Below, one piece after another: positions 1-43,167 of a DNA stretch of 43,167 nucleotides. A program made the position numbers and the translations under genes. The notes under the pieces are model-generated. The model had not been told where the DNA came from. It did no database searches and saw only the letters and a list, made by a program, of their open reading frames with translations. Origin of the DNA: Microcaldota archaeon (lineage in GTDB: Archaea > Micrarchaeota > Micrarchaeia > Micrarchaeales > CABMGC01); contig JAJZKP010000001.1 in the NCBI GenBank assembly GCA_021804105.1, forward strand, positions 1 through 43,167, given 5' to 3'. Positions within the stretch are counted from its first letter, which is position 1, and each line of letters starts with the position of its first letter.

Positions 1-1
1 C

Positions 2-145
2 AGCGGAGCCTCATACGGCGGAGGTTCTGGCGGCAGCGGTAGCGATTCTGGGTCTGGAGGTTCAGAATATAATGGCGGCAATGGCGGTGAAGTCATACTC
101 CAGTGGACCTCTACATGGGGGTCGTGCGCGATGTCATCTATATGA
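2..145 (+). CDS. C-terminal tail of a Gly/Ser-rich protein (partial)
   Basis: Reading frame 2 is open from the window edge to a TGA at 143-145 and gives 47 residues. The first 30 or so are almost only Gly and Ser with a few Tyr, Asn and Asp. The end is a short mixed tail with two Trp and one Cys. The other plus-strand frame checked (frame 1) stops early. Such linkers are common at the ends of secreted or surface proteins, but the body of this protein lies outside the window, so no function can be given. Confidence 0.45.
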   Translation, partial: SGASYGGGSGGSGSDSGSGGSEYNGGNGGEVILQWTSTWGSCAMSSI

Positions 146-148
146 AGT

Positions 149-158
149 AAATATTTAA
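149..158 (+). promoter_or_regulatory. TATA-like box of the PolD large subunit gene
   Basis: The AT-only stretch AAATATTTAA is centred about 35 nt before the ATG at 188. This spacing fits an archaeal TATA box with a start site a few nucleotides ahead of the codon, giving a very short leader. Confidence 0.5.
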
Positions 159-187
159 GGTTTCAGAAATCAGGATACGGCGATTAG

Positions 188-3100
188 ATGGAGGTTGAAG
201 AATATTTCAAGTCACTCTCAGAAGAGTTCTCAAAGGCATATGAACTTGCCAACAAGGCAAGGGCAGAGGGACTTGACCCGAAGCCATATGTAGAGATAAA
301 GCCGGCTCCGGATCTTGCAAGCAGAGTTGAAGGTCTCACAGGAATGGAAGGCATAGCCGAGCTCATACGCAAGAGCTTCACAGGACAATCAAGGACAAAG
401 CTTGCATTCAGCGTGGCAAGGGAAATATGCACAAATCCTGCATTTGATAGCAGCGAGAAGTACAAGAGGATAGAGACTGCCGTAAGGGTGGGGAGCGCGA
501 TACTTACAGAGGGGATACTGGTTGCGCCTACAGAAGGCATACAGGGAATCAAGGCATACAGAAACAGGGATGGCACGGATTACATTGCAGTGGTATATGC
601 CGGACCGATCAGAGGGGCTGGAGGAACTGCAGCTGCACTTTCCGTGGCGCTTGCAGACTACTCACGAAGGTTCTTTGGGATAGGAGCTTACAAACCAACC
701 ATGGATGAGATAGAGAGGTATGTCGAGGAATCAGAGCTCTACCACACACGTGCTGCAAGACTCCAGTACCGGCCCCCAGACGATGACATAAGGGTGATAG
801 TGAGCAACTGCCCAGTATGCATAGACGGTGTGCCAACTGAAAAGATCGAGGTAGGGGTGCATGGGAATCTGTACAGGATTGGTCTTGACGGCAAGGAAAT
901 CGCCATATCCAACAGGGTACGTGGAGGCATCCCGCTTGTGGTGTGCGAGGGCATCGCGCAAAAGGCCAAGAAGCTGCTCAAGGAGGTAAAGGCGTTCGGC
1001 CTGGATTGGGAATGGCTCAATGGCATAATAAAAGTGCAGGTCAAGAAGGTTGAGAGCAGCGGCAAGAGCACAAGCGTTTTCCTAGAGGATCTTGCTGCAG
1101 GAAGGCCGATACTGGCTTATCCTGGTCGCATAGGGGGGTTCAGGCTCAGGTATGGCAGGAGCAGGTTCACAGGCATCGCTGCGAAGGGAATCAGCCCGGC
1201 AACAATGGTGCTTACTATGGGTTTCATAGCAGTAGGCACGCAGATGAAGATAGAGCTTCCTGGAAAGGGGTGCGTGGCACTTCCAGTAGACTCAATAGAA
1301 GGGCCATTTGTACGGTTGAAGAATGGCGATGCCATGCGCATCGATGATGCTGAGACAGCATTGAGGCTCAAGAATGATGTTGAGGAGCTGATCTCGATGG
1401 GCGACTTGCTGGCCACTTATGGTGACTTCAGGAAGTCTAACACGCTATTGCAGCCTAGCAGCTACGTAGAGGAATTGTGGTCTGCACAGCTTGCTGAAAA
1501 AGGAGCCAGAGTGCCAGACCACAGCAAGATAACGTTTGAGGATGCGTATAGAACGTCTTTGGCGCATGGAATACCCATGCATCCCAGATTCCTGTTCGAA
1601 TTCCAGGCATCCACACCGCAAGCGCTGGAGGAGATTGCTTTATCCATAATAAGAAACGGGAAAGTCAGCGGGGAGAATGTTTTCCAAGTTGAAAAGATAG
1701 AGTTTCCAGTAACGGCAGAGTCCAAGAGGGCGCTAGAGCTCATGTGCGTGCCTCATGCGTATGCTGATGGGAAGGTAGTGCTATCGAAGGACTATGCACA
1801 GTCCCTGCTGGCCAGCCTTGGCTTCGCATCCGGAGAGGATGGCATGCTGAAAGTGGATGAGCTGGTGCTTGAGAGATACTCATTGGAAGCCACAGATGCG
1901 CTAGCGCTTATAAACAGGGTTGCACCTTTCAAGGTGGCTAAACGATCTACGTATATCGGGGCTAGGATAGGCAGGCCTGAGAAAGCGAGGGAGAGGCTCA
2001 TGAAGCCATCCCCGAACGTGCTTTTTCCTATAGGAGCCTATGGGGGAAAGGATAGAAATATAACCTCGGCTTATGCGGTGGACTCGAAGAAATTCAGGTC
2101 GGGCCTTAAGGCGGAGGTGGCCAGGTACAGGTGCCCTGCCTGCAAGTTGCTCATAGAAACGCGGTACTGCTATGACTGTGGCAAGGTTGCGCGGCTGGAG
2201 AGCAAATGCCCTTCGTGTGGTAGAGTCTCGGCTGGCGGCGTCTGTGAGGCCTGTGGAGCAAATACAGTTGCATTCGAGGAGCGCGAGATAAACCTGACAA
2301 AGCTCATATCCAATGCGCTCAGGAACATAGGGATGTCCAAGCTCCCGGGAGTGGTTAAGGGCGTTAAGGGACTGACTAATGAGAATAGAGTGGCTGAACC
2401 CGTGGAGAAAGGCATACTTAGGGCCACATACAACGTGCATATGTTCAAGGACGGCACAGCAAGGTTCGATGCCACTGATGCTCCGCTGACGCACTTCTAC
2501 CCTGCAGAGATAGGGGTCAGCGTGGAGAAGCTGCGCAGCCTCGGTTACACTAAGGACTACATCGGTAACGATCTGGTAGACGAGAACCAGCTTGTAGAGA
2601 TGATGCACCAGGACGTGGTGCTGAACAAGAAGGGCATAGAGAACATGTACTTGATAGCGAGGTTTATCGACGATCTGCTCGAACGCTATTACAAGCTGCC
2701 CAGATTCTATAATGCATCAAAAGCACAGGATATGATAGGTGCGTTGGTGATAACCCTCTCGCCGCATACCTCATGCGGGGTACTCAATAGGATAATAGGG
2801 GTCACGTCTGCAAATGTGGGCTTTGCACATCCGTACACCATATCAGCCAGGAGGAGGAACTGCGACGGTGACGAGGACACCACCATGCTCCTCATGGATG
2901 CGCTGGTGAACTTCTCAAAGGAATACCTTCCAGAAACCGTTGGCGGAACCATGGATACGCCGCTGATACTCACACTGAACAACAAGCCAGACGAGGTTGA
3001 CGACGAGGTTCACGCGATGGAGGTAGTGGCCGCATATCCGATTTCGTTCTACAACAAGACATTCGACTACGCGTCGCCTTCAGAAGCGCAGCTGGAGATG

Positions 3101-3631
3101 GTCGAGAACAGGCTCGGGAGCAACTCAGTGTACAGGAACCTGTGGTTCACGCATGGCTCTTCCAAGAATGCAGTGAGCAATTCGCCAAAAAGAAGTTTAT
3201 ATGCCGAATTGAAGACAATGCAGGAGAAGGTCGACGCTGAATTCGGGCTTATGGATAAGATATATTCGGTGGACAAGGCCGATGCCGCAAGAAGGGTCAT
3301 AACAAGCCATTTCATGCCCGACCTGATAGGCAACCTTCACTCATTTTCCAGGCAGACCTTCAGGTGCTCATCGTGCAATGCGAAGTTCAGGAGGGTTCCA
3401 CTCTCGGGGAAGTGCACAAGGGATGGCGGGAAGCTCCTCCTGACCATATCAAAGGGAGGCATAGAGAAGTATTTGCTGATGGCAATGGCGCTCGCAGACA
3501 GGTATGATCTTGATCCATATATCAAGCAGAGGCTCGCGCTCGTGCGTGATGAGATAAATACCATATTCGGTAGGGATGAGATAGACGTTTCTGCTACCGA
3601 GGGCCAGTTCAGCCTTATGAAATACTTCTAG
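188..3631 (+). CDS. polC: DNA polymerase D (family D) large catalytic subunit DP2
   Basis: This 1147-residue protein is the catalytic subunit of the archaeal replicative polymerase PolD, which works with the DP1 exonuclease subunit; DP1 is not in this window. The active-site motif NCDGDED is at about residues 891-897, and a Cys-rich double zinc-knuckle region lies near 649-692. The usual C-terminal zinc ribbon near 1060-1076 keeps CSSC and one later Cys, but the last Cys-x-x-Cys reads CTRD. No intein interrupts the catalytic motif, although inteins are frequent there in other archaea. The ATG at 188 follows a TATA-like box with a short leader. Length and motifs are full, so it looks intact. 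Confidence 0.97.
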   Translation: MEVEEYFKSLSEEFSKAYELANKARAEGLDPKPYVEIKPAPDLASRVEGLTGMEGIAELIRKSFTGQSRTKLAFSVAREICTNPAFDSSEKYKRIETAVRVGSAILTEGILVAPTEGIQGIKAYRNRDGTDYIAVVYAGPIRGAGGTAAALSVALADYSRRFFGIGAYKPTMDEIERYVEESELYHTRAARLQYRPPDDDIRVIVSNCPVCIDGVPTEKIEVGVHGNLYRIGLDGKEIAISNRVRGGIPLVVCEGIAQKAKKLLKEVKAFGLDWEWLNGIIKVQVKKVESSGKSTSVFLEDLAAGRPILAYPGRIGGFRLRYGRSRFTGIAAKGISPATMVLTMGFIAVGTQMKIELPGKGCVALPVDSIEGPFVRLKNGDAMRIDDAETALRLKNDVEELISMGDLLATYGDFRKSNTLLQPSSYVEELWSAQLAEKGARVPDHSKITFEDAYRTSLAHGIPMHPRFLFEFQASTPQALEEIALSIIRNGKVSGENVFQVEKIEFPVTAESKRALELMCVPHAYADGKVVLSKDYAQSLLASLGFASGEDGMLKVDELVLERYSLEATDALALINRVAPFKVAKRSTYIGARIGRPEKARERLMKPSPNVLFPIGAYGGKDRNITSAYAVDSKKFRSGLKAEVARYRCPACKLLIETRYCYDCGKVARLESKCPSCGRVSAGGVCEACGANTVAFEEREINLTKLISNALRNIGMSKLPGVVKGVKGLTNENRVAEPVEKGILRATYNVHMFKDGTARFDATDAPLTHFYPAEIGVSVEKLRSLGYTKDYIGNDLVDENQLVEMMHQDVVLNKKGIENMYLIARFIDDLLERYYKLPRFYNASKAQDMIGALVITLSPHTSCGVLNRIIGVTSANVGFAHPYTISARRRNCDGDEDTTMLLMDALVNFSKEYLPETVGGTMDTPLILTLNNKPDEVDDEVHAMEVVAAYPISFYNKTFDYASPSEAQLEMVENRLGSNSVYRNLWFTHGSSKNAVSNSPKRSLYAELKTMQEKVDAEFGLMDKIYSVDKADAARRVITSHFMPDLIGNLHSFSRQTFRCSSCNAKFRRVPLSGKCTRDGGKLLLTISKGGIEKYLLMAMALADRYDLDPYIKQRLALVRDEINTIFGRDEIDVSATEGQFSLMKYF

Positions 3632-3685
3632 CTCATGTTTTCCTGTTGCAAGTGGATCCTAGGAACCAGGAAGAGCTATAGATAA

Positions 3686-3985
3686 ATGAGTGCAGATTGC
3701 GCTTCCTATTCTATTCGCCACAACATTCTCGGTTATGACAAGATTTTTCTCTGCGGGGTCAGGGCACTAAAGGCTGCAGAGAAGCTGTACGCCAAGATGG
3801 CAAAGGGGCGGGAAGACAAAGCTTACAAATACCGCTATTATGATCAGCGCTATGAGCAATTCTATTACGAGCTTGATAAGGTTCGTAGCATCACTTTGTC
3901 CTGGCATTTATTGTCTTTATTGCTTCTTCGAGTATGTCCAATCCCTTCTCAAGGCTTGGTTTTGATACAGTCAATGGGGGTATAA
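3686..3985 (+). CDS. Doubtful small ORF, possibly a gene remnant
   Basis: An ATG-started frame of 99 codons follows the PolD gene. The first 66 residues look protein-like: a Lys/Glu/Tyr-rich helical stretch at about residues 28-66, with several Tyr-Tyr and Arg-Tyr pairs. The last 33 codons run antisense through the 3' end of the convergent aminotransferase gene and look like shadow sequence. The coding-like part may be a short protein or the remnant of a gene whose 3' end was lost. I recognise no family. Confidence 0.3.
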   Translation: MSADCASYSIRHNILGYDKIFLCGVRALKAAEKLYAKMAKGREDKAYKYRYYDQRYEQFYYELDKVRSITLSWHLLSLLLLRVCPIPSQGLVLIQSMGV

Positions 3986-5213
3986 TGCGTATGGAGGAGA
4001 CTCCGGCAGGCAGGAGCAGGAGTCCCTTGCTATGGCAATACTTGAGTATTTCATCGCGCTGCATTGCTGCCGGGGTTTTTGACTTTTTGTCTGTCACGAG
4101 CTCTATGCCTATCATCATACCGAGGCCTCTGACATCGCCAAGTATTTCATATCTTTCCTTCATCTCATCGAGCCGTTTCATAATAAACCTGGACTTTTCG
4201 TCTGATGCCTTGGTGAGCATGGACATATTCTTCTTCACGTACTCGAGAGTAGCTGAAGCACCGGATATGGAAGCAAGATTGCCGCCAAAAGTGTTGGAAT
4301 GGGCACCTTCAGGAATATCCCCAAGGGATGACCTGGTTATAGTTATTCCCAGCGGGAGGCCGCCGCCGGAAGCTTTTGCCATGGTGTATATGTCTGCTTC
4401 AACGCCGAAATTGTCCATTGCCAGGAACTTTCCTGTGCGCATATATCCGGCTTGCACCTCGTCAGATACAAGGAGCATGCCATTCTCTGTGGCTATCTTC
4501 CTAATCTCCTTAACGAATTCCTTCGGAGGCACTATGTATCCGCCCTCGCCCTGCACAGGCTCGATGAATATTGCACTCACCTCTCTTGGCGAGACCTCTT
4601 TGGACAGGGCGTTCTTTTTAATGTAATCGGCGCAGGCGATCCCGCATGATGGATATTCTTTGCCGAATGGGCACCTGTAGCAGTATGCATATGGCACGTG
4701 TACTACAGAGTTGAATGGCCCGAAACTTTCATGCTGCACTACCCTTGATGCGGTGAGGCCGAGCGAGCCCATGGTCCTGCCGTGGAATGCGCTATAAAAT
4801 GCAAGCGTGTACTGCCTTTTTGTGAATAGTCTCGAGAACTTCAATGCAGCTTCATTGGCCTCGGTGCCGGAGTTGGAGAAAAACATTTTTCCGAAGCTTT
4901 TTGGAAACATAGTAAGCAATTTCTCGGCATATTCTACAGGTTCCTGCGCGCTAAAGTCGTAGAATGCGGCGTGCATGAGCTTTCCCGCCTGCTTACTTAT
5001 GGCACTGCGCACAGACGGAGGGGAGCCTATTCCGAAGTTGTATACTGCTATAAAACTTGTGAAATCTATGAACTTGTTGCCGTCTATGTCGTATGCGAAA
5101 TCGCCTTCACCATGTGATGCTATGAAAGTATATGGCACCCTAGTCGTCGACAGAAGAACCTTCCTGTCACGCTTGATAATGTTGCGCGCCCTCTTGGAGA
5201 GTCCTGATGGCAT
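3891..5213 (-). CDS. Class III PLP-dependent aminotransferase (4-aminobutyrate/ornithine type or amino-acid racemase)
   Basis: The 440-residue protein belongs to fold-type I class III aminotransferases. Visible marks are the cofactor-binding SGTEANEAALK, the EPVQGEGG stretch, SDEVQAGYMRTG, and the Schiff-base lysine in TMAKASGGGLPLG. The segment CYRCPFGKEYPSCGIACADY is typical of the archaeal branch annotated as GABA aminotransferase; some Thermococcales members of that branch are known broad-substrate amino-acid racemases. The exact substrate cannot be read from sequence. The gene sits downstream of L14e, where many archaea carry cbf5, and has its own AT-rich upstream region with TATA-like boxes around 5228-5252. 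Confidence 0.9.
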   Translation of the reverse strand: MPSGLSKRARNIIKRDRKVLLSTTRVPYTFIASHGEGDFAYDIDGNKFIDFTSFIAVYNFGIGSPPSVRSAISKQAGKLMHAAFYDFSAQEPVEYAEKLLTMFPKSFGKMFFSNSGTEANEAALKFSRLFTKRQYTLAFYSAFHGRTMGSLGLTASRVVQHESFGPFNSVVHVPYAYCYRCPFGKEYPSCGIACADYIKKNALSKEVSPREVSAIFIEPVQGEGGYIVPPKEFVKEIRKIATENGMLLVSDEVQAGYMRTGKFLAMDNFGVEADIYTMAKASGGGLPLGITITRSSLGDIPEGAHSNTFGGNLASISGASATLEYVKKNMSMLTKASDEKSRFIMKRLDEMKERYEILGDVRGLGMMIGIELVTDKKSKTPAAMQRDEILKYCHSKGLLLLPAGVSSIRIIPPLTVSKPSLEKGLDILEEAIKTINARTK

Positions 5214-5251
5214 GTTTGGTCTATAATATCATTATAAGTGTATATTTATCT

Positions 5252-5338
5252 TTATCTGAATGCCTTGAGGAGGGCATATCCAAGATGCCATGAGCCCGTG
5301 TGAACTGCAACGAGTGCCTCTCTGTCCAGGAATTGCAA
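5252..5338 (-). pseudogene. Short coding-like remnant after L14e
   Basis: Eight bases past the L14e stop a frame beginning with TTG encodes 28 residues ending VHTGSWHLGYALLKAFR and a TAA. There is no ATG, and the frame is closed upstream by a TAA inside L14e. The peptide looks more like the end of a globular protein than random translation, so it may be a decayed gene end left at this rearranged junction. It could equally be chance. Confidence 0.2.
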
Positions 5339-5345
5339 GCGCGTT

Positions 5346-5582
5346 TTACTTTAACTTTGATGCTTCGACTTCAAGCGCTTTCGCAAGCTGTTCTTTACTC
5401 GCAGGATCTATCTTCTCGCTCAGGAACTCCAAATGCTTTATGTTAGATTTCCTCTCCTTCGGCCTTGAAGAAGTGACTATCGTAACGTAATTGGCGTCTA
5501 TCACTTTCGTAACGACAGCCTTGTCTCCTGCGTCCCTTCCGAAGCGCTTTATGCATACTCTTCCTTGTTCAACCAATGCCAT
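5346..5582 (-). CDS. rpl14e: Ribosomal protein eL14 (L14e)
   Basis: This 78-residue basic protein has the KOW/SH3-like start ALVEQGRVCIKRFGRDAGDKA and the NYVTIV strand typical of archaeal eL14, a large-subunit protein shared with eukaryotes. Its length is normal for archaea. The ATG at 5582 is preceded by a GGTGA ribosome binding site. It is the last intact gene of the L34e-cmk-L14e block, 9 bases after the kinase stop. That gene order is conserved in many archaea and supports the call. Confidence 0.93.
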   Translation of the reverse strand: MALVEQGRVCIKRFGRDAGDKAVVTKVIDANYVTIVTSSRPKERKSNIKHLEFLSEKIDPASKEQLAKALEVEASKLK

Positions 5583-5591
5583 GTCTTCACC

Positions 5592-6164
5592 TTATTTAGC
5601 GTCAATCAACTTGAGTTCCTTCAGTTTTTGTATTATCTTGTCAGCCACTTGTCCTGCGTTGATATTGTTAGTATCTATTATTAGGTCAAACGGGACCTTG
5701 TCCTTTCCGAACTCCATGTTGTACAGCTTCTTGTAGAGCCTGTAGTTCTCGTCATCTCTTATCTTTGTTGTGCTTATTGTTTGCGCTATATTCGAGCCGT
5801 CCCTCTTTGCCATCCTTTCGGCGCGGTTCTTCTCGCCTGCATCGAGCCATACTTTGAAGCCGTCCTTGGAGAGCCATGGTGCAGTATAACTTGTGACTAC
5901 TATGTTGCCATGCCTTATCTTCTCTTCAAGCCTCGCATCGACTTCCTTGTCGAATCCGGGGTTTGTTTCCCTTTCCCTCAGGAACTTTATACCGTCGGGC
6001 GTATCCCACCAGCTCTCTCCGCCAGGCTTATACCCCCTGTCGATAGCCATCTCCTTGAGTATCTCTCCACCGCCAATCACGGGAACCCCGAGCTTTCCTG
6101 AAAGTATCCAGGCCACCGTGGTCTTGCCTGCTGCAGGCATGCCAGAGATAATTATGGCTTTCAT
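5592..6164 (-). CDS. cmk: Cytidylate kinase, archaeal type
   Basis: The 190-residue P-loop kinase starts with MKAIIISGMPAAGKTT (Walker A at 8-16) and carries GGGEILKEMA, a long insert around RGYKPGGESWWDT, and a TTKIRDDENYRLYKKLY segment. It should phosphorylate CMP/dCMP in the cytoplasm. Placement between L34e and L14e is the classic archaeal location of cmk and helps to separate it from adenylate kinases. The gap to L34e is 11 bases, so co-translation from one mRNA is likely. Confidence 0.88.
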   Translation of the reverse strand: MKAIIISGMPAAGKTTVAWILSGKLGVPVIGGGEILKEMAIDRGYKPGGESWWDTPDGIKFLRERETNPGFDKEVDARLEEKIRHGNIVVTSYTAPWLSKDGFKVWLDAGEKNRAERMAKRDGSNIAQTISTTKIRDDENYRLYKKLYNMEFGKDKVPFDLIIDTNNINAGQVADKIIQKLKELKLIDAK

Positions 6165-6175
6165 GAGACTTGCCT

Positions 6176-6499
6176 TCAGTGGGATATCATCTGGAGCACG
6201 TAATTGCGCTCTCTTATACCTATGTCATTCACGCGCATCTCTCCGTGTTCTATCCTGCTAGCCAGCTTTATTACATTGCCGGAGCATGCTGAGCAGAGGA
6301 CCCCACCGAAAAGGCGGGAATTGGACTTTCTGCTTTTGGCCTTGCCCCTTTGTGACGAGATGCCGTTGAGCTCCTTCCTGCAAATTGCGCAGTGGGGCAG
6401 AGACCCTCCGCGCCTCTTGTAATGTATAACGTGCCTCTTGCTTGGGGTTACCCTGTCCAAGCGCCTGAAACTGCTTGACCTATGCATTGGTTTTGGCAA
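6176..6499 (-). CDS. rpl34e: Ribosomal protein eL34 (L34e)
   Basis: The 107-residue protein begins PKPMHRSSSFRRL and has a zinc finger of two Cys pairs, CAIC near 37-40 and CSAC further on, as in eL34. The start codon is TTG at 6499: family members typically begin with MPRP or a similar peptide followed by RSRSLRR, and only the TTG start includes PKP. An internal ATG at 6487 is the alternative. It heads the L34e-cmk-L14e block. A strong inverted repeat lies 22 nt upstream of the start. Confidence 0.92.
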   Translation of the reverse strand: MPKPMHRSSSFRRLDRVTPSKRHVIHYKRRGGSLPHCAICRKELNGISSQRGKAKSRKSNSRLFGGVLCSACSGNVIKLASRIEHGEMRVNDIGIRERNYVLQMISH

Positions 6500-6521
6500 T
6501 TTTACACCCTTGTTGTTCCAG

Positions 6522-6552
6522 GAATTGGATATCTGAAAAGATACTCTAATTC
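6522..6552 (-). promoter_or_regulatory. Long hairpin upstream of the L34e operon
   Basis: GAATTGGATATCT at 6522-6534 and AGATACTCTAATTC at 6539-6552 pair over 13 bp with one bulged base and one G-U pair around a 4-nt loop (GAAA on the plus strand). In transcription order it lies after the ABC permease gene and just before L34e. A TATA-like element (minus-strand CTATAAGAA, 6551-6559) overlaps its edge. It could be an operator, a leader hairpin controlling ribosomal-protein synthesis, or an end-of-transcript structure for the ABC operon. Confidence 0.45.
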
Positions 6553-6654
6553 TTATAGGAATACGTAATCTCTATTGATTCTCAACGTATTTATTAGTTG
6601 TGGTGAAGCCGTTTTGCCTGATAAACCGACATCTTCCCAGTTATGTTTGGATGG

Positions 6655-7947
6655 TCAGAGCTGCCTGAGTGCCTCTATGGGCTCAAGCCTTGACGCGCGC
6701 CATGCGGGATACACACCAGCTATTGCGCTTACAACAACAGCAACTAAGATAGCCAACAATATGGTTTCGGGGCTGAAGACAGGTGAGAAGGATATCGATG
6801 ATGAGCTGGAAGGTGCGCTGGCAGCACCTGCTCTCCCTCCCCCGAAGGCAACTCCACCGCCCTCTGCATGTGGCGCATTTCCTGCAGATGCCGCCGTATT
6901 GGTGCTGGTAGATGATGCATGCGAAGCAAAGAAGGAGAGGACGTATGCGCCTCCGGCTCCAACCACGATCCCCACAATGCCTCCCGCAACACCGATTATA
7001 AGTGCCTGTGTAAGGAATATCAGCAGTATATGATGGTTCTTGAAGCCTATCGACTTGAATATGCCGATGTCATGGGTCCTCTCGTATACTGAGATGAGCA
7101 TTATGTTCATTATCCCTATCGCGGCTACAAGCAACGATATCCCGGCGATTATCACCAGAAGGATGGTTATGGACCCTATTATTGATGACGCAGTTTGCGC
7201 TATTTCCTGAGTGGTGGTGACAGTTACCGAGCTCCCGTATATATTGGTTACCTGCTGCGCAACTCCGGCTACTGTTGATGTATTTGTAGCCTTGACCAGT
7301 ATTATGCTGTATGAGGACCTGTGCAGGAGCAGCTCCGCGGCAGGCATAGACATTATGACAGCGGTATCGACAGGCACTATTAGGCTTGAATATGGCTGTA
7401 GTATACCTACTATTGATATCGTAGTTCCAGTGGCACCTCTCCCAGATGTAGCATAAAGTGTCGCGGGATACCCGATCTTCAGGTTCTGTCCGCCTGCAAG
7501 GGAAGATGGAAAGGCCACGTTCTGCCCAACCACAGCGAGAGTCGATATCGAGTCTTGGTATAGTGATCCTGCATATAGGTTGACACCATTTAGGAGCTCG
7601 GAGAGATCCGTGGTAGATATGCCGAGTATGGTTACTGAGGTGTTCTGCCCGTTTGCTAGAACGTACCCTGAGCCTTCCAGCACAGGTATTACTGCGCTTA
7701 CGTTGGGCAGGGATGATAGTTCGGCGGTGTCAGTAACAGTGAATCCCTTGGGGCTAGATAGTATTATAGAAGTTGGGCCTAAGGTATTTAGGGAATTCTG
7801 GACGCTTGCGCTAATGCCTGCAGTCAACGATGTGAGTGCAACGATAGAAGCAACGCCTATCATTACCATTAGGATGGTAAGTACTGTCCGCACCTTCTTC
7901 TCCGTCAGATCCTTGTAGCTCAGCCAGAGAAGGTCGTTTAACCTCAT
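6655..7947 (-). CDS. ABC transporter permease, MacB/FtsX type
   Basis: The 430-residue protein has the MacB arrangement: an N-terminal membrane segment (about 20-42), a large extracytoplasmic domain of some 220 residues, then three membrane helices in an FtsX-like core (for example SSIIGSITILLVIIAGI and GIMNIMLISVYERTHDIGI). Such permeases do not usually form import channels; they transmit ATPase motion to an external domain, for export of lipoproteins, peptides or toxic compounds. The loop before the last helix holds an unusual Ser/Gly/Ala-rich low-complexity insert (about residues 340-385). It overlaps the upstream gene by ATGA and is last in the operon. Confidence 0.88.
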   Translation of the reverse strand: MRLNDLLWLSYKDLTEKKVRTVLTILMVMIGVASIVALTSLTAGISASVQNSLNTLGPTSIILSSPKGFTVTDTAELSSLPNVSAVIPVLEGSGYVLANGQNTSVTILGISTTDLSELLNGVNLYAGSLYQDSISTLAVVGQNVAFPSSLAGGQNLKIGYPATLYATSGRGATGTTISIVGILQPYSSLIVPVDTAVIMSMPAAELLLHRSSYSIILVKATNTSTVAGVAQQVTNIYGSSVTVTTTQEIAQTASSIIGSITILLVIIAGISLLVAAIGIMNIMLISVYERTHDIGIFKSIGFKNHHILLIFLTQALIIGVAGGIVGIVVGAGGAYVLSFFASHASSTSTNTAASAGNAPHAEGGGVAFGGGRAGAASAPSSSSSISFSPVFSPETILLAILVAVVVSAIAGVYPAWRASRLEPIEALRQL

Positions 7948-9173
7948 TTCATATGCCTGCCGATTTTCTTCCTCTCCCTGTAGTATAAGACCAGAAGCAC
8001 TATTATGATTATTATTAGCACCAGCACAAGAAGGCCACTGCCGCCTGATGCATGGCTCCTGATAGCAGTCACGTTTATTGCATTTGAGGCAAGAATCTGC
8101 ACCGGAACCGTTATGCGTTGGCTCACGTTCTGCCGCAGGCCGTTCAGGTAGTTTATCTGGATAGGAACCTGGTATACGCCGTTATGCACCGACGGGCCGG
8201 TCGTGGCTGAGAGAGTAACCGGAACTTGACTATCCGCACCGACGCTGCCAATGAACACGGAATTGCCGCCGTATGATGAAATGCCGTTTGCCGGAACTAT
8301 TGCAGCTGTCACGGCAGACGCTCCAGAAGAGCCGGTGTTGGTTAGTACTAATGATATCGAGAATATGCTTCCGGGAGACGGTACTGTGGGAGAGAGCGTG
8401 AGGCTTGATGAGGTTATGTTTATGATTCCGGTTGTCAATAGCTGCGTGTCATTCCAGGCCTGGCTCAGGGCCGTGCCGTTGTAATAGTCTATAGTTAGGT
8501 TCGCAGGGAAGCTCTGCGACGCATTCTTTGATATGTATACCTGCTGGTTCAGTATCATAGAGCTGTATGGTCTTATAGAGTTTATTTCTACTGGTTGGCT
8601 GCCAAGCAGTGCTGCATCGGATGCGGGTACATCGAGGGATATGGAAAGCGCGTTAAGCGTATATGTGCCCGTGTTTGTTATGTTGAGGGTAAGATTCTCT
8701 ATTGCGCCTGCAGTGATTATCTTCGGGGAGATGGTTGCAGTGATGGGTTCAGCGCATGCGCGCGTGGTGAAACTCATGTTCTGCACCTCGCTGTCCGTGT
8801 ATACTTCATAATAGAAATAATTTATGGTTATGCCGGTCGGGATATAGAGGGATGCATTTGCATCGACAAAGACCGGGAATCTGTATGTTTTGGCAGTATT
8901 CGCTGGCACGGTGCCTATGTCGAGTGTACTTGCAAGCATGCCGCGGGTTGTAACAAGGCCGAGCGTGGTATCTTGCATTGATCCTATATCACCGGTCCCA
9001 TGGTTGGTTATTGTGATTGGTATGTAATTCGTCTCGCCGCGGCAGAGTGTTGTTGCGTTTGTAGTGAGATTGTACCCAGGTGGTGCTGGCACTGGTGACG
9101 GCCCCCCAGTACCGGCATACACAAGGGACATTAGCGCAGCAGTAATCACCAGCATTGGCAATATGTTTTTCAT
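7944..9173 (-). CDS. Secreted, membrane-anchored protein with CARDB/NEW3-like Ig repeats (ABC transporter partner)
   Basis: The 409-residue protein has a signal peptide ([20 protein letters not shown]), an extracellular part of three or more similar beta-rich modules marked by 'T-N-x-G' turns ([29 protein letters not shown]), and a C-terminal membrane helix ([18 protein letters not shown]) with a basic tail. More than ten N-x-S/T sequons suggest heavy N-glycosylation by the AglB in this window. It overlaps the ATPase gene and the permease gene by 4 bases each, so the three are surely translated together. It probably serves as the outer partner of the transporter. The family call rests on pattern, not on a search. 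Confidence 0.75.
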
Positions 9174-9862
9174 TTCACAACCTCTTGTTTCTCCAATTTC
9201 CCGTCACGTATGTGTATTATGCTATCGCAATTCTTTGCGATATCTAGATTATGCGTGACTATTATTATAGTAACCTTCCTTTCCTTGCTCACTTTCTTGA
9301 GAAGCTTGATAACCTCGTCGCCTGATTTACTATCGAGATTTCCAGTGGGTTCGTCTGCCAGTATAAGCGTTGGATTGCTGACTAGAGCCCTGGCAATGGC
9401 TACTCTCTGTTGCTGCCCTCCGCTTAGTTGTGGTGGCCTCAGCCTCTTCCTATCAGCAAGGCCAAGGCTGGAGAGAAGGTTGCCTGCACGCTCTGCCCTC
9501 TCTTCGTTGGATAGCTGGGTTGCCATCAAAGGCAGCTCCACGTTCTTCTCAGCAGTAAGCCCCACTATAAGGTTGTATGCTTGAAATATGAAGCCGAGCT
9601 TTTTGTTTCTGAATTCAGCAAGCTCATTCCCAGTCATCTTGGATGTTGGCACGCCGTCTATGTAGACCTCTCCTTTAGTCGGCTTGTCTATTGTGCCGAG
9701 TATGTTCATAAGTGTTGACTTGCCACTGCCTGATGGGCCAACTATAGCCACAAACTCACCTTCGGTAAGAGAAAATGACACGCCCTCCAGTGCCTTAACT
9801 ATTATATCACCAGACCGGTATACCTTCTCAAGATTCTTAACTTGGACCGAATAATGAGGCAT
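9170..9862 (-). CDS. ABC transporter ATP-binding protein, MacB/LolD type
   Basis: The 230-residue ATPase has all motifs in order: Walker [11 protein letters not shown]-loop FIFQAYN, signature LSGGQQQR, Walker [14 protein letters not shown] and a switch His in IVTHN. The wording of these motifs is that of the MacB/LolD/FtsE branch, matching the FtsX-like permease two genes downstream. It is the first gene of a three-gene operon with 4-base overlaps. A TATA-like box 27 nt ahead of the ATG predicts a leaderless mRNA. Confidence 0.93.
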
Positions 9863-9883
9863 AACAGTATTTGGCAGGACCTT

Positions 9884-9893
9884 GTTAAATAAC
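9884..9893 (-). promoter_or_regulatory. TATA-like box of the ABC operon
   Basis: On the minus strand GTTATTTAAC is centred about 27 nt before the ATG at 9862, the spacing expected for a leaderless archaeal transcript. Two inverted repeats sit just upstream of it in the divergent intergenic region. Confidence 0.5.
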
Positions 9894-9932
9894 TATCTGT
9901 ATCTAACGCTTTTAGTAACTTTCAGATTTGTG

Positions 9933-9957
9933 ATATCTTACCACCACTAGGTAATAT
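9933..9957. promoter_or_regulatory. Inverted repeat, candidate operator 1
   Basis: TTACC at 9938-9942 and GGTAA at 9950-9954 face each other across 7 nt, flanked by ATAT on both sides with one bulged base. It lies about 45 nt upstream of the ABC operon TATA box in the region shared with the winged-helix gene. That position suits a site bound by the divergently encoded regulator. Confidence 0.35.
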
Positions 9958-9984
9958 GAACTTCATGACTAAGATTGTTTGTTT

Positions 9985-10004
9985 GATATAATGTACATAT
10001 TATC
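9985..10004. promoter_or_regulatory. 20-bp near-perfect palindrome, candidate operator 2
   Basis: GATATAATGTACATATTATC reads the same on both strands except for the pair at positions 5-6 of each half. It is in the centre of the 199-bp divergent region between the ABC operon and the winged-helix gene. Dyads of this size are typical of sites for homodimeric winged-helix proteins. Binding is inferred from position only. Confidence 0.4.
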
Positions 10005-10061
10005 GCATACATGTGGAGACGCTGCGCCAATTAAAAGCGAAAGAAAAACGAAATATAGGGA

Positions 10062-11603
10062 ATGTATAATAACCCTTTCCGGAGTAACATATTTGGTAGC
10101 ATGAGCAAGCATGGGAGCACTAAGGAGAAGATCCTTAAGCTGATACCAGAAGGAAAGACTAACCTTAGCGGGATCAGCGAGGCGCTCGGCCTTGCGCCTT
10201 CCACAGTCAGCAAGCATTTGCATGACTTAGAGAATGCAGGTATCATAGAAGCACGGGATAGGACATTTGCGCCGAAATGGAAGCACTACCGTGTGGTTAC
10301 CGCTAATGCCGAGGGCAGACAGGTGAGTCGGCCCATTATGAACAGGAGTACCGCTTGGAAATCCGGCATAATAATGATTGCAATAATCATTACTGCGATA
10401 GGGTATCTTTATCTGATCGGCAATTCGATATACGTGCCTATAAGCATAACGGACCCTCCACAGGTACCATACGGAACGCAGGCACTCTATATAAATTACA
10501 CATCTCTCAGTGTGCATGTAGTAGGCAAGGCAGGGGCATATTGGATGCCTGTAAACGCGAATGGAACCCTTGATCTTATGGGATTGATCAATGAAAGTGA
10601 GGTTATTGGGTCAGCAAGAATACCTTCAGGCGCGTCAATAGACACGATAAGGTTCAACATAAGCTCTGCGAGCATAATGATAAACAATTCGACTTACCCA
10701 GTGAGCCTTGCAGAAGACAACATATACGCAATTGTACAGGCAAACAGATCGTTCAATTCTACTACGGGGGTGCTGCTTGAACTCTCTCCGGTAGTCATAG
10801 AACAGAACATGATGAATTCTACTTCGTTCCTACTGCTACCATCAGCCAGGGCTGCATTGATGCCCTCTCCGGCAGGGATGCGCGGATCTGGGATAAACAA
10901 TCTGGTGTATATGCACGCAAGGTACCCACTTAGGAGCGAGTATGCAGATGCATTCTTTGGCAGGGAGGCGAATATAACAGTAAAAAGCGCGAGACTCCAA
11001 CAACATGGCAATTCGACAATGTTGGATGTTTCCTTATATAATAGCGGACCTGGCAATGTAATTGTTTATGGTGTTGTGCTTGGGGAGAACGGAGATGCAT
11101 TTACGAACAGCATATCAGGAAACAACGGTCCTCTGCGGGGATACTTTGTGGGCGCATCCATTTATGGAGGAGGGGACTGGGTGATAAAGCAGGTTAATGG
11201 TAGCGTGGTCATAAACAGCACCAACTTGGAGAGGGATATGCCATACTTCAGGAATGGCAGCGTGCTGGTAAGCCTGAAGACACCGGTAAACAACATTGTT
11301 ATAATAAGGTCAGGTGGCGGAATGCCGCTTCAGCAATGGGCTTTGGGCCCCGTCCAGGAGCTGAACCACACAATGTTTGTTGTATATGGCAACGGAACTA
11401 TGATCCAAATGAACAGGGACTACAATAGGCGTCTGTTATCTGCCCGTCCTGGCTACATGCTTGCCAGCATGGGCAGCATTACGCTATCGTACAATGGCAC
11501 GCAGTTGGTTGATGGCGAGGCGATTACTAACCAGAACCAGTATAGCATAGCAGTCATAACAGACCAAGGGCTCGTTGTGGCGAATGTGACCCAGGTCACT
11601 TAA
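10062..11603 (+). CDS. Membrane-anchored winged-helix protein with DUF4382-like ectodomain
   Basis: The 513-residue protein has an ArsR/MarR-like winged helix at about 15-80 (EKILKLIPEG, then ISEALGLAPSTVSKHLHDLE as the recognition-helix region), one membrane helix at about 104-122, and a large outer domain to the C-terminus. The part after the helix (YINYTSLSVHVVGKAGAYW, then LDLMGLINESEVIGSARI and SGASIDTIRFNISSASIMIN) resembles DUF4382 modules. Many sequons indicate glycosylation. It looks like a one-component transmembrane regulator that senses outside and binds DNA inside. It is divergent from the ABC operon, its likely target. The ATG at 10062 lies 27 nt after TTAAAA; an ATG at 10101 after TATAATA is also possible. 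Its end overlaps the convergent EMC3-like gene by 8 bases. Confidence 0.8.
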   Translation: MYNNPFRSNIFGSMSKHGSTKEKILKLIPEGKTNLSGISEALGLAPSTVSKHLHDLENAGIIEARDRTFAPKWKHYRVVTANAEGRQVSRPIMNRSTAWKSGIIMIAIIITAIGYLYLIGNSIYVPISITDPPQVPYGTQALYINYTSLSVHVVGKAGAYWMPVNANGTLDLMGLINESEVIGSARIPSGASIDTIRFNISSASIMINNSTYPVSLAEDNIYAIVQANRSFNSTTGVLLELSPVVIEQNMMNSTSFLLLPSARAALMPSPAGMRGSGINNLVYMHARYPLRSEYADAFFGREANITVKSARLQQHGNSTMLDVSLYNSGPGNVIVYGVVLGENGDAFTNSISGNNGPLRGYFVGASIYGGGDWVIKQVNGSVVINSTNLERDMPYFRNGSVLVSLKTPVNNIVIIRSGGGMPLQQWALGPVQELNHTMFVVYGNGTMIQMNRDYNRRLLSARPGYMLASMGSITLSYNGTQLVDGEAITNQNQYSIAVITDQGLVVANVTQVT

Positions 11604-12111
11604 CTACAGCATTTCCAGATTCGGCTTCCTTGAGCTCCCTGTATTTCTTTCCATAAACCCTTTCGTCCCTTCTCCTGAGCAGGAACTGGACCGTCAGGCT
11701 TATCACCAGGGTGAATACGATAAAGTAGATGCTGTCCTGGAATGTGCCATATGTTATGGTAGTCACAAATAGGTTCAGGGTCCCATGGCCTGCAGGGAAT
11801 ATGGAGGGGAGAATGAAGAAATAGAATGCTATAGACACTACAAGCAGCACCGGCATGGACCTCATCTGGTGCTTTGTGTTCTCCATAGACACTTTCATCA
11901 TCTCGCTCTGCTTCGCAGCCAGTTCCTGCTGGCTCGCGTTTCTTTTCGACATCTCCTTGAGGTCGCTCATGTGCTCGTTAAGCTTCTTCTGCAGGTGGTA
12001 CGTCTTCTCTGCGTTGGACACCGTGCGCTGTATTGATATTGAGATGGCAACGTCAAGCACAGCTATGCCAGCGAGTGCAAGTAGTATAAATGCCTGATCC
12101 ATGTTAACCAT
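11596..12111 (-). CDS. EMC3/TMCO1-family membrane protein insertase (DUF106)
   Basis: The 171-residue protein has three predicted membrane helices, one at the N-terminus (about 6-24) and two in the second half, separated by a charged coiled-coil stretch (KTYHLQKKLNEHMSDLKEM and following). This is the layout of archaeal DUF106 proteins, members of the Oxa1/YidC/EMC3 superfamily that help to insert membrane proteins. It starts 4 bases after the adkA stop. The adkA-DUF106 pair is conserved in archaea, normally next to secY and followed by L34e or cmk. Confidence 0.85.
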   Translation of the reverse strand: MVNMDQAFILLALAGIAVLDVAISISIQRTVSNAEKTYHLQKKLNEHMSDLKEMSKRNASQQELAAKQSEMMKVSMENTKHQMRSMPVLLVVSIAFYFFILPSIFPAGHGTLNLFVTTITYGTFQDSIYFIVFTLVISLTVQFLLRRRDERVYGKKYRELKEAESGNAVVK

Positions 12112-12115
12112 TGTG

Positions 12116-12697
12116 TTAAACGTTGAAGTGCTCCTTGACTATCTTGTCAAGCTCTGTCATAGCATCTGCCTGTTTGCCGTCCCTGTTGTAGATTATGTAA
12201 ATCGGTATGCTTAGATATATTGCGCATGAGGATAATATGGCGAGGTTGATGTTCCTCTGCTCCTCTATCTCGGCTTCTGTATCGTCAATATTCCTTCTGT
12301 TGGCCTTTGAGGCATCATTATGCCTTCGTTTCCATATCTCCTTTGCGGTTGCATCGACATAGATTATGGCTTTTATGCGTATATTCGCAAGCTCTGCAAT
12401 GGTTACTCCAGGTATATACCTTCTCCCGAACTTAATGGTGAGGTGCGTGTCTATTATGGTGTCCTTTTTCCTATTTATAATATTAGCGAATGCCTCCTCG
12501 CGGTCGCGTTTTATCTCTTCTTCGCTCCGCATGCCCAGCTTCTCCCTGTCATCAAGGCCTGTGTTCCTTTTGGCAATTCGCAGCAATTCGTCGCCAAGGT
12601 TCACAACCTCAAGGTCCTTCTTCTGCGCCTTGAGCCCTTCAAGGATGGTAGACTTGCCTGCACCAGGGGTGCCTACGAATAGTATAAGCTTTGTCAT
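12116..12697 (-). CDS. adkA: Archaeal adenylate kinase
   Basis: The 193-residue kinase opens with TKLILFVGTPGAGKST (Walker A at 8-16). It has the archaeal AdkA features NLGDELLRIAKRNTGL, DREKLGMRS and IIDTHLTIKFGRRYIPG, and the trimeric-type C-terminal part rather than a bacterial lid. It converts ATP and AMP to two ADP. Its neighbour is the DUF106 insertase, as in other archaea, but a thermosome gene replaces secY upstream. Confidence 0.92.
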   Translation of the reverse strand: MTKLILFVGTPGAGKSTILEGLKAQKKDLEVVNLGDELLRIAKRNTGLDDREKLGMRSEEEIKRDREEAFANIINRKKDTIIDTHLTIKFGRRYIPGVTIAELANIRIKAIIYVDATAKEIWKRRHNDASKANRRNIDDTEAEIEEQRNINLAILSSCAIYLSIPIYIIYNRDGKQADAMTELDKIVKEHFNV

Positions 12698-12737
12698 TCG
12701 AACACAGTCCTAATTTGCAGACTTACCTTTTAAAAGG

Positions 12738-14387
12738 CTAGTCTTCCATGCCGCCACCTGGAGGCATGCCTCCTGGTGGACCGCCGGCGCCGCCCTTGCC
12801 CTTAGAACTTATCATGTCGTCTATTCTAAGGATTGATGCTGCGGCCTCTGTTGCGCTGGATATTGCCTGGGATTTGACCTTAAGCGGTTCTATTATGCCA
12901 AGCCTGTCCATGTCCCCTATTACATTCTTGAATACGTCCACTCCGTAGGCCTTTCCGTCCTTGGTCTTGTGCTTGCTCCTAAGCTGCACAAGCGTGTCTA
13001 TGGGGTCCATACCTGCGCTCTCAGCTAGAGTCTTTGGTATAACCTCAAGAGCATCTGCGAATGCGCTTATGGCAAGCTGTTCCCTGCCGCCAACGTCAGT
13101 CGCATAGTCCCTGAGCTTCATTGCCATCTCGACTTCTGTGCTTCCTCCTCCGGTAACATACTTGCCATCCTCAACCGTGCTTGAGAGCGAGCCTATTACG
13201 TCGGTAAGGGCCCTTTCGACCTCGTCTGCGGCCTGCTTTGTACCGGCCCTGACGAATATCGTCACGCTCTTTGGATCCTTGCACTTCTCTACGAAAACCA
13301 TCTGCTCTCCGCCCACCTTGCGTTCTTCGACCTGACCGGCAAAGCCGAGGTCCTTCTGGGAGAGGTCATCCAGGCTGGTTACAAGCCTTGCAGATGTAGC
13401 CTTTGCAAGCTTCTCGATATCGCTCTTCTTGACCCTGCGCACGGCCATGATGCCTGCCTTGGCAAGGTAATGCTGCGCTACGTCGTCTATTCCCTTCTGT
13501 ATGAATACGACATTTGCCTTGCTGGCAACTATCTTCTGTACCATGTCCTTGAGCATCTTCTCCTCCTGGTTGAGGAAAGCCTGCATCTGGTCCGGAGACG
13601 TTATCTCTATCTTTGCATCTACTTCGGTTTTCTCTATCTCAAGTGCCACGTCTAGAAGCGCTATCTGCGCGTTCTTGACCTGCTTTGGCATTCCAGGATG
13701 GGTTATCTCCTTGTCTATGAGTACCCCGTTTATGAATTCGGTGTTCTCTACTGCTCCACCCTCCTTCTTCTCAAGCTTTATGAAGTCCTTGTCTATCACA
13801 ACCTTTCCATTAACGTTCTCCGCAACCTGTTGTATTGCCTTTAGAGCCAGTGTGGTGAGGTATTTCTTGGTCTGATCGCTTCCGACATTCTTGGATCCGA
13901 TAGACACGGATGCTATCTCAAGCAGCTTCTTCTCGTCGTCGATGGAGATGCCGTTTGCAGCTTCCTTCAGGAAGGACTTCGACTTCTCCTGCGCCATCTC
14001 ATATCCCTTTATTATTGCTGCTGGAGGAACTCCCTGGTCAAGCAGCTGGCCTGCGTTCCTGAGCAGGTCTCCGGCCATTATGACTGCAGAGGTGGTTCCG
14101 TCCCCTACTTCCTTGTCCTGCGTCTTTGCCACGTCAACAAGTATTTTTGCGATTGGATGCTCTACGTTCATTTCCTCGAGGATAGTTGCTCCGTCGTTGG
14201 TTATGACGAGGTCGCCAAGCTCGCTTACAAGCATCTTGTCCATTCCTTTTGGGCCAAGAGTTGTCCTTACAATGCTAGCTACGGCGTAGCCAACTGCGAT
14301 ATTAGTTCTCTGTGCTTCCTTTCCTATAAGCCTTGATGCGCCTTCTGGCAGTATCATATACTGCTGTCCTAGTTGATTTTCAGCCAT
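12738..14387 (-). CDS. thsA: Thermosome subunit (group II chaperonin)
   Basis: The 549-residue protein shows the group II chaperonin signature: [26 protein letters not shown], the catalytic [12 protein letters not shown], and a C-terminal Gly/Met tail ([11 protein letters not shown]) that projects into the folding cavity. It forms a double-ring ATP-driven folding machine. Only one subunit gene is present here. The gene is monocistronic, with a TATA-like box and GGTGA ribosome binding site upstream. Confidence 0.97.
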
Positions 14388-14391
14388 GTTT

Positions 14392-14432
14392 TCACCTTAC
14401 TCTTTTTTAGTAGAAGATCGGTCATAAATGCG
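14392..14432 (-). promoter_or_regulatory. Thermosome promoter and ribosome binding site
   Basis: On the minus strand a TATA-like CGCATTTATG at 14423-14432 is followed by GGTGA (14392-14396), 4 nt before the ATG at 14387. GTCAT and ATGAC flank the TATA-like element as a short inverted repeat (about 14421-14442), a possible heat-response site; this last point is weak. Confidence 0.45.
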
Positions 14433-14478
14433 TGATTCATGACTACAAGATTCATTAGTAATTGGTAGGGAAAAGTAT

Positions 14479-14874
14479 TTAAGGATTTCCGATGCTTTCG
14501 TCGTTATACGTCACTTTGGCCGTGTCTATAGGCCTGAGGCCTGGATAAATAGCGAGCCTATCGCTGTTTAAGCGGAACGTGCTGTCTCTCAGGCTTCCTG
14601 TTGCAAGCCCTAAGCTGTACAGCCTTGAGGACTTGCCAAGTACATCGCTTATCTTGAGCTTGTGCCTGGCCATGTATGGAAAGCCGCCCATTTCTAAGAC
14701 AAGGCCGTAGAGATCAGTGCCTTTCGAACCTGCCGCGGTGGCTCTGTGGAGCGACTTGAGTATGTGTATATCTATATAGTCAAGAGTGTTTCCCGGCAAC
14801 CGTGAACTTGAGTCGCGCGCGGTATTATTGAAAAGATTTGCGAGGGGCTTGTGCCTGGTTCTCCATGCCACCAT
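14479..14874 (-). CDS. Hypothetical protein, possible winged-helix fold
   Basis: The 131-residue basic protein fills most of the gap between the thermosome and ribL. A helical segment (DYIDIHILKSLHRATAAGSKG) is followed by TDLYGLVLEMGG, KLKISDVLGKSSRLYSLGL and a beta-like FRLNSDRLAIYPGL, an order seen in winged-helix proteins, but no family is recognised. A TATA-like box at 14901-14910 (minus strand) is about 31 nt ahead of the ATG, which supports a real leaderless gene. Confidence 0.55.
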   Translation of the reverse strand: MVAWRTRHKPLANLFNNTARDSSSRLPGNTLDYIDIHILKSLHRATAAGSKGTDLYGLVLEMGGFPYMARHKLKISDVLGKSSRLYSLGLATGSLRDSTFRLNSDRLAIYPGLRPIDTAKVTYNDESIGNP

Positions 14875-14900
14875 TATATCGTATGGTTGTGCGCACGTTA

Positions 14901-14910
14901 GCTTAAAAAC
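14901..14910 (-). promoter_or_regulatory. TATA-like box of the 131-residue gene
   Basis: Minus-strand GTTTTTAAGC is centred about 31 nt before the ATG at 14874. The TATA-like box of the divergent ribL gene follows within 30 bp. Confidence 0.35.
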
Positions 14911-14930
14911 ATTGGCTTGCGCACCGGTAC

Positions 14931-14940
14931 TGTTTTAATA
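14931..14940 (+). promoter_or_regulatory. TATA-like box of ribL
   Basis: TGTTTTAATA is centred about 31 nt before the ATG at 14967, consistent with a very short leader. Confidence 0.4.
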
Positions 14941-14966
14941 CCACGATCTCAAACAGTTATGTTTGC

Positions 14967-15392
14967 ATGAGCAAGACAGTTCTGGCATTCGGCTCTTTCG
15001 ACATAGTGCACCCCGGCCATCTCAGCTATCTTGAGAAGGCGAGGAAGCTCGGGGACAGGCTCATTGTTATTGTAGCAAGGGATTCTAGCATAAGGATGTT
15101 CAAGCATAGGAACCCGGCATTTTCAGAGGGGGATCGGGTCAGGCTCATAGGATCGCTGAAGCCTGTTGACCTTGCTGTGCTGGGCAATAGGGTGAAGGGG
15201 AAGGAAGGCATATACAAGATACTGAAGCGGTTCAGGCCGGGAGTGATAGCCCTAGGTTACGACCAGCGCGTGGACGAGAAGGAGCTGAAGGCGCGGCTTG
15301 CCGAGTACGGGATAAAATCGCGCATAGTAAGGATTGGGATGAGGAAAAGCGAGGCTAGGTACAAGAGCTCAAAGCTTTCCAGATTTCTTTGA
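14967..15392 (+). CDS. ribL: Archaeal FAD synthase (RibL-type cytidylyltransferase fold)
   Basis: The 141-residue enzyme has the nucleotidyltransferase signature GSFDIVHPGHLSYLEKA with HxGH at 15-18, and the conserved IALGYDQRVDEKELKARL region of archaeal RibL. RibL joins FMN and an NTP to give FAD (or the CTP analogue) and lacks the riboflavin kinase domain of bacterial RibF. The product could feed flavoproteins such as the geranylgeranyl-reductase-like protein in this window. The 3' end overlaps the convergent kelch gene by 24 bases. Related cytidylyltransferases are an alternative, but the C-terminal SEARYKSSKLSRFL resembles RibL. Confidence 0.85.
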   Translation: MSKTVLAFGSFDIVHPGHLSYLEKARKLGDRLIVIVARDSSIRMFKHRNPAFSEGDRVRLIGSLKPVDLAVLGNRVKGKEGIYKILKRFRPGVIALGYDQRVDEKELKARLAEYGIKSRIVRIGMRKSEARYKSSKLSRFL

Positions 15393-16622
15393 GCGCGAAG
15401 TTCTCCTTGAATATATGTAGTATAGAGCAAGCGCTATGACTACAACAGCTGCGGCGGCATACCAAACACTTGATGGAACTGCGGATGAACTGGCCCTTGT
15501 GTTGCCGGATCCGACGGTAGAAACTGCAGTTATGGTAGTGCTGCTTACATTTATGCCTGTGGCATTCTGCGACACTGAGCTTGCGGTTGAGGTAGGCTGC
15601 ACCTGGCCAAAGGAAATGTCCATGTAATAGGTAGCATTGGTATACGAAGTGCCGTTGTAGCCGCCAGTACAGTAGAGACGCTGGCTTGATGCGGTGCATC
15701 CCGCCCCTCCTATTGGAGTTGGATAGTTGAGCAGCCGCTCCCATGCGCCAAGTCCTGACACATATATTGGAGCTGCATATACCCTGTCAGAGTACCCGGT
15801 CTTGTTGTATCCGCCGACACAGATAAGGTACCCGGATGATATCGAGCATGATATATAGGAAGCGCTTATTGGATATGCGCTTGCATCCCTCCATGCACCC
15901 AGGCCTGTTGAGTTTAACGTGGTAAAGAAGGTCGAGTTGGTGTAGCCCTGCTTGGAATATCCGCCAACGCAGTAGACATAGCCGTTGGCAGACTGGCATG
16001 ATGCCGTGTTTATTCCGATAGGGTATGGGGATGTTGATGCCCACGGAGTCAACGCACTTGAATTCTTCGGGTTCACCATGACATTCCCTGATATGCGGGT
16101 GTAATAGGCTGCAGCGGTATTATTGCCTGAAGGGTTTGCCCCACCGATGCATGCGATCTCCGCTCCAGAGGAGATGCAAGATATTCCAGATACAAGGACT
16201 GGATACGGGGCTAGGCCTCTCCAGTAGGAGAATGCCCCATCAGATAATGCGGATGTATATGTAAGATTTGTATATGACGAGGAATTGTATCCGCCAATAC
16301 AGTATGCGCTGCCAGAAATCTGAAGGCAGCTCTGCCCGAATGTGTCCATTGGGTATGGCTGCTGGGGGGACCAGGCGCCAAGGCCTTGGCTGGTTACTGC
16401 AGATGAATACGTGCTATTCAGGAAATACGTTGAAGAACCAGCTATGCAGTACACATATCCGGAATAGAAGATGCACTGCTGTCCGCTCACATTCAATGGA
16501 TACTGGGATGTCGCAGTCCAGTTCACATTAGCAGCGCCTGTAGCCTGCACAAGGCACAGGAACGGCAATACGAAGACCAATAGGAATGCATTGCGTGTCA
16601 TGCGCTCATTCTGGTATCCCAT
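15369..16622 (-). CDS. Surface kelch-like beta-propeller with one Cys pair per repeat
   Basis: The 417-residue protein has a signal peptide (hydrophobic stretch at about 12-29), six propeller repeats, a Ser/Thr-rich stalk and a C-terminal membrane helix (YAAAAVVVIALALYYIY) with a basic tail. Each repeat holds 'YP' followed by C-x8-C-x-G-G or a close variant, for example CLQISGSAYCIGGY and CSISSGYLICVGGY. The Cys spacing is identical in all six, implying a disulfide in each blade. Many sequons suggest N-glycans. A later ATG (codon 8, 16601) is an alternative start. It precedes no obvious partner; the GT4 and AglB genes lie upstream on the same strand. Ligand unknown. Confidence 0.78.
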   Translation of the reverse strand: MGYQNERMTRNAFLLVFVLPFLCLVQATGAANVNWTATSQYPLNVSGQQCIFYSGYVYCIAGSSTYFLNSTYSSAVTSQGLGAWSPQQPYPMDTFGQSCLQISGSAYCIGGYNSSSYTNLTYTSALSDGAFSYWRGLAPYPVLVSGISCISSGAEIACIGGANPSGNNTAAAYYTRISGNVMVNPKNSSALTPWASTSPYPIGINTASCQSANGYVYCVGGYSKQGYTNSTFFTTLNSTGLGAWRDASAYPISASYISCSISSGYLICVGGYNKTGYSDRVYAAPIYVSGLGAWERLLNYPTPIGGAGCTASSQRLYCTGGYNGTSYTNATYYMDISFGQVQPTSTASSVSQNATGINVSSTTITAVSTVGSGNTRASSSAVPSSVWYAAAAVVVIALALYYIYSRRTSRSKKSGKL

Positions 16623-16631
16623 TCTGCATTT

Positions 16632-17771
16632 TTATTCCTGACTGCCGGACTTGCTTACCTTCCTTGCAAGCGGGTCAAACTTATTGAAGAATGCGTGCCA
16701 TGAGTAATACTCTTCGACCCTGCGCCTTCCGAGCTTTCCCATGCTTTCTGCCACAGACTGATGCTCCGCTATGAATTCCATGCGCTGGGCCATTTCCTGT
16801 GGGGAGTTTACCAGGAAACCGGTTTTTCCGTCGAGGATGGTTTCTGTAGGGCCACCCTCGTTAACCGATATCACTGGTTTGTAGCTTGCCATTGCCTCGA
16901 GTGGTATGAACCCGTAGTCCTCGTTTATTGCGGCGAAGAGCACTCCGCTGCATCTGGAATAGAGGTTCCGCATGGAGCTTTCTGTGATGTTCTCGCGTAT
17001 CTCTATATTGTAGCCGGACGAGGATGCCTTTATCTTCTTGAGATAAGCCATATGCTCCGGGTCTTTTGATACCGCACCTGCGATGACTAGCCTGTGCTTC
17101 TTGCCGGATCTTTTCGCAAACTGCTTGAATGCATCTATGACATAATCCTGCCTCTTGTTGGCCACTATCCTTGAGGGATAGAAGAAGAACTTGTCGTCTC
17201 CGTTGTTGGAATATTCCTTTGCGTTTATTCCGGGGTTTATTACATTAGCCTTTACTCCGAAGTACTTCTTTATGCGCGAATTGGTCACGGCGCTGTTTGT
17301 TGCTATGGCCTCTATCTTCCTGACTACCCTGCCTGCTATGAACTTGTAGGTCTTCACCATTGCAGCGTAGAGTAGCTTGTCCCTTGTAGACCTGCCTTGC
17401 ATCCTAACCGAATAGAGGTCGTAGACCTCGCGCGGAGGAGTATGGCAGTACCAGAGCACCCTGCTGTTCCTCTGCCGTATCCATTCGCTTGGGGAGATGT
17501 GGGGATTCAGCACGTCGTAATCTTCCCCTATCTTCATCCTGTAGAAGCTGTATCCGTACCTGAGCCCCTGCGAGGCCCTGTATGGAAGCATCGATATCGA
17601 TGCCTTAGGTTTAAGCACCTCAACATCCAGATCGGAGAACTCGGGGAAGGATAATTTCCTGTCGTATTCCAGGGTCAATATCTTCGCGTCGTAATGTTTT
17701 GCTATCTCGAGTATTACCCTGTCTACGCCGCCCATCAGGTTTAGATATGGCTGGATTACAAGCAGTTTCAT
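16632..17771 (-). CDS. GT4-family glycosyltransferase
   Basis: The 379-residue enzyme has a GT-B fold. The N-terminus shows LNLMGGVDRVILEIAKHY (Gly-rich acceptor loop), the middle FFFYPSRIVANKRQDYVIDAF starts the nucleotide-binding half, and EDYGFIPLEAMASYKPVI with the E-x7-E pair and NEGGPTETI mark GT4. It resembles ALG2/ALG11-like mannosyltransferases. Its place just downstream of aglB on the same strand (33 bases after its stop) suggests it builds the lipid-linked glycan used by AglB. The sugar donor cannot be told. Confidence 0.88.
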   Translation of the reverse strand: MKLLVIQPYLNLMGGVDRVILEIAKHYDAKILTLEYDRKLSFPEFSDLDVEVLKPKASISMLPYRASQGLRYGYSFYRMKIGEDYDVLNPHISPSEWIRQRNSRVLWYCHTPPREVYDLYSVRMQGRSTRDKLLYAAMVKTYKFIAGRVVRKIEAIATNSAVTNSRIKKYFGVKANVINPGINAKEYSNNGDDKFFFYPSRIVANKRQDYVIDAFKQFAKRSGKKHRLVIAGAVSKDPEHMAYLKKIKASSSGYNIEIRENITESSMRNLYSRCSGVLFAAINEDYGFIPLEAMASYKPVISVNEGGPTETILDGKTGFLVNSPQEMAQRMEFIAEHQSVAESMGKLGRRRVEEYYSWHAFFNKFDPLARKVSKSGSQE

Positions 17772-17804
17772 GAGATTACACCCTTGCCTGCCGTATTTAC
17801 CTAA

Positions 17805-20800
17805 TTATCCGGGCATTACATAGCTGTTGTTCACGTAGCTTGGCTTTGGAAGGACTTTCGGGAGCGTGCCCGTGAAGTTGTCAAGCGAATATATCATTAT
17901 ATTGCTTGTGGAGTTCACGTAGTTTATACCGGTGAAGTTGCTCGGGTATGCAAGCGTGAACCCAGGAAGCTTGCCGAGGAAGAACCCCCTGTAATAGTTG
18001 GAGTTGTAGAACTGTGATGGCGCGTTGGTTATTGTATCGTTAGGGCCATTTGGCAGGTATATGAGTATGAAGGTGTAGAAGGGAGTGCCTCCGCTATTGA
18101 ACTCTCCCTGGAAGAGCTGTGTTGTCACCACCGCATTGGACTTTGTCCCGTTGGAGTAGACGAGCCTTGTTGGAGCGCCAGACTGAAGGAAGGATGTTGG
18201 CAGGCAGTAGCTCTCGTTCGTGGCAGATTGGCCGATTATGGTTATTGTCCTGAGCAACGACTCGTTTGCGCTGGAATTGGATATGGAGCAGAAATCACTC
18301 ACACTGCTTACGTTTGCAGGCACAAGCAGCTCTGCAGGGTCGTGCGCGACCTCGCAAGGCGAGGTGCCGAGTATGAAGCTCTGGTTGTAGAGCTTGCCCT
18401 GCTTCTCTGCATATGCCTGCGATGTCTGGTTCGTATCTATGCATGCAAGGAAGTCAAGCGCGCCCCACTTGGGCACCAGCTGGTTGTCAAAGACCACATA
18501 CTTAGACTGCATTGTGTTCATGAATGTGGCAAGGTTTGCAGGACCGAAGCCGCTCGCGTTGCCCAGGACGTATCTTGCCGCTACTGCATAATCGAGCGTT
18601 GGAACTGCGTTATCTCCCCTTATGACAGCGTTCGTATTGCCGAACCAGTTGATCCAGTCGCCGTAGTCCCACCATGACAAGACCCTGGGGCCGTATGGAC
18701 CTATGTTCTCCCGCATCCATGCAAGGGCGTTGAGCCAGTAGACAGGCACTGTATTGCAGAACAGATCCGCACCTACCTGATTACCGGTGTTATTTATTGT
18801 TGTGCAGTTCTGGTTGAGAGCAGCTGGAATAACACCGAGGCCTATTGAACCGACGAATTCAGCGATTATTATAATTGCGCCTACTGCGTACACTGCCCAC
18901 GTATGCCATTCCGGGCCATTCTTGCTGCGCAGGTATATCATTAGCTCTCCGAAAATGACACATATGGCGATGATGTATGCGACACCGAAGTGGGGCAGGT
19001 ACTTGACTTCTGACAACCCCGCGAATGCCAACGGCAGAGTGAAGGCAAGCACCATTATTCCAGACTGGGAGTTCTTGAAGAAAATGGCATATAGCTCTAT
19101 AGCCACAAATGCTATCATAACAATCCAGAGTATGATCTGCAACCCGCCTATGCTTGCCGCGATGATGCCGAATCCGTTGATCCCGAAATCAAAGTTAAGC
19201 CCCGTGGGAGCATATTCCTGCACTGTCATGAACAGTGGCGTAGAGGGTGTTGTAAAATGACTGCTCAGGCTGAGATACGCTTTGACGGGCTTGCCGAGCG
19301 GAGTTGCCAGCACAAGTAAGATTATAACTATGGCAAGCAGGACCAGCCATAGCAGGTATAGCCTGGCGTTCAGCTTAAGCGATGCGACTTTGAACTTGTT
19401 GAGCAATACAGGCAGGTATTGGAATAAGGCCACGATGAGCAGCGCAGCTACAGGGAAGCTAATTATAGTCGGCACGCCGAAATAGCTTGGTATCCTGTTC
19501 TGCAGGGTTGCGGCATAGGGTATGTAGAGTATGAAGAGTATCGTGAATGCTGCGATGACTATTATATTCATCTTGTAGAAATCGCGCATATCTTTGTTCT
19601 TGATCACATTGAAGAGGCCTTGTGCAAGTATGTAAACTGCAAGGACTGCTGCGGGCACGGTATAGTATTGCGCGCCAAGGAAGTTTGCTGCGAATGCAAG
19701 GCCTGCAAGGATCGCGTACCTTGGCTCCTTTGGGTTCTCAACCGCAAGAAGGTAAGTGCCAAGGAAGAAGAATAGCAGCAATATGCCGAAAGGCTCGAGG
19801 AGCTGCTCTCCGGCTATGAATGTACTTATCAGCGTAGGCATTGCTGTAGCAAGAACCGCGCCGACTATGGCAGGGAAGTCGCCGTACAGGTGATAAAGCA
19901 GCATGAATACAACGAAGACCAGGAGTGCTGCTGCAATAGGGGGATAGTAGCTGCTGACCAGGCTGATCAGGTTGGTGTTTGGCGGCGTCTCTGAAGATGC
20001 ATGACCTGATGCCAGTGGCACTGCAGGGCCAAGCGATGAAGGAACTGGGCCTGCAATGGTATTCTGTGCCTGAGGCCCTGCGACATCATACCAATAAGCC
20101 TCGATGTATGGTATGAGAGGCTCGGCCCTGTGATTTGTCCCATTAACTGCTGTTGGCCATGCAGATGTATCCAGATACAATTGGTATCCGTACGTGAGTA
20201 TGTACTGGGTACTTACCATGTCGAAATATGGGTCGAACTCGAAGTATCTTGGGGCAACATCAATGTTGGAGAATCGTGTTACGAAAGTTACGGCCATCAG
20301 GCCTATTATGAAAAGGTATAGCAGCCATCTCTTATTGACTTGTGTCTTCACTGCGTCGCCTGAGGAGCTTGCAGTAGCAGCCTGCAGGAGCATGCTTTCC
20401 TCATGTTCATGCTGCTCGTAAAGCTTCCTCTCCTGGCTCCTGTGTGAGGCCATTACTACATTCCTTTCTTCGGGTCCGGCATCCTTCAAGGCTTCCATCT
20501 CTTCTTCGTGGCGCCTTGCGAGGTCGCGCTCCTCATCCTCATGCTGCTTCATGACTTTGAGGTCCACGCGCAGTTTCTGCATTGTGGATCTGATTTCCGA
20601 GAGCCTTTTCTTGTAATCTGATTCCATTGCCCTGAGATTTGATGATGCAGGCACCTTTGCCGGGTTGAGAAGCCCGTTCAGAGTGATGTCCTTGAAGGCT
20701 CCCTGCTGTATCGAGAATATTATGCCGACTATGGTTAGTATGATCACATTTGCATTGTACAGCCCAGAGGAGAACGAAAAGACTGAAGCTACAGGTATCA

Positions 20801-20972
20801 GATATGACTCAAGCCAGACGAACATTGGCGGGATTATCATGCCCAGTATGAATCCTATTATTGCTATCTCGAATAGCGTGAATTTTGTTTTCTTAAGCAG
20901 TGCCAAGGCTATGAAGAATCCCGGAGCCATTATGGATAAAAATCCTACCAATATTGCTACGAACAACGACAT
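17805..20972 (-). CDS. aglB: Oligosaccharyltransferase AglB (STT3) with extra N-terminal membrane/coiled-coil region
   Basis: The 1055-residue membrane protein transfers a lipid-linked glycan to Asn in N-x-S/T. The STT3 part starts near residue 215: the catalytic EFDPYFD is near 245, about a dozen membrane helices follow, and the WWDYGDW sequon-binding motif is near 765 in the outer C-terminal domain. Before this sits a part not usual for STT3: three membrane helices (about 1-95) and a highly charged coiled coil (about 108-200) rich in His and Glu, such as HEDEERDLARRHEEEMEAL. The ATG at 20972 is about 25 nt after a TATA-like box, so the extension belongs to the predicted mRNA. The GT4 gene follows. 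Confidence 0.93.
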   Translation of the reverse strand: MSLFVAILVGFLSIMAPGFFIALALLKKTKFTLFEIAIIGFILGMIIPPMFVWLESYLIPVASVFSFSSGLYNANVIILTIVGIIFSIQQGAFKDITLNGLLNPAKVPASSNLRAMESDYKKRLSEIRSTMQKLRVDLKVMKQHEDEERDLARRHEEEMEALKDAGPEERNVVMASHRSQERKLYEQHEHEESMLLQAATASSSGDAVKTQVNKRWLLYLFIIGLMAVTFVTRFSNIDVAPRYFEFDPYFDMVSTQYILTYGYQLYLDTSAWPTAVNGTNHRAEPLIPYIEAYWYDVAGPQAQNTIAGPVPSSLGPAVPLASGHASSETPPNTNLISLVSSYYPPIAAALLVFVVFMLLYHLYGDFPAIVGAVLATAMPTLISTFIAGEQLLEPFGILLLFFFLGTYLLAVENPKEPRYAILAGLAFAANFLGAQYYTVPAAVLAVYILAQGLFNVIKNKDMRDFYKMNIIVIAAFTILFILYIPYAATLQNRIPSYFGVPTIISFPVAALLIVALFQYLPVLLNKFKVASLKLNARLYLLWLVLLAIVIILLVLATPLGKPVKAYLSLSSHFTTPSTPLFMTVQEYAPTGLNFDFGINGFGIIAASIGGLQIILWIVMIAFVAIELYAIFFKNSQSGIMVLAFTLPLAFAGLSEVKYLPHFGVAYIIAICVIFGELMIYLRSKNGPEWHTWAVYAVGAIIIIAEFVGSIGLGVIPAALNQNCTTINNTGNQVGADLFCNTVPVYWLNALAWMRENIGPYGPRVLSWWDYGDWINWFGNTNAVIRGDNAVPTLDYAVAARYVLGNASGFGPANLATFMNTMQSKYVVFDNQLVPKWGALDFLACIDTNQTSQAYAEKQGKLYNQSFILGTSPCEVAHDPAELLVPANVSSVSDFCSISNSSANESLLRTITIIGQSATNESYCLPTSFLQSGAPTRLVYSNGTKSNAVVTTQLFQGEFNSGGTPFYTFILIYLPNGPNDTITNAPSQFYNSNYYRGFFLGKLPGFTLAYPSNFTGINYVNSTSNIMIYSLDNFTGTLPKVLPKPSYVNNSYVMPG

Positions 20973-20992
20973 GAAATGCCCACGCAGTAACT

Positions 20993-21000
20993 GATAAATA
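20993..21000 (-). promoter_or_regulatory. TATA-like box of aglB
   Basis: Minus-strand TATTTATC is centred about 25 nt before the aglB ATG at 20972, as for a leaderless mRNA. Confidence 0.4.
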
Positions 21001-21004
21001 AGTT

Positions 21005-21029
21005 TGCCAGTATTAAAACTGTAATGGCA
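21005..21029. promoter_or_regulatory. TGCCA-N15-TGGCA inverted repeat
   Basis: Perfect 5-bp arms at 21005-21009 and 21025-21029 flank an AT-rich 15-nt centre in the 95-bp region between divergent aglB and the geranylgeranyl reductase gene. It may be an operator; arms this short also occur by chance. Confidence 0.25.
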
Positions 21030-21067
21030 TACTATAATTTGCTAAACTATATAAAGGGAACTATATT

Positions 21068-22180
21068 ATGCGTGTTTTGAAGGAGCATGTGGCAATTGTG
21101 GGCGGCGGAACTGCGGGAATGATAGCGGCAAGGGAGCTCTCGCGCAGAGGCATAAAAACTGCAGTATACGAACAGAAGGCAGTGGTAGGTCATCCTATAC
21201 ACGCATCAGGAATACTCTCCCTGAACGGCCTTTCAGGGCTCGGGATAGATTACAGGGGTGCGATGACAAACGAGCTCAGAGGGGCAAATCTGCATGCGGC
21301 AGGCAGCACTCTTAGAGTAATGACAAGGGAGCCGATTGCCGCGGTTCTGGACAGGAAGCGCTTGAACGAGATATGCAGAGATGAGGCAGAGAATGCAGGA
21401 GCAAAAGTGACTGTGAGGAGAAGGATAACGCCATCTGACTTAAACAGCATGGGCAACGATAGCATAATAGTTGGTGCCGATGGAGCTGTATCGGCAGTGG
21501 CCAGGCACTTCTCCATGGGTAGGATTTCCAGGCATGTACTTACTTTCAAGGCAGAGTACAACGTATCGGCACAGGACCCTGGGGTGGTCGACCTGTTCTT
21601 TGACAAAAGGATCTACAGGGGTCTGTTCGCCTGGATATGCCCAAATGCAAAGGACATAGTAGAAATAGGCATAGGCGTGGATTCAGGTTTCATGAACAGC
21701 AAACTTGCCTTCGAGAGATTCCTGCAGACCAAGGAAGTTGCAGAACTAATTGGCAGCAGCAGGCCACTGGCGGAAGGTGCTAGCATGATACCTATGGCAA
21801 GGAGGGAGAGGATAGTAGACGAGGAGAGGGAAGTCCTGCTGGTAGGAGATGCGGCTGGACAGGTCAAGGCAACTACTGGCGGGGGCATAATATTTGGCGG
21901 AAACGCGGCACTGATGGCTGCCAAGGCGATAGACGCGGGAATAAATGAGGGCACGCCTCTCTCCGATTATGAAAGGATGTATATGAATAAGTATGGGATG
22001 GAGATGCGGCTGCACTCCTTTGTGAATAGATTCTATTCCTCCATGAGCCCCGGCGGATTGGCAAACATGATAAACTTGGCTAAATCGGTAGGCATGGAGG
22101 GTTTCCTGAGTAAGTATGGAGATATGGACCTGCCAAGCTTGATGATAAAGAGATTTTTCCTGAGAAGCTTGGCCGACTAA
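21068..22180 (+). CDS. Geranylgeranyl reductase family flavoprotein
   Basis: The 370-residue protein has an N-terminal FAD site (VAIVGGGTAGMIAARELSRR and an acidic end to strand 2 in YEQKAVVG) and the second FAD signature LVGDAAGQVKATTGGGIIFG, both typical of the family that saturates geranylgeranyl chains of archaeal ether lipids. It should act on membrane lipid or polyprenol at the inner membrane face. The annotated ATG lies only about 18 nt after CTATATAAAG; a GTG at 21089, preceded by AAGGAG and beginning VAIVGGG, is a credible alternative start. Confidence 0.85.
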   Translation: MRVLKEHVAIVGGGTAGMIAARELSRRGIKTAVYEQKAVVGHPIHASGILSLNGLSGLGIDYRGAMTNELRGANLHAAGSTLRVMTREPIAAVLDRKRLNEICRDEAENAGAKVTVRRRITPSDLNSMGNDSIIVGADGAVSAVARHFSMGRISRHVLTFKAEYNVSAQDPGVVDLFFDKRIYRGLFAWICPNAKDIVEIGIGVDSGFMNSKLAFERFLQTKEVAELIGSSRPLAEGASMIPMARRERIVDEEREVLLVGDAAGQVKATTGGGIIFGGNAALMAAKAIDAGINEGTPLSDYERMYMNKYGMEMRLHSFVNRFYSSMSPGGLANMINLAKSVGMEGFLSKYGDMDLPSLMIKRFFLRSLAD

Positions 22181-22248
22181 ACAGTTGCCTTGCAAAAAAT
22201 GCTTGACCAAGCGGCGCAGGGAACCAGGAATATGCTTGACTGTGCAAC

Positions 22249-22752
22249 TCATTTCTGCTCTTCGTTCTTTCCCATTATCCTCTTCCCCAGCTCCTCCCTG
22301 GCCTTGATGTCCCCCTTGATCTTCTCGTAGTCACTCTGGCTCATTATCCTCTTGAGTATGTACTCGGAGTAGTTCATGGATATGCTGGAAAGGGATACAA
22401 GTGTATTCTGCAGCTCAGACTGCTTCAGCCTGTACTCGCCTTCGGGCTTGATCACTTCGATGGCGGCGGGGGCGAAGGTGAATACAATGTTCATGGCGTC
22501 CTCAAGGCTGTCTATCAGGGCAGTCACTATTGCACTGGTTGTGAACATGTCCTTGTCCTTTATGGGCTCGTCTATGCTGCCGAAGCAGTATAGGACACCC
22601 TTGGCCTTTAGCAGCTTGTTGTTTATCAGGTCTGCCATAACGGCCTGCAGGTCCGTCTGTGCGTCAGTATGCATGTCGAAATAGAGCTTGACCAGAAGGC
22701 CGCCCTTCTCTATTGTTCTTTGCGTTATATCGTCAACTTCATTCTTTGCCAT
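22249..22752 (-). CDS. Conserved archaeal protein of unknown function
   Basis: The 167-residue soluble protein has an alpha/beta pattern: GGLLVKLYFDMHTDAQTDLQ, then GVLYCFGSIDEPIKDKDMF, then AAIEVIKPEGEYRLKQSELQ and a helical tail. I believe this matches a widespread uncharacterised archaeal family, from memory of the pattern and not a search. It begins 4 bases after the hisS stop and is very likely co-transcribed with it. Confidence 0.7.
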   Translation of the reverse strand: MAKNEVDDITQRTIEKGGLLVKLYFDMHTDAQTDLQAVMADLINNKLLKAKGVLYCFGSIDEPIKDKDMFTTSAIVTALIDSLEDAMNIVFTFAPAAIEVIKPEGEYRLKQSELQNTLVSLSSISMNYSEYILKRIMSQSDYEKIKGDIKAREELGKRIMGKNEEQK

Positions 22753-22756
22753 TGGC

Positions 22757-24037
22757 TCATCCCTGAATTTTACTTATTACTTCTTCAATATCCAATAATT
22801 CTTCGCTGCCGGTAGACATGTCCCTGAGCTTAACCTTGTTTGCCTGTCGCTCCTGGTCCCCCACAATTGCAGCGTACTTTATGTGCATCGAGTTCGCATA
22901 TTCAAGCTGCTTGGAGATGCCCCTCGAGGTGAGGTTCAGGTCTGTACGCACTCCGCGGGACCTGAGGAAATTTGCTATGGTTACCGCATAATCGAAGTTG
23001 AGCTGGCCTATGTTGGCCACATATACCTGAGCATATGTCTGCTTGGGGTCTGGAGACTTTACCAGGTCGAATATCCTGCTTATCCCTATCGACGATCCCA
23101 CAGCAGGCTGCATTGTCTTGGAGTATATGCCTATCAGCGAGTCGTATCTCCCTCCTCCCGCTATTGTTGGGAGGCGTTGCTGGCCATCCATTGCGACAAA
23201 TTCCCAGACGGTTCCGGTGTAGTAGTCGAGCCCGCGCGCAAGTGAGAAGTCTACTCTGACCCTGCCGCTGATGTGGTAATTGGAAAGCATCCCGAGTATT
23301 ATGCCTAGCCTTTCCGACTCGGTCTTGGCGTCGGGGGCGTTTATAGCCAGCTTCTTAAGCTTTTCCTCGTTGGGCAGTTCCTCGGATATGAAGCTGAGCA
23401 CGCCATCTGCAATTTTGGCCTCTATGCCGTATCCGGCAATCTGCTGCATTGCCTCGTCCCTGCTTATCTTGCCAAGCTTGTCTATCGTTATTATTACCTT
23501 CGTATGTTTTTCCAGAGGTATGCCGAACATATTGAGTATTGAATTTAGTATGACCCTGCTGCTTATCAATAGGTCATAGTTCATTACCCCAAGTGACTCG
23601 ATTGCAAGCGCGGTGGCTCCTATCACCTCTGCCTCGCTAGACGGCTCGGCGCTCCCTACCACGTCAATATCGGCTTGCGTGAACTCCCTCGACCTCATCT
23701 TCTGCGGCTCATCCCTCCTCCACGTCCTTGCTATCTGGTATCTCTTAAAAGGCATGGTTAGGTTCCTGTTCATTGCAACATACCTTGCGAGCGGCACTGT
23801 AAGGTCGTAGATCATGCCTGCCTCGCCGCCATCGAGCATATACATTTCCTTGTTAGCCTCCTGGCCATATGCCTTTGCATTAAGCACCTGACCACTCTCC
23901 ATGCTGGGGGTCTCAATGGGATAAAAGCCGAACCTTTTGAAGATGTCCTCGATCTTGGAGACCATCTCACGGAACTTGATTGCCTCTTCGGGGTTGAAAT
24001 CCCTCATTCCTCTAAGCAATTCTACAGACATATGCAC
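22757..24037 (-). CDS. hisS: Histidyl-tRNA synthetase
   Basis: The 426-residue class II synthetase shows motif 1 (RFGFYPIETPSME), motif 2 (YQIARTWRRDEPQKMRSREF), the HisRS-specific LARGLDYYTGTVWE, motif 3 (GSSIGISRIFDL) and an anticodon-binding C-terminal domain. It charges tRNA-His. The length is standard. ATG at 24037 and 24031 are both possible starts; the second gives MSVELLRGMRDF, which aligns with the usual N-terminus. A conserved archaeal unknown follows after 4 bases. Confidence 0.95.
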   Translation of the reverse strand: MHMSVELLRGMRDFNPEEAIKFREMVSKIEDIFKRFGFYPIETPSMESGQVLNAKAYGQEANKEMYMLDGGEAGMIYDLTVPLARYVAMNRNLTMPFKRYQIARTWRRDEPQKMRSREFTQADIDVVGSAEPSSEAEVIGATALAIESLGVMNYDLLISSRVILNSILNMFGIPLEKHTKVIITIDKLGKISRDEAMQQIAGYGIEAKIADGVLSFISEELPNEEKLKKLAINAPDAKTESERLGIILGMLSNYHISGRVRVDFSLARGLDYYTGTVWEFVAMDGQQRLPTIAGGGRYDSLIGIYSKTMQPAVGSSIGISRIFDLVKSPDPKQTYAQVYVANIGQLNFDYAVTIANFLRSRGVRTDLNLTSRGISKQLEYANSMHIKYAAIVGDQERQANKVKLRDMSTGSEELLDIEEVISKIQG

Positions 24038-24128
24038 CAGCGATGCTTAAGTATGGAAGACGAAGGTTAAAGATTCTTATTGGAAGTAGTAGATATACGT
24101 TTTGTTTCCAGCCGTGCTTTCACGCATT

Positions 24129-24157
24129 GCAGCAGTGCGCAATCCAAGCACTACTGC
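24129..24157. repeat. Hairpin-forming inverted repeat between thioredoxin and hisS
   Basis: GCAGCAGTGC (24129-24138) pairs with GCACTACTGC (24148-24157) over 10 positions with one mismatch and a 9-nt loop. It lies in the 172-bp gap after the thioredoxin stop and upstream of hisS. No T-run follows on the transcribed strand, so it is not a simple terminator. Nothing else is evident in the gap. Confidence 0.35.
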
Positions 24158-24209
24158 GTATTAAGGAGAAGTCATACAGGAGCGGACAGCACTCACTGTA
24201 ACGGCTCTA

Positions 24210-24536
24210 TCAGAGGCTTTTCTCAAGCCACTTTCTGAAGTCTTCTTTCGGCAATGCCCCGACAGACATGGCCTTTACGCTGCCCTTCTCGAAAAGGAGC
24301 GCGGTAGGTATGCTCATTATGTTGTATTCGCCCGATATCTCGGGATTGTCGTCAACGTTCATCTTGGCAAACTTTACCTTCTTTGCAAAGTCCTTCTCCA
24401 GGCCCTCAAAGACCGGGGAGAAAACGCGGCAGGGTCCGCACCATGCTGCCCATGCGTCTATCACTACAGGCACATTGGACTTCTTCACTTCTGACTCGAA
24501 ATTATCTTTTGTTATCTCTATCATAGGAACCAACAT
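24210..24536 (-). CDS. trxA: Thioredoxin
   Basis: This is a single thioredoxin domain with the active site AAWCGPCRVFSP and the cis-Pro loop in MSIPTALLFEKG. It reduces protein disulfides in the cytoplasm. The start at 24536 lies 26 nt after a TATA-like box; an ATG at 24524 (MIEITKDNF) is nearly as good. The most upstream ATG, at 24557, overlaps the TATA-like box itself and is unlikely. Confidence 0.92.
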   Translation of the reverse strand: MLVPMIEITKDNFESEVKKSNVPVVIDAWAAWCGPCRVFSPVFEGLEKDFAKKVKFAKMNVDDNPEISGEYNIMSIPTALLFEKGSVKAMSVGALPKEDFRKWLEKSL

Positions 24537-24555
24537 ATGTATTTTGCCTCGCATC

Positions 24556-24568
24556 ATATTTAAAATGT
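24556..24568 (-). promoter_or_regulatory. TATA-like box of thioredoxin
   Basis: Minus-strand CATTTTAAATATG is centred about 26 nt upstream of the ATG at 24536. It decides against the 24557 start. Confidence 0.5.
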
Positions 24569-24599
24569 TAGGTTGGCAAAGCGCACGCTGGATTAACCT

Positions 24600-25481
24600 T
24601 CATGGTGCGATGTATACATTAGTCCATTGGTTAGTATAGGTAACTCCGTTTGCTGCGCCGTTATTGTTGTTGCCACTATAGTCGTCCGTATTGCCGTTTA
24701 GAGGCCACCAGCCGAGAAGGTTCTGCAGCTTTATCGGCACGCCGCCTATGCCCTCGAGATAGAGTGCCCGTATATCGTTTGCGGAAAGCGAGGCGTTGTA
24801 GACCTGGACATTTGATATCATTATTCCATCCGGGGGGTTACCTGCATAATGTAGGTTTGGGCCTGGAGATCCGATATAGTTCTGGTTTGCGGTCAGGTAG
24901 TATGATACTGTTGCAGAATTTCCGCTGCCAGGCTGCAAGTCCGTATATCCTTCTGCTGCTGCACCATTATATAGGACTGCCGCGTAAAAGACCCAGTCTC
25001 CGGTTGGAGATAAGGAGCTGGAACCATAAGCATAATAATTACTATATATTGGTGTATCAAACCGTGTGCCGAATTGTAATGGTGGACCTGGTACCATCAA
25101 GTCTTCAAAACCATAGCCAGCTGCGTTATGGAATCCTATAAAATCATAATAATTAGGCGATATTCCTGAAGGGAAATAAACCCATGCGGTTATCGTAACA
25201 GAGCCGATTGTAATTGGCATCTGCGGTAACTGAACCCTTCCACCGTTAAACTCTGCCACATATTCTGGCATCTCGCCGTTGCAGGTTCCCGATAACCCTA
25301 CGCCATAAGAGCTTCCAGGGCCATCGGGCCTGAAAACCTGGCATGACCCCGGCTGCGCACGTGGCGCAAAGTTTCCCGAATTAAATATCCCAAGGTAATA
25401 GAGCACTCCGAGGACTATCGCAATTACGAGTATAGCCCAGCCATATGTCATCAGGTATTCCATTGCTGATTGGGTCTTCAT
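24600..25481 (-). CDS. Pilin-like protein with class III signal peptide and LamG-like domain
   Basis: From the ATG at 25481 the protein starts MKTQSAMEYLMTYGWAILV, an archaeal class III (prepilin) signal: Gln at +1, Glu at +5, then a hydrophobic helix that would form the pilus core or a membrane anchor. The outer part has a Cys pair and a concanavalin/LamG-like jelly roll (GSVTITAWVYFPSG, then IMISNVQVYNASLSANDIRA and LLGWWPLNGNTDDYSGN). Such domains bind sugars or proteins. Earlier in-frame ATGs exist at 25511 and 25538; the last lies within 15 nt of a TATA-like box (25546-25555) and is excluded. Confidence 0.83.
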   Translation of the reverse strand: MKTQSAMEYLMTYGWAILVIAIVLGVLYYLGIFNSGNFAPRAQPGSCQVFRPDGPGSSYGVGLSGTCNGEMPEYVAEFNGGRVQLPQMPITIGSVTITAWVYFPSGISPNYYDFIGFHNAAGYGFEDLMVPGPPLQFGTRFDTPIYSNYYAYGSSSLSPTGDWVFYAAVLYNGAAAEGYTDLQPGSGNSATVSYYLTANQNYIGSPGPNLHYAGNPPDGIMISNVQVYNASLSANDIRALYLEGIGGVPIKLQNLLGWWPLNGNTDDYSGNNNNGAANGVTYTNQWTNVYIAP

Positions 25482-25585
25482 GCCAGCCAACGCGAAATAA
25501 TGTGGTTTCATTCCGAGCATTAATAGTAGTTGCTGCACAAAAAAAGCATAAATAGCCGATAGTTGCCTTGCGATGTGGTTGTTGG

Positions 25586-25641
25586 TAAGGCTGGGTGTTT
25601 TCGCCGTTTTTATGGAATTCCAGGTTCCTGCGCCAGCCTTA
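25586..25641. promoter_or_regulatory. 9-bp perfect inverted repeat overlapping the histone promoter
   Basis: TAAGGCTGG (25586-25594) and CCAGCCTTA (25633-25641) are exact complements separated by 38 nt, with a 10-bp palindrome TGGAATTCCA (25613-25622) between them. The right arm runs into the TATA-like CTTATATCC ahead of the histone gene. It could be an operator pair or a cruciform/RNA hairpin. The rest of the 210-bp gap holds only the promoters of the two divergent genes. Confidence 0.4.
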
Positions 25642-25694
25642 TATCCTTTTTTGTAGCATAGATTAGCGTGATGAGCTCATACTTCTGATTAGTG

Positions 25695-25928
25695 ATGAAG
25701 ATCTTGAGTGCTGATTTGATGGCAAAGATACCAAGAACCGCAATAAAACAGCTTGTCAAGAGCTACTTCAATGCGAGCATAACTGAGGGAGGCGCAGATG
25801 CCATGGCTAAGATGCTGGAGCAGGAAGCGAAACGCATATCCAGCTTTGCGGTTGACAATGCGAAGAAGGAGAACCGGTCCAAGGTCACTAGGAAGGACAT
25901 CTCCAAATATGTCATAGGCAAGGATTGA
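25695..25928 (+). CDS. Archaeal histone
   Basis: A single histone fold of about 67 residues: IPRTAIKQLVKSYF (helix 1), ITEGGADAMAKMLEQEAKRI (loop and central helix) and NRSKVTRKDISKYV (last loop and helix 3). It compacts DNA as a dimer or longer stack. The ATG at 25695 gives MKILSADLMAKIPRT; the ATG at 25719 (MAKIPRT) fits the usual histone N-terminus better. The Zn-ribbon gene follows after one base, so the two share an mRNA. Confidence 0.88.
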   Translation: MKILSADLMAKIPRTAIKQLVKSYFNASITEGGADAMAKMLEQEAKRISSFAVDNAKKENRSKVTRKDISKYVIGKD

Positions 25929-25929
25929 G

Positions 25930-26484
25930 ATGGAGGAGCTTGTTGTCTTTAGAAGCCCGGACAGAAGACACAAGGCGTCGTTCCTTATAAACGGCAGGAA
26001 GATCACGTGTCTTGCCGAGCCGATCCAGAAAGGCGTGCTTGTGACTCAGTTCGGAGATAGGGGGGAAGTACTGGACCAAGCCTACTTTGACGGTGGAAAG
26101 ATAGACTCGGCGCTCTCTGCTTATCTGGGTACTTCGATAAAGTATATTATGGTAGATGTGGACACGTATGAGAGCGTAGCTATTAAGGCAAGCTGCACAA
26201 GCTGCAATGGAGGCGTAGTGAGGGAACTGGATTCTAAAAAGCCGGAAGAGATACTGGAGGTGCCTGTCATCCCGTTGTTTGCGTGCTCATCATGCGGCAA
26301 GAGATTTTACAACATGAGCGATAGCTATCTCAGGAAACTCGTGGAACAGAACAGCGACATGTTTGAGAAGGAGGATATAAAGGAGAAGGAGAAAGACGGC
26401 GACGCGTTTATAAATACTCTTAATGAGAATATAATCAGGGTCTTTGCTTCAAAGAAGATAAGCAGGCTTGTCATCGAGAAGTGA
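25930..26484 (+). CDS. Hypothetical zinc-ribbon protein
   Basis: The 184-residue protein has a beta-rich N-terminal part and two Cys-x-x-Cys knuckles, CTSC near 97-100 and CSSC near 122-125, which would bind one zinc, then a charged helical tail (DIKEKEKDGD). I do not recognise the family. It sits one base after the histone gene and 4 bases before the PRC-barrel gene. The three-gene set is unexplained and could concern chromatin or RNA. Confidence 0.7.
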   Translation: MEELVVFRSPDRRHKASFLINGRKITCLAEPIQKGVLVTQFGDRGEVLDQAYFDGGKIDSALSAYLGTSIKYIMVDVDTYESVAIKASCTSCNGGVVRELDSKKPEEILEVPVIPLFACSSCGKRFYNMSDSYLRKLVEQNSDMFEKEDIKEKEKDGDAFINTLNENIIRVFASKKISRLVIEK

Positions 26485-26488
26485 TAGA

Positions 26489-26743
26489 ATGGTAAGGGTC
26501 TCTGAACTTTATGGAAAACGGGTAATATCATCTTCGGGCGGGCTGCTTGGAGAAGTGAAGGGAGTCATAATTGACATTTCAACAGCTTCGGTATCGCATA
26601 TACTTCTTCACAGGATTGATGACCTGGTCAGGAGCGGCAACCTACGCAGCGACTTCGTGAAGAACAGCATCTCCTTCGATAGGGTAACGAAGATAGGTGA
26701 AGGCATAGTAGTCAAGGCCCCCTCTGCCAAGGCGCCTAAGTAA
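26489..26743 (+). CDS. PRC-barrel domain protein
   Basis: From the ATG at 26489 an 84-residue protein starts MVRVSELYGKRVISSSGGLLGEV, the hallmark of PRC-barrel domains, followed by VKGVIIDISTASVSHILL. Free-standing archaeal PRC barrels are small adaptor proteins related to the RimM and CdvA barrels. A longer frame from 26468 would overlap the previous gene. Its end faces the rpoP stop with 16 bases between. Confidence 0.82.
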   Translation: MVRVSELYGKRVISSSGGLLGEVKGVIIDISTASVSHILLHRIDDLVRSGNLRSDFVKNSISFDRVTKIGEGIVVKAPSAKAPK

Positions 26744-26759
26744 AGCCTCACTGCATGTG

Positions 26760-26891
26760 TCAGTCAGTAGAAACAGTCTTTGCCAGGGATGACCGCTTCT
26801 TGGCCAAGACCCTGTATCCGCAGTAGGGGCACCTGATAAATTTTTCGAGGCTCTTTACATCTTTTCCGCAATGAAGGCATACGTATGGCAT
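26760..26891 (-). CDS. rpoP: RNA polymerase subunit P (Rpb12-like zinc protein)
   Basis: This gene encodes 43 residues starting MPYVCLHCGKDVKS and containing FIRCPYCGYRVLAKKR: a four-Cys zinc ribbon (Cys 5, 8, 21, 24) with the RVLxKKR ending of archaeal Rpo12/RpoP and eukaryotic Rpb12. The subunit helps to hold the polymerase assembly together and supports open complex formation. It is the last gene on the minus strand of the exosome superoperon, a position shared with other archaea. It is easily missed because of its size. Confidence 0.92.
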   Translation of the reverse strand: MPYVCLHCGKDVKSLEKFIRCPYCGYRVLAKKRSSLAKTVSTD

Positions 26892-26916
26892 AATATCACA
26901 TTTCTCGTCAAAATTA

Positions 26917-27246
26917 TTAAACCTGCTTTACTGAGCTCTTGAGCCATCTGGTGAGCTCGTCATGAACTTTGCTCTTGCTCGTGTCTATAATCCGTATGTT
27001 AATCGTAGCCTTATACTCCTCCTCGTTTAGCGAAAGGACAGGCTTGTAGTCAGGCATGTTGGCGTACTGTACCTCGAGCCAGTGGAGCTTTCCCCTCATA
27101 TAGTCCTTGACAACTTCATCGGTCAGGGGCATGGAGGAGAATGTGAACAGGATGCCATTGCACCAGTAGAGGGGCATCGTTCCTGCAGGAGTGACCCTGC
27201 CCCGTAGCAGGTCGTCTATGCCCACTGCAATTACATCGTGCACCAC
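26917..27246 (-). CDS. Unnamed protein inside the exosome superoperon
   Basis: The 109-residue product starts with GTG at 27246 (VHDVIAVGIDDLL) and seems mostly beta with a C-terminal helix (DTSKSKVHDELTRWLKSS). The frame stays open upstream through LVRITYEPTNEIV, which looks protein-like, into the end of L37Ae; only a CTG at 27282 could start there. No family is recognised. It lies between L37Ae and rpoP, where other archaea may have KEOPS Pcc1 or prefoldin genes nearby, and does not resemble either. Confidence 0.7.
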   Translation of the reverse strand: MVHDVIAVGIDDLLRGRVTPAGTMPLYWCNGILFTFSSMPLTDEVVKDYMRGKLHWLEVQYANMPDYKPVLSLNEEEYKATINIRIIDTSKSKVHDELTRWLKSSVKQV

Positions 27247-27283
27247 TATCTCGTTAGTAGGCTCGTAGGTTATCCTTACCAGA

Positions 27284-27526
27284 TCATCTACCCTCGTTTC
27301 TCCTGTTGAGTATCATGCTTACGGTCTCTCCTGCCGCGGTCTTGAGCGAATACGCGCCTCCCGCGAAGGTGGCGTTGCAGTACCTGCAGTGCCAGATTCC
27401 AGTGCTGACCCTCTTCACAGCTGTTTTCCCGCACACATCGCATTTGTACCGTGCCTTCTTCTCCTTTGAGACAGCCATGTATCTCTTCCTAAGCCCTACA
27501 CCGTATCGTATTGTTGAGTTTGACAT
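27284..27526 (-). CDS. rpl37ae: Ribosomal protein eL43 (L37Ae)
   Basis: The 80-residue protein has the zinc ribbon YKCDVCGKTAVKRVSTGIWHCRYC, followed by the FAGGAYSL signature of L37Ae. It begins one base after the rrp42 stop. Its place between rrp42 and rpoP is the standard archaeal arrangement. Confidence 0.95.
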   Translation of the reverse strand: MSNSTIRYGVGLRKRYMAVSKEKKARYKCDVCGKTAVKRVSTGIWHCRYCNATFAGGAYSLKTAAGETVSMILNRRNEGR

Positions 27527-27527
27527 A

Positions 27528-28310
27528 TTACTCGCCTATGGTTTTCTTGATCTCCTGCCTTAGGTTCTTTGACTTCTCGATAGCAAGGTCTATGAGCTGC
27601 TCAACCTCATTTGCCGTGAAGCCTCCTGAAAGGCCCTTCTGCATGGCCCTTACGTTGCTTTCATCGGTTGCTATGGTTATCCTTGCATCCATGAAGAGTT
27701 CTTCGTTCCCGCTTGGATCAAGTATTAGCTTATTCGCCATGGTGGCGAAGGTTGATGAAGTGACTATGTTTGCGGTGGGCAACTTGCCTAGATTTCCTTC
27801 TCGTATCACTTCCTCGTTCTCGTATCTGGGCATCCTTGCGCTCAGTAGCGCGGTGGTAGCCGCGAGCGTGCTTGCATCGAACAGGTTGCCGTCGTAATTG
27901 AGCACGTATATGTCTACGAAAGTGTCCCAGACCTTTTCTTCCTCTATGAACAGCTTCTTCAAGTCTATCACTCCAGCTGCCCGTATTCCCCTGTCCACAA
28001 CCCTGGCAAGCTCTATCGCTTCGGGACTTGGGGGTCCGATGTCGAATTCTTCAGACGCCAGTGGGAGGAGCTCGGCTCCGGTGATAAGATTTCCCTCGTC
28101 AGGCTTGTCAGGCATGGGCGAGCCCACCGAGACCTTGACTCCTGCTATGACTTTAGTGTTGCCGATATTGACCTCTGCAGAACCTTCCGCCTGCGGGAGG
28201 TTTCCCTTGGTTATGCTTATCGGCCTGTAGTCAAAGAACTTCCTTCCGTCTTCCCTCAGTCCCTTGCTCAGCATTTCCTTGATGTATTCTCCAGTTATTG
28301 TAGTCTTCAT
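27528..28310 (-). CDS. rrp42: Exosome RNase PH-like subunit Rrp42
   Basis: The 260-residue RNase PH-fold protein has the Rrp42 features LREDGRKFFDYRPISITKG and GSAEVNIGNTKVIAGVKV, and ELLPLASEEFDIGPPSPEAIELARVVDRGIR with the short conserved motif of the family. Rrp42 is catalytically inactive but forms the hexameric ring with Rrp41. An AGTGAT ribosome binding site precedes the ATG, 4 bases after the rrp41 stop. Confidence 0.95.
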   Translation of the reverse strand: MKTTITGEYIKEMLSKGLREDGRKFFDYRPISITKGNLPQAEGSAEVNIGNTKVIAGVKVSVGSPMPDKPDEGNLITGAELLPLASEEFDIGPPSPEAIELARVVDRGIRAAGVIDLKKLFIEEEKVWDTFVDIYVLNYDGNLFDASTLAATTALLSARMPRYENEEVIREGNLGKLPTANIVTSSTFATMANKLILDPSGNEELFMDARITIATDESNVRAMQKGLSGGFTANEVEQLIDLAIEKSKNLRQEIKKTIGE

Positions 28311-28314
28311 GATA

Positions 28315-29109
28315 TCACTTTGGCTGTTGAGGCTGCTGCTCTTGGGGCTGCTGTGGCATTGATGGAGCCCCGTTCTTGTACTTCTCGCTTATCTTCAGGT
28401 ACGGAGCCTTCAGTGCATCCGTCTGCAGCTTAGTTATTATCTTCCCTGATTCCTTTGCCATTGAGAGGGCCTTGCTGACTTCCTCCTTGGACATGTTGCC
28501 ATCCATCTGGAGGAGGAGTATTTTGTCCTGCCTCGGGCTTATTGCTATAGGCACATCGGCATCTGAGTAATTATCCTCAATCTTGTTGAGATCTATTACT
28601 ATGTGCTCGCCTATCTTGCCTATGGAAACAGCATAGGGTATGTCAGTCATTGGTATTCCAGATCCTGCCAGGGCCACTGCCGCAGCGGTTATCCCTGCGG
28701 CTCTTGTGCCGCCGTCGGATTGCAGCACTTCAACGAAGATGCTTATCTCGCTGCCGGGGAAGTTCTCCCTTATTATGACGTTCTCGAATACCTCTTTGGT
28801 GACCTTTGATATCTCTATTGCGCGCCTGTTTGGTCCGGTCCTGCCGTGCTCCTCAAGCGATGAGAAAGGTGCCATCTGGTACCTGCATTTTATCACGGCT
28901 TTCTCAGGGTCCGATGTGTGCTTGGGAAGCGCTTCCCTTGGACCATATACAGCTGCAAGGATCTTGTTGTTGCCCCATTCCACATATGCAGATCCAGCCG
29001 CATTCTTGAGCACTCCAGACTCTATCCTCACATGCCTCAAGTCTCCTGACATCCTGCCGTCAAGGCGCTTGCCATTTACCATCAATTCTGGTTTTTCCGA
29101 TTTTGCCAT
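28315..29109 (-). CDS. rrp41: Exosome catalytic RNase PH-like subunit Rrp41
   Basis: The 264-residue protein is the phosphate-dependent 3'-5' exonuclease subunit. It has KRLDGRMSGDLRHVRIESG, the RNA-binding RRAIE, LQSDGGTRAAGITAA (phosphate-site region) and DVPIAISPRQDKILLLQMDG with catalytic Asp residues. The C-terminus ends in a Gln/Pro tail, probably unstructured. It degrades RNA and can add tails in reverse. It is in order with Rrp4 and Rrp42. Confidence 0.96.
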   Translation of the reverse strand: MAKSEKPELMVNGKRLDGRMSGDLRHVRIESGVLKNAAGSAYVEWGNNKILAAVYGPREALPKHTSDPEKAVIKCRYQMAPFSSLEEHGRTGPNRRAIEISKVTKEVFENVIIRENFPGSEISIFVEVLQSDGGTRAAGITAAAVALAGSGIPMTDIPYAVSIGKIGEHIVIDLNKIEDNYSDADVPIAISPRQDKILLLQMDGNMSKEEVSKALSMAKESGKIITKLQTDALKAPYLKISEKYKNGAPSMPQQPQEQQPQQPK

Positions 29110-29121
29110 GCCATCATCACT

Positions 29122-29721
29122 TTACTTGCCCATTTCGAGTAGGTTCTTGACCCTGTCGGTCAGACCACTCGTATGTGCTTCCTGCTGAATCATAACTATT
29201 GCCTCTGTGCATAGGTCTATCTTGCCTCCCTTCATCCAGACAAGGCCGTTCATGCCCACGACCACATAGGTTTGCGTATCTGCACTTAACTGCTTGATCA
29301 TTGAGTTACCCTTGCCGAGTATCCTCCCCACCTTTGATGGTTTTACGTAGAGAATCTTGCCTCCTGCGAGTTTTCTCGGCCTGCCCAGTATGACCGTCTT
29401 TGTCTTGTCTAGCTCCTTGACTGTAGCCTCAATTATGTCTCCAGATACGAGATCTTCATTGGTGTCCTTTGCAAATATCAGGCCGCGATATGGGGAGTCA
29501 AGGTCTATTATAAGAACGTTGAACTTGTCCTCCTGCACTACGCCTACGACAGAATCCCCGGACCTTGGATACCATAGCCCCTCCAAGGGTATGAGCACCT
29601 TCTTCTCGTCGTCATACATGCTCATTATCGTAGAGTACGTCTTACCGTTGTCTATGAATGCCTCATCTATCCTCAGAGGCTTGTCTTCTAGTTTTTCTCC
29701 TGGAACCACTATTCTTTGCAT
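29122..29721 (-). CDS. rrp4: Exosome RNA-binding cap protein Rrp4
   Basis: The 199-residue protein has an N-terminal domain (RIVVPGEKLEDKPLRID), a central S1 domain (GDSVVGVVQEDKFNVLIID) and a KH domain (KPSKVGRILGKGNSMIKQL, with a GxxG-type turn). It caps the Rrp41/Rrp42 ring and guides RNA in. An AAGGTG ribosome binding site lies ahead of the ATG. It follows the SBDS gene by 9 bases. Confidence 0.94.
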   Translation of the reverse strand: MQRIVVPGEKLEDKPLRIDEAFIDNGKTYSTIMSMYDDEKKVLIPLEGLWYPRSGDSVVGVVQEDKFNVLIIDLDSPYRGLIFAKDTNEDLVSGDIIEATVKELDKTKTVILGRPRKLAGGKILYVKPSKVGRILGKGNSMIKQLSADTQTYVVVGMNGLVWMKGGKIDLCTEAIVMIQQEAHTSGLTDRVKNLLEMGK

Positions 29722-29730
29722 TTTTACACC

Positions 29731-30411
29731 TTATAGCGCCTTTGTAACGGCGCTCCCTTTCGTGAAGCTGTTCAGCTTCTCGAAGAACTCTACCTTGAGG
29801 CCTGCAGGGAACTCAACCATGGCCTTGAGGGAACCATCATTGAGCCACTGTTCGGATTTGACTCCATACTGCTTCAGGAGCCCGTAGCACCTGTTCGCAT
29901 ATTCCACAGGTATTGTCACTTCGATCTTTGCTGTAGCGAACTTTATCGGAAGTATCATGTTTATTTTCTTGAGTATGTCATCGACTTGCTCGTTGGCGTT
30001 CTTGAATGGATCCACTGTTATCTTTGCCTCGTGCATCGCGTTATCTATACGCTGCTCCGGGTGCGGTGCGTTAGTCCGTGGGTCTATCGAGTTCCTTGAT
30101 ATTATCTGTATTATTTGTTTCCTCTTTTCTTCTGTCATCTTGGATCTCTGTTCTGTGGTTATTGGGACATTCCCGTGCTTGAGTATAGTGTCCACGACTT
30201 TTGCAATGTCCTCTGTGCCGAAGGCCTTTTTTATTTTCTCCTGGGCCTGACGTTTGCCTTTGTTTGCATCTTCGAATATCTCCTCTGCCTGGAGCACAGC
30301 AATAGGGTTTGACTTCTTTCCTGTTATGTACTCGTAGGCGCCGTCTGCGTCGACAAATATCTCGAACTTCTCTCCGTTTACGGTGTACTTGGCAATTACT
30401 GTCTTTGACAT
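29731..30411 (-). CDS. SBDS family ribosome maturation protein
   Basis: From the ATG at 30411 the protein starts [19 protein letters not shown] and runs 226 residues with the three SBDS domains; [21 protein letters not shown] and [18 protein letters not shown] are family signatures. SBDS helps to release the anti-association factor aIF6 from the large subunit. An upstream in-frame ATG at 30486 would overlap psmA and is unlikely; GAGGA sits ahead of the chosen start. The SBDS gene in front of rrp4 is the conserved archaeal order. Confidence 0.94.
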
Positions 30412-30424
30412 TTCCTCACTGCTG

Positions 30425-31120
30425 TTAGATATAGCCTCCAAGCTTGTCTGGAGAAAGAAGGACGAAGTCGGATCCCGCCTTGACATAGCCTATGTCCAGA
30501 TGATCCTGGGTTAGCTTTTCCTCGCTTATCTTCTTAAGTATCTTTATGCTTAGCCCTATCGCATCGTCAACGCTCATGTTCTTTTTGTATTCCTTCTGGA
30601 GTATCTCGGTAGCGACCTTCTTGCCCACGCCTATGGCATCTGCCTGGTATCCCAGGAAAGAGGCTCCGGGCTCTATCTCGAAGAGCCTTGGCTCTGAGTC
30701 CACTCCTCCAAGGAGCATGGAAACCGCATAAGGCCTCATGCCACCGTAAAGGGTAGGCTGCATCATGTATGATGAGATGCCCTTCGCTAGCGATTCCACG
30801 GACTTTATGTCGTCGAATATGAGCCTGTGGTTCTGAGTAGAGTTCCTTGCCATGTCAACTATGTGCAGGCCGTCGGCAACCATCCCGCTGTAGGTTGCGC
30901 CTATATGCGCATCTATCCTGAAGACCTTCTGTATTGTTGTTGGCACTGAGAGGGGTTCCACTATGTTCTTGTGTGCTACAAAGACAACTGCCTCGTCAGC
31001 TATAAGGCCTATCGACGTTGCCCCTTTCCTCACTGCTTCCTTTGCATACTCGACCTGAAATAACCTGCCGTCAGGGTTGAACATTACTCCCCTATCATAC
31101 GCTTGTACGTTTGGATACAT
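30425..31120 (-). CDS. psmA: Proteasome alpha subunit
   Basis: The chosen ATG at 31120 gives [20 protein letters not shown], matching the usual alpha-subunit start; [18 protein letters not shown] is the proteasome alpha signature. The subunit forms the outer gated rings of the 20S core. A TTG-started frame from 31162 adds 14 residues not seen in the family. It is the first gene of the superoperon, followed by SBDS after 13 bases. No beta subunit is in the window. Confidence 0.95.
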
Positions 31121-31371
31121 AACTACACCGTTAGAATATGAATAATCAGGCTTGTGGCCCAATCTTAATTATTCTTCTATTCTACTACACTGTATAATGC
31201 TTGCTTTTAGAATATAAAACTTTCGCTATGCTGAGCTAGCGGGCATTGGCATGCTAAAGGGCATGAAGAAGGATACGTGACATAGTATTGTGTTCGGGTT
31301 TTACCGTCTGGGCGCAAGGCAGATATATATTCGTATTCCAATATAGTTGAATTATCTATTTTCTATCATTG

Positions 31372-32181
31372 ATGCCTATGGAGGAGCAAAACAAAGAAGC
31401 AGCAAATACATCGTCTTTCCACCCTTCCTTCGCACGGGTGCTCAACCAGAAGCAGCAGATTAAGGAGAAGCTCTCTGGAATAAGGCACAAAATAGGCATA
31501 TACAGCGCAAAGGGAGGCGTAGGGAAGACCACCGTCGCTGTCAACCTCGCATACACGCTCAGGGACTTGGGATTCAAGGTTGGACTGCTCGATGCCGATG
31601 TTGATACCCCTAATGTTGCCATGTTCGTGGGCATGAACGGCATACAGGAGGTCGTTTACCCGCTGAGGCCTGTCGAAAGGCACGGGGTAAAGGTTCTCTC
31701 CACTGCGATGTTCATAGACGAATCTACAAAACCAATAATATGGAGAGGCCCTATGGTGGCCAAGATGATTACAGAATTCTTCGATAATACCGCTTGGGGA
31801 GACCTCGATTACCTGATATTGGACCTTCCTCCTGGAACAAGCGATGCGCCGCTCTCGATAATGCAGCTCCTTGACATGGATGGTTTCGTCCTGGTGACTA
31901 CACCGCAGCACATAGCTGCAGTGAATGCCATACGGTCTGGGCGGATGGTAAAGAGGATGGGTATCTCTATACTCGGAGTTGTGGAGAATATGTCTGAGGG
32001 AGAGCCGAAAGGCGCAAAGGAGGTTGCACAGGAACTTGGATGCGATGTCCTGGGCACAATAGCACACGATAATAAATTCAGCGCATTAAGTGATAGCGGA
32101 GTTATACCGATAACCGTGGACAGCGCCCTGAAGGTGCAGTTCACTAACATCGCGGAGAGAATTGCCGGGCAGGGGATATGA
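31372..32181 (+). CDS. Mrp/NBP35-family P-loop ATPase lacking the Cys-x-x-Cys pair
   Basis: The protein (about 269 residues) has a deviant Walker A, YSAKGGVGKTTVAVNLA, the Mrp-type WRGPM and DLPPGTSDAPLSIMQ, and GVVENMS. Mrp/ApbC proteins carry iron-sulfur clusters on a Cys pair that normally follows ENMS (CPxC); here the stretch reads ENMSEGEPKGAKEV with no Cys pair. It may have lost cluster transfer or act differently. The stop overlaps the orc1/cdc6 start by 4 bases. ATG at 31372 or 31378 are both possible; a TTG at 31369 is less likely. Confidence 0.85.
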   Translation: MPMEEQNKEAANTSSFHPSFARVLNQKQQIKEKLSGIRHKIGIYSAKGGVGKTTVAVNLAYTLRDLGFKVGLLDADVDTPNVAMFVGMNGIQEVVYPLRPVERHGVKVLSTAMFIDESTKPIIWRGPMVAKMITEFFDNTAWGDLDYLILDLPPGTSDAPLSIMQLLDMDGFVLVTTPQHIAAVNAIRSGRMVKRMGISILGVVENMSEGEPKGAKEVAQELGCDVLGTIAHDNKFSALSDSGVIPITVDSALKVQFTNIAERIAGQGI

Positions 32182-33398
32182 TGGATGACGAGCCGTTTGC
32201 GGGCATATTCAAGGAATCGACGATATTTGCGGACCGCGAGGTTCTCTCCCCGCACTACATACCGCAGCACCTGCTCTTCAGGGATGCGCAGATAAACGAG
32301 ATTGTGAAGGCAATAACGCCAACTTTGAGGGGGGAGAAGGGTCGCAACCTTTTCATATATGGAAAGACGGGCACGGGAAAGACTTCCTGCATGAAGCATG
32401 TGATATCGAAGGTAAAGGAGCTGCCCTCCGTTCGCGCGAAGGTCTCGTATATCAACTGCAAGATATACAATTCCAGGTACAGGGTGCTCAACAAGATAAC
32501 GAGCGACCACATGCCGCTCTATGCGAAGCGGGGGTATGGAATAATAGACATATACGAGCGCATAATAAACTGGATAGACGAGGACGGCAAGATGCTGATA
32601 GTTGTCCTTGATGAGATAGACGTGGTGAAGGACCTTGATGACCTTGTATACACGCTCACAAGGGCAAACAGCGACATAAAGTCAGGGGGCATAGCAATAA
32701 TAGGAATATCCAACAGCATCTCGTTCAAGGACAATCTGGATCCGCGTAGCAGGTCCACGCTCTATGAGAAGGAGCTTGTCTTCCCTCCGTACAACTCCAC
32801 AGAACTAGCCACAATACTCAGGGAGAGGGCCGAGAAGGGCTTCAGGAAGGACAAGGTAGACCCTGCTGCGATAAACCTTGCGGCTGCGATGGCTGCCAGC
32901 GAGAGCGGAGATGCACGGCTCGCCCTCATGATACTGTCAAAGGCAGGAGAGCTGGTTGAAGAGCGCAGCGTTGCCATGGTCACTGTGGATGCCGTGCGCG
33001 AGGCAGCTAAGAATGCAGAGGAGGAGCTGGCTTACGAACTTGTCAATACGCTTCCGGAGCACCAGAAACTCATAGTCTATGCCATCTCGCTTCTTTCTAT
33101 ACAGGGAAGTAGGTACAAGAAGCTCACAGAAGGCAGTGACACATACATATTCAGCGGGGAGGTCTATAGCAGATACGCGAGCATAAGCGAATCGATGCAC
33201 AAGGAGGCAAAGAGCTCGCGGTGGTACAGGAAGTATATCTCGGACCTGGAGATGCAGGGGCTCATTCAGACTTACGAATCTGGAAAGGGCATAAGGGGGC
33301 ACACCAAGCTTATAAAGCTGGCTTATCCGCCTGAAAAGATAAGGAGTACGATAGAAAAGACCCTCTTCAAGGAGAATGATACCTCAACCGCTGCCTAA
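32178..33398 (+). CDS. cdc6: Orc1/Cdc6 replication initiator
   Basis: The 406-residue AAA+ protein has Walker A GKTGTGKTS near 62-70, Walker B IVVLDEIDVV near 141-150, sensor 1 AIIGISNSISF, and a C-terminal winged helix (SISESMHKEAKSSRWYRKY, then DLEMQGLIQTYES). It marks replication origins and helps to load MCM. It overlaps the Mrp-like gene by ATGA, an unusual partner. Neither flanking gap shows an obvious origin-recognition-box repeat. Confidence 0.95.
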   Translation: MMDDEPFAGIFKESTIFADREVLSPHYIPQHLLFRDAQINEIVKAITPTLRGEKGRNLFIYGKTGTGKTSCMKHVISKVKELPSVRAKVSYINCKIYNSRYRVLNKITSDHMPLYAKRGYGIIDIYERIINWIDEDGKMLIVVLDEIDVVKDLDDLVYTLTRANSDIKSGGIAIIGISNSISFKDNLDPRSRSTLYEKELVFPPYNSTELATILRERAEKGFRKDKVDPAAINLAAAMAASESGDARLALMILSKAGELVEERSVAMVTVDAVREAAKNAEEELAYELVNTLPEHQKLIVYAISLLSIQGSRYKKLTEGSDTYIFSGEVYSRYASISESMHKEAKSSRWYRKYISDLEMQGLIQTYESGKGIRGHTKLIKLAYPPEKIRSTIEKTLFKENDTSTAA

Positions 33399-33463
33399 AG
33401 GCAGCCGAGCTAACCGTTTTGGATAAATCAGCAGTACAACAAAATTATATCTGGATTTAAGGT

Positions 33464-33526
33464 CTTATATAAACGTTTTCTATACAATTAATGCCTGATT
33501 GCAGGATTAGGGAGACTATAAATAGG
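33464..33526 (+). promoter_or_regulatory. Two strong TATA-like boxes upstream of the PH-like gene
   Basis: CTTATATAAAC (33464-33474) and ACTATAAATAGG (33515-33526) are 50 bp apart in the 206-bp gap after cdc6. The second would start RNA near 33546, giving a leader of about 60 nt to the ATG at 33605. The first could serve a longer leader, the 30-codon frame from ATG 33491, or a small RNA ending at the T-rich stretch at 33585-33594. No more can be said of the gap. Confidence 0.4.
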
Positions 33527-33594
33527 TTAAGCTACACTATTCAAGCGGAGGAGTTAACAGACAGAGGCAGATTTCTTACCTAGCGTTTTTGTTT

Positions 33595-33599
33595 GGTGA
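33595..33599 (+). promoter_or_regulatory. Ribosome binding site fixing the PH-like gene start
   Basis: GGTGA lies 5 nt before the ATG at 33605. It decides for this start over the in-frame TTG at 33593 and GTG at 33596, which overlap it. Confidence 0.55.
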
Positions 33600-33604
33600 A
33601 TCGA

Positions 33605-34360
33605 ATGGAAATTTACCAGGGCTACTACAAGGATCCAGACCTGGCAGCATATCTCTTGGACAAGGAGATCGGCACCGTAGTGGCAAATATCGGGAAGGAT
33701 GATCAGATATTGCACATAGCCGGGCAGAAAAGACTTAGTGGAACCCTGATATCGCAGTCTGTCGTAGTGCTTACGGCAAAGAAGGTCATAATAGTAAACA
33801 GGCTGCTGAGGCATATCAAGTCAGACATAGTATTCATACCGCGCAGGGATATTGCAAGTGTAAGGATCTCGCACGGTTTATCATCATCCTCTGTGTTCAT
33901 CAGGGCAAGAGGGTCTTCAGAGGCACTAGGCCATGTGCCAAAGGGCGAGATCAGGGGCCTGGAAAGCGAGGATGCCAACATCGTTTTCTCGAGCCTTCAT
34001 GCTGATAACGAACAGGAAGGCCCTGGCTCTGTGAAAAACTACTTTGCGATACGCATTGAGAACCATTACCACATGAACGGCAATGCAAGCATTTCATGGT
34101 CTATGTATGAGAACCCCGAGGAAGCAAAGGAAGAGGAGGCGCAGCTTGCAGTTGCTGAGGCAAGCTCCCCTGATACAAACATTGAGCCAGAAGAAGAAGA
34201 GGGAGAGGAAGTAGTAGGGGTGGTTAATACGAAAGTCGCATACCAGCAGGAGGAGCGCATGCTTATTGGAGGAGGGGTAGAGGTGGTCAGGACTATAAAC
34301 CCTGATGACCTGCTCATCTTCAAGATGCGCAAGGAGCACCCAGAACAATACTTAATGTGA
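33605..34360 (+). CDS. PH-like domain protein with acidic linker
   Basis: The 251-residue protein starts MEIYQGYYKDPDLAAYLLD. Residues about 40-110 look like a bacterial-type PH domain: a strand run with SGTLISQSVVVLTAKKVIIV, then DIVFIPRRDIASVRI, as in short YokE-like PH proteins. A second beta region, a Glu-rich acidic linker (EPEEEEGEEVVG), and a C-terminal stretch ending DDLLIFKMRKEHPEQYLM follow. No enzyme motif is seen. The next small gene starts 4 bases later. Partners and ligand unknown. Confidence 0.65.
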   Translation: MEIYQGYYKDPDLAAYLLDKEIGTVVANIGKDDQILHIAGQKRLSGTLISQSVVVLTAKKVIIVNRLLRHIKSDIVFIPRRDIASVRISHGLSSSSVFIRARGSSEALGHVPKGEIRGLESEDANIVFSSLHADNEQEGPGSVKNYFAIRIENHYHMNGNASISWSMYENPEEAKEEEAQLAVAEASSPDTNIEPEEEEGEEVVGVVNTKVAYQQEERMLIGGGVEVVRTINPDDLLIFKMRKEHPEQYLM

Positions 34361-34364
34361 GTTT

Positions 34365-34571
34365 ATGAGATATAACCCGAAATTGCTGGAGAGATGGTTT
34401 GAGACAAGGGCAGAAGTCTTTATCCAGCAGGCCGGACGCGGTTTACTCCGCGGCAAGAGCATAAGTGAAGAAGACGTCAGGAAGGAGTTCAAGATCATAG
34501 CGCAGGAGCTTGGAATGATCCTTGAGGCACAGAGAAAGGAGCCTGTAGAGGCTCCCGAGCCTGCAGCCTAG
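34365..34571 (+). CDS. Small helical protein of unknown function
   Basis: The 68-residue product (MRYNPKLLERWFETRAEVF and on) is mostly helical and basic with an Ala/Pro/Glu tail. It is 4 bases after the PH-like gene, with GTGAG as a weak ribosome binding site, and is surely its operon partner. No family recognised. Confidence 0.6.
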   Translation: MRYNPKLLERWFETRAEVFIQQAGRGLLRGKSISEEDVRKEFKIIAQELGMILEAQRKEPVEAPEPAA

Positions 34572-34711
34572 ATCAGCACTGCCTTCATGTTACTTGCCAT
34601 TGGCTAAAATGATTTATGCCCGTTGCATGTTTGTGTACGTCTTGCCTGATATGCTAGAGCAGGAAGGCATAGCTATTTCTTCTTTTGCGGAAAAGCCATA
34701 TTGCTGATTTT

Positions 34712-35908
34712 ATGAGAATTGCGATGCTCTCCGACTTCCATCTAGGATATGAGAGATTTCGCGAAGACGCATACAGGCAGGCTAAGGAAGCGCTTGAAAC
34801 AGCAGCTGCAAGTGCAGATGTGCTTCTCATTCCTGGGGACATATTCGACAACAGGCATCCGACACCGGATGTGCTGGCAGAGGCGATAAACCTGTTCAGA
34901 GACCTTTCTCGAAGAACATGGAAGGCACACGTGGTGAGCTTCACTGGCGAGGGCAGGAGCTATACTAGCATACCTATCATAGCAATCCCAGGAACGCATG
35001 AGAGGAGGGCTGAAGGAGTCGAGGATCCTGTAGACCTGCTCGGCCTTGCAGGGTTGCTTGTAGATGCCACGAACGCCAGCGTTGTGGTGGAGAAGGACGG
35101 CGAACAGATAGCAGTAAGGGGGCTTGGTGGCATCGCAGACGACAGGTTCCGGGAGATTGTTGCGCGCGAGAATCCTAAGCCTGTTGGAGGAATGTTCAAT
35201 GTGCTATTTTTCCATCAATCGGTTTACGAGCTGCTTCCTTTCGACAAGAATTTCATAAGGACTGATGAACTACCTGAAGGATTCGACTTGTACGTGAATG
35301 GCCATATACATGGAAAGGTGGAAGCGAAAGCGCATGGAAAGCCGTTCCTCATATCAGGCAGCACGGTGCTCACGCAGCTCAAGGCTGGGGAGCAAGAGCC
35401 GAAGGGCTTTTTTATTTATGACACAGTCACAGGTGGCTACACGTTCAATAAGATAAGGTCGAGGAGATTTGTGCTCCTCAAGTTGAATATAGACGGTAGG
35501 GAGCCCGCACAGATAGAAGGCGATATAGAGAGGCTGGTCAGGGAGAACTGTTCTGATGACAAGCCCATACTCAGGATAGAGATATCTGGGAAGCTGAAGG
35601 CGGGCTACAAGAATATTCAGATAGAGACACAGGAGATTATCAGGAGGTTAAGTGGCTATGCTACAGTAGAGATAGGGAGGGATGGCATAGAGGTAGCAGG
35701 AACTGACAGGGACCGGGATGGAGATGGGATTGCGCTTTCAGACGGAGCCTCGATAAAGGATTATGGGCTTGGAGTCTTTGCTGAAAGGCTGAGGGAAAAC
35801 GGATATTCATTGGACAAAAATCCCGGGGAACTTTTTGACATACTTAGTTCAGAAGGCAGCAAGGAAAAGGCCGTAAAGCGCGCGATGGACCTGCTACTTG
35901 GGCAATAG
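34712..35908 (+). CDS. Mre11/SbcD-like DNA repair nuclease
   Basis: From the ATG at 34712 the protein starts MRIAMLSDFHLGYERF and runs 398 residues. Calcineurin-like metal motifs are in order: SDFHLGY, PGDIFDNRHP, GTHERR (usual form GNHD/E), FFHQS and NGHIHG. A C-terminal domain of about 150 residues follows. Mre11 trims DNA breaks with Rad50, but no rad50, herA or nurA gene is near; a VWA and a MoxR ATPase gene follow. In the third motif Thr replaces the Asn metal ligand. A TTG-started frame from 34685 is longer but lacks family support. Confidence 0.82.
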   Translation: MRIAMLSDFHLGYERFREDAYRQAKEALETAAASADVLLIPGDIFDNRHPTPDVLAEAINLFRDLSRRTWKAHVVSFTGEGRSYTSIPIIAIPGTHERRAEGVEDPVDLLGLAGLLVDATNASVVVEKDGEQIAVRGLGGIADDRFREIVARENPKPVGGMFNVLFFHQSVYELLPFDKNFIRTDELPEGFDLYVNGHIHGKVEAKAHGKPFLISGSTVLTQLKAGEQEPKGFFIYDTVTGGYTFNKIRSRRFVLLKLNIDGREPAQIEGDIERLVRENCSDDKPILRIEISGKLKAGYKNIQIETQEIIRRLSGYATVEIGRDGIEVAGTDRDRDGDGIALSDGASIKDYGLGVFAERLRENGYSLDKNPGELFDILSSEGSKEKAVKRAMDLLLGQ

Positions 35909-35980
35909 TGCGTGATTTGCGTCGTAATTAGCAGAAAATCCTTTAATACCTATCCTGAGGGAATTGAGTTAGGGGTTAGG

Positions 35981-37486
35981 GTGGCAGCAAAGTCGAGAAG
36001 GCGCGACGCGGAGTCAGGGGTAATGAGAGGTATAGACTACTCAGACGCGCTGATGGTGTACAGGGCTATGAAGGTGGCAGACATATCCAGGGCGCTTAGG
36101 CCGACAACCGAAAAGAAGGCCGCGGAATCGGAGCCGTTTTTCCTCAAGGATGTGTTCAGTGGATTCTATGTAACTGTGCCGCTTGTGGATAGCCGGAGGC
36201 CACAGAACCTTAGCGACTTGGAGTACTATCAGCTTATCCTGCAATCCGTAAAGTCCAAGGAGTTCAAGGAGCTGAGAAACGGCACAGTGGCAAAGTCGCA
36301 GGAGAGTGCCATCGCCGCTGCGGTATTCGTGAATTCAGTAATGAATAATCTGAAGAAGATGTCTGAAGACGGCAGCAACCCGCAGCAGCAACAGATTGCA
36401 CAGGACCTTATGAGGAAACTGACCGGAGGCGGGCAGGGCCAGCAGGCGGGAAGCGGGGGCAAAGGACAAGGTTCGGGACAGGGCCAAGGAGGGAAGAGCC
36501 AGGAGCAGCAGCCAGGGCAGGGGAGTGGAACTACGCAGGAGCAGATAGAGCAAGCCATAGAGAAATTGCTTTCCGGAGCGCTGGGAGAGACGAAGGAGAA
36601 GATGAATGATGGACAGACTGTGCAGGGGAATATGGGCATGCAGGCAGGAATAGGACATGACCTGTCGAGATCGACTGATTGGGAGAGGGTTATGCAGCTT
36701 GCAAACAGCACTGATCTAAAGGATCTCCTTAGGCTTCTGAATGGTCTCCCGGATTTTTCATCCCTGCAGAAAAGGCGTTACAAACAGTTTGATTATGGGG
36801 AAATAAACGGTGTTGACTTTGGATACAATGTGGAGCGGGCGATACCTTCGGAGCTTGCAAATGGTGATCTGCTGCCGGTGAAGATGTTCGATGGAAACAT
36901 TGCGACTTACAAGAGACGCATAAACCAGGACCGCTCCTCGATATTTGTGCTCACCGACAAATCAGGAAGCATGGGGGTAGGGACCGCAGACAAGATTACC
37001 TGGGCAAGGGCACTTACCATTGCGCTGATGGGAATGGCAAGAAGCAGCGGCAGGAATTTCTTTTATACATTCTTTGACGACCATCCGTTCAACAGCGTTG
37101 ACGTGCTAAGGGGGGCGAAGCGGAGGGATGTGGCCAATGCAGCCATAGACATAGCCACTACAAGCGGGACTGGGGGCACAAACATAACTAGGGCAGTGGC
37201 GGGTGCCGCAAGTAAACTTTCCGAGGAAAAGAAGAGGTACAAGGACCTGAACGACATAATACTGATAACCGACGGGGAAGATGCTGTTGATGTCAGGAAG
37301 GTTAGGGAAGCCCTGTCCAGCTCAAACGCAGAGCTTATTTCAATAGTGCTCTCCAACACGAACATGCAGCTCAAGGAGCTATCACGATTCTACATAGAGA
37401 TAAACACGCTCAGTCGGGAAGAGCTCGTAAGGATTCTGGAACTTGTACAGAGAGAACAGCAGAGGAACGACAGGAAAATTGAATGA
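35981..37486 (+). CDS. VWA-domain protein (CobT/ViaA-like)
   Basis: The protein has a helical N-terminal half, a Gly/Gln-rich low-complexity linker (about residues 145-185) and a C-terminal VWA domain with a full MIDAS: FVLTDKSGSMG, GTGGTNITRAV and IILITDGEDAVD. VWA proteins of this form work with MoxR-type AAA+ ATPases as metal-insertion or protein-remodelling pairs (RavA-ViaA, CobS-CobT). A RavA-like ATPase lies 0.8 kb downstream. The start is uncertain: a GTG at 35912 right after the nuclease stop, this GTG after a CTTTAATACC element, or the ATG at 36020. Confidence 0.82.
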   Translation: MAAKSRRRDAESGVMRGIDYSDALMVYRAMKVADISRALRPTTEKKAAESEPFFLKDVFSGFYVTVPLVDSRRPQNLSDLEYYQLILQSVKSKEFKELRNGTVAKSQESAIAAAVFVNSVMNNLKKMSEDGSNPQQQQIAQDLMRKLTGGGQGQQAGSGGKGQGSGQGQGGKSQEQQPGQGSGTTQEQIEQAIEKLLSGALGETKEKMNDGQTVQGNMGMQAGIGHDLSRSTDWERVMQLANSTDLKDLLRLLNGLPDFSSLQKRRYKQFDYGEINGVDFGYNVERAIPSELANGDLLPVKMFDGNIATYKRRINQDRSSIFVLTDKSGSMGVGTADKITWARALTIALMGMARSSGRNFFYTFFDDHPFNSVDVLRGAKRRDVANAAIDIATTSGTGGTNITRAVAGAASKLSEEKKRYKDLNDIILITDGEDAVDVRKVREALSSSNAELISIVLSNTNMQLKELSRFYIEINTLSREELVRILELVQREQQRNDRKIE

Positions 37487-38146
37487 TCACGGCCTCTGAG
37501 GGTACGCATACGGAACGGAAACCGTAGGTGTAAGATCGTTTGCGGAAAGTGACACTATTTCTGGAAATGCCACGTCTATGTATTTCTCTAGGTTAACGGC
37601 TTTGAGCATCTGCGCAGATTTTAGTATATCGTACCATGCATCCCTGAACGACTGGCTCTCCCTGAGTTGCTCCGTGCTCTTTATCTGTGTGCCTGCGTCT
37701 TCTATCCAATCCAGGTGAGCCCCGAGAAGGTTGTATATCTGTACCAGCTTTGTGTGCTCGTTCCTTGCTATCGACGACATGATTCTTTGCTGGATCTTTA
37801 TCTGCCTCTCCTGCAGTGTCCTCGCGGTTAGGGCAAATACCCCTTTCAGGAGGCCTTCGGAAGAGGAATCGTAGTCCTTGCCGTATCCTACTGTGCTCCT
37901 CCTCGAGCACACAGCTTCCACGTCCTCGGCAGTTATTGCTGTTACTACGGCGCTCCTCCTGTCCTTTGCACCGAACTTGTAGAGCTTCATTGGCATGCTA
38001 TCAGAGCCCCTTGCTCCCGTCATAATCTCGGCAACTATCTCCCTGGGATTGCGCATGCACTCAGCCGTCCTTTTTGCTGCTGACGCTGCTGATGCAAGTT
38101 CGCTGGCCTCGGCGCCAGGGCTACGTGTCCTTGGAGCGGTTGTCAT
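37487..38146 (-). CDS. Hypothetical helical protein between VWA and MoxR genes
   Basis: The product is about 219 residues from the ATG at 38146 (MTTAPRTRSP); an ATG at 38197 would add 17 residues. It has an Ala/Ser-rich start, a central LKGVFALTARTLQERQIKIQ helix and an amphipathic helical second half ending VSVPYAYPQRP. No family or motif is recognised. It is on the opposite strand; its stop touches the VWA stop, and its promoter is shared head-to-head with the RavA-like gene. Confidence 0.6.
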   Translation of the reverse strand: MTTAPRTRSPGAEASELASAASAAKRTAECMRNPREIVAEIMTGARGSDSMPMKLYKFGAKDRRSAVVTAITAEDVEAVCSRRSTVGYGKDYDSSSEGLLKGVFALTARTLQERQIKIQQRIMSSIARNEHTKLVQIYNLLGAHLDWIEDAGTQIKSTEQLRESQSFRDAWYDILKSAQMLKAVNLEKYIDVAFPEIVSLSANDLTPTVSVPYAYPQRP

Positions 38147-38262
38147 GTTACCAAACAAATTTAACAAGGAAGTATGATAACACTTTCCTACAAACATGAA
38201 CCTGGAATTTGTAGAAAACGGTTAATAATTCGCCCGGCAGATTTAGCATATGTGGGAAGAAC

Positions 38263-39756
38263 ATGACTGCCAGAGTTATCAGGGCGGAAAGAGAATTAGG
38301 CTTGAAGGATGCACTTAGGAGCACGTATGATCAGGAGAGGGCCGTAGAGAAGGTAAGGGAATTCGAGAGAAAGCTTAGGGAGCCGTTTGTAGACAGGAAC
38401 GCCGAAGCGCTTGCGATCACGCTGGCGCTTATGACAAAACAGCATGTGGTCATGATAGGCGATCCGGGAACATCAAAATCACAACTTGCAGTAAGGGCAG
38501 CAAGGCTTATGGACGCATCCCTATTCGAATACCTCATGACAAGCCATACTGATCCCTCAGAGCTTTTAGGGCCGCTTGACATAAAGGCCTATCAGGACGG
38601 CATCTGGAGAAGGATACCTGACGGAAGGCTGCCTGAGGCGGAGGTAGCTTTTCTTGATGAAATATTCAAGGGCACATCTGGCACGCTGAATACTCTGCTT
38701 CTCCTGATCAACGAAAGGAAATATTATGATGGGGCCGCGAAGAAAGACGCTGCGTTGAAGACGCTTATAGGAGCTTCTAACGAGCCGCCCATAGAGCAGG
38801 AACTTGCCGCGCTTTATGATAGGATATTGCTAAGGTGCTTTACAAGGCCCGTGCCTGAGGAGAGGCGGACCGAGCTTGAGGAAGTCGGAAGGAGGAATAT
38901 GAGGGAGGGTACATTGGACAACGTGCAGCCGGTGCTGGACAATGACACGAGGGAGATACTGTACGCCATGCAGTTCGGGGTAGATCTTGAGAAGATAAAA
39001 CCTCTGAAGCGCAGGCTGGACCGACTGCTTGAATCGAGGGGAGTAAGCATGACCGACAGACGGCGGGTCTGGAGTGATAGCATAATAGCGGCGCATGCAG
39101 TCCTGAACAACAGGAAAGTGGCTTTGCCTGAAGATCTTGAGGTGCTGCGCTTCATAGCGCCATCCGACGAGGAAGACCATGAGACTGTAACGGGAATAAT
39201 ATATGATGAGATAGATACCCCAATGGGCAGGGGGAAGCGCCTTAGGGACATGAGGCGCGAGATAAAGTCAATAGAGGGAGCCACAGACATGGAAAGGCTG
39301 AGGGACATAATAGCGCACTCGCCGCTCGAAACCCTCATGGAGATAAAGGCAAGCCTGATGGCTGCCAGGGGAAGCAGTGATATAAGGAGGGGATTGCGCG
39401 ATTCAAATGAAGAAGTAAGGGAAGCCGCAGAAGCTATTGCAAGGGAGACCAGGCTGCTTCTAAGGGCAGTCAACAACAGGTATGTGAAGATAGTACTTGC
39501 GCACCTCAAGTTCGGGTCGGATCAGGTGGATCAGATCAGGGCAGGCCTTGACGAGATAAAAAGCGATAGGGATCAGCTCCTTCAGGAAAAGAAAGGCATT
39601 CTTGAGTTCATGGAGCATGACCTGACGCAATCGGCAAGGGAATCGAAGAACAGCAGGCTAAGGGATGCAATGAGCGAACTGAACAAGAAATCCGTTGCAG
39701 CAATCCATGAGATAGATGCTGCGATAGAGGAGATCCCTGTAACTGAGGTTTTCTGA
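38263..39756 (+). CDS. RavA/MoxR-type AAA+ ATPase
   Basis: The 497-residue protein has Walker A GDPGTSKSQ near 66-74, Walker B VAFLDEIFKG near 128, sensor 1 IGASNEPP, and the arginine-rich YDRILLRCF. The TSHTDPSELLGPLD stretch is the MoxR insert. The last 200 residues form charged coiled coils, as in RavA. With the VWA protein it should make a MoxR-VWA chaperone pair that remodels a client or inserts metal. A small zinc protein gene follows after 13 bases. Confidence 0.88.
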   Translation: MTARVIRAERELGLKDALRSTYDQERAVEKVREFERKLREPFVDRNAEALAITLALMTKQHVVMIGDPGTSKSQLAVRAARLMDASLFEYLMTSHTDPSELLGPLDIKAYQDGIWRRIPDGRLPEAEVAFLDEIFKGTSGTLNTLLLLINERKYYDGAAKKDAALKTLIGASNEPPIEQELAALYDRILLRCFTRPVPEERRTELEEVGRRNMREGTLDNVQPVLDNDTREILYAMQFGVDLEKIKPLKRRLDRLLESRGVSMTDRRRVWSDSIIAAHAVLNNRKVALPEDLEVLRFIAPSDEEDHETVTGIIYDEIDTPMGRGKRLRDMRREIKSIEGATDMERLRDIIAHSPLETLMEIKASLMAARGSSDIRRGLRDSNEEVREAAEAIARETRLLLRAVNNRYVKIVLAHLKFGSDQVDQIRAGLDEIKSDRDQLLQEKKGILEFMEHDLTQSARESKNSRLRDAMSELNKKSVAAIHEIDAAIEEIPVTEVF

Positions 39757-39769
39757 AAAGGCGAGGGCA

Positions 39770-39892
39770 GTGGCAATACGCCCTGTGTGCGGCAGGTGCC
39801 GCAAAGAGCTCCAGAAATATGGTGCAACATTCCTCTCGTCTCCAAGGAGAAACAAAATGGTTAGGAAGTGGCACCCATGCGTGAGCTGTTAA
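39770..39892 (+). CDS. 40-residue zinc-knuckle protein
   Basis: A GTG-started frame encodes 40 residues with CGRC near the start (Cys 7, 10) and CVSC at the very end (Cys 37, 40), joined by a basic stretch (SPRRNKMVRKWH). This is a minimal zinc ribbon. GCGAGGG upstream may serve as ribosome binding site. It lies 13 bases after the RavA-like gene on the same strand. The family is unknown; RNA or protein binding is a guess. Confidence 0.55.
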   Translation: MAIRPVCGRCRKELQKYGATFLSSPRRNKMVRKWHPCVSC

Positions 39893-39918
39893 GCCTGCCT
39901 GGAAAAGCAGTTTAGGAG

Positions 39919-41310
39919 TTAGTGCTTTCTGCTCCTGAACAAGGCATACCTGTAAAGCGCAGCGAGGGAATGCGCAGCAGCAGTTGGAGAGTCATATACT
40001 GGAAGCCCTGCGCTTTCCATCATGCGGTTGTGCATCTCCGTATATTCAGAGCCTATGCTTATTGCTATCATTGGCTTTAGGGTTCTGGACTTGTAGTCTA
40101 TTAGCTTTGCCGCTGATGCGGAATCCGCACCCGGAGTCTGGAAGAGCATTATTACAATTATCATGTCCACGTTGGAATCGCCCTCGAGCGCATCTAAGGC
40201 ATCATTATATCTCTTTGCCCCTGCGTCTCCGGCAAGGTCAAGTGGATTTGTTATGTTTACAAGCGGCGGCATCGACCTCGCTAGCATTTTCTTGGTCTGG
40301 TCAGTGAAGTCCGCTATTTTAAGTACTCCTGATGAGGCAACTGCGTCAGTAGTCAGCACTCCTGCTCCGCCCCCGTTGGTTACGATCGCGACTCGCGGGC
40401 CATTAGGCACAGGCTCTGAGGCAAATATCTTTGCGTAGTAAAGAAGCTCGCTGATATCCTGGGCTATTATGAATCCTGCCTGCCGGAATATTGCTTCCTG
40501 GACCTCGAAATCGCCTGCAAGCGCAGCGGTATGGGAATGCGCAGCCTTCGTTCCTGCTGCCGTCTTTCCTGCCTTAAGCACTATTACAGGTTTCTTTGCG
40601 CCGGCTTTCCTGGCAACCTCGATGAACTCCCTACCGCGTTTTATCCCTTCCAGATACATGATTATGACTTTTGTCTCATTGTCCTCCATCAGGTAGTTCA
40701 ATATGTCCACTTCATCAAGCTGGGCTGCATTGCCGTAGGATATGAATTTCGATAGACCAAACCCTTCCCCTCCGATAAGGTCAAGGATGGTACTGCCAAC
40801 GGCGCCGCTCTGCGCCATGAAGCTCACTCCGCCTATCTGCGCCTTGCTGAGCTTGTATGTAGGGAGAAAGAGCGTGTCGACCCTGGACCTGGGGTCCATG
40901 ACTCCGAGGCAGTTAGGCCCCATCATGGTTATGCCATACTTGTCCGCCATGGCCACGAGCTGGTCCTGTAGATCCTTGTTGCCTACTTCGGCGAAGCCTC
41001 CGCTCACGACTATTGCGGTCTTGACTTTTGCCTTTCCGCATTCCTCCATAACGGAAGGCACAAATTGGGCAGGGACCGCTATTACGGCCAGATCTATTTG
41101 ACTGCCTATATCAATCACGCTGGCATACGTCTTGAGACCAAGTATCTTGCCCTCCGCGTTCTTATTTACAGGATAGAGCTTCCCGTCGTATCCAGAATTG
41201 ATGTAGTTCTGGAGTATTACGTGGCCGACCTTGTCAGGATCCCTTGAAGCCCCGATCACAGCAACGCTCCTTGGTTTCAGCATTGATTTTATGTTCCTGA
41301 AGTTAGCCAT
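39919..41310 (-). CDS. acdA: Acetyl-CoA synthetase (ADP-forming), alpha subunit
   Basis: The 463-residue protein has the CoA-binding Rossmann domain (RSVAVIGASRDPDKVGHVIL), the succinyl-CoA-ligase-like middle domain (TMMGPNCLGVMDP), and AHSHTAALAGDFEVQEAIF near the phosphate-relay region. It makes ATP from acetyl-CoA and ADP, releasing acetate, and is the main substrate-level energy step of many fermenting archaea. It is 8 bases after the beta subunit gene. Confidence 0.92.
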   Translation of the reverse strand: MANFRNIKSMLKPRSVAVIGASRDPDKVGHVILQNYINSGYDGKLYPVNKNAEGKILGLKTYASVIDIGSQIDLAVIAVPAQFVPSVMEECGKAKVKTAIVVSGGFAEVGNKDLQDQLVAMADKYGITMMGPNCLGVMDPRSRVDTLFLPTYKLSKAQIGGVSFMAQSGAVGSTILDLIGGEGFGLSKFISYGNAAQLDEVDILNYLMEDNETKVIIMYLEGIKRGREFIEVARKAGAKKPVIVLKAGKTAAGTKAAHSHTAALAGDFEVQEAIFRQAGFIIAQDISELLYYAKIFASEPVPNGPRVAIVTNGGGAGVLTTDAVASSGVLKIADFTDQTKKMLARSMPPLVNITNPLDLAGDAGAKRYNDALDALEGDSNVDMIIVIMLFQTPGADSASAAKLIDYKSRTLKPMIAISIGSEYTEMHNRMMESAGLPVYDSPTAAAHSLAALYRYALFRSRKH

Positions 41311-41318
41311 CTCTGCAC

Positions 41319-41948
41319 CTATTTCAATATCCTTATGTCTACTATCTGGTAGCCCTTGTCCGTGATTATCACAGGATTCAGGTCAAGCTCGTTTATTGAA
41401 TCGTTGTCCTGCATAAGCTTTGCAACCTTCCGTATGAGATCTTCTATGAGCCTTGTGTGAATTCCATCATGGGTTATTATCTTCCTGGACTTTAGCTGGG
41501 CAAGCATGTCCTCAATGTCATATTTCGAGAGCGGAGCCACACGCAAGGCGAAATCCCGGAATACCTCCACGTATATTCCGCCTAGGCCGATGAGTATGAC
41601 TTTACCGAATTGCGGGTCGGTCCTGCCGCCTATTATTATCTCGTTCCCGGGCTCAGACATTGCCTGCACTATTATCTTGTATGGCTTTATTCGCTCTGCC
41701 TTCTTGTGCAGGTCGTTGTATGCATCGGTTATGTCTTTAGGGGTTGTGAGGTTCAGCCTGACAAGTCCTGCCTTGGATTTATGCAGCTCCTTTTCCGACA
41801 GCACTTTCATCACTATGGGCCTGCCGCGGGAAAAACCGATTGCCTGCCTGGCATCTGAAACATAGGAGCTATCTATGCTGTGTATGCCGTACTCCTCTAG
41901 GAGCTTCTTTGCTTTTATGTAATCTAGCAGTTGCATCGGTTCACTCAT
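41319..41948 (-). CDS. acdB: Acetyl-CoA synthetase (ADP-forming), beta subunit
   Basis: The 209-residue ATP-grasp protein starts with a short helical segment (KAKKLLEEYGI) and has IIIGGRTDPQFGKVILIGLGGIYVE and SINELDLNPVII, typical of the beta subunit that binds the nucleotide. It works with AcdA. Its start overlaps the stop of the upstream tail-anchored winged-helix gene by ATGA, so these three are one operon. Confidence 0.92.
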   Translation of the reverse strand: MSEPMQLLDYIKAKKLLEEYGIHSIDSSYVSDARQAIGFSRGRPIVMKVLSEKELHKSKAGLVRLNLTTPKDITDAYNDLHKKAERIKPYKIIVQAMSEPGNEIIIGGRTDPQFGKVILIGLGGIYVEVFRDFALRVAPLSKYDIEDMLAQLKSRKIITHDGIHTRLIEDLIRKVAKLMQDNDSINELDLNPVIITDKGYQIVDIRILK

Positions 41949-42691
41949 ATTAGGTGCTGATAGAACGCGTAAGCTATTATAATTACAAGGACTATCACTG
42001 TTATTAGTAGTGGCATTTTTGATGACTTGACAAGCGGTTTACCGTAGAGTTTCAGCGGTTCGTTGGCATTGGCCGCACTCTGCTGCTGGCCAGTGAGAGG
42101 CGCGCCCTGGCTAGTCTGCTGGCTTGAAAGTGCATTGGATTCCTGTACTGTTGACATGCCTGGCATAGCATTCTGCTCAGGCAGCGATGTGGCAGCAGCA
42201 GGCGGTGGGCTCGACGTGGCTTTCTGTTCCGCAGGATGATGTGCTCCGACCTTGAGGAACCCAGTCTCTGTGAGTAAAAGGTCGATGCCGCCGCTCTTGA
42301 GCTCGTATATCATGAACCCCTGCTTGCTCAGCTTGTATAGGCGCAGCGCGAGATCCTTCGGCCTCAGGTTAAGCGAATTCTGCAGATCCTTTGGAATGCG
42401 CTTGCCTCCGGAGAGCTGCGAAAGTATAGCTTCATCAAGCTGATCGAATGGCTGGGCGCTCTTGGCTTCTGCCTCTGCTATCAGCGTCTTTCCTCCTTCT
42501 GTCACGACTATCTCGTTAGGCCCGGGGTAGTAGGCAGTGAAATCTATGAGACCTTTCTGCTTGAGCGACCCCGCGATGTTAGAAGCGTCGAATATGCTCG
42601 CGTTTATGGAGCTTCCGAACCTCTCAAGAACTGTATTCGGAGTCACCTTGAGCAGGGCGGCTAATTCAAGGAAATTTACTTCCTCTGCCAT
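41945..42691 (-). CDS. Tail-anchored tandem winged-helix protein
   Basis: The 248-residue protein has two predicted winged-helix modules (about 1-72, with EIVVTEGGKTLI as wing; and about 80-150, DEAILSQLSGGKRIPKDLQ to LLLTETGFLKV), a Pro/Gln/Ser-rich linker, and one C-terminal membrane helix (LLITVIVLVIIIAYAFYQH). That puts DNA-binding-like domains on the inner face of the membrane. It is first in the acd operon. It may regulate it or tether something; no named family is recognised. A similar layout in other archaea is expected but not checked. Confidence 0.72.
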   Translation of the reverse strand: MAEEVNFLELAALLKVTPNTVLERFGSSINASIFDASNIAGSLKQKGLIDFTAYYPGPNEIVVTEGGKTLIAEAEAKSAQPFDQLDEAILSQLSGGKRIPKDLQNSLNLRPKDLALRLYKLSKQGFMIYELKSGGIDLLLTETGFLKVGAHHPAEQKATSSPPPAAATSLPEQNAMPGMSTVQESNALSSQQTSQGAPLTGQQQSAANANEPLKLYGKPLVKSSKMPLLITVIVLVIIIAYAFYQHLI

Positions 42692-42719
42692 ATCAATCTA
42701 CATAGCTTTAGATGCCAAC

Positions 42720-42729
42720 GTTAAAAAAG
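42720..42729 (+). promoter_or_regulatory. TATA-like box of the beta-CASP gene
   Basis: GTTAAAAAAG is centred about 30 nt before the GTG at 42754 and supports that start on the plus strand as leaderless. Confidence 0.45.
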
Positions 42730-42753
42730 CTAAGCGACTCTTAGTGTAAGTGC

Positions 42754-43167
42754 GTGATTCTTTTGGATATAAGATTTCTAGGCGGGGCAGGTGAAGTTGG
42801 AAGATCTGGGTTCCTGCTCGAGGGGAGCAAGAACATATTGCTTGATTACGGCATAAAATTGGATAGGAAGACCGAATACCCGGAGCAGCCGGACCGCGTC
42901 GATGCTGTGGTGATCAGCCATGCGCACCTTGACCATAGCGGTTACACCCCAACACTTTACAACTCCGCGTTCCCAGCTGCATTCGGAACGCTTCCTACGA
43001 GGGACCTGTCTGAATTGCTTATAAATGATTCGATAAAGATCAATAGGCTGCAGAAAACTGGGCAGCGTTTCGTGAAGAGAGAGCTGCGCGAGCTTGTAAA
43101 CAGTTATATTCCATGCAATTACAGGAATCCAGTGGAATTCGGCGAGTATACAGTGACGCTTCATGAT
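42754..43167 (+). CDS. Beta-CASP RNase/CPSF-like metallo-beta-lactamase (5' part)
   Basis: A GTG-started frame (ILLDIRFLGGAGEVGRSGFL) runs off the window after 138 codons. It has the metallo-beta-lactamase start LGGAGEVG, LLDYGIKLD and the metal-binding HAHLDHSGY (HxHxDH near 56-61). This is the wording of archaeal CPSF-like beta-CASP nucleases that cut or trim RNA. The absence of KH domains at the N-terminus suggests the shorter aCPSF2-like or RNase J-like type. The gene is divergent from the acd operon. Confidence 0.85.
   Translation, partial: MILLDIRFLGGAGEVGRSGFLLEGSKNILLDYGIKLDRKTEYPEQPDRVDAVVISHAHLDHSGYTPTLYNSAFPAAFGTLPTRDLSELLINDSIKINRLQKTGQRFVKRELRELVNSYIPCNYRNPVEFGEYTVTLHD

Follow-up and report, generated by a model that had tools for sequence, protein, structure and literature searches.

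The window, the 43,167-nucleotide stretch of DNA analysed here, carries at 15369..16622 on the minus strand a gene for a 417-residue kelch protein (Pfam Kelch_1 1.6e-7; PF24681 1.3e-16) with a pair of cysteines in each blade. Its parts, all given as minus-strand coordinates, follow in a simple order: an N-terminal hydrophobic segment that is probably a signal peptide (residues 12-30, 16533..16589; model helix 12-23, hydropathy 2.37), a six-bladed propeller (residues 35-337, 15612..16520, from AlphaFold pLDDT and VIA-align), a Ser/Thr-rich stalk (residues 340-383, 15474..15605; low pLDDT, <50 at 359-383) and a C-terminal membrane helix (residues 385-413, 15384..15470; model helix H385-413, hydropathy 2.11). 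Each repeat follows the pattern W..xx.YP......C-x8-C-x-[GA]-G, and the repeats recur mostly every 50 residues. From blade 1 to blade 6 the pairs are C50-C59 (16446..16475; model strands 49-53 and 56-63), C99-C108 (16299..16328; 98-102 and 105-109), C149-C158 (16149..16178; 148-152 and 155-159), C209-C218 (15969..15998; 208-212 and 215-219), C259-C268 (15819..15848; 258-262 and 265-269) and C309-C318 (15669..15698; 308-312 and 315-319). The cysteines are thus nine positions apart in six of six blades, as an earlier note on this DNA had stated, and six C-x8-C motifs arose in none of 20,000 shuffles of the protein's residues (mean 0.37, maximum 4). The x-G-G turn that the same note placed by every pair is found as GG after strand B in five blades, and fails in blade 1, which has C-I-A-G. 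A thirteenth cysteine, C23, is part of the hydrophobic segment at the N-terminus, the other 12 all being paired. The other 32 open reading frames (ORFs) counted in the window hold 57 Cys in 11,742 residues and three C-x8-C motifs altogether.

Upstream of the kelch gene by 9 bp lies a GT4 glycosyltransferase gene (16632..17771, minus strand; Pfam PF00534 1.1e-25), and 33 bp upstream of that a gene for an AglB/STT3-like oligosaccharyltransferase (17805..20972, minus strand; sub-cut-off PF21436 5.6e-4, TIGR04154 4.3e-13). The order on this strand is AglB-like, GT4, kelch, and the neighbourhood is operon-like. A GT4 gene also adjoins the kelch gene in four genomes of the same genus (L006/L057, L007, L008, L015/L064), in three of which a thermosome gene lies on the other side. 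The window protein contains 14 N-glycosylation sequons against 5.9 +/- 2.0 in shuffles; together with the nearby oligosaccharyltransferase gene, itself a prediction, this makes glycosylation of the protein likely and agrees with the earlier proposal of a glycosylated surface propeller. The stalk that this proposal included appears in the model as a low-pLDDT Ser/Thr stretch followed by the membrane helix. VKOR, a disulfide-forming enzyme family whose usual partner is Thioredoxin_4 (DsbA-like), is encoded on the contig of the window (G000:C26:87936-88292) and in 17 of the 21 relatives-search genomes, among them all 11 good assemblies; Thioredoxin_4 scores above cut-off in none of these 21. The plus-strand gene at 10062-11603 in the window encodes 513 residues with an N-terminal ArsR-type HTH and 20 N-glycosylation sequons; the product may be a regulator anchored in the membrane, with one domain outside the cell. 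On the minus strand three genes abut at 6655-9862, the second of which matches CARDB/NEW3 weakly and has 13 sequons.

The fold is that of a six-bladed kelch propeller, as first suggested from the repeats. Both Pfam profiles score above their cut-offs (Kelch_1 31.1 bits against 20.1; PF24681 61.1 against 50), and the AlphaFold2 model, computed from an alignment with 34 relatives, has a mean pLDDT of 86.5, with propeller blocks mostly at 95-98 and a single inter-blade block at 71. The model aligns well with the solved kelch structure 5yy8 (VIA-align Z 37.7, rmsd 2.0, 272 residues aligned), and among the matches listed the nearest solved structures are kelch domains. With known kelch propellers (PF01344; Keap1, KLHL12, NS1-BP and the designed SAKe6) the window protein has in common the six blades, the strand-B GG and the Tyr/Trp landmarks, and its model matches them with Z 34-38 across about 255-285 residues. 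Those proteins are intracellular eukaryotic or designed ones, whereas the window protein is predicted to lie outside the cell, and in the KLHL12 and KBTBD10 alignments the first Cys of the pair is absent while the window protein has C-x8-C in every blade. In the model, the hairpin of strands A and B is predicted to have a two-residue turn in all six blades, with a register that would make both cysteines direct partners; their proximity is read from this strand register. The pair would occupy a non-hydrogen-bonded hairpin site, the kind favoured by cross-strand disulfides. Structure prediction thus agrees with the intrablade pairing foreseen in the earlier note, the cysteines being opposed across the hairpin in six of six blades by register.

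To see whether the pair behaves as a unit across the family, every Cys was masked, a blade HMM was built, and residues were looked up only afterwards. The blade alignment comprised 115 ORFs, left from 137 after removal of near-duplicates, L029_1, L060_0 and L145_0 having been excluded beforehand. Both columns are filled in 693 blades, of which 663 carry the two cysteines, 21 only the second, one only the first and eight neither. The 663 is inflated, as the seeds and most sequences were picked by a Cys-containing pattern; blades from the same protein, moreover, do not count as independent. The spacing is nine in 651 of the 663 two-Cys blades, and the remaining 50 columns have about 0% Cys. The eight double losses compare with 0.4 under independence (Fisher p 3e-11, overstated since the blades are related), which indicates that blades mostly keep or lose both cysteines together; these counts retain two double-loss rows unlike whole blades (L109, L100) and many second-Cys-only rows that represent half blades at the N-terminus or a shifted alignment with a Cys close by. 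The Kelch_1 profile, which is blind to the pair, matches 33 of 290 genomes of the phylum, and the pair is present in 29 of the 30 best Micrarchaeota-phylum loci; the sole pair-free one, L146, is an ordinary kelch. As a control we took 20 of the 35 weak matches to a Gagatemarchaeum protein, which matches 41 of 250 genomes of the class Nitrososphaeria, six of them strongly. These 20 ordinary Nitrososphaeria kelch proteins have no Cys at either pair column in 115 blades, so that the earlier statement that ordinary kelch repeats are without such pairs holds in this control. Because the register is cross-strand, the pair is conserved and ordinary kelch is free of it, one disulfide per blade, formed by oxidation of the paired cysteines, is very likely.

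Within its own phylum, the window protein has matches in 81 of 295 genomes. The relatives search gave no match with the window protein alone; relatives were collected with a degenerate DNA pattern of two successive Cys-pair blades. This pattern matches 110 stretches among genome contigs, nine of them without an ORF having two units. By title, 51 are Micrarchaeota, 38 Nitrososphaerales, Thaumarchaeota or Gagatemarchaeum, and 4 Thermoplasmata; the rest are 2 Nanoarchaeota, 1 Marsarchaeota, 3 other archaea and 11 bacteria. Eight of the bacterial stretches are without an ORF having two units, as is the Micrarchaeota stretch L037. L044, from a Myxococcales bin, reads as a family member, and L060, a bacterial stretch of low complexity, was rejected. 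A further bacterial protein, from a Nitrospirae bin (L052), has six C-x8-C blades in an otherwise different kelch, with Cys-rich repeats preceding the blades; its pairs are possibly convergent. Plasmid and phage records gave no tblastn match to the Cys-pair kelch, and the sole viral-contig locus, L145, was set aside as an ordinary kelch with few pairs. The pattern search and taxonomic range called for in the earlier note thus reveal a large archaeal family of C-x8-C blades and, judged from the sequences, the Cys pair is a family trait common to Micrarchaeota, Nitrososphaeria and Thermoplasmata bins. It is not a symbiosis marker, since groups outside Micrarchaeota also carry it. The backbone of the Micrarchaeota/Nitrososphaeria tree is unresolved. 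The genome of the window also encodes two near-identical N-anchored Cys-pair paralogues (G000:C16:58121-59026 and G000:C17:2909-3847), one of them on a 4.7 kb contig, which may be true duplicates or reflect strain mixture in the assembly.

Architecture could be classed for 75 of the 115 ORFs, with 26 truncated, 11 long and 3 with too few units set aside. A hydrophobic or pilin-type segment stands at the N-terminus of all 75. Thirty-four are N-anchored and start with strand D, 24 are of the window type (strand D start and C-terminal membrane helix), two are pilin-type with a strand D start, and the propeller of 15 starts with strand B and ends with strand A, nine of these being pilin-type and six otherwise N-anchored, although one of the six, L091, merely ends in a stray Cys and is not a true B-start form. 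A B-start chain stops directly past the first Cys of a split pair. Our script flagged 20 ORFs as B-start, and in 18 of them it located the unpaired second Cys upstream; L115, one of the two failures, does have this Cys, at 886, and the other failure is L091. All 14 permuted relatives in alignment A2 have both C79 and C381, and in the model of relative L047 they are placed at strand positions equal to those in whole blades. Some relatives are circular permutants, with the sixth Cys pair split between the propeller ends; a C79-C381 disulfide, if formed, would close the ring covalently. Other variations include frames of up to 2,847 residues with many Cys-pair blades (for example on G007 contigs C8, C11 and C12), apparently several propellers in tandem, and glycine-rich tails (GSGGxFxGGGGP) after the last blade in L022 and L027.

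The pilin label rests on a motif of the archaeal pilin type, for example QSAMEYLMTYGWAIL, that is present in 17 of the 115 ORFs and would be a class III signal. Seven relatives scanned outside the window genome, five of them with the motif, match no pilin family in Pfam, and the window protein itself is without the Q-S-A-x-E-Y/F motif before its N-terminal hydrophobic helix. Of the 21 genomes of the relatives search, 19 have a match to a prepilin peptidase profile; the window genome, whose assembly is incomplete, has none. Elsewhere in the window, a 312-residue protein (24600-25538, minus strand) combines a pilin-type N-terminus (QSAMEYLMTYGWAIL) with a lectin-like Laminin_G_3 domain, the same plan of shaft plus binding head as in the pilin-kelch relatives.

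What the propeller does at the surface can be approached from its faces. In kelch topology, a chain that enters or leaves at strand D, B, C or A does so on the AB/CD face. Since the stalk would leave at that face, the BC/DA face would point outward. Most glycosylation sequons lie on that outer face. In the family, BC loop length has an sd of 2.78, compared with 0.49 for CD and 0.23 for the hairpin of A and B, and 183 of 374 sequons sit in the BC loop. The strongest rival explanation gives the propeller a chiefly structural role, as a building unit of the cell envelope or of an S-layer lattice; it would bind nothing specific, and its disulfides would do no more than harden it. A widespread family, many paralogues and a heavy sequon load would suit such a unit, as would the listing of kelch among the surface-layer proteins of a Micrarchaeota relative in the part of Golyshina 2017 available to us; however, the patchy occurrence of the family in the phylum, the differing lengths of the BC loops and the pilin-fused relatives, in which a linker carries the propeller at its end, make it unlikely. 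Residues 31-385 of the window protein contain 0 His, 2 Glu and 5 Asp, and the family blade alignment has no conserved His, Asp or Glu column; the composition speaks against both an enzyme and a metal site. Some secreted kelch propellers are enzymes, and relative L113 has a weak NANM profile match below cut-off, but a disulfide-stabilised secreted enzyme of the galactose oxidase or sialic-acid epimerase type is very improbable given this composition, the lack of any conserved charged or His residue across blades, and the best 50 matches of each structure search, which are nearly all binding-type or designed kelch domains, the Arabidopsis epithiospecifier protein taking one row. Least probable of all is that the cysteines bind metal or act as redox switches and not as structural disulfides, for which their regularity and conservation and the metal-rich or acidic habitats of many bins (guessed from isolate names) could be cited, against two Cys per site, the missing His and conserved acidic columns, and the cross-strand hairpin register.

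We favour, with somewhat better than even confidence, a stapled, stalked surface propeller that recognises a partner. The window protein would be a type I membrane protein whose signal peptide sends the kelch propeller outside; in each blade a single cross-strand disulfide would tie together A and B, the innermost strands; and the Ser/Thr stalk and membrane helix would hold the propeller at the surface. With the stalk departing from the AB/CD face, the BC/DA face would most likely recognise the partner, be it another cell, the S-layer or a surface glycan. Adhesion or recognition is the most likely role, if by a modest margin over even chances, and cell-cell contact by the window protein is plausible.

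Comparable systems are known in part. PfCyRPA of Plasmodium, a six-bladed propeller of another, sialidase-like family, has intrablade disulfides in five of six blades and none in the blade split between its N and C termini, as described in the available part of PMC5349852, unlike the window protein with a Cys pair in six of six blades and its permuted relatives with a pair in the split blade too. For Candidatus Mancarchaeum acidiphilum Mia14, surface-layer kelch/YVTN/PKD proteins were proposed to serve cell-cell contact (Golyshina 2017, PMC5498576); there too a Micrarchaeota relative has kelch at its surface, the location predicted for the window protein. The word disulfide is absent from the main text of that paper, and the kelch description in the portion available mentions no Cys pairs, permutation or pilin-kelch fusion. 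PilX2 of Saccharibacteria, a minor pilin with a seven-bladed RCC1 propeller proposed as an adhesin of the episymbiont (PMC12206443, available in part), resembles the pilin-fused relatives, and not the window protein, in attaching a propeller to a pilus component, but is bacterial and RCC1 where these are archaeal and kelch. The open-access literature, as far as it was accessible, yielded no paper on an archaeal Cys-pair or pilin-fused kelch.

More tentatively, and with rather less than even confidence, the covalently stapled propeller could be an interchangeable binding head, carried on a membrane stalk or on a type IV pilin-like shaft in Micrarchaeota and some soil archaea, with the permutants' sixth disulfide joining the first and last strands so that pulling could not unzip the ring. 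This would be the archaeal equivalent of the propeller adhesins that bacterial episymbionts carry on their pili. The family probably touches or grips neighbouring cells. It is a naturally occurring example of a propeller with one staple in each blade, to which the permutants may add a disulfide that closes the ring. A head that is probably disulfide-stapled, on membrane stalks and pilin shafts, provides concrete, expressible adhesin candidates, which bear on the attachment of ultra-small archaea to their partners.
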